Assembly: GCA_902518955.1 (NCBI GenBank)
Contig: CABYIR010000002.1
Span: 1 to 48,890 of the forward strand
Direction of reading: 5' to 3'
Source of the DNA: an uncultured Pelagibacteraceae bacterium
Lineage (GTDB): Bacteria > Pseudomonadota > Alphaproteobacteria > Pelagibacterales > AG-422-B15
Length of the DNA stretch: 48,890 bases
Part shown: positions 1 through 48,890 of the stretch, piece by piece
Layout of the letters: each line of letters opens with the position of its first letter
Position numbering within the stretch: the first letter of the stretch is position 1
The notes under the pieces: model-generated
Told to the model about the DNA's origin: nothing
Databases searched by the model: none
What the model saw: the letters and a program-made list of their open reading frames with translations, nothing else
Made by a program: the position numbers and the translations under genes

Positions 1-427
1 TACACAAAAAGACATAAAAAGATTCACAAAGAAGAATGAGTTAATCATTTTATGTGGCAGATATGAAGGCATCGATCAAAGGGTCTTAGATTTCTATAAA
101 TTTGATGAATATAGTTTGGGCGATTATATCCTTGCTGGGGGCGAAGTTGCAGCTCAAACGGTTATTGAGGCAGCTGTGAGGTTATTACCTGGAACACTGG
201 GTGATAAGGAGTCCTTAAAAGATGAGAGTTTTAGCCAAGATCTACTTGAATTTCCTCAATATACCAGACCCAGAATATGGAAGAACTTAAAGATTCCTGA
301 AGAGCTTCAATCTGGCAATCATAAGTTAATTTCTGAATGGAGGATGAAAAACTCACTTAAATTAACCCAAAAAATAAGGCCAGATTTATTGAAAAAATAC
401 AAAAAAAACAAGACAACAAAGAAATAA
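1..427 (+). CDS. trmD: tRNA (guanine-N1-)-methyltransferase TrmD, 3' part
   Basis: This is the C-terminal part of TrmD, which methylates G37 of tRNAs that read CNN codons, using SAM. The reading frame is open from base 2, so the gene begins upstream of the window; the internal ATG at 116 is not the start. The SPOUT trefoil-knot signature is visible as LCGRYEGID followed by SLGDYILAGGE, and the C-terminal domain keeps YTRP and the SGNH...WR motif. A basic, lysine-rich tail ends the protein. It sits 27 nt before rplS, the usual bacterial rpsP-rimM-trmD-rplS order. Identification is secure; only the 5' part is missing. Confidence 0.95.
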   Translation, partial: TQKDIKRFTKKNELIILCGRYEGIDQRVLDFYKFDEYSLGDYILAGGEVAAQTVIEAAVRLLPGTLGDKESLKDESFSQDLLEFPQYTRPRIWKNLKIPEELQSGNHKLISEWRMKNSLKLTQKIRPDLLKKYKKNKTTKK

Positions 428-454
428 AGTATTAAAACACCGATCGAGGAAACC

Positions 455-1015
455 ATGAATATCATTGAACAATTTGAAACAGATCAGATTAAGACATTAA
501 TTAAGGGTAAAAAAATTCCCCAGTTTCACCCAGGTGATACTGTAAAAGTTAATGTTAAGGTTAGAGAAGGAACCCGAGAAAGAATACAGGCTTTTGAAGG
601 TGTCTGTATCGCAAAAAAAAATAGAGGATTAAGCTCTTCTTTTACTGTAAGAAAAATTTCATTTGGTGAGGGTGTAGAGCGAGTATTTCCCATATTTAGC
701 CCCTCTATCGACTCAGTAGAGTTAGTTAGAAGCGGACAAGTTAGAAGAGCTAAATTATACTATTTAAGAGATCTTACTGGTAAGAAAGCCAGAATCGTTG
801 AAAGAATGAGAAGTAAACAGCCTGACCTTGCAAGTTTATTTATTTCTGAAAATGATGAAGTTCTTGAAGAAGAATATTTAACTGAGGAAGCTTCTTCTGA
901 AGAATCAAATGATGAAAATTCTGAAGCTAATGTTGCTGAAACAGAACAATCAGACTTAGAAGAAACTACTCAAGAAGAAAAAACCGAAGATAAAGCTGAA
1001 GAACTGAAAGATTAG
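455..1015 (+). CDS. rplS: Large ribosomal subunit protein L19 with acidic C-terminal extension
   Basis: Ribosomal protein L19 lies at the interface of the 30S and 50S subunits. Residues 1-118 are a complete L19 core ([43 protein letters not shown]). The protein is 186 residues, against about 115 for typical L19. The extra 65 or so residues are almost all Glu, Asp, Ser, Asn and Thr, a strongly acidic and probably disordered tail. Extended L19 proteins are known in alphaproteobacteria, but the acidity of this one is striking. The ATG follows a GAGG at about 446-449. It is probably co-transcribed with trmD and ends 36 nt before leuC. Confidence 0.95.
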
Positions 1016-1051
1016 TCTTTCAGCTTCAAACTTAACATTTTTGATTTGCTT

Positions 1052-2455
1052 ATGAGTACTCCAAAAACAATATACGATAAGATATGGGAAAGTCACATTG
1101 TAGATACCAATGATGATGGAACTACTATTCTATATATAGATAGACATCTTGTTCATGAAGTAACAAGTCCACAGGCATTTGAAGGTCTTAAATTATCTGG
1201 ACGTAAAGTCAGACGTCCTGAGTTTACTCTAGCAACAGCAGATCATAATGTTCCAACGGTAGATAGAGATAAAGGTATAGCTGATCCAGACTCTAAACTT
1301 CAAGTGGAAACATTAGAAATGAATGCAAAAGAAAATAATATCACATATTTGCCGATGACCGATAAGCGTCAAGGGATAGTTCATATTGTTGGTCCAGAGC
1401 AAGGCTTTACTCAACCAGGAATGACGATAGTTTGTGGAGATAGTCATACCTCAACTCATGGTGCCTTTGGAGCATTGGCATGGGGAATAGGAACATCAGA
1501 AGTTGAACATACACTTGCAACTCAAACACTTGTTCAAACTAAAGCAAAAAATATGTGCATTAAAATTACTGGTAAAGTTGTTGAAGGAGTTACTGGAAAA
1601 GATATTGTTTTAGCAATTATAAGAAAGATAGGGACTGCTGGTGGAACAGGCTATGTCATCGAATATACTGGTGAGGCAATTAGAAATCTTTCCATGGAAG
1701 GTAGGATGACTGTTTGTAATATGTCTATTGAGGCAGGAGCAAGAGCTGGCTTAATAAGTCCAGATGAAAAAACATTTGAATATCTTAGAGGAAGACCTTT
1801 AGCACCGAAAGGTGAAGTTTTTGAAGATGCAGTTAATTATTGGAAATCATTAGCTACTGATGAAGGTGCCCACTATGATTCAGTTGTTGAAGTTAAAGCA
1901 GATGAAATAATTCCACAAATTACATGGGGCACAAGCCCTGAAGATGTTGTTTCCATAGACGGATTTGTTCCAGATCCTGAAAATGAAAAAAATGCTGACA
2001 AAAAGAAATCAATTGAGAGAGCGCTTGATTATATGGGCTTAGAGCCAAACATGCCTGTTAATGAAATTAAAATAGATAAAGTTTTCATCGGGTCTTGTAC
2101 CAATGGAAGAATAGAAGATCTAAGAGCTGTGTCACAAATTGCAAAAGGCCGAAAAGTTGAAAAAGGTGTTCATGCTATGATTGTTCCTGGCTCTGGGTTG
2201 GTTAAAGAGCAAGCAGAAAGAGAAGGCTTAGATAAGATTTTCATTGAAGCAGGTTTTGATTGGAGAGATCCAGGATGTTCAATGTGCTTAGCTATGAATG
2301 CAGATAAGTTACAGCCTCAAGAAAGGTGTGCTTCAACTTCTAATCGAAATTTTGAAGGCAGGCAAGGTAGAGGCGGTAGAACCCATTTAATGAGTCCTCA
2401 AATGGCAGCAGCAGCGGCAATCAGAGGTAAGCTTACTGATTTTAGAGATCTTTAA
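1052..2455 (+). CDS. leuC: 3-isopropylmalate dehydratase large subunit
   Basis: LeuC carries the 4Fe-4S cluster of isopropylmalate isomerase, which converts 2- to 3-isopropylmalate in leucine synthesis. Aconitase-family signatures are clear: [20 protein letters not shown], and the three cluster cysteines in SCTNGR and GCSMC. The family ending [18 protein letters not shown] is present. I chose the ATG at 1052 (protein begins [12 protein letters not shown], as in relatives) over an in-frame TTG two codons earlier, giving 467 residues, the usual length. The stop overlaps the leuD start by one base (TAATG), so the two subunits are translationally coupled. Confidence 0.96.
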
Positions 2456-3081
2456 TGGAAAAATTTAATAAACTCAGCGGTCATGCAATACCACTACGTA
2501 TAACTAATGTGGATACTGATATGATTATTCCAAAACAGTTCTTAAAAACAATCAAGCGAACTGGACTTGGGGAATTTTTATTCTACGAGTTAAGATATGA
2601 TCAAGATGGAAACAAAATTAGTTCTTTCGCCCTTAACCAGGAACATTATAAAGGCGCTAGTATACTTATAGCGGGTAAAAACTTTGGCTGTGGATCCTCT
2701 CGTGAGCATGCTCCGTGGTCTATAGCTGATTATGGAATTAAATGTATAATTGCGCCAAGTTATGCAGACATTTTTTATAACAATTGCTTCAAAAATGGAA
2801 TTTTGCCTATAATCCTTGATGAAGCAACAGTTTCAAGATTGCAGGACACATCCGACAGTATATTAAATTTCAATATAGATTTAGAAAAACAAAATATAAC
2901 TTTCCTAGAAAACAATGAAAAAAAAGAAATTAGTTTTGAAATCGATTCAGCTAAAAAGAAATGTTTGCTTGAAGGACTTGATGACATTGGTCTGACTTTA
3001 AATAAAGTAGCTTCAATTGGTCACTTTGAAGAAGGTCAAGAGAATGAAATTCCCTGGTTATATGGAAATAAATTAAAATGA
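2455..3081 (+). CDS. leuD: 3-isopropylmalate dehydratase small subunit
   Basis: LeuD is the swivel-domain partner of LeuC in isopropylmalate isomerase. The sequence shows [14 protein letters not shown] near the N terminus and the substrate-binding loop [15 protein letters not shown], both diagnostic. Its 208 residues are the normal length for the bacterial small subunit. The start shares one base with the leuC stop, and its own stop overlaps leuB by four bases (ATGA). leuC, leuD and leuB therefore form a tightly coupled unit. Confidence 0.96.
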
Positions 3082-4202
3082 GTAAAAATTTTAAATTATT
3101 AATTCTTCCAGGTGATGGAATTGGTTCCGAGGTTATGATTGAGGTTGATAAAGTTATTTCTGTTATTTCATCAATGTTTAACATTCAATTTGATATTGAG
3201 AAAGATGATATTGGTGGTTCAGCATATGATCGTTATGGAGTTCCTCTGGCAGATGAGACACTAGAGAAAGCTAAATCTTCTCATGCAGTTCTACTTGGAG
3301 CAGTTGGTGGAGAAAAATGGGATAACTTAGATTTTTCTTTAAAGCCCGAGCAAGGGTTACTTAAAATTAGAAAAGAATTAGATTTATTTGCAAATCTTAG
3401 ACCAGCATTATGTTTTGAGTCCATGGTGGAAGCTTCTTCATTGAAGCCTCATCTAGTTTCAGGCCTTGATATAATGATTGTAAGAGAATTAACAGGTGGT
3501 GTTTATTTTGGAGAACCGAGGGGCATCGAAACTAAGAGTGATGGAAATCGAGTTGGTATAAATACTCAGGTGTATGAAACACACGAAATAAGAAGAGTTG
3601 CTAGAATTGCTTTTGAGTTAGCGCAAAAAAGGGATAATCGAGTTGTTTCTTGCGAAAAGTCTAATGTTATGGAATCAGGGATTCTTTGGAGAGAAGAGGT
3701 TCAGTATGTTCATGACAATGAATTTAATAATGTCTCACTTTCACATATGTATGCAGATAATTGTGCAATGCAGCTTGTAAGAAATCCAAAACAATTTGAT
3801 GTAATTGTTACAGACAATTTATTTGGAGATATTTTATCTGATGAAGCCTCAATGCTGACAGGATCCTTAGGAATGCTTCCATCTGCTTCATTGGGAGAAA
3901 TAGATCAAAATAACTTTAGAAAAGCTTTGTATGAACCAGTTCATGGATCAGCTCCTGATATAGCTGGTCAAGGTATTGCAAATCCAATTGCATCTATTTT
4001 AAGTTTTGCGATGTGCTTGAAGTATTCATTTAATATAGACAAAGCAGCTGATTTGATAAGTACAGCTGTTAATAAGGTTCTTGAAAATGGTTTTAAAACT
4101 AGTGATTTGCTTGGTGATGAAAATAAAAATCTTACTACTCAGGAAATGGGAGATGAAATCGTTAAACAAATATCTGATTTAGGTGTAAATAATGGATCAT
4201 AA
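3078..4202 (+). CDS. leuB: 3-isopropylmalate dehydrogenase
   Basis: LeuB oxidatively decarboxylates 3-isopropylmalate to 2-oxoisocaproate with NAD+, the third step of leucine synthesis. The N terminus [13 protein letters not shown], the arginine-bearing substrate loop LRPAL, the [15 protein letters not shown] motif and the metal-binding [16 protein letters not shown] are all present. The NAD-binding region [20 protein letters not shown] is that of LeuB rather than of isocitrate dehydrogenase. At 374 residues it is full length. It overlaps leuD by 4 nt and asd by 11 nt. Confidence 0.96.
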
Positions 4203-5202
4203 GATTGCAATAGTTGGAGCGACAGGAAATGTTGGGCGTGAAATGCTTAACATTCTTCATGATAAAAAATTTAAATCTAAAAATATTTATCCAGTAGCTT
4301 CTAGTAGGAGCGCTGGTTCAAAAATAGATTTTGGCGATGAAGAATTAGTTGTTGAGGATATAGAAAATTTTGATGTTTCTAAGGTTAATATCGCACTCTT
4401 TTCTGCCGGATCAAGTACATCAGAAAAATGGGCACCTGTATTTGCAAATAAAAATTGTATTGTTATAGATAATTCAAGCCATTTTAGAATGGATGATGAT
4501 ATTCCACTTATTGTCCCTGAAGTGAATCCTGAAGATTTAAAAAATTTTAAAAATAAAAATATAATTGCTAATCCAAATTGCTCAACTATTCAATTAGTAG
4601 TTGCACTTAAACCACTTCATGAATTATCCAAAATTAAAAGTGTTATTGTTTCTACATATCAATCTGTATCTGGAGCAGGAAAGGCTGCAATGGATGAATT
4701 ATTTGATCAAACTAAAAATATGTTTTCAGATGATATAAAAGATAATGTGAACTTTACTAAGCCAATTGCTTTTAATGTAATTCCTCATATCGATAAATTT
4801 GAAGATGATGGGTATACAAAAGAAGAAACTAAAATGAGACAAGAAACAAATAAAATTCTTGATAGAAATATCAAAATCAGTGCCACGTGTGTACGAGTTC
4901 CCGTTTTCATCGGACATTCAGAAGCAGTTAATATTGAATTTGAAAATAAGGTATCTGTGGAAGAAGCTCGTCTTGCTATCAAGAATGCCAATGGCTGTAC
5001 TTTACTTGATGAAAGAGAAGATGGTGGATATGTTACTCCAAGAGAAAGTGCTGGAAACGATGACACTTATGTTTCAAGAATCAGAGAGGATAGTGCAATA
5101 AAAAATGGTTTATCAATATGGGTAGTATCTGATAATTTAAGAAAAGGCGCAGCTTTAAACACTATTCAAATTGCTGAAATGTTAATTGAGAGTTATCTGT
5201 AA
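4192..5202 (+). CDS. asd: Aspartate-semialdehyde dehydrogenase
   Basis: Asd reduces aspartyl phosphate to aspartate semialdehyde, the branch point to lysine/diaminopimelate, threonine and methionine. The NADP-binding [10 protein letters not shown] and the catalytic NPNCST motif with Cys130 are visible, and the protein has the usual 336 residues. It overlaps the end of leuB by 11 nt and ends 2 nt before the next gene, so it belongs to the leu transcription unit. The leuCDB-asd arrangement is common in proteobacteria. Confidence 0.95.
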
Positions 5203-5204
5203 AA

Positions 5205-7166
5205 ATGAGAAAAGATGTAAGAAAACCAAGAAGAAGTATACTTTATGTGCCTGGATCGAATGAAAAAGCTCTGAAGAAGTCGTCAACCCTTGATGTAGAT
5301 GCTTTAATTTATGATCTAGAAGATTCTGTAGCTTCAAACGCAAAGGAGAGTGCGCGAGACTCCTTAATTAAAATAATTAATTCTGGAGTAAATAAAGATA
5401 AAGAGCAGGTTGTTAGAATAAACTCATTAGATACTGATATAGGGAGAGATGATCTTAAAATTTTAGATCATTGTGCCCCTGATGCTATTTTGATCCCAAA
5501 AGTTAATAGTGCAGATGATGTCATTGAATGTGAGAAATTAATAAACAATGGAGATATCAAAATATGGGTAATGATGGAAACCGCTCTTTCAATTGTGAAT
5601 GCATATGAAATTGCAAAAGTATCCAAAACTCTTAAATGTTTTGTGATGGGGACCAATGATCTATCGACAGAACTAGGCATTGAAGAAGATCTTAAGAGGA
5701 CAGCTCTTCAAACTAGTTTTGAAAAATGCATGATGGCTTCAAAAGCTTATAAAATTTCAATATTAGATGGAGTTTTTAATGACATTAAAGACAGTGAAGG
5801 ATTTGAACAAGAGTGCGTTTACAGTCATGGGCTAGGATTTGATGGCAAGACTCTGATTCATCCTTCCCAAATAAGTATTTGTAATAAAATTTTTACACCA
5901 ACACCTGATCAATTAGAAAAGGCTCGAAGTATTGTAAGTGCTTTTGAAAAAGCTCGTAAAGAAGACCCTGAAGTTGGCGTGATTGTATTTGAAGGAAGTC
6001 AAATTGAAGAGCTTCATGTTGCACATGCAAGAAGAATTTTAGAAGCTGAAAAATTAATCATGGAAGTTTCAAAAGAAAATGAGTCTATTCCAATAGAAGT
6101 TAAAAGTGGTTCAAAATATAAAATAGGTAATTTTTTTGAGGATTTTTCAATGGGTCAGAAAATCTCTCATGCAACGCCAAGAACTATTACATTAGGAGAT
6201 TGTTCACTTTACACTGCTCTATACGGATCAAGGTTTGCCCTACACTCCTCAAATGAATTTGCAAAACAGCTTTCGCTTAAAGAGTCACCAGTTGATGATT
6301 TCTTATTATTTAATATTGCTTTTGGTAAAACTGTTCCTGATATCTCTTTAAATGCAATTGCAAATTTAGGATATGCTGAATGTAAATTCTTAAAACCTGC
6401 TTATCCTGGAGATACAATTACATCTCATTCTGAAGTAATTGGTTTAAAAGAAAATTCTAATGGTGACAATGGTGTCGTTTATGTCCATTCGACTGGATTG
6501 AATCAAAAAAATGAAGCTGTAATTGATTATAAGAGATGGGTTATGGTTCGTAAAAAAAATAAAAGTCTTCCTAAAATAGAAACTGTAATTCCTAAATTAA
6601 ATTCAGAAGTGACAAAAGAAGAAGTTATATCAATTTCAAAAGATTATCAGTTTGAGATAAAAAATTATGATTTTACTGCTGCTGGATCAAATCTTGTATT
6701 TGAAGATTATAAAATAGATGAAAAAATAAATCATATTGATGGTATTACTGTAGAGGAAGCGGAGCATATGATGGCTACAAAACTATATCAGAATAATGCC
6801 AAGGTTCATTTCAATCATTTTGTTGAAAAGGGTGGTCGATTCGGTAAACGAATTGTCTACGGTGGTCATGTTATCAGTTTGACCAGATCAATATCTTTCA
6901 ATGGACTATCAAATGCATTTAAGATAATTGCTATAAATGGAGGAACACATGCATCCCCATGCTTTGCAGGTAAAACTGTTTTTGCATGGAGTAAAATTAT
7001 AGAAAAAGTTGACGTTTCAGACACTCTTGGTGCGTTACGCATTAGGACTAATGGTCTTGGAGATGCTCAGCCATATCAGTTTCAACACCAAGATCAAAAT
7101 GGAAAATTTAATTCTGATGTCCTCTTAAGTCTAGACTACTGGGTGCTTGTTCCAAAAAAAATATAG
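5205..7166 (+). CDS. Fused CitE-type acyl-CoA lyase / MaoC-type hydratase (malyl-CoA lyase + mesaconyl-CoA hydratase)
   Basis: This is a two-domain protein of 653 residues. Residues 1 to about 295 are an HpcH/HpaI-CitE lyase: RRSILYVPGSNEKALKK at the start, DALIYDLEDSV, probable Mg2+ ligands Glu125 (MMETA) and Asp152 (GTNDLS), and GFDGKTLIHPSQI. From about residue 305 to the end it is a double hot-dog MaoC hydratase of the mesaconyl-CoA hydratase type: HATPRTITLGD, ALYGSRFALHSS, GKTVPDISLNAIANLGYAE, GRFGKRIVYGGHVISLTRS. Family knowledge says the lyase cleaves (3-methyl)malyl-CoA to glyoxylate plus acetyl- or propionyl-CoA, and the hydratase interconverts mesaconyl-CoA and 3-methylmalyl-CoA. 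The exact substrates here are inferred. The length matches the sum of the two separate enzymes and the frame is unbroken. It lies 2 nt after asd and 41 nt before sdhC. Confidence 0.85.
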   Translation: MRKDVRKPRRSILYVPGSNEKALKKSSTLDVDALIYDLEDSVASNAKESARDSLIKIINSGVNKDKEQVVRINSLDTDIGRDDLKILDHCAPDAILIPKVNSADDVIECEKLINNGDIKIWVMMETALSIVNAYEIAKVSKTLKCFVMGTNDLSTELGIEEDLKRTALQTSFEKCMMASKAYKISILDGVFNDIKDSEGFEQECVYSHGLGFDGKTLIHPSQISICNKIFTPTPDQLEKARSIVSAFEKARKEDPEVGVIVFEGSQIEELHVAHARRILEAEKLIMEVSKENESIPIEVKSGSKYKIGNFFEDFSMGQKISHATPRTITLGDCSLYTALYGSRFALHSSNEFAKQLSLKESPVDDFLLFNIAFGKTVPDISLNAIANLGYAECKFLKPAYPGDTITSHSEVIGLKENSNGDNGVVYVHSTGLNQKNEAVIDYKRWVMVRKKNKSLPKIETVIPKLNSEVTKEEVISISKDYQFEIKNYDFTAAGSNLVFEDYKIDEKINHIDGITVEEAEHMMATKLYQNNAKVHFNHFVEKGGRFGKRIVYGGHVISLTRSISFNGLSNAFKIIAINGGTHASPCFAGKTVFAWSKIIEKVDVSDTLGALRIRTNGLGDAQPYQFQHQDQNGKFNSDVLLSLDYWVLVPKKI

Positions 7167-7171
7167 ATTAA

Positions 7172-7200
7172 TTTCTTTAAATTTGAGAATTTGATATAAT
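7172..7200 (+). promoter_or_regulatory. Candidate promoter of sdhCDAB
   Basis: A perfect TATAAT lies at 7195-7200 with a weak TTTCTT 17 bp upstream (7172-7177). Transcription would begin about 7206-7208, at or next to the sdhC ATG, which predicts a leaderless or nearly leaderless message. TATAAT is frequent by chance in DNA this AT-rich, so this is only a candidate. Confidence 0.35.
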
Positions 7201-7207
7201 AAAAATC

Positions 7208-7585
7208 ATGAATAGTCCTCTATCACCTCATCTTCAAATATATCGTTGGCAAACTACATCTTTACTATCCATTCTTCATAGAATATCAGGAGTAGTTTCA
7301 TCATTAGGATCAATGATTATAATAATTTATTTATTATCAATTGGACTAGGCGAAGATACTTTTAAATTAGTTATTTCAATTTCAGACAATATTTTCATAA
7401 GAACTGTTCTTATAGGCTTATCGTTTTGTATATTTTTTTATATATTTAGTAGTATCCGGCACTTGCTTTGGGATTATGGTTATGGTCTGGATTTGAATGT
7501 TGCAAAGATAACAGGCTGGACTGCTTTATCTGTTGCTGTGATTCTTACTATATGTTTTTGGATAATATTATACGGAGTAATTTAA
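7208..7585 (+). CDS. sdhC: Succinate dehydrogenase cytochrome b556 subunit
   Basis: SdhC is one of two membrane anchors of complex II and helps bind heme b and ubiquinone. The N-terminal SPLSPHLQIYRW and HRISG signatures and the SIRHLLWDYG segment with a probable heme-ligand histidine are typical. Three hydrophobic helices are visible in its 125 residues. It is the first gene of sdhC-D-A-B, with only 3 nt between it and sdhD. Confidence 0.93.
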   Translation: MNSPLSPHLQIYRWQTTSLLSILHRISGVVSSLGSMIIIIYLLSIGLGEDTFKLVISISDNIFIRTVLIGLSFCIFFYIFSSIRHLLWDYGYGLDLNVAKITGWTALSVAVILTICFWIILYGVI

Positions 7586-7588
7586 TTT

Positions 7589-7918
7589 ATGCCATCAGCT
7601 CGTAATATATGGAAGTTGCATAAATATAGCTCAATTGCTCTATTACCCTTTATTGCATATTTACTAATATCCATCCTAAGGTTTTCAAGACTTTCGTATG
7701 AGCAAATTTTACTTGAAATATCTGGTACTTGGTCAATTTTCTTTATATTGATTTTTATGATTTTAGGCATATTTCATATGAATACAGGCGTAAATGAAAT
7801 TATGGATGATTATGTTCATGATCCTAAGGTTCATAAACTGCTAAAGATTTTGATATCATCATTCTTTACTGGTATTTCATTATTTGTCTGTCTATCGATT
7901 TTAATGATACTTTTGTAA
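7589..7918 (+). CDS. sdhD: Succinate dehydrogenase hydrophobic anchor subunit
   Basis: SdhD is the second membrane anchor of succinate:ubiquinone oxidoreductase. The 109-residue protein has three predicted transmembrane helices and the weak but diagnostic segment HMNTGVNEIMDDYVHD, which holds the heme-ligand histidine and the Asp-Tyr pair near the quinone site. SdhD proteins diverge quickly, so the call also rests on its position between sdhC and sdhA. Confidence 0.88.
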   Translation: MPSARNIWKLHKYSSIALLPFIAYLLISILRFSRLSYEQILLEISGTWSIFFILIFMILGIFHMNTGVNEIMDDYVHDPKVHKLLKILISSFFTGISLFVCLSILMILL

Positions 7919-7924
7919 CTTATT

Positions 7925-9700
7925 ATGAAATACGAAATTGAATACCATGATTATGATGTTGTAGTTGTTGGAGCTGGAGGCTCCGGTCTTCGAGCAACTG
8001 TTGGAGCTGTAGAAAATGGGTATAAGACAGCTTGTATTTCAAAAGTATTTCCAACCAGAAGTCATACAGTCGCAGCGCAAGGTGGAATATCTGCGGCGTT
8101 AGGAAATATGGGTGATGATGATTGGCGTTGGCACATGTATGATACTGTAAAAGGGTCTGATTGGCTTGGTGATCAAGATGCTATTGAGTATTTATGTAAA
8201 AATGCTCCAAAGGCTGTTTTAGAATTAGAGAATTATGGAGTACCGTTCAGTAGAACTGAGGATGGTAAAATATATCAAAGAGCATTTGGTGGAATGACAA
8301 AAAATTATGGCGAAGGTACTGCTCAAAGAACTTGCGCTGCTGCTGATAGAACGGGTCATGCAATTATTCATACTCTATATGGTCAATCACTTAAACATGG
8401 CGTTGATTATTATATTGAATACTTTGCTCTTGATTTAATCATGGTCAATGGTGAATGTAGAGGTGTAGTTACATGGTGTCTAGAAGATGGAAAGATTCAT
8501 GTTTTTAATGCAAAGTCGACCGTTCTGGCGACTGGTGGGTATGGAAGAGTATATTTCTCAGCTACTTCAGCGCATACATGTACAGGTGATGGTAATGCAA
8601 TGGTATTGAGAGCAGGACTTCCTTTACAGGATATGGAGTTTGTCCAATTTCATCCTACTGGTGTTTACGGTGTAGGTTGTTTGATTACTGAAGGTGCTCG
8701 AGGTGAAGGTGGTTATTTAGTAAACAGTGAAGGCGAAAGGTTTATGGAGAGGTATGCTCCCTCTGCAAAAGATTTAGCTTCCAGAGACGTAGTCTCGCGA
8801 TCAATAACAAAAGAGTTAATTGAAGGTAGAGGCGTTGGTTCAAACAAAGACCATGTCTATTTACATTTAGATCATCTTGAACCAAAAGTTTTAAATGAGA
8901 GACTACCTGGTATTTCTGAGTCTGCAAAAGTATTTGCTGGTGTGGATGTGACTAAAGCTCCGATCCCAGTAATTCCAACAGTACATTATAATATGGGTGG
9001 CATTCCAACAAATTTCCATGGTGAAGTGATGACTTCTGTAAATGGAGAGGAAGTTCCTGTCCCAGGCCTTATGGCAATTGGTGAAGCTGCATGTGTGTCT
9101 GTTCATGGAGCAAATCGGCTTGGCTCAAATTCTCTAATTGATCTTGTTGTATTTGGTAAAGCTGCAGCAGATCGCATTAATGATACGGTATCAAAAACTG
9201 ATCCAAATAAAGAAATTGATCATAGCGCAGTCGATAAAATTCTTGACCGTTTTGATAAGATTAGGAATTCAAACGGAGCAACTCCTACTTCACAACTGAG
9301 AGATAAAATGCAGAAAGTTATGCAAAATCATTGTGCAGTATTTAGAGATGATGAAATTTTATCAGAAGGTAAGAAAAAAATTGAAGAAATATGGCTTGAA
9401 TCAAATGATATCTCAGTAACTGATAAATCACTTGTATGGAACACAGATCTACTTGAAACATTAGAATATGAAAATCTTATCGCCCAGGCTGTTGTTACAA
9501 TGAATTCTGCACACAATAGAAAAGAAAGTAGAGGAGCGCATGCTCGTGAAGATTATAAAGAAAGAGATGATAAAAACTGGATGGTTCATACGTTAGCATG
9601 GACTAACGATAAAGAGTGCAATTTAGATTATCGTTCAGTGCATGAATATACATTGTCAAATGAAGTTAAATATATTGAGCCTAAAGCGAGAGTTTACTAA
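7925..9700 (+). CDS. sdhA: Succinate dehydrogenase flavoprotein subunit
   Basis: SdhA oxidises succinate to fumarate on a covalently bound FAD. Visible motifs are the FAD-binding [11 protein letters not shown], the flavinylation histidine in SHTVAAQGG, the substrate and catalytic region QFHPTGVYG...[17 protein letters not shown], and [17 protein letters not shown]. The C terminus has [11 protein letters not shown]. Its 591 residues are full length. Its stop codon shares one base with the sdhB start. Confidence 0.97.
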
Positions 9701-10473
9701 TGGTTCAGTTTAATCTTCCTGATAATTCCAAGCTTGTAAAAGGTGAAGATTATTTATTACCTGACGATATAAAAAATAAGAAAAAAATCTCAATATACAG
9801 ATGGTCTCCAGATGATGATAAAAATCCAAGAATGGATAGTTATGAAGTAGATTTGGACAATTGTGGTCCTATGGTTTTAGACGCAATAATGAAAATCAAA
9901 AATGAAATAGATCCAACATTAACTTTTAGAAGATCATGCCGGGAGGGAATATGTGGATCTTGCGCAATGAATATTGATGGCACCAACACATTAGCATGCA
10001 CAAAGCCAATTGAGGATGTTAAAAAAGAAATTAAAATTTATCCTTTGCCCCACATGCCTGTTATTAAAGATTTAGTTACAAACCTAAAGACTTTATATAA
10101 GCAATTGGCTTCTATTAAGCCATGGTTAAACATTACAAAAAAATCTGGCACTGATGAGAATTTGCAATCAAGAGAAGAAAGAGCAAAGTTAGACGGTCTG
10201 TACGAATGTATTTTATGTGCCTGTTGTTCTACATCATGCCCAAGTTATTGGTGGAATAGTGATAAATATCTTGGTCCTGCAGTACTATTACAATCATATA
10301 GGTGGCTTCAGGATAGTAGAGATGAGTTACGGAGAGAAAGATTAGAAGAGTTAGATGATGCTTTCAAGGTTTATAGATGTCACACAATTATGAATTGCAC
10401 TCAAACTTGTCCAAAAGGTCTAAATCCAGCTGAGGCTATTTCAGGCATCAAAAGAATGATTGCCTCCAGATAA
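9700..10473 (+). CDS. sdhB: Succinate dehydrogenase iron-sulfur subunit
   Basis: SdhB passes electrons from FAD to quinone through 2Fe-2S, 4Fe-4S and 3Fe-4S clusters. The 2Fe-2S ligands are in [13 protein letters not shown] plus a later cysteine (NTLACTKP). The other clusters are bound by [16 protein letters not shown] and [17 protein letters not shown]. At 257 residues it is full length. Translation is coupled to sdhA through the TAATG overlap. Confidence 0.97.
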
Positions 10474-10493
10474 TTTACGAATTTTTATACTAC

Positions 10494-10536
10494 AGTTATT
10501 TGAAGACTAAGACTTATTAGCAATAAGGAAATAACT
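10494..10536. repeat. Nested inverted repeat after sdhB
   Basis: AGTTATTT (10494-10501) is complementary to AAATAACT (10529-10536), and inside it CTTATT (10513-10518) pairs with AATAAG (10522-10527) around a 3-nt loop. No T-run follows on either strand, so it is not a classic terminator. It could stabilise the 3' end of the sdh message. Confidence 0.5.
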
Positions 10537-10590
10537 ATAAAAGCAGTTGAGAAAAAATTTATCATTTTTTTAGTTCCATTATTATTAGTT

Positions 10591-10638
10591 GATAAAGCGG
10601 AAGAAAAATTAAGGGGAGTTAAAAATCTTCCGCTTATC
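10591..10638. repeat. 13-bp stem-loop in the sdhB-smr intergenic region
   Basis: GATAAAGCGGAAGA (10591-10604) pairs with TCTTCCGCTTATC (10626-10638) with a single bulged A, enclosing a 21-nt loop that contains AAGGGGAG. There is no poly-T on either side. The function is unknown; it lies in the 236-nt gap between sdhB and the convergent smr gene. Confidence 0.55.
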
Positions 10639-10709
10639 TGAGAGGATATATAATTAAATATTCAAAATTTACTAAGTTAGAATCATGCCAATATGACAAC
10701 TAGCATCTA

Positions 10710-10943
10710 CTAATATTTTTTTTCAATTTTTACGACAAAACTCCCACCATGCCAGCTCATCTCATGGTATTTTATTTGATGAGAATTTTCTGACCAATAG
10801 GGAAACTCTTTTCTAATCTGGCCACTTTTGCCAGTTATTACTTCAACTTTATTAATATTATCACTGTAAGCCTTATTTATAAATTCATTAAACTCATCGT
10901 AAGCTTCTTCAAGAGTTAAATCATGTAGATCAAGTTTTCGCAT
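10710..10943 (-). CDS. Small stand-alone Smr-domain protein
   Basis: The 77-residue product matches a minimal Smr (small MutS-related) domain. It has LDLHDLTLEEA at the N terminus, VEVITGKSGQIRKEFPYW in the middle, and a C-terminal WHGGSFVVKI in place of the usual HGGxGAxxV. Smr domains are nucleic-acid-binding or endonuclease modules; the LDxH and HGG motifs are the conserved ones. It lacks the long N-terminal region seen in most alphaproteobacterial Smr proteins. It is transcribed alone, towards sdhB and away from mmsA. The substrate is unknown. Confidence 0.75.
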   Translation of the reverse strand: MRKLDLHDLTLEEAYDEFNEFINKAYSDNINKVEVITGKSGQIRKEFPYWSENSHQIKYHEMSWHGGSFVVKIEKKY

Positions 10944-10976
10944 TGCGCCATATCATTTCTTGTGTCATATTTTATG

Positions 10977-10982
10977 TATAAT
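10977..10982 (+). promoter_or_regulatory. Candidate -10 box of mmsA
   Basis: A perfect TATAAT ends 13 nt before the mmsA ATG, so a transcript from it would have a leader of only about 7 nt. I could not find a convincing -35 box at the right distance. It may be a chance match in AT-rich DNA. Confidence 0.3.
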
Positions 10983-10995
10983 TTTTATAATTAAT

Positions 10996-12489
10996 ATGAA
11001 AAAAATTAACCAATTTATAGATGGCAAAGAATATTTAAGCAAGTCAGATAGACTGGGAGATATATTCAATCCAGCCCAGGGTGAAAAAATTGCTGAAGTT
11101 AGTCTAGCAAACAAAAGTGATGTAGGCGCTGCCATAGAAAGTGCCTTGAATGTAAAACAAAAATGGGCTTCTACTCCACCTTTAACTCGTTCAAGAATTT
11201 TCTTTAAATTTAAAGAACTTATTTTAAGAGATATGGATAAATTGGCCCGCGCTCTTACTGAAGAGCATGGCAAGATACTAAGTGACTCTCAAGGTTCGAT
11301 CACTAGGGGCATGGAAGTTGTAGAGTTTGCATGTGGAATTCCTCATCTTTTAAAGGGAGAATTTTCTGAAAATGTTGGATCTGAAATAGATAGTTGGAGC
11401 ATGAGACAACCTCTGGGTATCTCGGTTGGGATTTCTCCTTTTAATTTTCCTGCAATGGTTCCAATGTGGATGTTTGTTGTGTCTATTGCATGTGGAAATT
11501 GTTTTATTTTAAAACCAAGTGAAAAAGATCCTACAGTTCCTATGATGTTGGCTGAGCTTTTAATTGAAGCTGGCCTGCCAGATGGAGTTTTTAACGTTAT
11601 CAATGGAGATAAAGAAGCAGTGGATTTATTAATTACAAACCCACATGTAGACTCTGTTAGTTTTGTGGGTTCAACTCCAGTTGCAGAATATATTTATCAT
11701 ACGTCAACACAGCATAATAAAAGAGTTCAATCTTTAGGGGGTGCAAAAAATCATATGGTTATTATGCCAGATGCTGATCTTGATCAAGTAGTTGATGGAC
11801 TTATGGGCGCTGGTTATGGTTCTGCCGGTGAGAGATGTATGGCCTTATCTGTTGCAGTTGCAGTAGGAGATGTTGGAGATAAATTAATTGAAAAACTTAC
11901 ACCTCGAGTTCAATCACTAAAAGTTGGACCAGGAACAGATCCTGAAGTTGAAATGGGACCGGTTATTAGTAAACAACATTTGAACAAAGTTAGATCTTAT
12001 GTAGATTCTGGTGTTGAAGAAGGAGCCAAGCTTATTGTTGATGGTAGACCTATATCACTTCAAGGGTATGAAAATGGATATTTTATTGGCGGCTGCTTAT
12101 TTGATAATGTTACAAGTGAGATGAAAATTTATAAGGAAGAGATTTTTGGTCCTGTATTATCTGTAGTTAGAAAACCAACATTTGATGATGCGCTTGAAAT
12201 GCTTAATAATCATGAGTTTGGAAATGGGACTACAATTTATACTCGTGATGGTGACACAGCTCGTGCATTTACCAACAAATGTCAAATTGGAATGGTTGGA
12301 GTAAATGTTCCAATTCCAGTACCAATGGCATTTCATAGTTTTGGAGGCTGGAAAAGGTCATTATTTGGTGACCACGCTATGCATGGAATGGAGGGTGTAA
12401 GGTTCTTTACAAGGCTTAAAACTGTCACTTCAAGATGGCCTACAGGAATTCGTAAAGGTGCAGAGTTTATTATACCCACTATGAAATAA
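10996..12489 (+). CDS. mmsA: Methylmalonate-semialdehyde dehydrogenase (CoA-acylating)
   Basis: MmsA converts methylmalonate semialdehyde (from valine) or malonate semialdehyde to propionyl-CoA or acetyl-CoA with NAD+ and CoA, releasing CO2. The aldehyde dehydrogenase fold shows GISPFNFPAMVPMWM, LKPSEKDP, FVGSTPVAEYI, and the catalytic cysteine in GSAGERCMALS. The MmsA-type ending is VPIPVPMAFHSFGGWKRS...GMEGVRFFTRLKTVTSRWP. I chose the ATG at 10996; an in-frame TTG at 10960 would add 12 hydrophobic residues not expected in the family. Length is 497, as usual. It is a single gene between smr (divergent) and mdh. Confidence 0.93.
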   Translation: MKKINQFIDGKEYLSKSDRLGDIFNPAQGEKIAEVSLANKSDVGAAIESALNVKQKWASTPPLTRSRIFFKFKELILRDMDKLARALTEEHGKILSDSQGSITRGMEVVEFACGIPHLLKGEFSENVGSEIDSWSMRQPLGISVGISPFNFPAMVPMWMFVVSIACGNCFILKPSEKDPTVPMMLAELLIEAGLPDGVFNVINGDKEAVDLLITNPHVDSVSFVGSTPVAEYIYHTSTQHNKRVQSLGGAKNHMVIMPDADLDQVVDGLMGAGYGSAGERCMALSVAVAVGDVGDKLIEKLTPRVQSLKVGPGTDPEVEMGPVISKQHLNKVRSYVDSGVEEGAKLIVDGRPISLQGYENGYFIGGCLFDNVTSEMKIYKEEIFGPVLSVVRKPTFDDALEMLNNHEFGNGTTIYTRDGDTARAFTNKCQIGMVGVNVPIPVPMAFHSFGGWKRSLFGDHAMHGMEGVRFFTRLKTVTSRWPTGIRKGAEFIIPTMK

Positions 12490-12555
12490 AGTTTATATTT
12501 CTGACTTGATTTTAAGTTCTATCTGTTTAGTTTACGCACTAAAGATAATTCTAAT

Positions 12556-13518
12556 ATGACAAAACCAAAAATTTCTTTAATTGGAGCTGGCCAAATAGGT
12601 GGAACTTTAGCTCATTTAATTGCTTTAAAAGAGTTAGGTGATGTAATTTTATTTGATGTAGCTGAAGGTATAGCAAAAGGTAAGGCTCTAGATTTATCCC
12701 AATCAACAGCAATTGACGGATTGAATGTAAGCATCACTGGAACTAATAATTATAACGATACAAGTAATTCAGACGTAATCATTATTACCGCAGGTGTTCC
12801 AAGAAAACCTGGAATGACAAGAGATGACCTGCTCGGCATAAACTTGAAAATTATTAAGCAAGTAGCTGAGGGAATTAAAGATACTTCTCCAAATGCTTTC
12901 GTAATATGTATTACAAATCCACTAGATGTCATTGTTATGGCGCTACAGAAATATTCTGGACTTCCAAAAAATAAAGTTATTGGTATGGCAGGTGTTTTAG
13001 ATACATCAAGATTTAAATTTTTTCTATCACAAGAATTAAATGTTCCAATAAGTGAAGTTGACTCATTTGTTTTAGGTGGACATGGCGATACTATGGTTCC
13101 GGTACCCAATCGTACAACTGTGTCTGGAAAACCACTTCTTGATTTTGTTAATGAGGGTAAAATTTCTGAAGAAAAATTAAATGAGATAATTGATAGAACG
13201 CGTAATGGAGGTGCAGAAGTTGTAAAACTTTTAGAGACTGGTTCTGCTTTTTATGGACCTGCAGCATCAGGCATTGAGATGGCAGAGTCTTATTTAAAAA
13301 ATTTAAGAAAGACCCTTCCTTGTGCCGCTCATTTAAATGGTCAATATGGAGTGAAGGATCTTTATGTTGGAGTACCTGTTATAATTGGTTCTAACGGAAT
13401 AGAAGAGGTTGTAGAATTGGCCTTGGACGACGAAGAAAAAAGATATTTTGATATTTCAATTGATGCTGTTAAAGAACTTTTTGATGCCGCTATTAATATT
13501 GATACAAATCTGAAATAA
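12556..13518 (+). CDS. mdh: Malate dehydrogenase
   Basis: Mdh interconverts malate and oxaloacetate with NAD+ in the TCA cycle. This is the lactate-dehydrogenase-like type usual in alphaproteobacteria: [12 protein letters not shown] for NAD binding, the substrate arginines in [14 protein letters not shown], and the catalytic histidine in [11 protein letters not shown]. Length is 320 residues. It heads the mdh-sucC-sucD-sucA-sucB-lpd operon and ends 2 nt before sucC. Confidence 0.96.
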
Positions 13519-13520
13519 TT

Positions 13521-14678
13521 ATGAATATTCACGAATATCAAGCAAAAGAATTATTTAAAGAATTTGATATACCTGTATCAACGGGAACAGTCACTTTTTC
13601 TCCAAATGAAATTGATCAAGCAGTAAATGATGTTTCTGGACCTACATGGGTTGTAAAAGCACAAATTCATGCAGGAGGACGTGGAAAAGGTGGTGGAGTA
13701 AAAGTTGTACAATCTGCTGAAGAAGCAATAGAAGAATGTAAGAAAATGTTTGGAATGAATTTGATTACTCCTCAAACAGGCCCTCAAGGAAAAATTGTTC
13801 AAAGAGTTTATATTGAAAATGGATCAGATATAAAAAAAGAACTTTACTTATCATGTATAATTGACCGAGCTACTAGTAAAATAGCTTTTATAGCTTCAAA
13901 ACATGGTGGTATGGATATTGAGGCAGTTGCAGAAGAAACACCTGAAGAAATTGCTACAGTTTTTATTGAACCATCGACTGGAGTTTTAGAATCTGACATT
14001 TTAGCTATTCAAAAATGCTTAGAACTTGATGAATCAATGTATGATCAAACTAAGCACCTAGTAGAGAATCTTTATAAGTTTTTCAAAGAAAAAGACGCAA
14101 GTCTTGTTGAGATTAATCCATTAATAATTACTGATAAAGACAAGCTATTGTGTCTAGATGCTAAGGTAAATTTTGATGACAACGCTCTTTATAGGCATCC
14201 GGAGATCGAAGAACTTAGAGACCCAAATGAAGAGGATGAGTATGAGCAAGAAGCCGCAAAATTTGATTTAGCATATATCAAATTAGATGGAAATATAGGA
14301 TGTATGGTAAATGGTGCTGGGTTAGCTATGGCTAGTCTTGATATTATTAAATTATACGGTGGGGAGCCTGCAAACTTTTTAGATGTTGGCGGCGGCGCTT
14401 CAAAAGAAAAAGTTTCAAATGCCTTTAAAATTATATTATCCGATAAAGGTGTAAAAGGGATATTGGTAAATATTTTTGGAGGCATTATGAGATGTGATGT
14501 GATTGCAGAAGGTATTATTGCTGCGGCAAAAGATCTTAGTATCTCGGTTCCACTAGTTGTCAGACTCGAGGGAACAAACGTGGATAAAGGAAAAGAAATT
14601 TTAGATAATTCTGGTATCGATATTATATCAGCAACTGATCTTGATGATGCAGCAAAAAAAATTGTGGAACTCGTATAA
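13521..14678 (+). CDS. sucC: Succinyl-CoA synthetase, beta subunit
   Basis: SucC is the nucleotide- and succinate-binding subunit of the enzyme that makes ATP or GTP from succinyl-CoA. The start [12 protein letters not shown], the ATP-grasp region [16 protein letters not shown], and [12 protein letters not shown]...[13 protein letters not shown] are family hallmarks. Length is 385 residues. The stop shares one base with the sucD start, coupling synthesis of the two subunits. Confidence 0.97.
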
Positions 14679-15553
14679 TGTCAATAATTGTCAATAAAGA
14701 TACGAAAGTTATTTGTCAGGGATTTACAGGATCCCAAGGTACTTTTCATTCAGAGCAAGCAATTAAATATGGAACCCAACTTGTTGGAGGTGTGACGCCA
14801 AAAAAAGGGGGAACCTCTCATCTTGGATTGCCTGTATTTGATACAGTAAGTGAAGCAAAAGAAAAAACTGATGCCAATGCATCTGTTATTTATGTTCCCC
14901 CACCGTTTGCAGCCGCAGCAATTGTTGAAGCAATTGAAAGTCAGATAGAATTGATAATATGTATTACAGAAGGTATCCCAGTAATAGATATGATGATGGT
15001 TAAAGATAAATTAAAATCATCTAAGTCACGTTTAATAGGACCAAACTGTCCCGGTATAATTACACCTGATGAGTGCAAGATTGGTATTATGCCTGCTCAC
15101 ATTCATAAAAAAGGTAGCGTTGGAATTGTTTCTCGATCTGGGACATTAACATATGAAGCTGTTTTTCAAACTACAGTAGCTGGCATGGGCCAATCAACGT
15201 GTGTTGGAATTGGTGGCGACCCAATCAATGGTACTAATTTTATAGACTGCTTAGATTTATTCTTAAAAGATGATGAAACTGAGTCAATTATTATGATTGG
15301 TGAAATCGGGGGCTCTGCTGAGGAAGAAGCTGCAGAATTTATTAAAAAACAATCAATTAAGAAGCCTATGGTTGGCTTTATTGCTGGAACTTCAGCACCT
15401 CCTGGTCGACGAATGGGCCATGCTGGAGCGATTGTATCTGGAGGCAAGGGCGGAGCAGATGACAAAATTGAAGCTATGAAATCTGCTGGAATGCATATTT
15501 CAAACTCCCCAGCCGCATTAGGTTCAACTTTACTTGAAGTATTGAAAGGCTAA
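14678..15553 (+). CDS. sucD: Succinyl-CoA synthetase, alpha subunit
   Basis: SucD binds CoA and carries the phosphohistidine intermediate of succinyl-CoA synthetase. It has the CoA-binding [15 protein letters not shown], the [10 protein letters not shown] loop, and the active-site histidine in [16 protein letters not shown]. Its 291 residues are the normal length. It begins inside the sucC stop codon and is followed 22 nt later by sucA. Confidence 0.97.
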
Positions 15554-15561
15554 TTCTATTA

Positions 15562-15567
15562 TATAAT
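15562..15567 (+). promoter_or_regulatory. Candidate internal -10 box before sucA
   Basis: TATAAT ends 8 nt before the sucA ATG, in the 22-nt sucD-sucA gap. If used, it would give an almost leaderless sucA-sucB-lpd transcript. The best nearby -35 match (TTGAAA at 15542-15547) is only 14 bp away, which is too close, so confidence is low. Confidence 0.25.
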
Positions 15568-15575
15568 TTAATTGA

Positions 15576-18533
15576 ATGCCAAAATCTCCATCAAATCAAA
15601 TTTTTGATAAAACTTCTTTTTTACATGGCGCAAATGCTACGTATGTAGAAGAAATGTTTAAAAAATATTCTGATGATCCATCGTCAGTTCCAAATGATTG
15701 GGGTATTTTTTTTAATAACATTAAAGACGTAGGACTCAATTCAAGTACATACAGCGCCTCTTGGGCAAATAATGATCTCAAAGTTCAAAATGGTGACCTT
15801 ATTTCTGCTATGGATGGTAACTGGTCAAGTTTGCCAGAAAAAATAATAAAAAAAAATATTTCATATTCAATTGATGAAATTCAACAAGCAACTTTAGACT
15901 CGATTAGAGCTCTTCGGTTAATACGTGCCTTTAGAGTGAATGGTCATTTGATTGCTGATCTAGACCCATTACAATTGAGTCAAAAAAATCACCATCCTGA
16001 ATTAGATTATAGAAATTATGGATTTAATGAGAGTGATTTAGAAAAATCAATTTTCATAGATGGAAGTCTTGGTCTCGATAATACTAAGTTAAAAGAAATA
16101 ATAAAAATTCTTCATGAAACTTATTCTAGTTCGATTGGGGTAGAATTTTTACATATTCAAGATCCAGATCAGAAACAATGGGTTCAAGAAAGAATAGAAG
16201 AGGTGAGAAATAAAACGCAATTCACTGTAGCTGGTAAAAGAGCAATTTATCGTAGACTTTTAGAAGCTGAAATGTTTGAAAATTATTTAGACAAAAAATT
16301 TTTAGGAACAAAAAGATTTGGTCTTGTTGGCAGTGAGTCAACTATTCCTGGTATTGAACAAATAATTAAACAGTGCTGCCTAGCTGGTATTGAAGATGTT
16401 TATATTGGTACAGCACATAGAGGCAGACTAACACTCTTAGCGTCAGTTATGGAGGTTCCATTGAGGGCTATCATGACAAAATTTCAAGCTGGATCTGATG
16501 ATCCTAACGAGGTATTGGGTTCAGGTGATGTGAAGTATCATTTAGGGGTATCAAGTGACAGAGAGTTTGATGGAAAAAAAATTCATTTATCTCTTACCCC
16601 AAACCCCTCACACCTTGAGGCTGTAGATCCAGTAGTGATTGGTAAAGTCAGAGCAAAGCAAACGCTTAGCAAGGATAAAAATAATGAAAAAGTAATCGGT
16701 ATATTAATTCACGGAGATGCAGCCATTGCTGGACAAGGCGTCGTAGCTGAAACATTTGCGATGTCACAGTTAAGAGGTTTTAGAACTGGAGGAACTGTAC
16801 ATTTTGTAATTAATAACCAAATTGGCTTTACAACGATGCCACTCTATGGAAGATCGGCTCCATATTGCACTGAAATTGCAAAAATTGTTCAGGCCCCAAT
16901 TTTTCATGTAAATGGAGATGACCCCGAAGCTGTTGTCCATGTTTGTAGACTTGCAGCAGAATTTAGAAACAAATTTAAAACTGATGTTATAGTTGATATG
17001 TTTTGTTATCGAAGAGCGGGTCACAATGAGATGGATTTGCCTGAATTCACTCAGCCATTAATGTATAAAAAAATTAAAGAACACAGTTCAACTCTAAAAA
17101 TTTACGAAAAAAAATTGATAGGAGAAAATATATTATCTAAAGAAGACTCAATTAAATTTGAGGATGAATACAAGAATTTTCTCGATAGCGAGTTTGCTCT
17201 TTCAAAAACATATAAGTCAAATAAAGCAGACTGGCTTGAAGGTTCTTGGAAAGGCCTTTCAACTGCTTCATTCGATGCAAGAAGAGGAAAGACCGCTGTA
17301 GAAAAAAATGATTTGATATCTATTTCAGTTGCAATTCATAAATTGCCTGAAGAGTTTACCGCACATAAAAGAATAAAAAAAATATACAACGATCGATCTG
17401 TATCTGTGCTTAATGGAGTTGGAATTGATTGGGCTACAGCAGAAGCTTTAGCATTTGCTTCTTTATTATCAGAAGGTTTTGGAGTTAGATTATCTGGTCA
17501 AGATGTTGGAAGAGGAACTTTTAGTCAAAGACATGCTGTTCTTTATGATCAAGTGAATGAAGAAAGATTTGTACCCCTTAGACACTTTCAGGATCAACAA
17601 GGGCTTTTTGAAATAGTAGATAGTTTTCTATCTGAATATGGTGTTTTAGGTTTTGAGTATGGTTATTCACAAGTTGACCCAAAAACTTTGGTTTTATGGG
17701 AGGGTCAGTTTGGAGATTTTGCCAATAACGCACAAACCATAATTGATCAATTTATTACAACTGGCGAAAGAAAATGGCTAAGAATGTCTGGACTAACGTT
17801 ATTGCTTCCTCATGGCCATGAAGGACAGGGACCTGAGCACACCAGTGGAAGAGTTGAACGCTTTTTGCAAATGTGTGCAGAAGATAATATTCAAGTAATT
17901 AACTGTACTTCACCTGGAAATTACTTTCACGCACTAAGAAGACAACTTCACCGTGATTTTAGGAAACCTTTAATTATAATGACTCCTAAATCTACATTAA
18001 GACATAAAAAAAATACGTCAAAAATTGAAGATTTTATTAATGGATCTTCATTTCATCGAGTTATGAACGACCAATTAGATCAATCTAGCAAAGACAAAAT
18101 TAATCGAGTTTTACTATGTTCAGGAAAAATTTATTTCGAGATTCATGATCAGATCGAGTCTTTAGGAATTGATAATGTTGCAATTCTTAGATTAGATCAA
18201 TTATACCCGTTCCCTTATGATGCACTTAGAGATGAATTAGAATACTATAAAGATTGTGAAATCTATTGGGTACAAGAAGAGCCTTCGAATATGGGTGCTT
18301 ATTTTTTTGTGAAAGAAAGAATTGAGTCTGTAATGCATTCTCTCAATATGAAAACAAAAGAACTAATCTTTATTGGTAGACGATCTTCGGCTTCTCCTGC
18401 AACTGGAGTACAAGCTAGACATGCTCAAAATCAAAAAAATATTATTGACTTAGCAATTAAGGCTGACAAAAAAGAAATTTATGTCAATAAAGATGGTGTT
18501 TCCTTATTAAAATATGAACTCCCAATTGAATAA
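15576..18533 (+). CDS. sucA: 2-oxoglutarate dehydrogenase E1 component
   Basis: SucA is the thiamine-diphosphate-dependent E1 that decarboxylates 2-oxoglutarate and transfers the succinyl group to SucB. At the N terminus, FLHGANATYVEEMF and PNDWGIFF form the E2-binding segment. Downstream are IGTAHRGRL, LTPNPSHLEAVDPVV, GDAAIAGQGVVAET, CYRRAGHNEMDLPEFTQP, the Pyr domain with SGQDVGRGTFSQRHA, and PHGHEGQGPEHTS. Its 985 residues are in the alphaproteobacterial range. It is 26 nt from sucB. Confidence 0.97.
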   Translation: MPKSPSNQIFDKTSFLHGANATYVEEMFKKYSDDPSSVPNDWGIFFNNIKDVGLNSSTYSASWANNDLKVQNGDLISAMDGNWSSLPEKIIKKNISYSIDEIQQATLDSIRALRLIRAFRVNGHLIADLDPLQLSQKNHHPELDYRNYGFNESDLEKSIFIDGSLGLDNTKLKEIIKILHETYSSSIGVEFLHIQDPDQKQWVQERIEEVRNKTQFTVAGKRAIYRRLLEAEMFENYLDKKFLGTKRFGLVGSESTIPGIEQIIKQCCLAGIEDVYIGTAHRGRLTLLASVMEVPLRAIMTKFQAGSDDPNEVLGSGDVKYHLGVSSDREFDGKKIHLSLTPNPSHLEAVDPVVIGKVRAKQTLSKDKNNEKVIGILIHGDAAIAGQGVVAETFAMSQLRGFRTGGTVHFVINNQIGFTTMPLYGRSAPYCTEIAKIVQAPIFHVNGDDPEAVVHVCRLAAEFRNKFKTDVIVDMFCYRRAGHNEMDLPEFTQPLMYKKIKEHSSTLKIYEKKLIGENILSKEDSIKFEDEYKNFLDSEFALSKTYKSNKADWLEGSWKGLSTASFDARRGKTAVEKNDLISISVAIHKLPEEFTAHKRIKKIYNDRSVSVLNGVGIDWATAEALAFASLLSEGFGVRLSGQDVGRGTFSQRHAVLYDQVNEERFVPLRHFQDQQGLFEIVDSFLSEYGVLGFEYGYSQVDPKTLVLWEGQFGDFANNAQTIIDQFITTGERKWLRMSGLTLLLPHGHEGQGPEHTSGRVERFLQMCAEDNIQVINCTSPGNYFHALRRQLHRDFRKPLIIMTPKSTLRHKKNTSKIEDFINGSSFHRVMNDQLDQSSKDKINRVLLCSGKIYFEIHDQIESLGIDNVAILRLDQLYPFPYDALRDELEYYKDCEIYWVQEEPSNMGAYFFVKERIESVMHSLNMKTKELIFIGRRSSASPATGVQARHAQNQKNIIDLAIKADKKEIYVNKDGVSLLKYELPIE

Positions 18534-18559
18534 TAATTTTAAAGTGTTAAATAAGTTCT

Positions 18560-19831
18560 ATGTCTACTGAAATAAAAGTCCCCTCTCTAGGCGAAAGTGT
18601 TGTAGAAGCAACAGTAGCCAAGTGGTATAAAAATCAAGGAGATCATGTTGCCGTAGATGAGCCTTTAGTTGAACTTGAAACAGATAAGGTTACCCTTGAA
18701 GTTCCTTCACCATGTGGGGGACAATTAAAAATTATTTCAGCTAAAGAAGGTGAAACCGTAGAGGTTGGAGCTTTATTGGGTCAAATCACTGAAGGAGAAG
18801 AAGATAATAAGGTAAGCGAAAAAGCTATTGAAAGTGAAAATAAAATTCCTGAAAATAAACCACAAGAAATACAACAGCCTGAGACACACGATAATAACTC
18901 AGAAACTGATAAAGTAGATGTAGATAATAAAAAAGTTGTTACTAATATTGAGAAACTTTCTCCAGCTGTTAGAAAAATTATTGATGAACAGAAAATAGAT
19001 CTTTCGAATATAGAACCAAAAAGAAGTGATGGTAGAATTACAAAGGGTGATTTAATTAATAATGTTAATACTTCAGAAACGCAAACTGAAAACAATGAAC
19101 CAATCTTAAGTAATACTGACTTAAGTAATACTGAGCTTCGAAAAGAAGTGCCAATGTCTCGTTTAAGACAAACTATAGCAAAGAGATTAAAGGATGCACA
19201 AAATAATGCTGCTATTTTAACCACATTTAACGAAGTTGATATGTTTCAATTGATTGAAACAAGGAATGAATACAAAGAAAGTTTTGAATCAAAATATGGT
19301 GTAAGACTAGGTTTTATGTCTTTTTTTGTTAAAGCATGTATTACTGCATTAAAAGAAATACCAGATGTAAATGCCGAAATTCAAGATAATAAAATTATAT
19401 ACAAAAATTTTTATAATATTGGAGTTGCCGTTGGAACTGATCAAGGATTAGTGGTACCTGTGTTAAGAGATGCTGATAAAAAGTCTATAATTGAAATTGA
19501 AAAAGAAATCTTTGAGCTTGGTAATAAAGCTAGGTCAGGAAAATTAAGTATAACTGATATGCAAGAAGGTACCTTTACAGTGTCTAATGGAGGAGTATAT
19601 GGTTCACTTATGTCCACCCCAATTTTAAATCCACCTCAATCAGGTGTACTTGGTATGCATAAGATTGAAAAAAGACCAATAGTGATTGATGATGAAATTT
19701 CAATCAGACCGATGATGTATTTAGCTTTATCATATGATCATCGAATTATTGATGGTAAGGCTGCAGTAACTTTTCTTGTAAGAGTTAAAGAAGGTCTAGA
19801 AGATCCAAGAAGATTATTATTAGGTGTTTAA
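18560..19831 (+). CDS. sucB: Dihydrolipoyllysine-residue succinyltransferase (E2 of 2-oxoglutarate dehydrogenase)
   Basis: SucB is the core of the 2-oxoglutarate dehydrogenase complex. It has one lipoyl domain (residues 1 to about 77) with the lipoylated Lys43 in ETDKVTLEV, an acidic Asn/Glu-rich linker, a peripheral-subunit-binding domain ([10 protein letters not shown]...[10 protein letters not shown]), a second flexible linker, and the acyltransferase domain starting near [18 protein letters not shown]. The catalytic SYDHRIIDG motif is near the end. The second linker carries an exact 15-nt tandem duplication. Length is 423 residues. Confidence 0.96.
19105..19134 (+). repeat. Exact 15-nt tandem duplication inside sucB
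   Basis: The unit CTTAAGTAATACTGA occurs twice back to back (19105-19119 and 19120-19134). It keeps the frame and encodes two LSNT(D/E) pentapeptides in the flexible linker just before the acyltransferase domain, where length changes should be tolerated. Confidence 0.9.
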
Positions 19832-19833
19832 TT

Positions 19834-21225
19834 TTGTCAGATTTTGATATTGCAATTATAGGAAGTGGCCCCGGTGGATATGTGTGTGCTATACGCGCTG
19901 CTCAACTAGGACTTAGTGTTTGTTGTGTTGAAAAAAGTGATACTCTTGGGGGCACTTGTTTAAATGTAGGTTGTATTCCCTCAAAATCCTTACTTCATAC
20001 TTCTTATCTTTTTAAGCAAACAAAAGATCTGAATAAAATTGGAATTACAGTTTCAGATGTTCAGATTGATATCAAAAAAATGATAAACTCAAAAAATGAG
20101 AGTGTTGTAGGGCTTACAGATGGAATTAAATTTTTGTTTAAAAAAAATAAAATAATTCATAAAAAAGGTTTTGGAAGAATTGTTAATTCGAATGAGATTG
20201 AGATTTTGTCGGATAACAATTCTGAAATTATTAAAGCTAAAAATATAGTAATTGCAACAGGATCAGAAGTTTCAACACCTAAAGATATTCTTTTAGATGA
20301 AATAGATATCTTATCATCAACGGGAGCATTGAACTTAAGCGAAGTACCAGGTGAATTAATTATAATTGGTGCAGGTTATATAGGTTTAGAATTAGGCTCT
20401 GTCTGGTCTCGACTAGGGTCAAAAGTCACGGTCATTGAATTTGCAGATAGAATCTTACCAGGAATGGATAGCGAAGTTTCTAAAAATTTCCAAAAGATAC
20501 TGATTAAGCAGGGGTTTGACTTTAAACTATCAACTGCTCTTCGATCTATTACAAAAAAAAGTGGAAAAACTTATGTTACAGTTGAAACAAAAGGACAATC
20601 AATAGAATTAGTTTGTGACAAAGTTCTTATTTCTACTGGAAGAAAAGCATATACCTATGGTCTTAATTTAGATCAAATTAATATTGAAACTGATAGTCAT
20701 GGGAAAATTGAAACCAATGATCTGTTTCAGACTAAAATTAAAAATATTTATGCTATTGGAGACTGTAGACAAGGTCTTATGCTAGCTCATAAAGCTTCTG
20801 AGGAGGGAGTTGCTGTAGCAGAAATTATTGTAGGCCAAGCTGGCCGGGTTAACTATAACACAATACCATCAGTTATATATACTGCCCCTGAAGTTGCATC
20901 AGTAGGAAAGACTGAAGAAGAAATTAAAAAGCAAGGCATAAAATATAAGGTCGGTAAATTTCCTTTTACTGCAAATCCAAGAGCAAAAATTATGCATGAT
21001 ACAGAAGGGTTTGTTAAAATTTTATCTAAAGCAGATACAGATGAAGTACTTGGTGTTCATATAATCGGACCAGACGCAGGAAATCTAATTGCTGAATTAG
21101 CTATAGCAATGGAGTTTGGAGCTTCCTCAGAAGATATAGCAAGAACATGCCATGCTCATCCAACACTAAATGAGTCGATAAAAGAAGCCGCTCTCAATGT
21201 CGAAGGTGATGCAATTCACATATAA
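19834..21225 (+). CDS. lpd: Dihydrolipoyl dehydrogenase (E3)
   Basis: Lpd reoxidises dihydrolipoamide with NAD+ in 2-oxo acid dehydrogenase complexes. FAD-binding GSGPGGYVCAIRAAQLG, the redox disulfide GGTCLNVGCIPSK, NAD-binding GAGYIGLELGSVWSRLG, YAIGDC, and the catalytic HAHPTLNES near the C terminus are all visible. The start is a TTG at 19834, 2 nt after the sucB stop, with an AGGTG ribosome-binding site at 19822-19826. Length is 463 residues. It is the last gene of the mdh-suc operon and is followed by a terminator. Confidence 0.96.
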   Translation: MSDFDIAIIGSGPGGYVCAIRAAQLGLSVCCVEKSDTLGGTCLNVGCIPSKSLLHTSYLFKQTKDLNKIGITVSDVQIDIKKMINSKNESVVGLTDGIKFLFKKNKIIHKKGFGRIVNSNEIEILSDNNSEIIKAKNIVIATGSEVSTPKDILLDEIDILSSTGALNLSEVPGELIIIGAGYIGLELGSVWSRLGSKVTVIEFADRILPGMDSEVSKNFQKILIKQGFDFKLSTALRSITKKSGKTYVTVETKGQSIELVCDKVLISTGRKAYTYGLNLDQINIETDSHGKIETNDLFQTKIKNIYAIGDCRQGLMLAHKASEEGVAVAEIIVGQAGRVNYNTIPSVIYTAPEVASVGKTEEEIKKQGIKYKVGKFPFTANPRAKIMHDTEGFVKILSKADTDEVLGVHIIGPDAGNLIAELAIAMEFGASSEDIARTCHAHPTLNESIKEAALNVEGDAIHI

Positions 21226-21338
21226 TCAACAAAATTTAAGAAAATTAACTAAAAAAAAGAATAATTTAAAATCAGATAATTACTTGCAGAATTCATTTTT
21301 CTACATTAATAAACCACTATATATCCACGTTATCATTT

Positions 21339-21368
21339 AAAAGGCCTTAAGCAATTAAGGCCTTTTTT
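21339..21368 (+). terminator. Rho-independent terminator of the mdh-suc-lpd operon
   Basis: The stem AAAAGGCCTTAA (21339-21350) pairs with TTAAGGCCTTTT across a GCAA tetraloop and runs into six Ts ending at 21368. It lies about 115 nt after the lpd stop. This is a strong canonical terminator. Confidence 0.9.
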
Positions 21369-21369
21369 A

Positions 21370-21400
21370 TTGTAACAGAGTGATTATTAGATAATAATAT
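21370..21400 (+). promoter_or_regulatory. Candidate promoter of the intergenic RNA
   Basis: TTGTAA (21370-21375) is followed after 16 bp by TAATAA (21392-21397) or after 19 bp by TAATAT (21395-21400). It directly follows the lpd terminator, and initiation is expected near 21405. The match is moderate and the DNA is AT-rich. Confidence 0.4.
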
Positions 21401-21404
21401 AAGG

Positions 21405-21552
21405 ATGATAACGTGGAGGTTAAAAAGTTGAATCCACCAGAAAATTCTGGGTGGTGTCCAAAACTATCTCAAATAATTTTCAATTAAAAAATTTTTAATA
21501 AATTTTGGTGAAATATCCATATAGACCCCATATTTAAATTTGGGGTTTTTTT
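21405..21552 (+). ncRNA. Candidate small RNA (about 150 nt) with its own terminator
   Basis: A structured segment lies between a promoter-like sequence and an independent intrinsic terminator. It holds a bulged hairpin (CCACCAGAA 21434-21442 with TTCTGGGTGG 21445-21454), a longer-range CCAAAA/TTTTGG pairing enclosing a TTAAAAA/TTTTTAA hairpin, and a 3' stem with a T-tract. GTGGA at 21413-21417 can pair either with the upstream repeat arm or with TCCAC at 21433-21437, so alternative folds exist. A GGAGG and a 19-codon TTG frame (21428-21487) inside it leave open a tiny peptide instead. I recognise no known RNA family. Confidence 0.35.
21525..21552 (+). terminator. Second + strand intrinsic terminator
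   Basis: ACCCCA (21525-21530) pairs with TGGGGT (21541-21546), with a further ATTT/AAAT pairing inside, and is followed by a run of Ts to 21552. On the minus strand no T-run follows, so it works only in the + direction. It overlaps the 3' end of the convergent membrane-protein gene. Because lpd already has a terminator 160 nt upstream, it suggests a separate transcript. Confidence 0.75.
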
Positions 21553-22121
21553 ATGAGCTTTGTAATAGCAAAGATCCATACTGCTATTACTATATGATAT
21601 AGGTGAAAACTCATGGATGGATTTATAAAATCAGTAAGTAGTCCATTTTTTCTTATTGTTAGAAATCCTATAAGTAAAATTGACATAACCATTCCTCTTA
21701 AAATTTTTTGCAGAGTATTATGATTTGGATAATCCATTACTATAAGAATTGATATTACTGACCAGGTTAATATTAAATAAAAGATAAATTGTTTTGGCCA
21801 TACAATGCTAACAATTAAACTAATTACAAATATTGCTAGTAATAGTTTATAAATGTACTTCCATTGTAAGTTGAATGCCATCTGAACACAGACAAGCCCA
21901 ATACAAGTTAGGCCTGAGTAAATGCCCAAAATCATATTAAGTTTAATAATAGTTTCACTAGAATTAAAGCCATATCTAATAGCTCCCAAAGTAGCAGCAA
22001 TTCCGATGAGCATAACTCCAATAAGCGCAAAAAATTCTTTTCGACCTTTTAATAAATAAATTGAGTATATTGATGAAGCTACAATTAATACTTCGGTAAA
22101 TGCATAATGAGCAGGAAGCAT
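21534..22121 (-). CDS. Seven-helix integral membrane protein of unknown function
   Basis: The 195-residue product is almost entirely hydrophobic, with about seven predicted transmembrane helices connected by short loops (for example SSIYSIYLLKGRKEF, MDYPNHNTLQKILRG) and a basic C-terminal end KLIKKPQI. I do not recognise the family. It starts one base inside the stop codon of the di-iron hydroxylase gene, so the two are co-translated. A possible relation is to the C-terminal membrane half of alkylglycerol monooxygenases, which would make it a subunit of the hydroxylase. That is inference from context and topology only. Confidence 0.7.
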   Translation of the reverse strand: MLPAHYAFTEVLIVASSIYSIYLLKGRKEFFALIGVMLIGIAATLGAIRYGFNSSETIIKLNMILGIYSGLTCIGLVCVQMAFNLQWKYIYKLLLAIFVISLIVSIVWPKQFIFYLILTWSVISILIVMDYPNHNTLQKILRGMVMSILLIGFLTIRKNGLLTDFINPSMSFHLYHIVIAVWIFAITKLIKKPQI

Positions 22122-23041
22122 TAATTATTTTTTATTGCCCTATAATAATCTGCTTTTATATCTGTTGATGTTTTTCTTGATCCATCATGAGACCATCCTG
22201 GAGGGCCAAACAAATACATGAATCTAGCTTTTAGACTTATTCCTTTTTGAGAAACATCTTTTACAATATTCCAATATTCGCCAAAAAGAATTCGAATAGG
22301 GTTATAAGTATCTAATGGATCAACTAACCCATAATCTGGAAGGTCTTTTTCATCCTCGGCAACAAAAGTGCCAAGCATTCTATCCCATATAATAAGTGTT
22401 CCAGCATAATTTGCGTCTAAATATTTTGGATTTTTTCCATGATGAACTCGATGATGTGAAGGAGTATTAAACACGTACTCATACCATGAAGGTAGTTTTT
22501 TTATTGTCTGCGTATGTAGCAAGAATTGATAGTAAGCATTCATAAATCCACAAAAAAGAACCATGATTGGATCAAATCCTATTAATACCAATGGAACCTT
22601 TAACATCATTGTCCCTGTAAAATGTTTTGTCCATGGTTGTCTTGCTCCTACATCAAGTGCAAATCTTTCTGATGTGTGGTGAGCCCTATGCAAGCCCCAT
22701 CCCCATCTCCATCTATGAACAATACGATGATGCAAATAAAATCTAAAATCATCTAAAATAAAGCAAACAACTAAAACAGGCAGTGTAAATGGCAAAGTAT
22801 ATATTTGGTAACTTTTTGCCCAGAAAAGTGCAGCAATTGTTATAAATCCAAATGAGGCATTGATCGGAAAACTAGAAACTCCCAGGAAAACATTAAGAAA
22901 CCATTCTTTAGAGTCATTTTTTTGCTTAAATTTAAAAACGTAAACAACCAGCATTTCTATTGCTGCTAGAAATACAAAAAGCGGTATTAAGACAAATACT
23001 AGGTCAATCAGATTATAATCTAATAATTTATCAACTGACAT
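22121..23041 (-). CDS. Membrane di-iron hydroxylase (sterol desaturase / fatty acid hydroxylase superfamily, AGMO-like)
   Basis: This 306-residue membrane protein carries the eight-histidine di-iron signature: HHRIVH, then HRAHH, then HHRVHH, between hydrophobic helices (the first two helices lie in residues 10-80). Family members use O2 to hydroxylate or desaturate lipids. The C-terminal FGPPGWSHDGSR resembles a Gly-Trp motif I associate with alkylglycerol monooxygenase-like proteins. The true substrate cannot be read from the sequence; ether lipids, ornithine lipids or hopanoid/sterol-like lipids are possible. It overlaps the NTF2-like gene upstream by 11 nt and the membrane gene downstream by 1 nt. 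Confidence 0.88.
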   Translation of the reverse strand: MSVDKLLDYNLIDLVFVLIPLFVFLAAIEMLVVYVFKFKQKNDSKEWFLNVFLGVSSFPINASFGFITIAALFWAKSYQIYTLPFTLPVLVVCFILDDFRFYLHHRIVHRWRWGWGLHRAHHTSERFALDVGARQPWTKHFTGTMMLKVPLVLIGFDPIMVLFCGFMNAYYQFLLHTQTIKKLPSWYEYVFNTPSHHRVHHGKNPKYLDANYAGTLIIWDRMLGTFVAEDEKDLPDYGLVDPLDTYNPIRILFGEYWNIVKDVSQKGISLKARFMYLFGPPGWSHDGSRKTSTDIKADYYRAIKNN

Positions 23042-23426
23042 TTTTAAAACTTTCCATCATTCCCTGCATTAATTTATGGATCAAATTCACTCCCTGTAAG
23101 GGTCTTATAAATACCTTAAATTCATTAATTTTTCCAGTTTTATCCCATGATATAAGATCAATTCCATTTATATCTGTACTATCTAAAGTCAAGGAAAACT
23201 CTAGGGAAGCACTAGACTCCCCAATTATCTCTTTATTATATTGAAAGCTAGAAGAATTAAATACTTCTGAAGCTGCCATTAAATATTGAAGTGCTAATTG
23301 CTTACCTTTTTGAGGAGTATAAACTACTGGTGAATAAAAAATAATATCATCAGATAAAATAGACTCTAAAAGATTGTAATCTCTATTTTTAACTACCTCA
23401 TGCCATTTTATAATCGGATTTTTCAT
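23031..23426 (-). CDS. NTF2-like (SnoaL-type) small protein
   Basis: The product (131 residues from the ATG at 23426; an in-frame GTG two codons earlier is possible) has the layout of an NTF2/SnoaL-like cone fold. An N-terminal helix WHEVVKNRDYNLLESILSDD is followed by IIFYSPVVYTPQKGKQ and then alternating strands ending IDLISWDKTGKINEFKVFIRPL. Such proteins are binding pockets or small enzymes; no function can be assigned. Its last 11 nt overlap the start of the hydroxylase gene, so it is probably the first gene of this three-gene operon. Confidence 0.72.
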   Translation of the reverse strand: MKNPIIKWHEVVKNRDYNLLESILSDDIIFYSPVVYTPQKGKQLALQYLMAASEVFNSSSFQYNKEIIGESSASLEFSLTLDSTDINGIDLISWDKTGKINEFKVFIRPLQGVNLIHKLMQGMMESFKNVS

Positions 23427-23459
23427 AATCACTAAACTACAATAAAAATTTTTAAATTT

Positions 23460-24377
23460 CTATTTTTTTGCTAGAGGATGTGATTTTTTATAGATATCAA
23501 GAAGCTTTGAAGTTTCAACTTTAGTATATTTTTGAGTAGTTGATAAGCTACTGTGACCCAATAGCTCCTGAATAGTTCTAAGGTCACCACCTGAATCTAA
23601 TAAATGAGTAGCAAAGCTGTGTCTTAGGGCATGAGGGGTTGCAGTTTCAGGTAAAGACAATGCAGTTCTAATTTTTTCCAATGCATATTGAATAATTCTT
23701 GGGCTAAGCCTTGAAAATCTTTTTCCAATAAATAGTGCTTCACCAGAAATAATTTCTTTTGGGCAAGCCTCTAAGTAATTTTCAATACCTTTTTTAATAT
23801 ATGGCATCATTGGAACAATTCTCTCTTTTTCACCTTTTCCTTTTATAAGAATATGATCTTCATTTTGAACATCATCATAATTTAATGAAAGTGCTTCAGA
23901 AATTCTCAGGCCACATCCATAAAGAAGAATTAAAATTGCTTTATTTCGCAATCCAACCCACTTTTCGTCCTCTATTTCCTCGGCCTGCTTTATTACTTGA
24001 ATAGCAAGATCTACATTTATTGGTCTAGGTAAACTTTTTTTTAGTTTTGGAGATTTTAAACTAAATACTGAACTTTCTTTTATTTTATCATTTTTAATCA
24101 AAAATCTAAAAAACGACTTAAGAGCAGAAATATTTCTTGCAATAGAATTAGAAGAGATTTCAGAATTTCTTCTGTAAGTTAAGAAACTCCTAAATTCAGA
24201 AATTTTGATACTCTCTATCTCTTTCAGTCCTATATTTTTCTCAATGTAATCTTGGAAGAATATAAAAAATTTAGAGAGATCATTTTTGTAACTTGTAACA
24301 GAATTTTGACTAAGTTTTTTTATATTTGATAAGTAGTTTAACCAATTATTGTATTCATACTCTAGATCTGGTTTCAC
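23460..24377 (-). CDS. xerC: Tyrosine recombinase XerC
   Basis: XerC acts with XerD at dif to resolve chromosome dimers. The N-terminal SAM-like core-binding domain (residues 1 to about 95) is followed by the catalytic domain with Arg in GCGLRISEAL, Lys in the KGKGEKER hairpin, HALRHSF (Arg252), LLGHSS (His275) and the nucleophile Tyr284 in QKYTKV. The segment SGGDLRTIQELLGH is closer to XerC than to XerD. Start is a GTG. It lies 8 nt after the transaldolase gene and is probably in its operon. At 305 residues it is full length. Confidence 0.88.
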   Translation of the reverse strand: MKPDLEYEYNNWLNYLSNIKKLSQNSVTSYKNDLSKFFIFFQDYIEKNIGLKEIESIKISEFRSFLTYRRNSEISSNSIARNISALKSFFRFLIKNDKIKESSVFSLKSPKLKKSLPRPINVDLAIQVIKQAEEIEDEKWVGLRNKAILILLYGCGLRISEALSLNYDDVQNEDHILIKGKGEKERIVPMMPYIKKGIENYLEACPKEIISGEALFIGKRFSRLSPRIIQYALEKIRTALSLPETATPHALRHSFATHLLDSGGDLRTIQELLGHSSLSTTQKYTKVETSKLLDIYKKSHPLAKK

Positions 24378-24385
24378 TTACAATA

Positions 24386-25042
24386 TTATAGGATTGACTG
24401 ATTAGTTGATTTCCAATCATTCAAAAATGCATCTAACCCTTTTTTTGTTAGTGGATGATCATAAAGCATTTCTAATACATTTGGAGGTATAGTAACTACG
24501 TCTGCACCAATAATAGCTGATTCTATTACATGATCTAAGTTTCGAATTGATGCTACTAATATTTTTGTTTGAAGTTCAGGGTAGTTATTATAGATAACTT
24601 TAATTTTTTTAATCAAATCCATACCATTTTCGCCTATATCATCCAATCTTCCAACGAATGGAGAGATATAAGTGGCATACGATTTAGCTGCAATTAAGGC
24701 TTGCGTAGGACTAAAGCAAAGAGTTACATTTGTGCTAATTTTTTTGGTGAAGAAAAAATTTGAAGCTTTAAGACCATCCTCAGTTAATGGAAGTTTGATT
24801 ACTATATTTTTTGCAATTTTAGAGAGCTTTTCACCCTCTTTAATCATTCCATCCAAAGATGTAGATGTTACCTCTGCACTGATTGGGCCGTCAACAAATG
24901 AAGAGATTTCGCTTAAGGTTTCAAAAAAATCCTTACCTGATTTTGCTATTAATGATGGATTCGTTGTGACTCCGTCAACAAGACCAGTTGAGTATAAGTC
25001 TCTAATTTTATCTGTGTCAGCAGTATCTAAAAAAAATTTCAT
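24386..25042 (-). CDS. fsa: Fructose-6-phosphate aldolase / TalC-type transaldolase
   Basis: This is a short-form transaldolase of 218 residues. [16 protein letters not shown] at the N terminus, [13 protein letters not shown], and the Schiff-base lysine in [15 protein letters not shown] identify it. Members act either as transaldolases of the pentose phosphate pathway or as fructose-6-phosphate aldolases; sequence alone does not separate them reliably. I chose the ATG at 25042 because the extra 18 residues of a longer frame are not family-like and would run into the priA 5' end. It is divergent from priA, with 57 nt between their start codons. Confidence 0.88.
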
Positions 25043-25099
25043 ATAAATTTCGTTATTGATAAATATAACTATATCATAGAATATTATTTGTTCCAATTA

Positions 25100-27085
25100 A
25101 TGACTAAAAAACAATATTTTATAAATGTTTTGCTCGCTTACAACTTAAGTAAAGAATTTACCTATAAAATTGATGAGTATGTTGAAATTGGTTCAATTGT
25201 TAGAGTTCCATTCAGGTCAAAAAAATATGCAGGCATTGTAACAGAGCATTTAAAAAAGCCCAATTTTCAAAAATCGAAAATAAAAGTAGTTGATTCAGTA
25301 TCAAATAAGTTTTTCTTTAAATCAAAACATCTAAAATTTTTAGATTGGGTTGCAAAGTATAACTTAATAGATCGTGGCAACATTCTTAAGATGATGCTCC
25401 CAAACAGTGATATTTTTTTTAAAGAATTAAAAAAAAAATGTGAAATTAATGATGAAATAAATATTAGATTAATAAATTTAAATAATGAGCAACTGAAAGC
25501 AAGTAATTATATTTCTACAAAAATGAAAGAGAAAAAATACCAGACGATGGTCATTGATGGTGTTCCTGGTTCTGGTAAAACAGAGGTATATTTTAGAGTA
25601 ATTGAAGAAAATCTAAGACTAAATACTCAAGTATTGATTCTTTTTCCTGAGGTTTCACTGACATCAGAATTTGTAAAAAGGGTCAAAAATCATTTTGGAT
25701 TAGATCCTGATGTATGGCATTCAAAAATAAGTCCTTCTCAAAAAAAAATTTCTTTAGATAGAATAATTAATGGTAAGGCAAAGATTATTGTTGGTGCACG
25801 TTCCGCATTATTTCTCCCTTTCAATAAACTTGGTTTGATGATTATCGATGAGGAGCATGATGGTTCATACAAACAAGAAGAAAAAGGCATTTACCAAGCA
25901 AGAGACATGGCAGTAGTCAGAGCATCTATAGAGAAAATTCCACTCATACTTGTAAGCGCGACGCCATCACTTGAAACAAGTTATAATATTTTAAAAAAAA
26001 AGTACGATAAAGTTTCGTTAACTCATAAATATCAGCAAATCCCTTTCCCTAGAGTAGAAATAGTTGATATGAAAAAAGAAAAATTAAAAAAAGATGAGTG
26101 GATATCAAAAACTTTAAGAGTTCAAATTAAAAAAAATATAATTGAAAAGAAACAAGTATTACTATTCATAAATAAAAGAGGATATGCACCTGTAATTGTA
26201 TGTAAAGCATGTGGTCATAAAATAACCTGTAAGAATTGCTCTAGTTATTTAGTTGAACATTTGCATTCAAAAAAATTATTATGTCATCACTGTGGATTTA
26301 AATTAAATTCTTTTAATTTAGAGTGTTCAGAGTGCAAGAATGTAGATGCAAATTTTATTGATTATGGAGTTGGAATAGAAAAAATTTTTACAGAGGTATC
26401 AAGATTATTTCCAACTGCAAGAACCTGTATGTTTTCAAGTGATCACGTGAAATCTGGTAGCGATATTACAAAAAAAGTTAATCAAATACTCAACCATGAG
26501 TATGACATCATAATTGGTACTCAATTAATTACTAAGGGATATCACTTTCCTCTTTTAACCTGTGTAGGAATTATTGATGCTGACATGACATTAAGAGGTG
26601 GAGATATGCGAGCTGCAGAAAAAACTTATCAATTATTATACCAGGTAGCTGGCAGAGCTGGCAGAGAAGACGCGAATGGTATAGTTTATATTCAATCTTA
26701 CTATCCAAAAAATGAAACTATTTTGAGCTTAAAAGAAATGGATAGAGACAAATTCTATAAAAATGAATTAAATTATAGAAAAATATCACAATTACCTCCA
26801 GTTGGTAAAATGGCTGCTATTATTTTAAGTGGGCATAAAAAAAATGAAGTAGATCAATCATGTTTGCAGTTATTAAAGTGTGCTCCAAATATTTCAGATA
26901 TTGAAATCTATGGGCCAGCTCCTGCACCACTATCAAGGTTGAAAGGTAATTTTAGGCAAAGATTTCTCATACATGACAAAAAATCACGAAATATCCAGAA
27001 ATTTATTACTAATTGGATTGTAAAATATCCCCAAAATTCAAAAGTAAATATAACTGTGGATATAGACCCTTATAACTTCATATAA
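25100..27085 (+). CDS. priA: Primosomal protein N' (replication restart helicase PriA)
   Basis: PriA recognises stalled forks and restarts replication. The superfamily 2 helicase core shows Walker A GVPGSGKTEVYF, DEEH (IDEEHDGSYKQEE), VSATPSLET, the zinc-binding cysteines (CKACGHKITCKNC, CHHCGF, CSECK), GTQLITKGYHFP and QVAGRAGR. From the ATG at 25100 it has 661 residues, shorter than the 732 of E. coli, with reduced N-terminal DNA-binding regions; an upstream TTG at 25088 is less likely. The xerC-fsa/priA-atpH neighbourhood is common in alphaproteobacteria. Confidence 0.93.
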   Translation: MTKKQYFINVLLAYNLSKEFTYKIDEYVEIGSIVRVPFRSKKYAGIVTEHLKKPNFQKSKIKVVDSVSNKFFFKSKHLKFLDWVAKYNLIDRGNILKMMLPNSDIFFKELKKKCEINDEINIRLINLNNEQLKASNYISTKMKEKKYQTMVIDGVPGSGKTEVYFRVIEENLRLNTQVLILFPEVSLTSEFVKRVKNHFGLDPDVWHSKISPSQKKISLDRIINGKAKIIVGARSALFLPFNKLGLMIIDEEHDGSYKQEEKGIYQARDMAVVRASIEKIPLILVSATPSLETSYNILKKKYDKVSLTHKYQQIPFPRVEIVDMKKEKLKKDEWISKTLRVQIKKNIIEKKQVLLFINKRGYAPVIVCKACGHKITCKNCSSYLVEHLHSKKLLCHHCGFKLNSFNLECSECKNVDANFIDYGVGIEKIFTEVSRLFPTARTCMFSSDHVKSGSDITKKVNQILNHEYDIIIGTQLITKGYHFPLLTCVGIIDADMTLRGGDMRAAEKTYQLLYQVAGRAGREDANGIVYIQSYYPKNETILSLKEMDRDKFYKNELNYRKISQLPPVGKMAAIILSGHKKNEVDQSCLQLLKCAPNISDIEIYGPAPAPLSRLKGNFRQRFLIHDKKSRNIQKFITNWIVKYPQNSKVNITVDIDPYNFI

Positions 27086-27164
27086 AATCTAAAATGTGAC
27101 ATCGTGGGGCTTGAAGATTCATCAACTTAATGGTACGCAGTGTTTAAAATTTAGTAAAAAATCG

Positions 27165-27725
27165 ATGACAAACGCCCAAAATCGTCAAAGTGTTTCAGTA
27201 AGCAGATATGCAAATGCCCTGTTTCAGCTAGCTAAAGAAGCCAAGGTTATTGATACAGTTTCTAATGATTTAACAAGCCTAGAAGTAAGCATTAATTCTG
27301 ACGTTGAAATTTTAAAATTTATTCAAAATCCATCTATCAAAAAAAGTTTGAAAGTTCAGTTTTTTAATACTGTTTCACAAAAATTAGAATTATCAAAACT
27401 GACAGAAAATTTTATTGGTCTTATTATTACGAAAAATAGAGTTCATTATATTTTAGAAATGATCAGAGCATTTAATGATTTATTATCAGAATTAAAAGGA
27501 ATTAAATCCGCAAATATAACTTCTGCATATAAATTATCAAATGAAGAAGTTTCTAAAATTAAAATGAAACTGAAGGATAAATTTAATTCAGATTTCAAGA
27601 TTAATCTTCTAACAGATTCATCTTTAATAGGCGGGTTAAAAATTCAAGTCGGAAGTCAAATGATAGACTCCAGTATTAAAAATCAACTTAATTTATTAAA
27701 AGCAAAAATGAAAGAGGTCGCTTAA
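27165..27725 (+). CDS. atpH: ATP synthase F1, delta subunit
   Basis: AtpH links the F1 head to the peripheral stalk of ATP synthase. The segment [17 protein letters not shown] near the N terminus and the C-terminal [23 protein letters not shown] are typical. I chose the ATG at 27165, giving 186 residues; an in-frame GTG at 27096 would add 23 residues unlike the family. Its stop shares one base with the atpA start. It is the first gene of atpHAGDC; the Fo genes are elsewhere, as is usual in alphaproteobacteria. Confidence 0.92.
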
Positions 27726-29251
27726 TGGATATACAACCATCCGAAATATCAAAAATTCTAAAAGAAGAAATAAAAAATTATGGCACTGATTCAGAAATAA
27801 CAGAAGTTGGACAAGTCCTATCAATTGGTGATGGTATTGCTCGAATACATGGATTAGATAATGTGCAGGCAGGTGAGATGGTTGCATTTGCCGAGGGCAC
27901 TAAAGGAATGGCCTTAAATTTAGAAGATGATAATGTTGGCGTTGTTCTATTTGGAAGTGACTCTGCAATTAAAGAAGGAGATACAGTTAAAAGAACCAAT
28001 ACTATTGTTGATGTACCTGTAGGTAAAAGTCTTCTTGGTCGTGTTGTTGATGCGCTTGGAAACCCAATTGATGGAAAAGGTAATATTGAGTCTGATACGA
28101 GAAGTAGAATTGAGGTAAAAGCTCCTGGAATCATCCCAAGAAAGTCTGTATCTGAACCAATGCAAACTGGACTGAAGGCAATTGATAGTCTTATTCCAGT
28201 AGGCAGGGGTCAAAGGGAGTTAATTATTGGTGATAGACAGACAGGTAAGACCGCTATTGCAATTGATGCTATTATAAATCAGAAATCAATAAATAAAGGC
28301 AATGATGAGTCGAAAAAACTATATTGTGTTTATGTAGGTATTGGACAAAAAAGATCTTCAATTGCACAAATTGTAAAAACTTTAGAAGAAGCTGGTGCAA
28401 TGGAATACACAACAGTAGTTTCAGCATCAGCAAGTGATGCAGCTCCTCTTCAGTTTTTAGCTCCTTATACAGGGTGCTCTATTGCTGAATATTTTAGAGA
28501 TAATGGGATGCACGCATTGATTATCTATGATGATTTATCAAAGCAAGCTGTTGCATATAGACAAATGTCTTTATTATTAAGAAGACCACCAGGACGTGAA
28601 GCTTTCCCTGGTGATGTATTTTATCTTCATAGTAGATTATTAGAAAGAGCGGCTAAGCTAAATGATGATCAAGGCGGTGGTTCTCTAACAGCTTTACCAA
28701 TTATTGAGACTCAAGCGAATGATGTTAGTGCATTTATTCCAACAAATGTTATATCAATTACTGATGGACAAATTTTCCTAGAAACTGAGCTATTTAATCA
28801 AGGAATAAGGCCGGCCGTTAATGTTGGATTAAGTGTTTCCAGAGTTGGATCAGCCGCTCAAACCAAGGCAATGAAGAAAGTTGCTGGATCAATTAAACTG
28901 GAGCTTGCTCAATATCGGGAAATGGCTGCATTTGCACAGTTTGGTTCTGATTTGGATGCCTCAACTCAAAGGCTATTAAATCGTGGATCTAAGTTAACTG
29001 AATTACTTAAACAAAATCAATATTCACCGCTAAGTGTTGCTGAACAAGTTATCTCAGTTTTTTCTGGTGTTAATGGATATTTAGACGATATAGATCTAGG
29101 AGAAATTAAGTCATTTGAGTCTGATTTAGTTGATTTAATGCGCTCATCTCACCAAGATTTAATTAATTCTATTAATGAGTCTGGAAACTTAGATGACGAT
29201 ATTAAGGACAAGCTTGTTGGTATAATTGAAGAGTTTAAAAAAAGCAGATAA
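27725..29251 (+). CDS. atpA: ATP synthase F1, alpha subunit
   Basis: The alpha subunit forms the non-catalytic nucleotide sites of the F1 hexamer. Walker A is [15 protein letters not shown], and the conserved segments [37 protein letters not shown] and [18 protein letters not shown] are intact. Length 508 residues is normal. Translation is coupled to atpH through a TAATG overlap, and atpG follows after 6 nt. Confidence 0.98.
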
Positions 29252-29257
29252 TTATTT

Positions 29258-31583
<2,326 letters not shown>

Positions 31584-31588
31584 AAGTA

Positions 31589-31978
31589 ATGTCAGAATAT
31601 TTTTCTTTTAAACTTGTAACGCCTGAGAAGATTTATCTTGAGGGTCAAGCGGAGCTAGTAACTGTTCCAGGAGTTGAGGGAGATATAGGGTTTCTTGCTC
31701 AACATACAAACTTTATTACTTCAATAAGGCCAGGCATAATTAGAGTTATAAGAGATGATAATACTAATGTGCAATTTTATATTGACGGTGGATTTGTAAA
31801 GTTTTCTGATAATGAGCTACTTCTTGTCGCAGAAGAGGTATCTGATGAAAAAGATATTGATAATGAATTTATTAGTAAAAAAATAGAAGCATATAATGAG
31901 TTGATGTCTAATACCTCAGATTCTGAAAAAAATAAAATCATGTCAAAAGTAGATAGTTTGAAATTACTTCTAAACTAA
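31589..31978 (+). CDS. atpC: ATP synthase F1, epsilon subunit
   Basis: Epsilon is part of the central stalk and moderates ATPase activity. The N-terminal beta sandwich shows FSFKLVTPEKIYLEGQAELV, VPGVEGDIGFLAQHTNFI and the IDGGFVKFSDNELLLVAEE strand pair, followed by a short helical C terminus. Length is 129 residues. It is the last atp gene and its final 9 nt overlap, tail to tail, the 3' end of rppH on the other strand. Confidence 0.95.
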   Translation: MSEYFSFKLVTPEKIYLEGQAELVTVPGVEGDIGFLAQHTNFITSIRPGIIRVIRDDNTNVQFYIDGGFVKFSDNELLLVAEEVSDEKDIDNEFISKKIEAYNELMSNTSDSEKNKIMSKVDSLKLLLN

Positions 31979-32464
31979 TTCATCTTTAAACTCATTTAAT
32001 ACATTTATATAAAGTTTTTTCTTGAATGGAACTATTATTTCAATTAACTCTTTTTTAGAAACCCATTTCCATTTTTTAAATTCTGGCTTTTCTGTTTGTA
32101 TATTTATTTCACTATCAATCCCAGAAAACTCAAGTAAGAACCATCTCTGTTCTTGACCTTTAAATCTTCCTCTCCATAATTTCTTTTGTAAGTAGGAAGG
32201 TAATTCATATTTATATTTTTTTTCACTTTTTTTTATAATTTTATAATTGTTTTTGATTCCTGTTTCTTCCTCTAATTCCCGTTTGAGTGCTTCGACTGAC
32301 TTCTCACCTTTATCAACACCACCCTGTGGCATCTGCCAAGCAGATTTATCCTTATCAAATCTCTGCCCTACAAAGATTTTTCCTTCTTTGTTCAAGAGCA
32401 TTATGCCAACACCTTTTCTATATATTTTTGATTTATACTGACTAGTTGATAGCTGTTTTTTCAT
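31970..32464 (-). CDS. rppH: RNA pyrophosphohydrolase (Nudix)
   Basis: RppH removes pyrophosphate from the 5' end of mRNAs or hydrolyses dinucleoside polyphosphates. The Nudix box GGVDKGEKSVEALKRELEEE followed by TGI is intact, preceded by SAWQMPQGG, and KLWRGRFKGQEQRWFL is typical of the RppH subgroup. I favour the ATG at 32464 (164 residues), which places the start 23 nt inside the end of ctpA; an ATG six codons earlier is possible. The ctpA-rppH pairing next to atpC is often seen in alphaproteobacteria. Confidence 0.92.
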   Translation of the reverse strand: MKKQLSTSQYKSKIYRKGVGIMLLNKEGKIFVGQRFDKDKSAWQMPQGGVDKGEKSVEALKRELEEETGIKNNYKIIKKSEKKYKYELPSYLQKKLWRGRFKGQEQRWFLLEFSGIDSEINIQTEKPEFKKWKWVSKKELIEIIVPFKKKLYINVLNEFKDELV

Positions 32465-33590
32465 CCAGTAAATCCAGTGCATATTCTAATTGCTTATCTA
32501 TCTCATTTTCATTACTGAAATCACTCTTTACTTCAATATCTGGAATTACACCAACTTTATGAATTGAGTCTCCTGAAGGAGTATAATAAAGGGCAGTGGT
32601 CATGCGTATTGCACTCTTGTCATTTAAAGGAAAGATTGTCTGAACTGATCCTTTTCCATAAGATTGAGCTCCTAATATTATAGCTCTTTTATGATCTTGA
32701 AGAGCGCCAGCAACAATTTCTGACGCTGATGCAGATCCTTCATTAATTAATACTATAAGAGGCTTGCCATTCGTTAAATCACCTTTTGTAGCATCAAAGC
32801 GTGCAATATTTCTCTTACCTCTTCCTTTTGTAGATACTATTTCACCAGAACTTAGGAAGTGATTTGTTACATCAATTGATTGACCTAATAGTCCACCTGG
32901 ATTATTTCTAAGGTCTAATATAAATCCAGAAATATTTTTTTCACCTATCTCTTTTTGTAAATCCTTAATGGCTTTCTTAATACCTTTGCCGGCCTGCTCA
33001 CTAAAAGAAATTAATCTTATATATCCAACATTCTCTTCACGTCTAAATTTTACTGCTTGAACAGTAATTATAGCTCTCTTTATTGATTTGATTAAAACTT
33101 CATCTTCACCAGCACGTGCTATTGATATTTCTACACTTGTTCCTACTAATCCCCTTAATTTTTCAACACCCTCTTGCAATGACTGTCCCTGAATACTTTC
33201 ACCATTTATATGAGTAATATAATCTCCAGGCATTACTCCAGCTTTTGCAGCAGGCGTATCATCTATGGGAGTTATGATTTTAATAAATCCATTTTCCATT
33301 GTTACTTCGATTCCTAAGCCACCAAATTCTCCCTCAGTTTCTTCTTGCATTTCAATATACTGATCAGTATTCATATATCCTGAATGTGGATCTAATGCTT
33401 GAAGCATTCCATTGATTGCAAATTCAATGACTTTTTCATCTTCAACATCTTCAACATAGTTTTTTTGTATTAAGTCAAATACATCTCCAAATGAGTCTAA
33501 CTTTTCATATAAATCTTTGTTATTTTCTGCGTGACTAGAATTTATAATTAATATTAGAAATATTAATAAATTAGTAAAAAATAATTTCAT
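32442..33590 (-). CDS. ctpA: Periplasmic carboxyl-terminal processing protease (S41A)
   Basis: CtpA degrades or trims periplasmic proteins. A signal peptide occupies residues 1-21 (hydrophobic LLIFLILII then SSHA). A PDZ domain follows (about residues 85-170, with GGLGIEV and AAKAGVMPGDYITHING). The S41 protease domain has the LRNNPGG segment, the nucleophile serine within GSASASEI (285-292) and the general-base Lys313 in YGKGSVQT. Length is 382 residues. It is 1 nt from rlmH and overlaps rppH. Confidence 0.94.
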   Translation of the reverse strand: MKLFFTNLLIFLILIINSSHAENNKDLYEKLDSFGDVFDLIQKNYVEDVEDEKVIEFAINGMLQALDPHSGYMNTDQYIEMQEETEGEFGGLGIEVTMENGFIKIITPIDDTPAAKAGVMPGDYITHINGESIQGQSLQEGVEKLRGLVGTSVEISIARAGEDEVLIKSIKRAIITVQAVKFRREENVGYIRLISFSEQAGKGIKKAIKDLQKEIGEKNISGFILDLRNNPGGLLGQSIDVTNHFLSSGEIVSTKGRGKRNIARFDATKGDLTNGKPLIVLINEGSASASEIVAGALQDHKRAIILGAQSYGKGSVQTIFPLNDKSAIRMTTALYYTPSGDSIHKVGVIPDIEVKSDFSNENEIDKQLEYALDLLDEKTAIN

Positions 33591-33591
33591 A

Positions 33592-34029
33592 TTACTCTCT
33601 ATGATATGGATGTTTCATTTTAATAGTAGCAGATCTATATATTTGTTCTAATAAAATAATTAATGCAAATGAATGCGTAAAAGTCATTTTACCAAGTGAT
33701 AATGTGAGATCAGCATATTTTAATATTTCATGATTAAATCCATCAGTGCCACCTATGAAAAAAATTAAATTTTTATCTACTTTTGTAAAGATGAGCTCAG
33801 ATAAATTAGTTGAAGATAGGTTTTCACCTTTTTCATCTAAGAAAATTAAAAAATATTTTTTATGAGATTCAGTAACTATTTTTGTAAGTTCTTTAGTATT
33901 TATTTTTTTGTAATTGATAGATGAGATAATGCTCTTTGGGATACTTTTGAGTCGATCTAAATAAATTGCTGATAAATCTCTCTCAAAGCTAAATTTAAAT
34001 TTATCATGATAAAAAATATCAATCTTCAT
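33592..34029 (-). CDS. rlmH: 23S rRNA (pseudouridine1915-N3)-methyltransferase RlmH
   Basis: RlmH is a SPOUT methyltransferase that modifies pseudouridine 1915 in helix 69 of 23S rRNA. The N terminus has diverged, but the C-terminal half is characteristic: FFIGGTDGFNHEI, ADLTLSLGKMTFTHSFALI, LLEQIYRSATI, and the final HPYHRE. Length is 145 residues. It sits between rsfS (5 nt) and ctpA (1 nt), the usual nadD-rsfS-rlmH-ctpA order. Confidence 0.93.
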   Translation of the reverse strand: MKIDIFYHDKFKFSFERDLSAIYLDRLKSIPKSIISSINYKKINTKELTKIVTESHKKYFLIFLDEKGENLSSTNLSELIFTKVDKNLIFFIGGTDGFNHEILKYADLTLSLGKMTFTHSFALIILLEQIYRSATIKMKHPYHRE

Positions 34030-34034
34030 ACAAT

Positions 34035-34355
34035 TTATTCAATCTCAGCTGACCACATCTTTTCTAAATTATAAAATTCTCTGGATTCTTTTTTAAAAAT
34101 ATGGACGATCACATCTCCTGTATCAATTACTATCCACCCTGTTGAGTTATCTCCTTCAACAACTGAATTTTTAAATCCATTTTTTTTAAGACTCTCATAT
34201 ATAGATCGAGATAGAGAATGAACATGCCTATTAGAGGTTCCAGTTGCAAAAACCATATAATCAGTAATTGATGTTTTTTCTTTTACATCTAAGCTGACAA
34301 TATCAATAGCTTTGTTATTCTCTAGCTCATTAATTATATTTTTTAAAATATTCAC
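34035..34355 (-). CDS. rsfS: Ribosomal silencing factor RsfS
   Basis: RsfS binds L14 on the 50S subunit and blocks subunit joining during starvation. The segments TSITDYMVFATGTSNRHVHSL, STGWIVIDTGDVIVHIF and REFYNLEKMWS are diagnostic. The start is a GTG at 34353-34355, 9 nt after the nadD stop. Length is 106 residues, a normal minimal form. Confidence 0.93.
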   Translation of the reverse strand: MNILKNIINELENNKAIDIVSLDVKEKTSITDYMVFATGTSNRHVHSLSRSIYESLKKNGFKNSVVEGDNSTGWIVIDTGDVIVHIFKKESREFYNLEKMWSAEIE

Positions 34356-34364
34356 TATATAATT

Positions 34365-34916
34365 TTATTTTCTGATATCACTGGATGAGATATTAATATT
34401 AAAATCTGAGATGAATGTCCAACTAGGTAGGTCATTATCAAAAAAACTTTCTCCAGGATTTTCAATTTTAAAATTACTGTATTCAATTCCTGCATTACAA
34501 TTATTTATTTGGTTACTATTAGAGCCACGATTGAAAACTGCAATGTGAATTTGCTTGAAAATATTCTCATAATCTTTCCATTTATCTATTTCCTTAAATG
34601 AGTCACTTCCCATTAAAAATATATAACGATTATTCTTAAAATTATTTTTTACATATAAAAGATTATCAATTAAATAATTAGACTTTGTTTCATCTTCAAA
34701 ATATTTTAATTTAATGATTTCTTGATCAATTATTGACTTAATTTTATTTTCTCGTTCTATAAAATCTAAATAGATATCTTTATCTTTAAATGGGTTTTTT
34801 TTTGTTATTAGCCACCATATTTGATCAAGTCCAAAAATATTAATTGCTTCTTTACTGATTTTTAAATGGCCCTCATGAGGTGGATTGAAGGAGCTGCCGA
34901 GTATACCAATTTTCAT
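34365..34916 (-). CDS. nadD: Nicotinate-nucleotide adenylyltransferase, short form
   Basis: NadD adenylates nicotinate mononucleotide in NAD synthesis. The nucleotidyltransferase signature is GILGSSFNPPHEGHL with the HxGH pair, followed by IWWLITKKNPFK, FLMGSDSF and WKDYENIF. The ISSSDIRK motif that binds ATP phosphates is the very end of the protein. At 183 residues it lacks the roughly 30 residues that follow this motif in E. coli (213 residues). Only 9 nt separate its stop from rsfS, so no frameshifted remainder exists. It is 5 nt after proA. Confidence 0.88.
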   Translation of the reverse strand: MKIGILGSSFNPPHEGHLKISKEAINIFGLDQIWWLITKKNPFKDKDIYLDFIERENKIKSIIDQEIIKLKYFEDETKSNYLIDNLLYVKNNFKNNRYIFLMGSDSFKEIDKWKDYENIFKQIHIAVFNRGSNSNQINNCNAGIEYSNFKIENPGESFFDNDLPSWTFISDFNINISSSDIRK

Positions 34917-34921
34917 TATTA

Positions 34922-36174
34922 CTAGGGCCTTATTTGACCGTCGCCTCTTACTTTATACTTATAGGTTGTTAACCCCTCTAGTCCAACAGGACCCCTTGCA
35001 TGAAGTTTTCCTGTTGCAATTCCAATTTCTGCCCCTAAGCCAAACTCACCACCATCGGCAAACTGAGTAGATGTGTTATGCATTACAATTGCACTACCAA
35101 CGTGATTTAAAAATAATTCAGCATTTTCTTTGTTTTCAGTGATTATACTTTCAGTATGGTTAGATCCATACTTTGTTATGTGTTTAATTGCATCATTTAC
35201 ATCTGCCACAATTTTTATTGATATTATAGAGTCTAAATATTCAGTCTTCCAATCATCTTCATTAGCTTTAATTAAGTCTGGATAATTTTTTGTTATCATT
35301 TCATCTCCTCTGATCTCGCATCCACCACTTTTAAGAATATTTATGATGCTTGGTAAATGACTATCAACACAATCTTTATGTACAAGTAATGTTTCAGCAG
35401 CTCCACAGATACCTGTTCTTCTTAGCTTTGAATTATTGACAACTTGTTCAGCTTTATCTTTATCAGCAAACTCGTCGACATAAACATGACAGATGCCATC
35501 TAAGTGTCCAATTACAGGAATTTTTGCTTTATCTTGAACTTTTTTTACAAGTCCTTTTCCTCCTCTAGGAATTATTACATCAATGTATTGGCTCATTTCA
35601 GAGAGCATATAATCTACGGCATCTCGATCAGTAGTTTCTATAAATTGAATTATATTTTTATCATAATTAGATTCTTCAAGTGCGTTACGAGCTGAAGTTA
35701 CCAATTGTAGATTTGAATAATACGATTCCTTCCCACCTCTAAGAATAACTGAATTTCCAGCTTTTAAGCATAAAACACTTGCATCTATTGTTACATTTGG
35801 TCGACTTTCATAGATTATACCTATTACTCCCAATGGGACAGAAACTCTCTCAACAAGCATTCCATTAGGTCTTTCATTTTTGTTAATTACTTTATTTATT
35901 GGATCTTCGAGTAAAATAATATCGTTGATTGAATTAATTATTGAATCAACTCTATCAGAGTTTAGAGCCAATCTATCAAGCATTGCCTTATCTATTGTCT
36001 CAGATGCTATTGAAATATCTTTTTGATTAGCATTAAGTATTAATTCTTTATCCGAACTTATTTTTTCAGCAATCTTTATAAGTAGATTATTCTTTTCTTC
36101 AGATGTAAAATTTTTCACCTGATTTGAAGCAACCAAGCTCTTTCTGCCAATATCATTTAAACTATCGATTATTT

Positions 36175-36178
<4 letters not shown>
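34922..36178 (-). CDS. proA: Gamma-glutamyl phosphate reductase
   Basis: ProA reduces gamma-glutamyl phosphate to glutamate semialdehyde, the second step of proline synthesis. It has the VPLGVIGIIYESRPNVTID region, LRGGKES, IPRGGKGLV, and the catalytic cysteine in GICGAAETLLVH; the end GLGAEIGIATGKLHARGPVG is typical. Length is 418 residues. It overlaps proB by 4 nt (ATGA). Confidence 0.97.
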
Positions 36179-38565
<2,387 letters not shown>

Positions 38566-38567
38566 AT

Positions 38568-38993
38568 CTATTTATCCTTTGATGTAGCTGTTTTCTTTTT
38601 AACAACAGATTTCTTAACGGTTTTCTCTTTAGAGGCTTTGTCAACCTCGACACTTTTTGCTTTAGTCTTTGCCTTAAAACCTGGAATATTTAATGACTTA
38701 ACTTGAAGAAAAGTCATATCTTGTCTATGTCCATTTTTTCTTCTGAAGTTTTTTCTTCTTTTCTTCTTAAAAATAAGAATTTTTCGATCTCTATCTTGTT
38801 TGATAATTTCAAGATTAACTTTAGCACCATTTATTAGCGGCTCGCCAACAGAAAATTCTTTTCCATCACTAGCAAATAAAACATCACTTATTTCGACATT
38901 ATCACCAGCATTACCAGATAATTTGTTTACGGTTAGTATAGTATTCTCAGACACTTTATATTGTTTTCCACCGCTTGATATAATTGCAAACAT
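38568..38993 (-). CDS. rplU: Large ribosomal subunit protein L21 with lysine-rich tail
   Basis: L21 binds 23S rRNA. The L21 core covers residues 1 to about 103 ([33 protein letters not shown]). It is followed by about 38 residues rich in Lys, Ser, Thr and Val, a basic and probably disordered tail. Total length is 141 residues. It is the first gene of the rplU-rpmA-obgE-proB-proA-nadD-rsfS-rlmH-ctpA-rppH run and has a good promoter upstream. Confidence 0.96.
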
Positions 38994-39027
38994 ACTTGAA
39001 ATATTAAAAGATTGTTAAAACGGGCTG

Positions 39028-39055
39028 AATATAAACTGCGACTAATTTATGTCAA
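39028..39055 (-). promoter_or_regulatory. Sigma-70-type promoter of the rplU operon
   Basis: On the minus strand, TTGACA (complement of 39050-39055) is followed after 16 bp by TATATT (complement of 39028-39033). It lies about 35 nt upstream of the rplU ATG. The perfect -35 box makes this the most convincing promoter in the window, along with that of metX. Confidence 0.75.
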
Positions 39056-39076
39056 TAGCCTAAATTTTTCTTTAAT

Positions 39077-39105
39077 TTGCAACAATTTTAGGACATATTA
39101 GTAAT
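39077..39105 (+). promoter_or_regulatory. Candidate promoter of the DUF1015-serC-serA unit
   Basis: TTGCAA (39077-39082) and AGTAAT (39100-39105) are spaced by 17 bp, about 40 nt upstream of the DUF1015 ATG. The gap between the two divergent operons is 151 nt, so a promoter is expected here, but the match is only moderate. Confidence 0.35.
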
Positions 39106-39144
39106 TGTACATGCCCAATCTAAATAATCAAAAGGTTCAGAAAT

Positions 39145-40359
39145 ATGTCATTAAATATTAGACCTTTTAGAGCCTTAAGGGCTAAAAATCATTTAGTAAA
39201 AAAAGTTATAATGCCTGCGTTTGATAATCTGAATGCTGAGGATATATCAAAAATAATAAAAAATTCCAAATGGAATTTTTTAAATGTAATTAGTCCAGAA
39301 GCATTCTATCCTGGCATTTCTAAAAAATTATCAAAAAAACACTCACTAGATCATCTATCAGCAATGATTAATGAAAACATTATTTTTCAAGAAGAAAAAG
39401 AGTCGTTTTATATTTATAAATTAGAAAAATACAATAAATCACAGTTTGGAATTGTAGCGAGTATAGATATCAATGAGAAAAACCCAAAAATACTTAAACA
39501 TGAAAATACTTTAGAGGCTCGTTGTGATAGAATATTAAGAACAACAAAAAATACAAATATTCAAGTTGGTCCAGTATATTTCTCACATAAATCTAAAACA
39601 AATCTAAATAGCATTTACAATAGATATAAAAAAATAAAACCACTTTATAATTTTCAAACTTCAGGAGGTACAATTCACTCTTTATGGCAAGTTAACAGTG
39701 ATAATGATATAAAACTGATAGAAATAAATCTAAAAAAAATTAATAAACTTTATATTGCCGATGGTCATCATAGATTTTCCTCAATGGAGAAATTATATAC
39801 TCAATATGGAAATAAAAATAAAACCAAGAAAAGCATTCCATTGCTATCAGTTATTTTTGATAAAAATAATATTAATATACTTAGCTATAATAAAGTAATT
39901 AAATTCAAAAAGTGGAACTACGATCAATTTATTCTTCTTCTAAAAAAGCAGTTTTATAAACTGGAGATTAGTACTTTTAAACAGCCATCAAAAAGAGGAG
40001 AAGTTTCAATTTATTGTAATAATAAATGGCATAATCTGAATGTGAGAAATAACGATACTCTTAAAAAATCAAAAAAAACAGACTCAGAAATAATAGAAAA
40101 TTTAGTACTAAAAAATATACTTTTAAAAAAGATGAAATTGAAGATTGTAGAAAAAACTCATGTTCCGGGTAAATTTGGTGCTCAATTTTTAGAGGAGAAA
40201 GTTGATTTAACTATTGCTGACGTTGCTTTTTTTATTTGCCCAATGACAATGCATGAGATAATGTCCGTTGCTGATGCTGGAAAAATTGTACCACCAAAGT
40301 CTACTTTTTTTGATCCAAAACCAATAGATGGACTAGTCACTCTTTTAATGAAAGAATAA
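39145..40359 (+). CDS. DUF1015 family protein with DGHHR motif
   Basis: The product of 404 residues belongs to the DUF1015 family, recognised by the N-terminal IRPFRALRA, the central YIADGHHRFSSM (residues 203-214) and the C-terminal TIADVAFFICPMTMHEI...AGKIVPPKSTFFDPKP. No activity is firmly established for the family, as far as I know. The DGHHR motif resembles the nucleotide-site motif of ParB/Srx-fold serine kinases (SerK, SbnI). Together with its place directly in front of serC and serA, this suggests a role in serine metabolism. It is lysine-rich and ends 4 nt before serC. Confidence 0.85.
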   Translation: MSLNIRPFRALRAKNHLVKKVIMPAFDNLNAEDISKIIKNSKWNFLNVISPEAFYPGISKKLSKKHSLDHLSAMINENIIFQEEKESFYIYKLEKYNKSQFGIVASIDINEKNPKILKHENTLEARCDRILRTTKNTNIQVGPVYFSHKSKTNLNSIYNRYKKIKPLYNFQTSGGTIHSLWQVNSDNDIKLIEINLKKINKLYIADGHHRFSSMEKLYTQYGNKNKTKKSIPLLSVIFDKNNINILSYNKVIKFKKWNYDQFILLLKKQFYKLEISTFKQPSKRGEVSIYCNNKWHNLNVRNNDTLKKSKKTDSEIIENLVLKNILLKKMKLKIVEKTHVPGKFGAQFLEEKVDLTIADVAFFICPMTMHEIMSVADAGKIVPPKSTFFDPKPIDGLVTLLMKE

Positions 40360-40363
40360 AAAT

Positions 40364-41527
40364 ATGCAAAAACCCTTACAAAAACCTCACTACCCTTTTT
40401 TTTCTTCAGGCCCATGTGCAAAGCCCCCGGGTTGGTCTTTTGATAAGTTAAAGGGCGCAGAATTATCCAGATCTCATAGATCGAAACCTGCAGTAGCAAA
40501 ACTACAAGAGGTTATTGATAAATCCAGAAGTGTATTACAAATACCAGATAATTATTTGATTGGCATTGTTCCCGCTTCTGACACTGGCGCTCTTGAAATG
40601 GCGATGTGGTGCTTGCTTGGTCAAAGAGGAGTTGAAGTTTATTCTTGGGAAAATTTTGGCCATGATTGGAATATTGATGTTGGAGAGCAATTGCCCCTTA
40701 AAGATAAAATACTTGTAAAGGCTGATTATGGAGATATTCCAGATTTTTCAAATAGTAATCCAGACAATGATATTGTGTTTACGTGGAATGGAACAACTGC
40801 TGGTGTAAGAATAAAAAATACTGATTGGATTAGTAGTGAGAGAAAAGGCCTAACTATATGTGATGCAACTTCTGCAGTTTTTTCTATGGAAATGGATTGG
40901 CCTAAGTTAGATGTAGTAACTTATTCGTGGCAAAAAGTTCTTGGTAGTGAAGCTGCTCATGGAATGTTAATTTTGTCTCCAAGAGCAGTTGAAAGATTAG
41001 AGAGTTATACGCCTTCGTGGCCTATTCCAAAAATTTTTAGGCTAGCTCAAAATCAAAAATTAATATCAGGTATTTTTTCAGGTACGACAATCAATACACC
41101 CTCAATGATCAGCGTTGAAGATGTTTTAAACTCTTTAAATTGGTCAATTGAAATTGGCGGCCTTTCAAAATTAATAGAAATCTCTGAAAATAATTTGAAT
41201 CTTGTAAATGATTGGGTTGAACATAGTAATAATTTTGAATTTTTAGCAAAAGATCCTGATACAAGGTCATGTACTTCTATATGTATTGTTCCAAAAGATG
41301 AATGGTTCAAATCCTTGGATCAAGAAACTAAGACAAAATTTATGGCTGAAGTCTGTGGAGAATTAGAAAGCAATGAAGCAGGATTTGATTTAAATTCTTA
41401 CAAGACTGCTCCCCCAGGTATTAGAATTTGGGGAGGCTCAACTGTTGAGAATAAAAATGTTGAATTAGTTCTTCCTTGGATAGATTGGGCCTATCAATCA
41501 ATCAAAGAAAGACATAAGGGTGCCTAA
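40364..41527 (+). CDS. serC: Phosphoserine aminotransferase
   Basis: SerC transaminates 3-phosphohydroxypyruvate to phosphoserine with PLP. This is the archaeal/alphaproteobacterial-type SerC: SSGPCAKPPGW, GIVPASDTGALEMAMW, FTWNGTTAGVR, CDATSAVFSM, and the PLP lysine Lys191 in TYSWQKVLGSEAAHG. Length is 387 residues. Its last 8 nt overlap the GTG start of serA. Confidence 0.94.
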   Translation: MQKPLQKPHYPFFSSGPCAKPPGWSFDKLKGAELSRSHRSKPAVAKLQEVIDKSRSVLQIPDNYLIGIVPASDTGALEMAMWCLLGQRGVEVYSWENFGHDWNIDVGEQLPLKDKILVKADYGDIPDFSNSNPDNDIVFTWNGTTAGVRIKNTDWISSERKGLTICDATSAVFSMEMDWPKLDVVTYSWQKVLGSEAAHGMLILSPRAVERLESYTPSWPIPKIFRLAQNQKLISGIFSGTTINTPSMISVEDVLNSLNWSIEIGGLSKLIEISENNLNLVNDWVEHSNNFEFLAKDPDTRSCTSICIVPKDEWFKSLDQETKTKFMAEVCGELESNEAGFDLNSYKTAPPGIRIWGGSTVENKNVELVLPWIDWAYQSIKERHKGA

Positions 41528-42461
41528 AGTTTTAATTGCCGATAACGTATCTGACGTTGTATGCGAAATCTTTGATACAAATAATATTGAGTATGAAAAA
41601 AAAGTAGGTTTATCGGAGGACGAATTATCGGCAGAAATTAAAGGATATGAGGGACTTTTAATTAGATCTGCCGTTACTGTTACAAAAAAAATCATAGAAT
41701 CTTCAGATACCTTAAAAGTAATTGGTCGACCTGGTGTTGGAGTTGATAATGTCGATTTACAAGCATCGTCTGAAAAAAATATTGTTGTTATGAATACTCC
41801 TCTTGGAAATGTTCAAGCAACAGCAGAGTTAACATTTGGAATAATTCATTCATTGATGAGAAAAATACATATTGCAAATTCATCAATGCATAACAAAAAA
41901 TGGGAAAAGAAAAAACTTATTGGAAATGAATTATTGGGTAAAAATATTGCAATCATTGGATTTGGCAATATAGGAAAAAAAGTTGCTGATTTTGCTCATG
42001 CTTATGGCATGAATATCATAGTTGTTAGTGAGACAGCTTCAAGTGGCGATATAGATTATCTTAATGCTAAAGTTATGAAGTTTGATGATATGCTTTCTGA
42101 AGCAGACATTATTACATTTCATAACAAGCTATCTGAAAAATCTAAGTATATTATTAATTCTGAAAGTCTTAAACAAATGAAAAAAAATTCAATTGTTATT
42201 AATTGTGCAAGAGGCGGAATCGTAAATGAAGTTGATATGAAAGAGTCTTTAGAAAAAGAAATAATATCAGGTTATGGGTGTGATGTTTATGAAGAAGAGC
42301 CGCAAGCAAACTCTATATTTTGTGGAATGAATAATGTTGTAATGACTCCTCATATAGGAGCTGGAACATCTGAGGCTCAAGAAAAAGTTGCAGTACAAAT
42401 TGCTGAGCAGGTTTCTGATTATTTGATTAACAATAATATAGTTAATCAAGTAAAACCATAA
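41520..42461 (+). CDS. serA: D-3-phosphoglycerate dehydrogenase, short form without ACT domain
   Basis: SerA oxidises 3-phosphoglycerate, the committed step of serine synthesis. The D-2-hydroxyacid dehydrogenase layout is complete: RPGVGVDNVDLQA, NAD-binding GFGNIGKKVADFA, catalytic Arg231 (CARGGIVNE), Glu260 (EEEPQ) and His278 (TPHIGAGT). At 313 residues it lacks the C-terminal regulatory domains that give serine feedback inhibition in longer SerA proteins. The start is GTG, inside the end of serC; starting MPKVLIAD is family-like. Confidence 0.9.
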   Translation: MPKVLIADNVSDVVCEIFDTNNIEYEKKVGLSEDELSAEIKGYEGLLIRSAVTVTKKIIESSDTLKVIGRPGVGVDNVDLQASSEKNIVVMNTPLGNVQATAELTFGIIHSLMRKIHIANSSMHNKKWEKKKLIGNELLGKNIAIIGFGNIGKKVADFAHAYGMNIIVVSETASSGDIDYLNAKVMKFDDMLSEADIITFHNKLSEKSKYIINSESLKQMKKNSIVINCARGGIVNEVDMKESLEKEIISGYGCDVYEEEPQANSIFCGMNNVVMTPHIGAGTSEAQEKVAVQIAEQVSDYLINNNIVNQVKP

Positions 42462-42466
42462 GTTAT

Positions 42467-43189
42467 ATGAATCTAGTTTTAATCAGACATGGTAAAAGTG
42501 TTTGGAATTTAGAAAATAAATTCACCGGATGGTATGATATCGAGTTGGCTCCAGAGGGTATGATTGAAGCAGAAAAAGCTGCATCTTTTTTAGCAGATAA
42601 TGAATTTAAACCAGACGTATGTTTTACCTCATATCTTCAACGCGCAAATAAGACTCTTGAAATTATTTTAAATCATATGCCAGTAACGATGATTAAAGAT
42701 ATTGAAATTATTAAGTCGTGGAAACTTAATGAAAGACATTATGGAGCATTACAAGGTCTTAATAAAGATGATACAAAAAATAAATATGGAGAACAGAAAT
42801 TTTTAGAATGGAGAAGAAGCTATAATATTCCCCCTCCAATTTTAGATGAAGATAGCACAATGAATCCAAAAAAAGATCTAATTTATGAGAATGAGAATAT
42901 AGATGAACTTCCTTTAACTGAATGTTTAAAAGATACGTATGATAGAGTAGTTCCATATTGGACAAGTGAAATTAAGCCACTAATTTTAGAAAAAGATGTC
43001 ATGATTGCTGCTCATGGAAACAGTTTAAGAGCATTATGTAAATTTTTGTTTGATATTGAAGATGTTGATATTGTAAATCTGGAAATTCCTACCGGAAATC
43101 CATTATTGATTAATTTAGATAAAAGTTGCAAAATACTTTCAGCAAGATATCTTGACAGCTCTAGGGCTGAAAATTTGCCAAAAATTTAA
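42467..43189 (+). CDS. gpmA: 2,3-bisphosphoglycerate-dependent phosphoglycerate mutase
   Basis: GpmA interconverts 3- and 2-phosphoglycerate. LVLIRHGKSVWNLENKFTGW with the phosphohistidine, NERHYGALQGLNK, and AAHGNSLRAL with the second histidine are intact. Length is 240 residues. It follows serA after 5 nt, so the glycolytic pool of 3-phosphoglycerate and its diversion to serine are encoded side by side. Confidence 0.95.
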   Translation: MNLVLIRHGKSVWNLENKFTGWYDIELAPEGMIEAEKAASFLADNEFKPDVCFTSYLQRANKTLEIILNHMPVTMIKDIEIIKSWKLNERHYGALQGLNKDDTKNKYGEQKFLEWRRSYNIPPPILDEDSTMNPKKDLIYENENIDELPLTECLKDTYDRVVPYWTSEIKPLILEKDVMIAAHGNSLRALCKFLFDIEDVDIVNLEIPTGNPLLINLDKSCKILSARYLDSSRAENLPKI

Positions 43190-43206
43190 AATTATAAGGA
43201 TTTTTT

Positions 43207-44379
43207 ATGACTGAAGTTTATATCACAGCTGCCACTCGAACCGGGGTAGGTTCATTCAACGGTTCACTAGCATCATTACCAGCACACGATTTAGGAAAAA
43301 TTGTAATTAATGAAACAATTAAAAAAGCTGGTGTTGATCAATCTGAAGTAGATGAGGTAATTATGGGCCAAGTTTTAGCAGCTGGTACAGGACAAAATCC
43401 AGCAAGACAAGCATCAATGAATGCAGGCATTTCAAAAGAAACTCCGGCATGGGTTGTTAATCAAGTATGTGGTTCTGGATTAAGAAGCGTTGCATTGGGT
43501 TATCAATCGATAAGAAACAATGATGCAAATATAATTATTGCGGGTGGGCAAGAAAGTATGAGTCAATCACCTCATTGTATGCATCTTAGAAATGGAACTA
43601 AAATGGGTGATACTCAGATGATTGATACAATGATAAAGGATGGTCTATGGGATGCTTTTAATGGTTACCATATGGGAACCACTGCTGAAAATGTTGCGCA
43701 ACAGTGGCAGATTACAAGAGATCAGCAAGATGAATTTGCTTTTAATTCTCAATCAAAAGCAAGTAAGGCAAAAGCAGATGGATTATTTAAAGATGAAATT
43801 ACAGCTGTTGAAATCAAAACAAGAAAAGAAACAATCATTTTTGATCATGATGAATATATCAAAGACAGTGTACAATTAGAGAAATTATCAACTCTTCGTC
43901 CAGCGTTTGCAAAGGATGGAACAGTTACTGCTGCCAATGCTAGTGGTATTAACGATGGAGCCGCAGCTATGACTCTCATGAATGAGTCAGAATTAAAAAA
44001 TAGAAATATAGAGCCAATGGCAAGAATAGTTTCATGGGCTAGCGCTGGAGTAGATCCATCAATAATGGGTACAGGTCCTATACCAGCAAGCAGAAGAGCA
44101 TTAGAAAAAGCTGGATGGTCAATTAATGATTTAGATTTAATTGAGTCTAATGAAGCTTTTGCGGCTCAATCTTGTGCTGTAAATAAAGAATTAGGTTGGG
44201 ATACCTCTAAAGTTAATGTGAATGGTGGTGCAATTGCGATTGGACATCCAATCGGCGCATCTGGCACACGAATATTGGTAACTTTACTTCATCAAATGAA
44301 AAAACAAGATGCTAAAAAGGGCCTTGCTACTTTATGTATTGGTGGCGGCATGGGAATAGCACTTTGCGTTGAAAGATAA
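43207..44379 (+). CDS. phaA: Acetyl-CoA acetyltransferase (beta-ketothiolase)
   Basis: This thiolase condenses two acetyl-CoA to acetoacetyl-CoA or catalyses the reverse. The nucleophilic cysteine is in NQVCGSGLRSVALG, and the other active-site elements are NVNGGAIAIGHPIGASGTR and CIGGGMGIALC. The first residues TEVYITAATRTGVGSFNGSL are of the biosynthetic PhaA/AtoB type. Length is 390 residues. It is followed 18 nt later by the acetoacetyl-CoA reductase gene; no phaC synthase is in the window. Confidence 0.93.
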   Translation: MTEVYITAATRTGVGSFNGSLASLPAHDLGKIVINETIKKAGVDQSEVDEVIMGQVLAAGTGQNPARQASMNAGISKETPAWVVNQVCGSGLRSVALGYQSIRNNDANIIIAGGQESMSQSPHCMHLRNGTKMGDTQMIDTMIKDGLWDAFNGYHMGTTAENVAQQWQITRDQQDEFAFNSQSKASKAKADGLFKDEITAVEIKTRKETIIFDHDEYIKDSVQLEKLSTLRPAFAKDGTVTAANASGINDGAAAMTLMNESELKNRNIEPMARIVSWASAGVDPSIMGTGPIPASRRALEKAGWSINDLDLIESNEAFAAQSCAVNKELGWDTSKVNVNGGAIAIGHPIGASGTRILVTLLHQMKKQDAKKGLATLCIGGGMGIALCVER

Positions 44380-44397
44380 ATCAATAAAGGAGATAAA

Positions 44398-45120
44398 ATG
44401 ACAAAGACTGCATTAGTTACAGGTGGAACAAGAGGTATCGGTGCTTCTGTTTCTATTTCTTTGAAGAAAGCAGGATATAATGTTGCCGCTACATATAATT
44501 CAAATACAGAGAAGGCAAATGCGTTTGCCTCAGAGCATGGAATCGAAGTTTTCCAGTGGAATGTCGCAGACTCTGCTGCTTGTGAAGCTGGAGTAAAACA
44601 AGTTCAAGACAAGATGGGCTCAATTGATATTCTTATTAATAATGCAGGAATATCTAAAGCTTCTATGGCCCATAAAATGTCTGTAGAACAGTGGGATGAT
44701 GTAATTCGAACTGACCTCGATTCTGTATTTTATATGACTAGATGTGTTCTTGAAGGAATGAGAGAAAAATCTTTTGGACGAATTATTACAATCTCTTCAA
44801 TTAATGGTCAAAAAGGTGAAATGGGACTGATCAATTATAGTGCCGCAAAAGCTGGAGTTTTAGGATTTACAAAGGCACTAGCCCAAGAGACAGCGAGAAA
44901 GAATATTACTGTCAATGCTGTTGCTCCTGGATATATTGATACAGATATTTTAGCTGATGCATCTGAAGATTTCCTTAAAAGTCTTGTAGGAAAAATTCCA
45001 GTAGGAAGGCTCGGAACTGTTGAGGATGTTTCTCGAATTGTTACATTTCTTGCTAGTGATGACGCTGGGTTTATAACTGGATCAACAATTACAGCCAATG
45101 GAGGACAATACTTTACTTAA
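44398..45120 (+). CDS. phaB: Acetoacetyl-CoA reductase
   Basis: PhaB reduces acetoacetyl-CoA to (R)-3-hydroxybutyryl-CoA with NADPH. It is a short-chain dehydrogenase of 240 residues with the cofactor motif TGGTRGIGASVS, NNAG, the catalytic Ser/Tyr/Lys (SSIN...YSAAKAG), and PhaB-type segments such as NGQKGEMGLINYSAAKAG. A clear AAAGGAG precedes the ATG. Its pairing with phaA supports the call over the related FabG. Its last 4 nt overlap the end of gloB on the opposite strand. Confidence 0.92.
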   Translation: MTKTALVTGGTRGIGASVSISLKKAGYNVAATYNSNTEKANAFASEHGIEVFQWNVADSAACEAGVKQVQDKMGSIDILINNAGISKASMAHKMSVEQWDDVIRTDLDSVFYMTRCVLEGMREKSFGRIITISSINGQKGEMGLINYSAAKAGVLGFTKALAQETARKNITVNAVAPGYIDTDILADASEDFLKSLVGKIPVGRLGTVEDVSRIVTFLASDDAGFITGSTITANGGQYFT

Positions 45121-45878
45121 AATGTATCTTTTAGATGCCTTAGGTAAGTAAAAACTTCTAAATCATTTGCTTTATTCATATTTAGATGATTTTTAAAGTT
45201 TTCTTCATTCGACTTTAAAAAAAAATTGAGTTTCTTCTCCGCTTTAATTGTTGTTGGGATAGAGGGTTGTTTTTTATCGTATAATTCTTTTAATGACTCA
45301 ATCTTTTCGCTTAAATCATTATCTTTAATTACTGTTTCTAAAAAAAGAGCATTATTGAGGGTATATTCATGTCCACAGTATACTCTCGTATTCTCTGGTA
45401 AATTTTTTAATTTATTCAATGATTGATACATCATTTCGGGTGTTCCCTCGAAGATTCTACCACATCCTAATGAAAATAAAGTATCGCCTGTAAATACAAT
45501 ATCTTCTGACTGAATGTAGAATGCTATATGACCAATAGTATGCCCAGGAATATCGACAATTTCTGCCTTATATTCATTGAACTTAAAAAATTCTCCCTCT
45601 ATCAAGCAAATATCTATTCCCGGTATTCTATCTTTATCATTTTTATTTCCAACTATCTTTGCTCCGTATTTTTCTTTAAGTTCAATATTTCCACCTACAT
45701 GATCAAAATGATGATGAGTATTTAAAATATATTTTAAATTTAAATTATTTTTTTTGATGAAGTCATCTACTGGTATAAATTCAGAAGGATCAACTACGAA
45801 AGCATTATTTTCACCATCAATACACACATATGAATAGTTATCAGTGCGACATGGAATTATTTCTACTCGTAGTGACAT
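45117..45878 (-). CDS. gloB: Hydroxyacylglutathione hydrolase (glyoxalase II)
   Basis: GloB hydrolyses S-lactoylglutathione in methylglyoxal detoxification. The metallo-beta-lactamase motif THHHFDHVGG, the metal ligands in PGHTIGH and FTGDTLFSLGCGRIFEG, and the glyoxalase-II-type CGHEYTLNNALF are intact. Length is 253 residues. It follows metW after 7 nt and is probably read from the metX promoter as well. Confidence 0.94.
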   Translation of the reverse strand: MSLRVEIIPCRTDNYSYVCIDGENNAFVVDPSEFIPVDDFIKKNNLNLKYILNTHHHFDHVGGNIELKEKYGAKIVGNKNDKDRIPGIDICLIEGEFFKFNEYKAEIVDIPGHTIGHIAFYIQSEDIVFTGDTLFSLGCGRIFEGTPEMMYQSLNKLKNLPENTRVYCGHEYTLNNALFLETVIKDNDLSEKIESLKELYDKKQPSIPTTIKAEKKLNFFLKSNEENFKNHLNMNKANDLEVFTYLRHLKDTF

Positions 45879-45885
45879 AATATAA

Positions 45886-46497
45886 TTATTTTTTAGATAT
45901 TAAAAAAAGCCCTGATTCTGAAAAGTAGCTATCGTAAAGACTCTTGCCTTTGAATTCTTTAAATACCAATTTTCTTAAATCAGCTTTCTTTTCAATTTTA
46001 ATATTTAATCCTTCGCACAAATTTATAAAGTCATTGATAGTGCAAAAATGTAAATTTGGAGTTTCATACCAACTATAGTCTAGTGTACTATTAACAGGCA
46101 TTTCTCTATTAAAAAATAAACTCATAGCTATTGACCAATAGCCAAAATTTGGAAAAGAAACTATTGCTTTACCAGCGATTCTTACCAACTGTTCTAACAC
46201 AACTTTAGGATTTTTAGTTGCTTGCAAAGTGTAAGTTAAAATAGAGTAATCAAATAAATTATCAGGATAATCAAATAGGTCTGTATCTGCATCTCCTTCT
46301 ACAACAGATATTCCTTTGCTTAAACAAATTCTTATTTTGGATTGATCTATTTCCATCCCACGAGCTACCACATTATTATTTAATTTTAAATACTCAATTA
46401 AAGAACCATCACTGCATCCAATATCAATAATATTTGATTTTGAAGTGATAACATCTGAAATTATCTCAAATTCTTTTTTTTTATTAATTAAACTCAT
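45886..46497 (-). CDS. metW: Methionine biosynthesis protein MetW
   Basis: MetW is a class I methyltransferase-like protein that works with MetX in homoserine acylation in several proteobacteria. The SAM-like motif [15 protein letters not shown] and the MetW-specific segments [20 protein letters not shown], and [15 protein letters not shown] are present. I chose the ATG at 46497, which overlaps the metX stop by 4 nt and has a strong GGAGGGAG site (46500-46507); this gives 204 residues. Confidence 0.93.
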
Positions 46498-47612
46498 AGC
46501 TCCCTCCAAGTTGAACTTATAAAGCCGTTAAGAGCATCAAAGAATTCTGGTTCATCTAATAAAAAAGAGTCATGTCCATTTTCAGTTTCTATTTCTAAAA
46601 AACTTACATCAATACCAAGAGCATTTAGAGTTTTTACTATTTTTTTATTTTCAGATGTTGGATATAGCCAATCACTTGTAAACGAAATGCATAAAACTTT
46701 TGATTTCGTATCTTTAAATGCTTCAATCAATGAGCCATTGCTATTTGCAGTAATATCAAAATAATCCATTGCTCTAGTGATATAAAGATAGCTATTTGCA
46801 TCAAATCGATCAACAAACGAAATACCTTGATGTCTTAAGTAACTTTCAATCTGAAAATCAGCTTTAAATGAATAATCTAATTCATTTTTATCTTGGAGAT
46901 TTCTACCAAATTTTTGATGAAGTGACTCTTTAGAAAGATAAGATATGTGTGCTGCCATTCTTGCAACAGATAAACCTTTTGTTGGTTGATTATCTGTTTT
47001 ATAGTAGTTTCCAGATTGCCAATTTGGATCAGCCATTATTGATTGTCTCGCTAATTCATTTAGTGCAATATTTTGCGCTGAATGATTTACAGAAGTTGCT
47101 ATTGGTATTGCAGAGTGAACATATTCAGGAAATTTTGACAGCCATTCAAGTACAAGCATGCCTCCCATGGATCCACCAGTAACACAGAATAGTTTTTCAA
47201 TTGATAGATAATCAATTAATAACTTTTGTGCTTTCACCATATCAGAAATAGTAATAACAGGAAAATTGAGTCCAAATTCTTTTTGGGTGAGTGGATCAAT
47301 TTCCTTTGGGCCTGTTGAGCCCATACATCCTCCGATAATATTTGGACAGATTACAAAAAATTTATTTGTATCAATTGATTTATCAGGGCCTACTACATTT
47401 GACCACCAGCCTTCTTTTTTTGTAATTGGGTGCTGACTTGCAACATACTGATCTCCAGTTAGAGCATGGCAAATGAGGATTGCATTCGACTTTTGTTCAT
47501 TCAAATTGCCATAAGTAGTATAGGCAATTTTTACGGGACCTAAGCTCTTGCCACAATCAAGAAGTAATGGCCTCTCTTTGCTTGATAATTCAACTATTTT
47601 ATTCTTTTCCAT
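46494..47612 (-). CDS. metX: Homoserine O-acyltransferase
   Basis: MetX acylates homoserine for methionine synthesis. It is an alpha/beta hydrolase with the nucleophile Ser148 in [10 protein letters not shown], Asp in FTSDWLYP and His in NGHDSFLL, and the family motifs CHALTGD and [12 protein letters not shown]. The acyl donor (acetyl- or succinyl-CoA) cannot be decided by eye. I chose the ATG at 47612 over a GTG two codons upstream. Length is 372 residues. A SAM-II riboswitch with a terminator lies in its leader, so it is expected to be shut off when SAM is plentiful. Confidence 0.95.
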
Positions 47613-47631
47613 AAACACTTAATCTTTAAAC

Positions 47632-47664
47632 AAAAAAAAACCGCCCAACAACTAAGCTTGGCGG
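47632..47664 (-). terminator. Riboswitch-linked terminator in the metX leader
   Basis: Read on the minus strand, CCGCC (complement of 47660-47664) pairs with GGCGG (complement of 47641-47645), with two further A-T pairs next to it, and is followed by nine Ts (47632-47640). It lies between the SAM-II aptamer and the metX ATG and is most simply the expression platform. Confidence 0.82.
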
Positions 47665-47670
47665 CAATTC

Positions 47671-47726
47671 ACCTTTTTAGCTGTATTTCTTATGCGCCCG
47701 CAAGCTGTACTCAAATCGGCGCAAGT
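47671..47726 (-). promoter_or_regulatory. SAM-II riboswitch controlling metX-metW
   Basis: The minus-strand sequence matches the SAM-II pseudoknot consensus of alphaproteobacterial met genes. P1 is TGCGCC (complement of 47718-47723) with GGCGCA (complement of 47693-47698). The loop starts with the conserved GATTTGA and contains GCTTGCG, then comes ATAAGAAATACAG and the conserved 3' strand AGCTAAAAAGG (complement of 47672-47682). It is followed at once by the terminator. The match in order and spacing is close to the well-known marine metX example. Confidence 0.9.
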
Positions 47727-47729
47727 TAT

Positions 47730-47757
47730 TTTTTACATTTTCCCTAGGATATGTCAA
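47730..47757 (-). promoter_or_regulatory. Promoter of metX-metW-gloB
   Basis: On the minus strand TTGACA (complement of 47752-47757) is followed after 16 bp by TAAAAA (complement of 47730-47735). Transcription would begin right at the 5' edge of the SAM-II aptamer, which is where a riboswitch promoter should be. Confidence 0.6.
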
Positions 47758-47834
47758 TTTTGAAGATTAGCTATATTATTTTTTCAAAGATTTCCTTTAA
47801 ATAATAGCAATATTCACATATCTATAACGGTATC

Positions 47835-48890
47835 ATGAGCGTTACATTAAATAAGATAAAGACATATGAAGGTGGGAAATCTAATATTCCTGGAAAAAAA
47901 AATATAATTAAGCTCTCATCTAATGAGTCACCATTTGGTCCTTCAAGAAAAGTTTTAAAAGCAATTAAACAGGCATCAAAAAAAACAAATCGTTATCCAA
48001 ATTCTGATAGTTTAGATTTAAAGAAAAATATTTCTAAGAGATATAAAGTTCCTTCGAAGAATATATTTGTCGGAAACGGATCTGATGAAATTTTGGGACT
48101 TCTATGTCAGCTATTTTTATCAAAAAATGATGAAGTAATAATTCCAAAACATAGTTTTTTAATGTACGAAATTTACGCATCTATTAATAATGCAAAAATA
48201 AAGTATTCAAACGTTAATGATTACTCCTTTATTGTTGATGATATAATTAAAAAAGTTACAAATAAAACTAAAATTATATTTATCGCGCAACCAAATAACC
48301 CTACGGGAATATATTTAGATAGAAAGAATTTAAGTAAACTATTAAAAAAAATCCCAAAAAGAATAATGGTTGTAATTGATGCAGCTTATTCAGAATTTAT
48401 AAATAACTCAGACTATACTGATGGTTTAAACTTAGTGGTGAAAAATAGAAATATTATAGTTACTCATACATTTTCAAAAATATATGGCCTAGCTAGTTTA
48501 CGATTAGGTTGGTGTGCTGCACCTGAAAGAATAATTAATTTATTAGATAGAATAAGAGGTCCATTTAATGTTAATCAAATTGCCCAAGTTGCTGGGTCAG
48601 CAGCACTAAGTGATTTCAATTATGAAAGAAAAGTAATTAGACATAATACAATTTGGCTAAAAAAGTTTAAAAATGAATTAGCTAAACTCCCAGTCAAGGT
48701 TTATGATAGTCAAGCAAACTTTATATTTATTAAAGTAAGGAATACAACAAAACTTAATAAATATCTTTTATCTAATGGCATCATTGTCCGAACACTTGAT
48801 AATTACGAAATTTTTGATTGTTTAAGAATTTCAATTGGCACAACATCGGAAAATAAGAAATTTTTAAATTTAATAAAAAAATTTTTTGAA
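47835..48890 (+). CDS. hisC: Histidinol-phosphate aminotransferase, 3' end cut by the window
   Basis: HisC is a PLP-dependent fold-I aminotransferase of histidine synthesis that often also serves phenylalanine and tyrosine synthesis. The frame is open from the ATG at 47835 to the last base (352 codons) without a stop. Motifs: LSSNESPFGPSRK, RYPNSDS, FVGNGSDEIL, QPNNPTG, DAAYSEF, the PLP lysine Lys215 in HTFSKIYGLASLRLGW, and FDCLRISIGTTSEN near the end. Family length of about 350-365 suggests that only a few residues are missing. It is divergent from metX; in relatives a cyclohexadienyl dehydrogenase gene often follows, suggesting a role in tyrosine synthesis. Confidence 0.94.
   Translation, partial: MSVTLNKIKTYEGGKSNIPGKKNIIKLSSNESPFGPSRKVLKAIKQASKKTNRYPNSDSLDLKKNISKRYKVPSKNIFVGNGSDEILGLLCQLFLSKNDEVIIPKHSFLMYEIYASINNAKIKYSNVNDYSFIVDDIIKKVTNKTKIIFIAQPNNPTGIYLDRKNLSKLLKKIPKRIMVVIDAAYSEFINNSDYTDGLNLVVKNRNIIVTHTFSKIYGLASLRLGWCAAPERIINLLDRIRGPFNVNQIAQVAGSAALSDFNYERKVIRHNTIWLKKFKNELAKLPVKVYDSQANFIFIKVRNTTKLNKYLLSNGIIVRTLDNYEIFDCLRISIGTTSENKKFLNLIKKFFE

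Follow-up and report, generated by a model that had tools for sequence, protein, structure and literature searches.

A putative tandem pair of small RNAs, A and B, in one SAR11 family, with a likely branch-specific target in the rho leader

In the SisA/CrfA pair of Caulobacter, the seed of a regulatory RNA has its complement in a short RNA that resembles the mRNA target of the regulator, and the CrfA–SisA interaction has been recovered on Hfq (PMC12559287). The type I loci zorO/orzO, tisB/istR and shoB/ohsC are patchily distributed and consist of adjacent RNA genes in which 15–19 nt of 5′-end pairing to the partner 5′ UTR operates without a need for Hfq; for OrzO acting on zorO, 15 nt suffices and Hfq is not required (PMC3919570). 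Salmonella SraL, which pairs with the rho mRNA leader, is reported to increase the amount of full-length rho mRNA by keeping transcription from ending too early (Silva et al, 2019, as related in PMC6582626). For SAR11 itself, the RNA motifs found by comparison in Ca. Pelagibacter ubique are, as far as their descriptions go, mainly cis-elements before rpsB, rpsL and ffh; a riboswitch is also among them, as are four weaker motifs located beside other genes (Meyer et al, 2009; PMC2704228).

Here, we analyze a segment (21370–21552) between lpd and a fatty-acid hydroxylase cluster in a 48,890-nt stretch of contig CABYIR010000002.1 (the window), which a first-pass annotation had read as a possible independent small RNA unit. 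Our best reading is that the segment forms the second half of an undescribed two-gene RNA cassette, with RNA B (~21403–21553) inside it and a shorter predicted RNA, A, just upstream (Table 1). Both units, their complementarity, their joint presence or absence and a conserved site in rho can be read directly from the genomes. As in SisA/CrfA, the seed of a presumed regulator is matched by a complementary short RNA, but A and B lie next to each other in tandem and are passed on together as a single cassette, and Hfq was not found. The predicted A–B pairing of 13–16 bp is of the adjacent-antisense kind known from orzO/zorO; unlike the type I loci, however, the cassette is without a hydrophobic toxin, its mini-ORF has 5–6 codons (19 here), its genes are tandem rather than divergent, and in one branch rho is probably a conserved target in trans. 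The complementarity of B to the rho leader recalls SraL but is confined to the main branch of one genus (g4), and its position 13–29 nt before the start codon makes a block of initiation more likely; B is also without an Rfam match. By their descriptions, none of the P. ubique motifs occurs in the sequence context of A and B, and searches of Pelagibacteraceae genomes did not turn up B. The components (sRNA, sponge and leader antisense) are of known kinds; what is new is to see them combined in a tandem cassette, with rho as a likely target and no Hfq found.

SAR11-type ocean bacteria are very abundant and largely uncultured, and streamlined bacteria of this type are thought to have few regulators. 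A conserved sRNA whose antagonist is encoded beside it and whose target is probably rho would provide a concrete, testable case of RNA–RNA regulation without Hfq, and the cassette a possible route for tuning global transcription termination.

Table 1. Positions of cassette features in the window.
Feature	Position	Strand	Basis or remark
Putative A promoter (TTGCAG, 17 nt, TAATAA)	21284–21312	+	Sequence; like pairs at same distance in other genera
RNA A, putative short antisense/sponge RNA (seed plus intrinsic terminator; 5′ end inferred)	21320–21370	+	Seed kept in 27/27 cassettes
A seed, TCCACGTTATCAT, 13 nt	21324–21336	+	Perfect inverted-repeat partner of 21405–21417, 100% (repeat search)
A intrinsic terminator, also for lpd read-through	21339–21366	+	12-bp stem, then TTATTGT
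Putative B promoter (TTGTAA, 17 nt, AATAAT)	21370–21398	+	Consensus match 9/12; conserved match begins 6 nt downstream
RNA B, sRNA of ~150 nt	21403–21553	+	blastn to E 1e-20 in other genera; covariance model
B 5′ seed, with complements in A and (main g4 branch only) in the rho leader	21405–21417	+	
Shine-Dalgarno-like GGAGG in B	21415–21419	+	Lies 8 nt ahead of TTG/ATG; identical in every copy (alignments)
Candidate B mini-ORF, 19 codons here (MNPPENSGWCPKLSQIIFN), 5–6 in other genera	21428–21487	+	Reading frame
Candidate B hairpin, 21449–21455 with 21463–21469	21449–21469	+	95.6% of cells paired
B intrinsic terminator	21524–21552	+	Fold; compensated stems in relatives; overlaps last codons of convergent gene in this genus only

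RNA B and its conservation

The claim of an independent sRNA with its own start and stop was borne out by conservation in relatives. When the 3′ flank of lpd (21226–21560) was searched with blastn in 60 related genomes, the matches in other genera, with E-values down to 1e-20, all started at query base 179, corresponding to window position 21404, and upstream of this point only short A+T-rich pieces matched. This sharp conserved edge marks the predicted transcript start. The promoter-like boxes noted by the first-pass annotation (21370–21400) are present, although on their own they are no better than chance, as a scan for such sites found 54 against 56.8 expected; our promoter calls for A and B rest on consensus, and that for B gains credibility from the conserved match in other genera, whose first base is precisely 21404, 6 nt beyond the −10 box. 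At the 3′ end, RNAfold predicts a stem of 8 bp with a run of seven T behind it, up to 21552, in agreement with the terminator proposed earlier; our strict terminator scan, which allows loops of 3–8 nt, missed it because its loop measures ~10 nt. B is terminated intrinsically at the homologous place in every genus, with stems, longer in relatives, that differ in sequence yet are compensated. Genus g2 copies (L004–L007) carry an extra conserved hairpin, GGCAAAUGCC, before the terminator, which is not present in g1, the genus of the window, or in g4.

The fold of 21400–21555 only modestly beats its shuffles (z −1.9, 8/200; RNAfold). The candidate hairpin listed in Table 1 has one compensatory pair (types G-C, G-U and A-U), while in the 21434–21454 stem, where the first-pass annotation had proposed to look for such changes, there are none and a C-A combination breaks the stem in several g2 sequences and in genome G026. 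The 5′ domain of B therefore appears to be conserved by sequence more than by proven structure.

A covariance model (R1), built on the first 80 nt of B, detected a single copy in each of 28 of the 53 family genomes, among them 10 of the 12 near-complete ones; conservation of B spans three genera of this one SAR11 (Pelagibacterales) family. Among ~340 genomes of the sister family, Pelagibacteraceae, the model yielded no convincing copy; weak matches had E-values of 0.016–0.1, and the two that we inspected lack the conserved core and resemble unremarkable genomic sequence. The exact core is absent from 2.9 million viral contigs and has 26 matches in GTDB genomes, all of them single-cell genomes or MAGs of SAR11-type bacteria with Pelagibacteraceae or Pelagibacterales in their titles. 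As in the first-pass annotation, no known RNA family was recognized in the segment: Rfam 15 gave nothing at the gathering threshold and, at E up to 10, only chance-level matches (best 28.4 bits, with a cut-off of 99). Taken on its sequence, RNA B is very probably a genuine RNA gene.

Could B act as a cis-antisense RNA on the convergent membrane-protein gene? In the genus of the window its 3′ end does run, as noticed before, under the last codons of this gene, with an overlap of ~19 nt with the CDS at 21534–22121. However, the overlap consists of the terminator alone, the least conserved part of B, is absent in g2 (L006 has the end of B at 1659 and that of the CDS at 1691) and has no counterpart in g4, where the neighbors are different. 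We therefore reject the proposed cis effect, to which we give hardly any credence.

Predicted RNA A and the two-gene cassette

The terminator that the first-pass annotation had assigned to lpd (21339–21368) is real, at 21339–21366 with 12 pairs, but it is predicted to be part of a second sRNA gene, complementary to the 5′ end of B, that had been missed. This unit, RNA A, spans ~50 nt with a promoter-like site, the sequence UCCACGUUAUCAUC and the terminator, and is most simply viewed as a short RNA of seed plus terminator. Complementarity to the first 13–16 nt of B (GAUGAUAACGUGGA) is found in 27/27 distinct cassettes over 13–16 nt, with energies of −17 to −23 kcal/mol, and the A seed is kept even though the terminator and promoter between the two arms vary from genus to genus. 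In the window, the A:B duplex reaches −20.6, compared with a shuffle mean of −6.7 and −16.9 for the best of 2000 shuffles, and a pattern scan of the 1.17-Mb genome G000 found the two arms to be the only sites with at most one mismatch. Duplex energies hardly change when partners are swapped between lineages (−20.6, vs −21.1 for own pairs); true co-variation between A and B is weak because the arms are nearly invariant. We consider it probable that the two RNAs pair. Two genomes, G008 and G026 (L023, L058), have one extra base in the B seed (GATGATTAACG and GATGATAAACG), which bulges the A–B duplex and puts an in-frame ATG at the very 5′ end of the transcript.

A perfect 13-nt inverted repeat whose arms flank a terminator and a promoter, as seen here, might instead be a DNA element, either an operator pair or an invertible promoter switch, with no pairing RNAs involved. 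The arms, however, are spaced 76–93 nt apart among the 27 distinct cassettes and their order is never inverted, their variants are mostly G-U compatible, conservation of B reaches ~70 nt beyond its seed arm, and a third copy occurs in the rho leader in mRNA sense (see below). On these grounds, we reject the DNA element as very improbable.

In g1 and g2 the cassette follows lpd with the same neighbors, and the A seed lies ~100–200 nt past lpd, in the same direction and ahead of a terminator. This arrangement would suit a scheme in which A is merely the 3′ UTR of lpd, a suc operon 3′ UTR serving as sponge and linking the TCA cycle to a stand-alone B. In g4, however, the cassette lies elsewhere, away from lpd, and A needs its own promoter there because the gene upstream is divergent; g1 and g2 likewise have promoter-like boxes in the corresponding position. 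The boxes for A in other genera are of the kind TTGCAA/TTGATT…TATAAG, with 9–11 nt from the −10 box to the seed. An lpd 3′ UTR as the source of A is thus improbable, although lpd read-through could contribute to A in g1 and g2. Six g4 genomes have an intact junction of the neighboring genes from which A and B are both cleanly missing, and this joint presence or absence, together with the different site in g4, indicates that A and B are inherited or moved as one unit.

The rho leader and a possible mechanism

In the main g4 branch, the 5′ end of B is also complementary, over 15–17 nt, to the leader of the rho mRNA. Relative to the start codon, this site lies at about −29 to −13; the identity of the rho gene was checked by Pfam. 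An exact third match is present in 17 main-branch g4 genomes that carry the cassette, and in 17/17 it lies in the rho leader. Here, A (CCACGUUAUCAUC) mimics the leader (CCACAUUAUCAUC), and B has a U where other branches have C, which fits an A in rho and leaves a G-U with A. The complementary site is the most conserved part of the rho leader in this branch: it is unchanged in 21 of 22 leaders, compared with variable columns of 20/51 upstream and 7/10 downstream. The remaining leader, of G064 (L118), has a 3-nt deletion in the site, and its predicted duplex is bulged yet stable at −25.0 kcal/mol.

Five g4 genomes with a confirmed empty cassette site and a readable rho lack the rho site. Four others have the rho site and no cassette, but the neighboring gene is missing as well, so their assemblies appear to miss the region. 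Because of phylogenetic dependence, the association between cassette and rho site amounts effectively to one event. The site is absent in g1, g2, g3 and the cassette-bearing deep g4 genome G008, and owing to this restriction rho cannot be the original function of the cassette. Pattern scans gave no second target in g1 or g2, where matches with two mismatches fell mostly inside unrelated genes and were not common to the genera. A match to CCACATTATCATC in the cassette-less genome G063 turned out to be unrelated to rho. For the main g4 branch, the evidence makes rho a likely, branch-specific target of B.

How might such a cassette work? We judge most likely, with modest confidence, that B regulates by base pairing and that A is a sponge or antisense RNA dedicated to it. 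B would be transcribed from its own promoter and stopped at its own terminator, and A, produced just upstream on the same strand as a complement of the B seed plus a terminator, would pair with the 5′ end of B, cover the seed and the edge of the Shine-Dalgarno sequence and put B out of action. When A is low, the B seed would be free; in the main g4 branch, free B would pair with the rho leader and most likely block Rho initiation, or else affect attenuation, with A as a mimic of the leader site. As in sponge pairs, the second RNA is complementary to the seed (27/27); mimicry of the target is confined to the main branch of g4. In this scheme we infer that both RNAs are transcribed and pair in the cell, and in which direction they regulate. 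Hfq (PF17209) is absent in 8/8 family genomes searched, with positive control genomes, and pairing without it would be workable because it is long and continuous.

The mini-ORF of RNA B and other RNA matches

The invariant GGAGG and the mini-ORF that follows suggest ribosome loading of B. Its codons read N/T/V-P-P-A/T, with peptides such as MNPPA, MTPPTL and MVPPTI, and in g2, g4, G008 and G026 a stop follows after 5–6 codons, whereas the genus of the window is without this early stop and reads on to 19 codons. Changes between copies preserve start, stop and prolines. A conserved Shine-Dalgarno sequence and mini-ORF are superfluous for a pure base-pairing regulator and count against the sponge model; a second role of A in hiding the B Shine-Dalgarno sequence is possible.

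These features form the basis of the explanation we rank second, a type I toxin–antitoxin-like unit in which B is an mRNA with a Shine-Dalgarno-driven mini-ORF (M-x-P-P-[TA]-x-stop), A an antisense RNA that blocks the ribosome site, and the peptide or a stalled Pro-Pro minigene the active agent. GGAGG stands 8 nt before a start that alternates between AUG and UUG, the stops UAA, UAG and UGA interchange, and the differences between G008 and G026 (GTG/GTC and CCA/CCG) are synonymous. In addition, A covers the B 5′ UTR up to the Shine-Dalgarno sequence, the whole cassette is patchily present, and the layout resembles zorO/orzO, with its 18-nt complementarity and no need for Hfq (PMC3919570). However, no frame of B holds a hydrophobic toxin ORF, only non-hydrophobic ORFs of 5–6 codons (19 here), the early stop is missing in the genus of the window, and the conserved rho-leader target is left unexplained. 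Moreover, no codon position varies in the stretch ahead of the start codon, so that selection at the RNA level dominates. All in all, we regard a toxin–antitoxin-like unit as unlikely. A bolder combination seems less likely still: a mobile two-RNA module of SAR11-type bacteria whose mini-ORF RNA, loaded with ribosomes, would act together with a dedicated tandem anti-RNA as a switch that needs no Hfq, and which one branch would have recruited to control the global terminator Rho by base pairing plus translation of the Pro-Pro mini-ORF.

Elsewhere in the window, the Rfam family Rp_sR47 has a match at 32603–32912 on the + strand (74 bits, E 6.5e-17), which lies antisense inside a carboxy-terminal processing peptidase-like gene (32442–33590, − strand); given this position, the family may largely reflect conserved coding sequence. 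A SAM-alpha riboswitch (47656–47732, − strand) is located directly upstream of a homoserine acetyltransferase-like gene (46494–47618, − strand), which is the expected arrangement.
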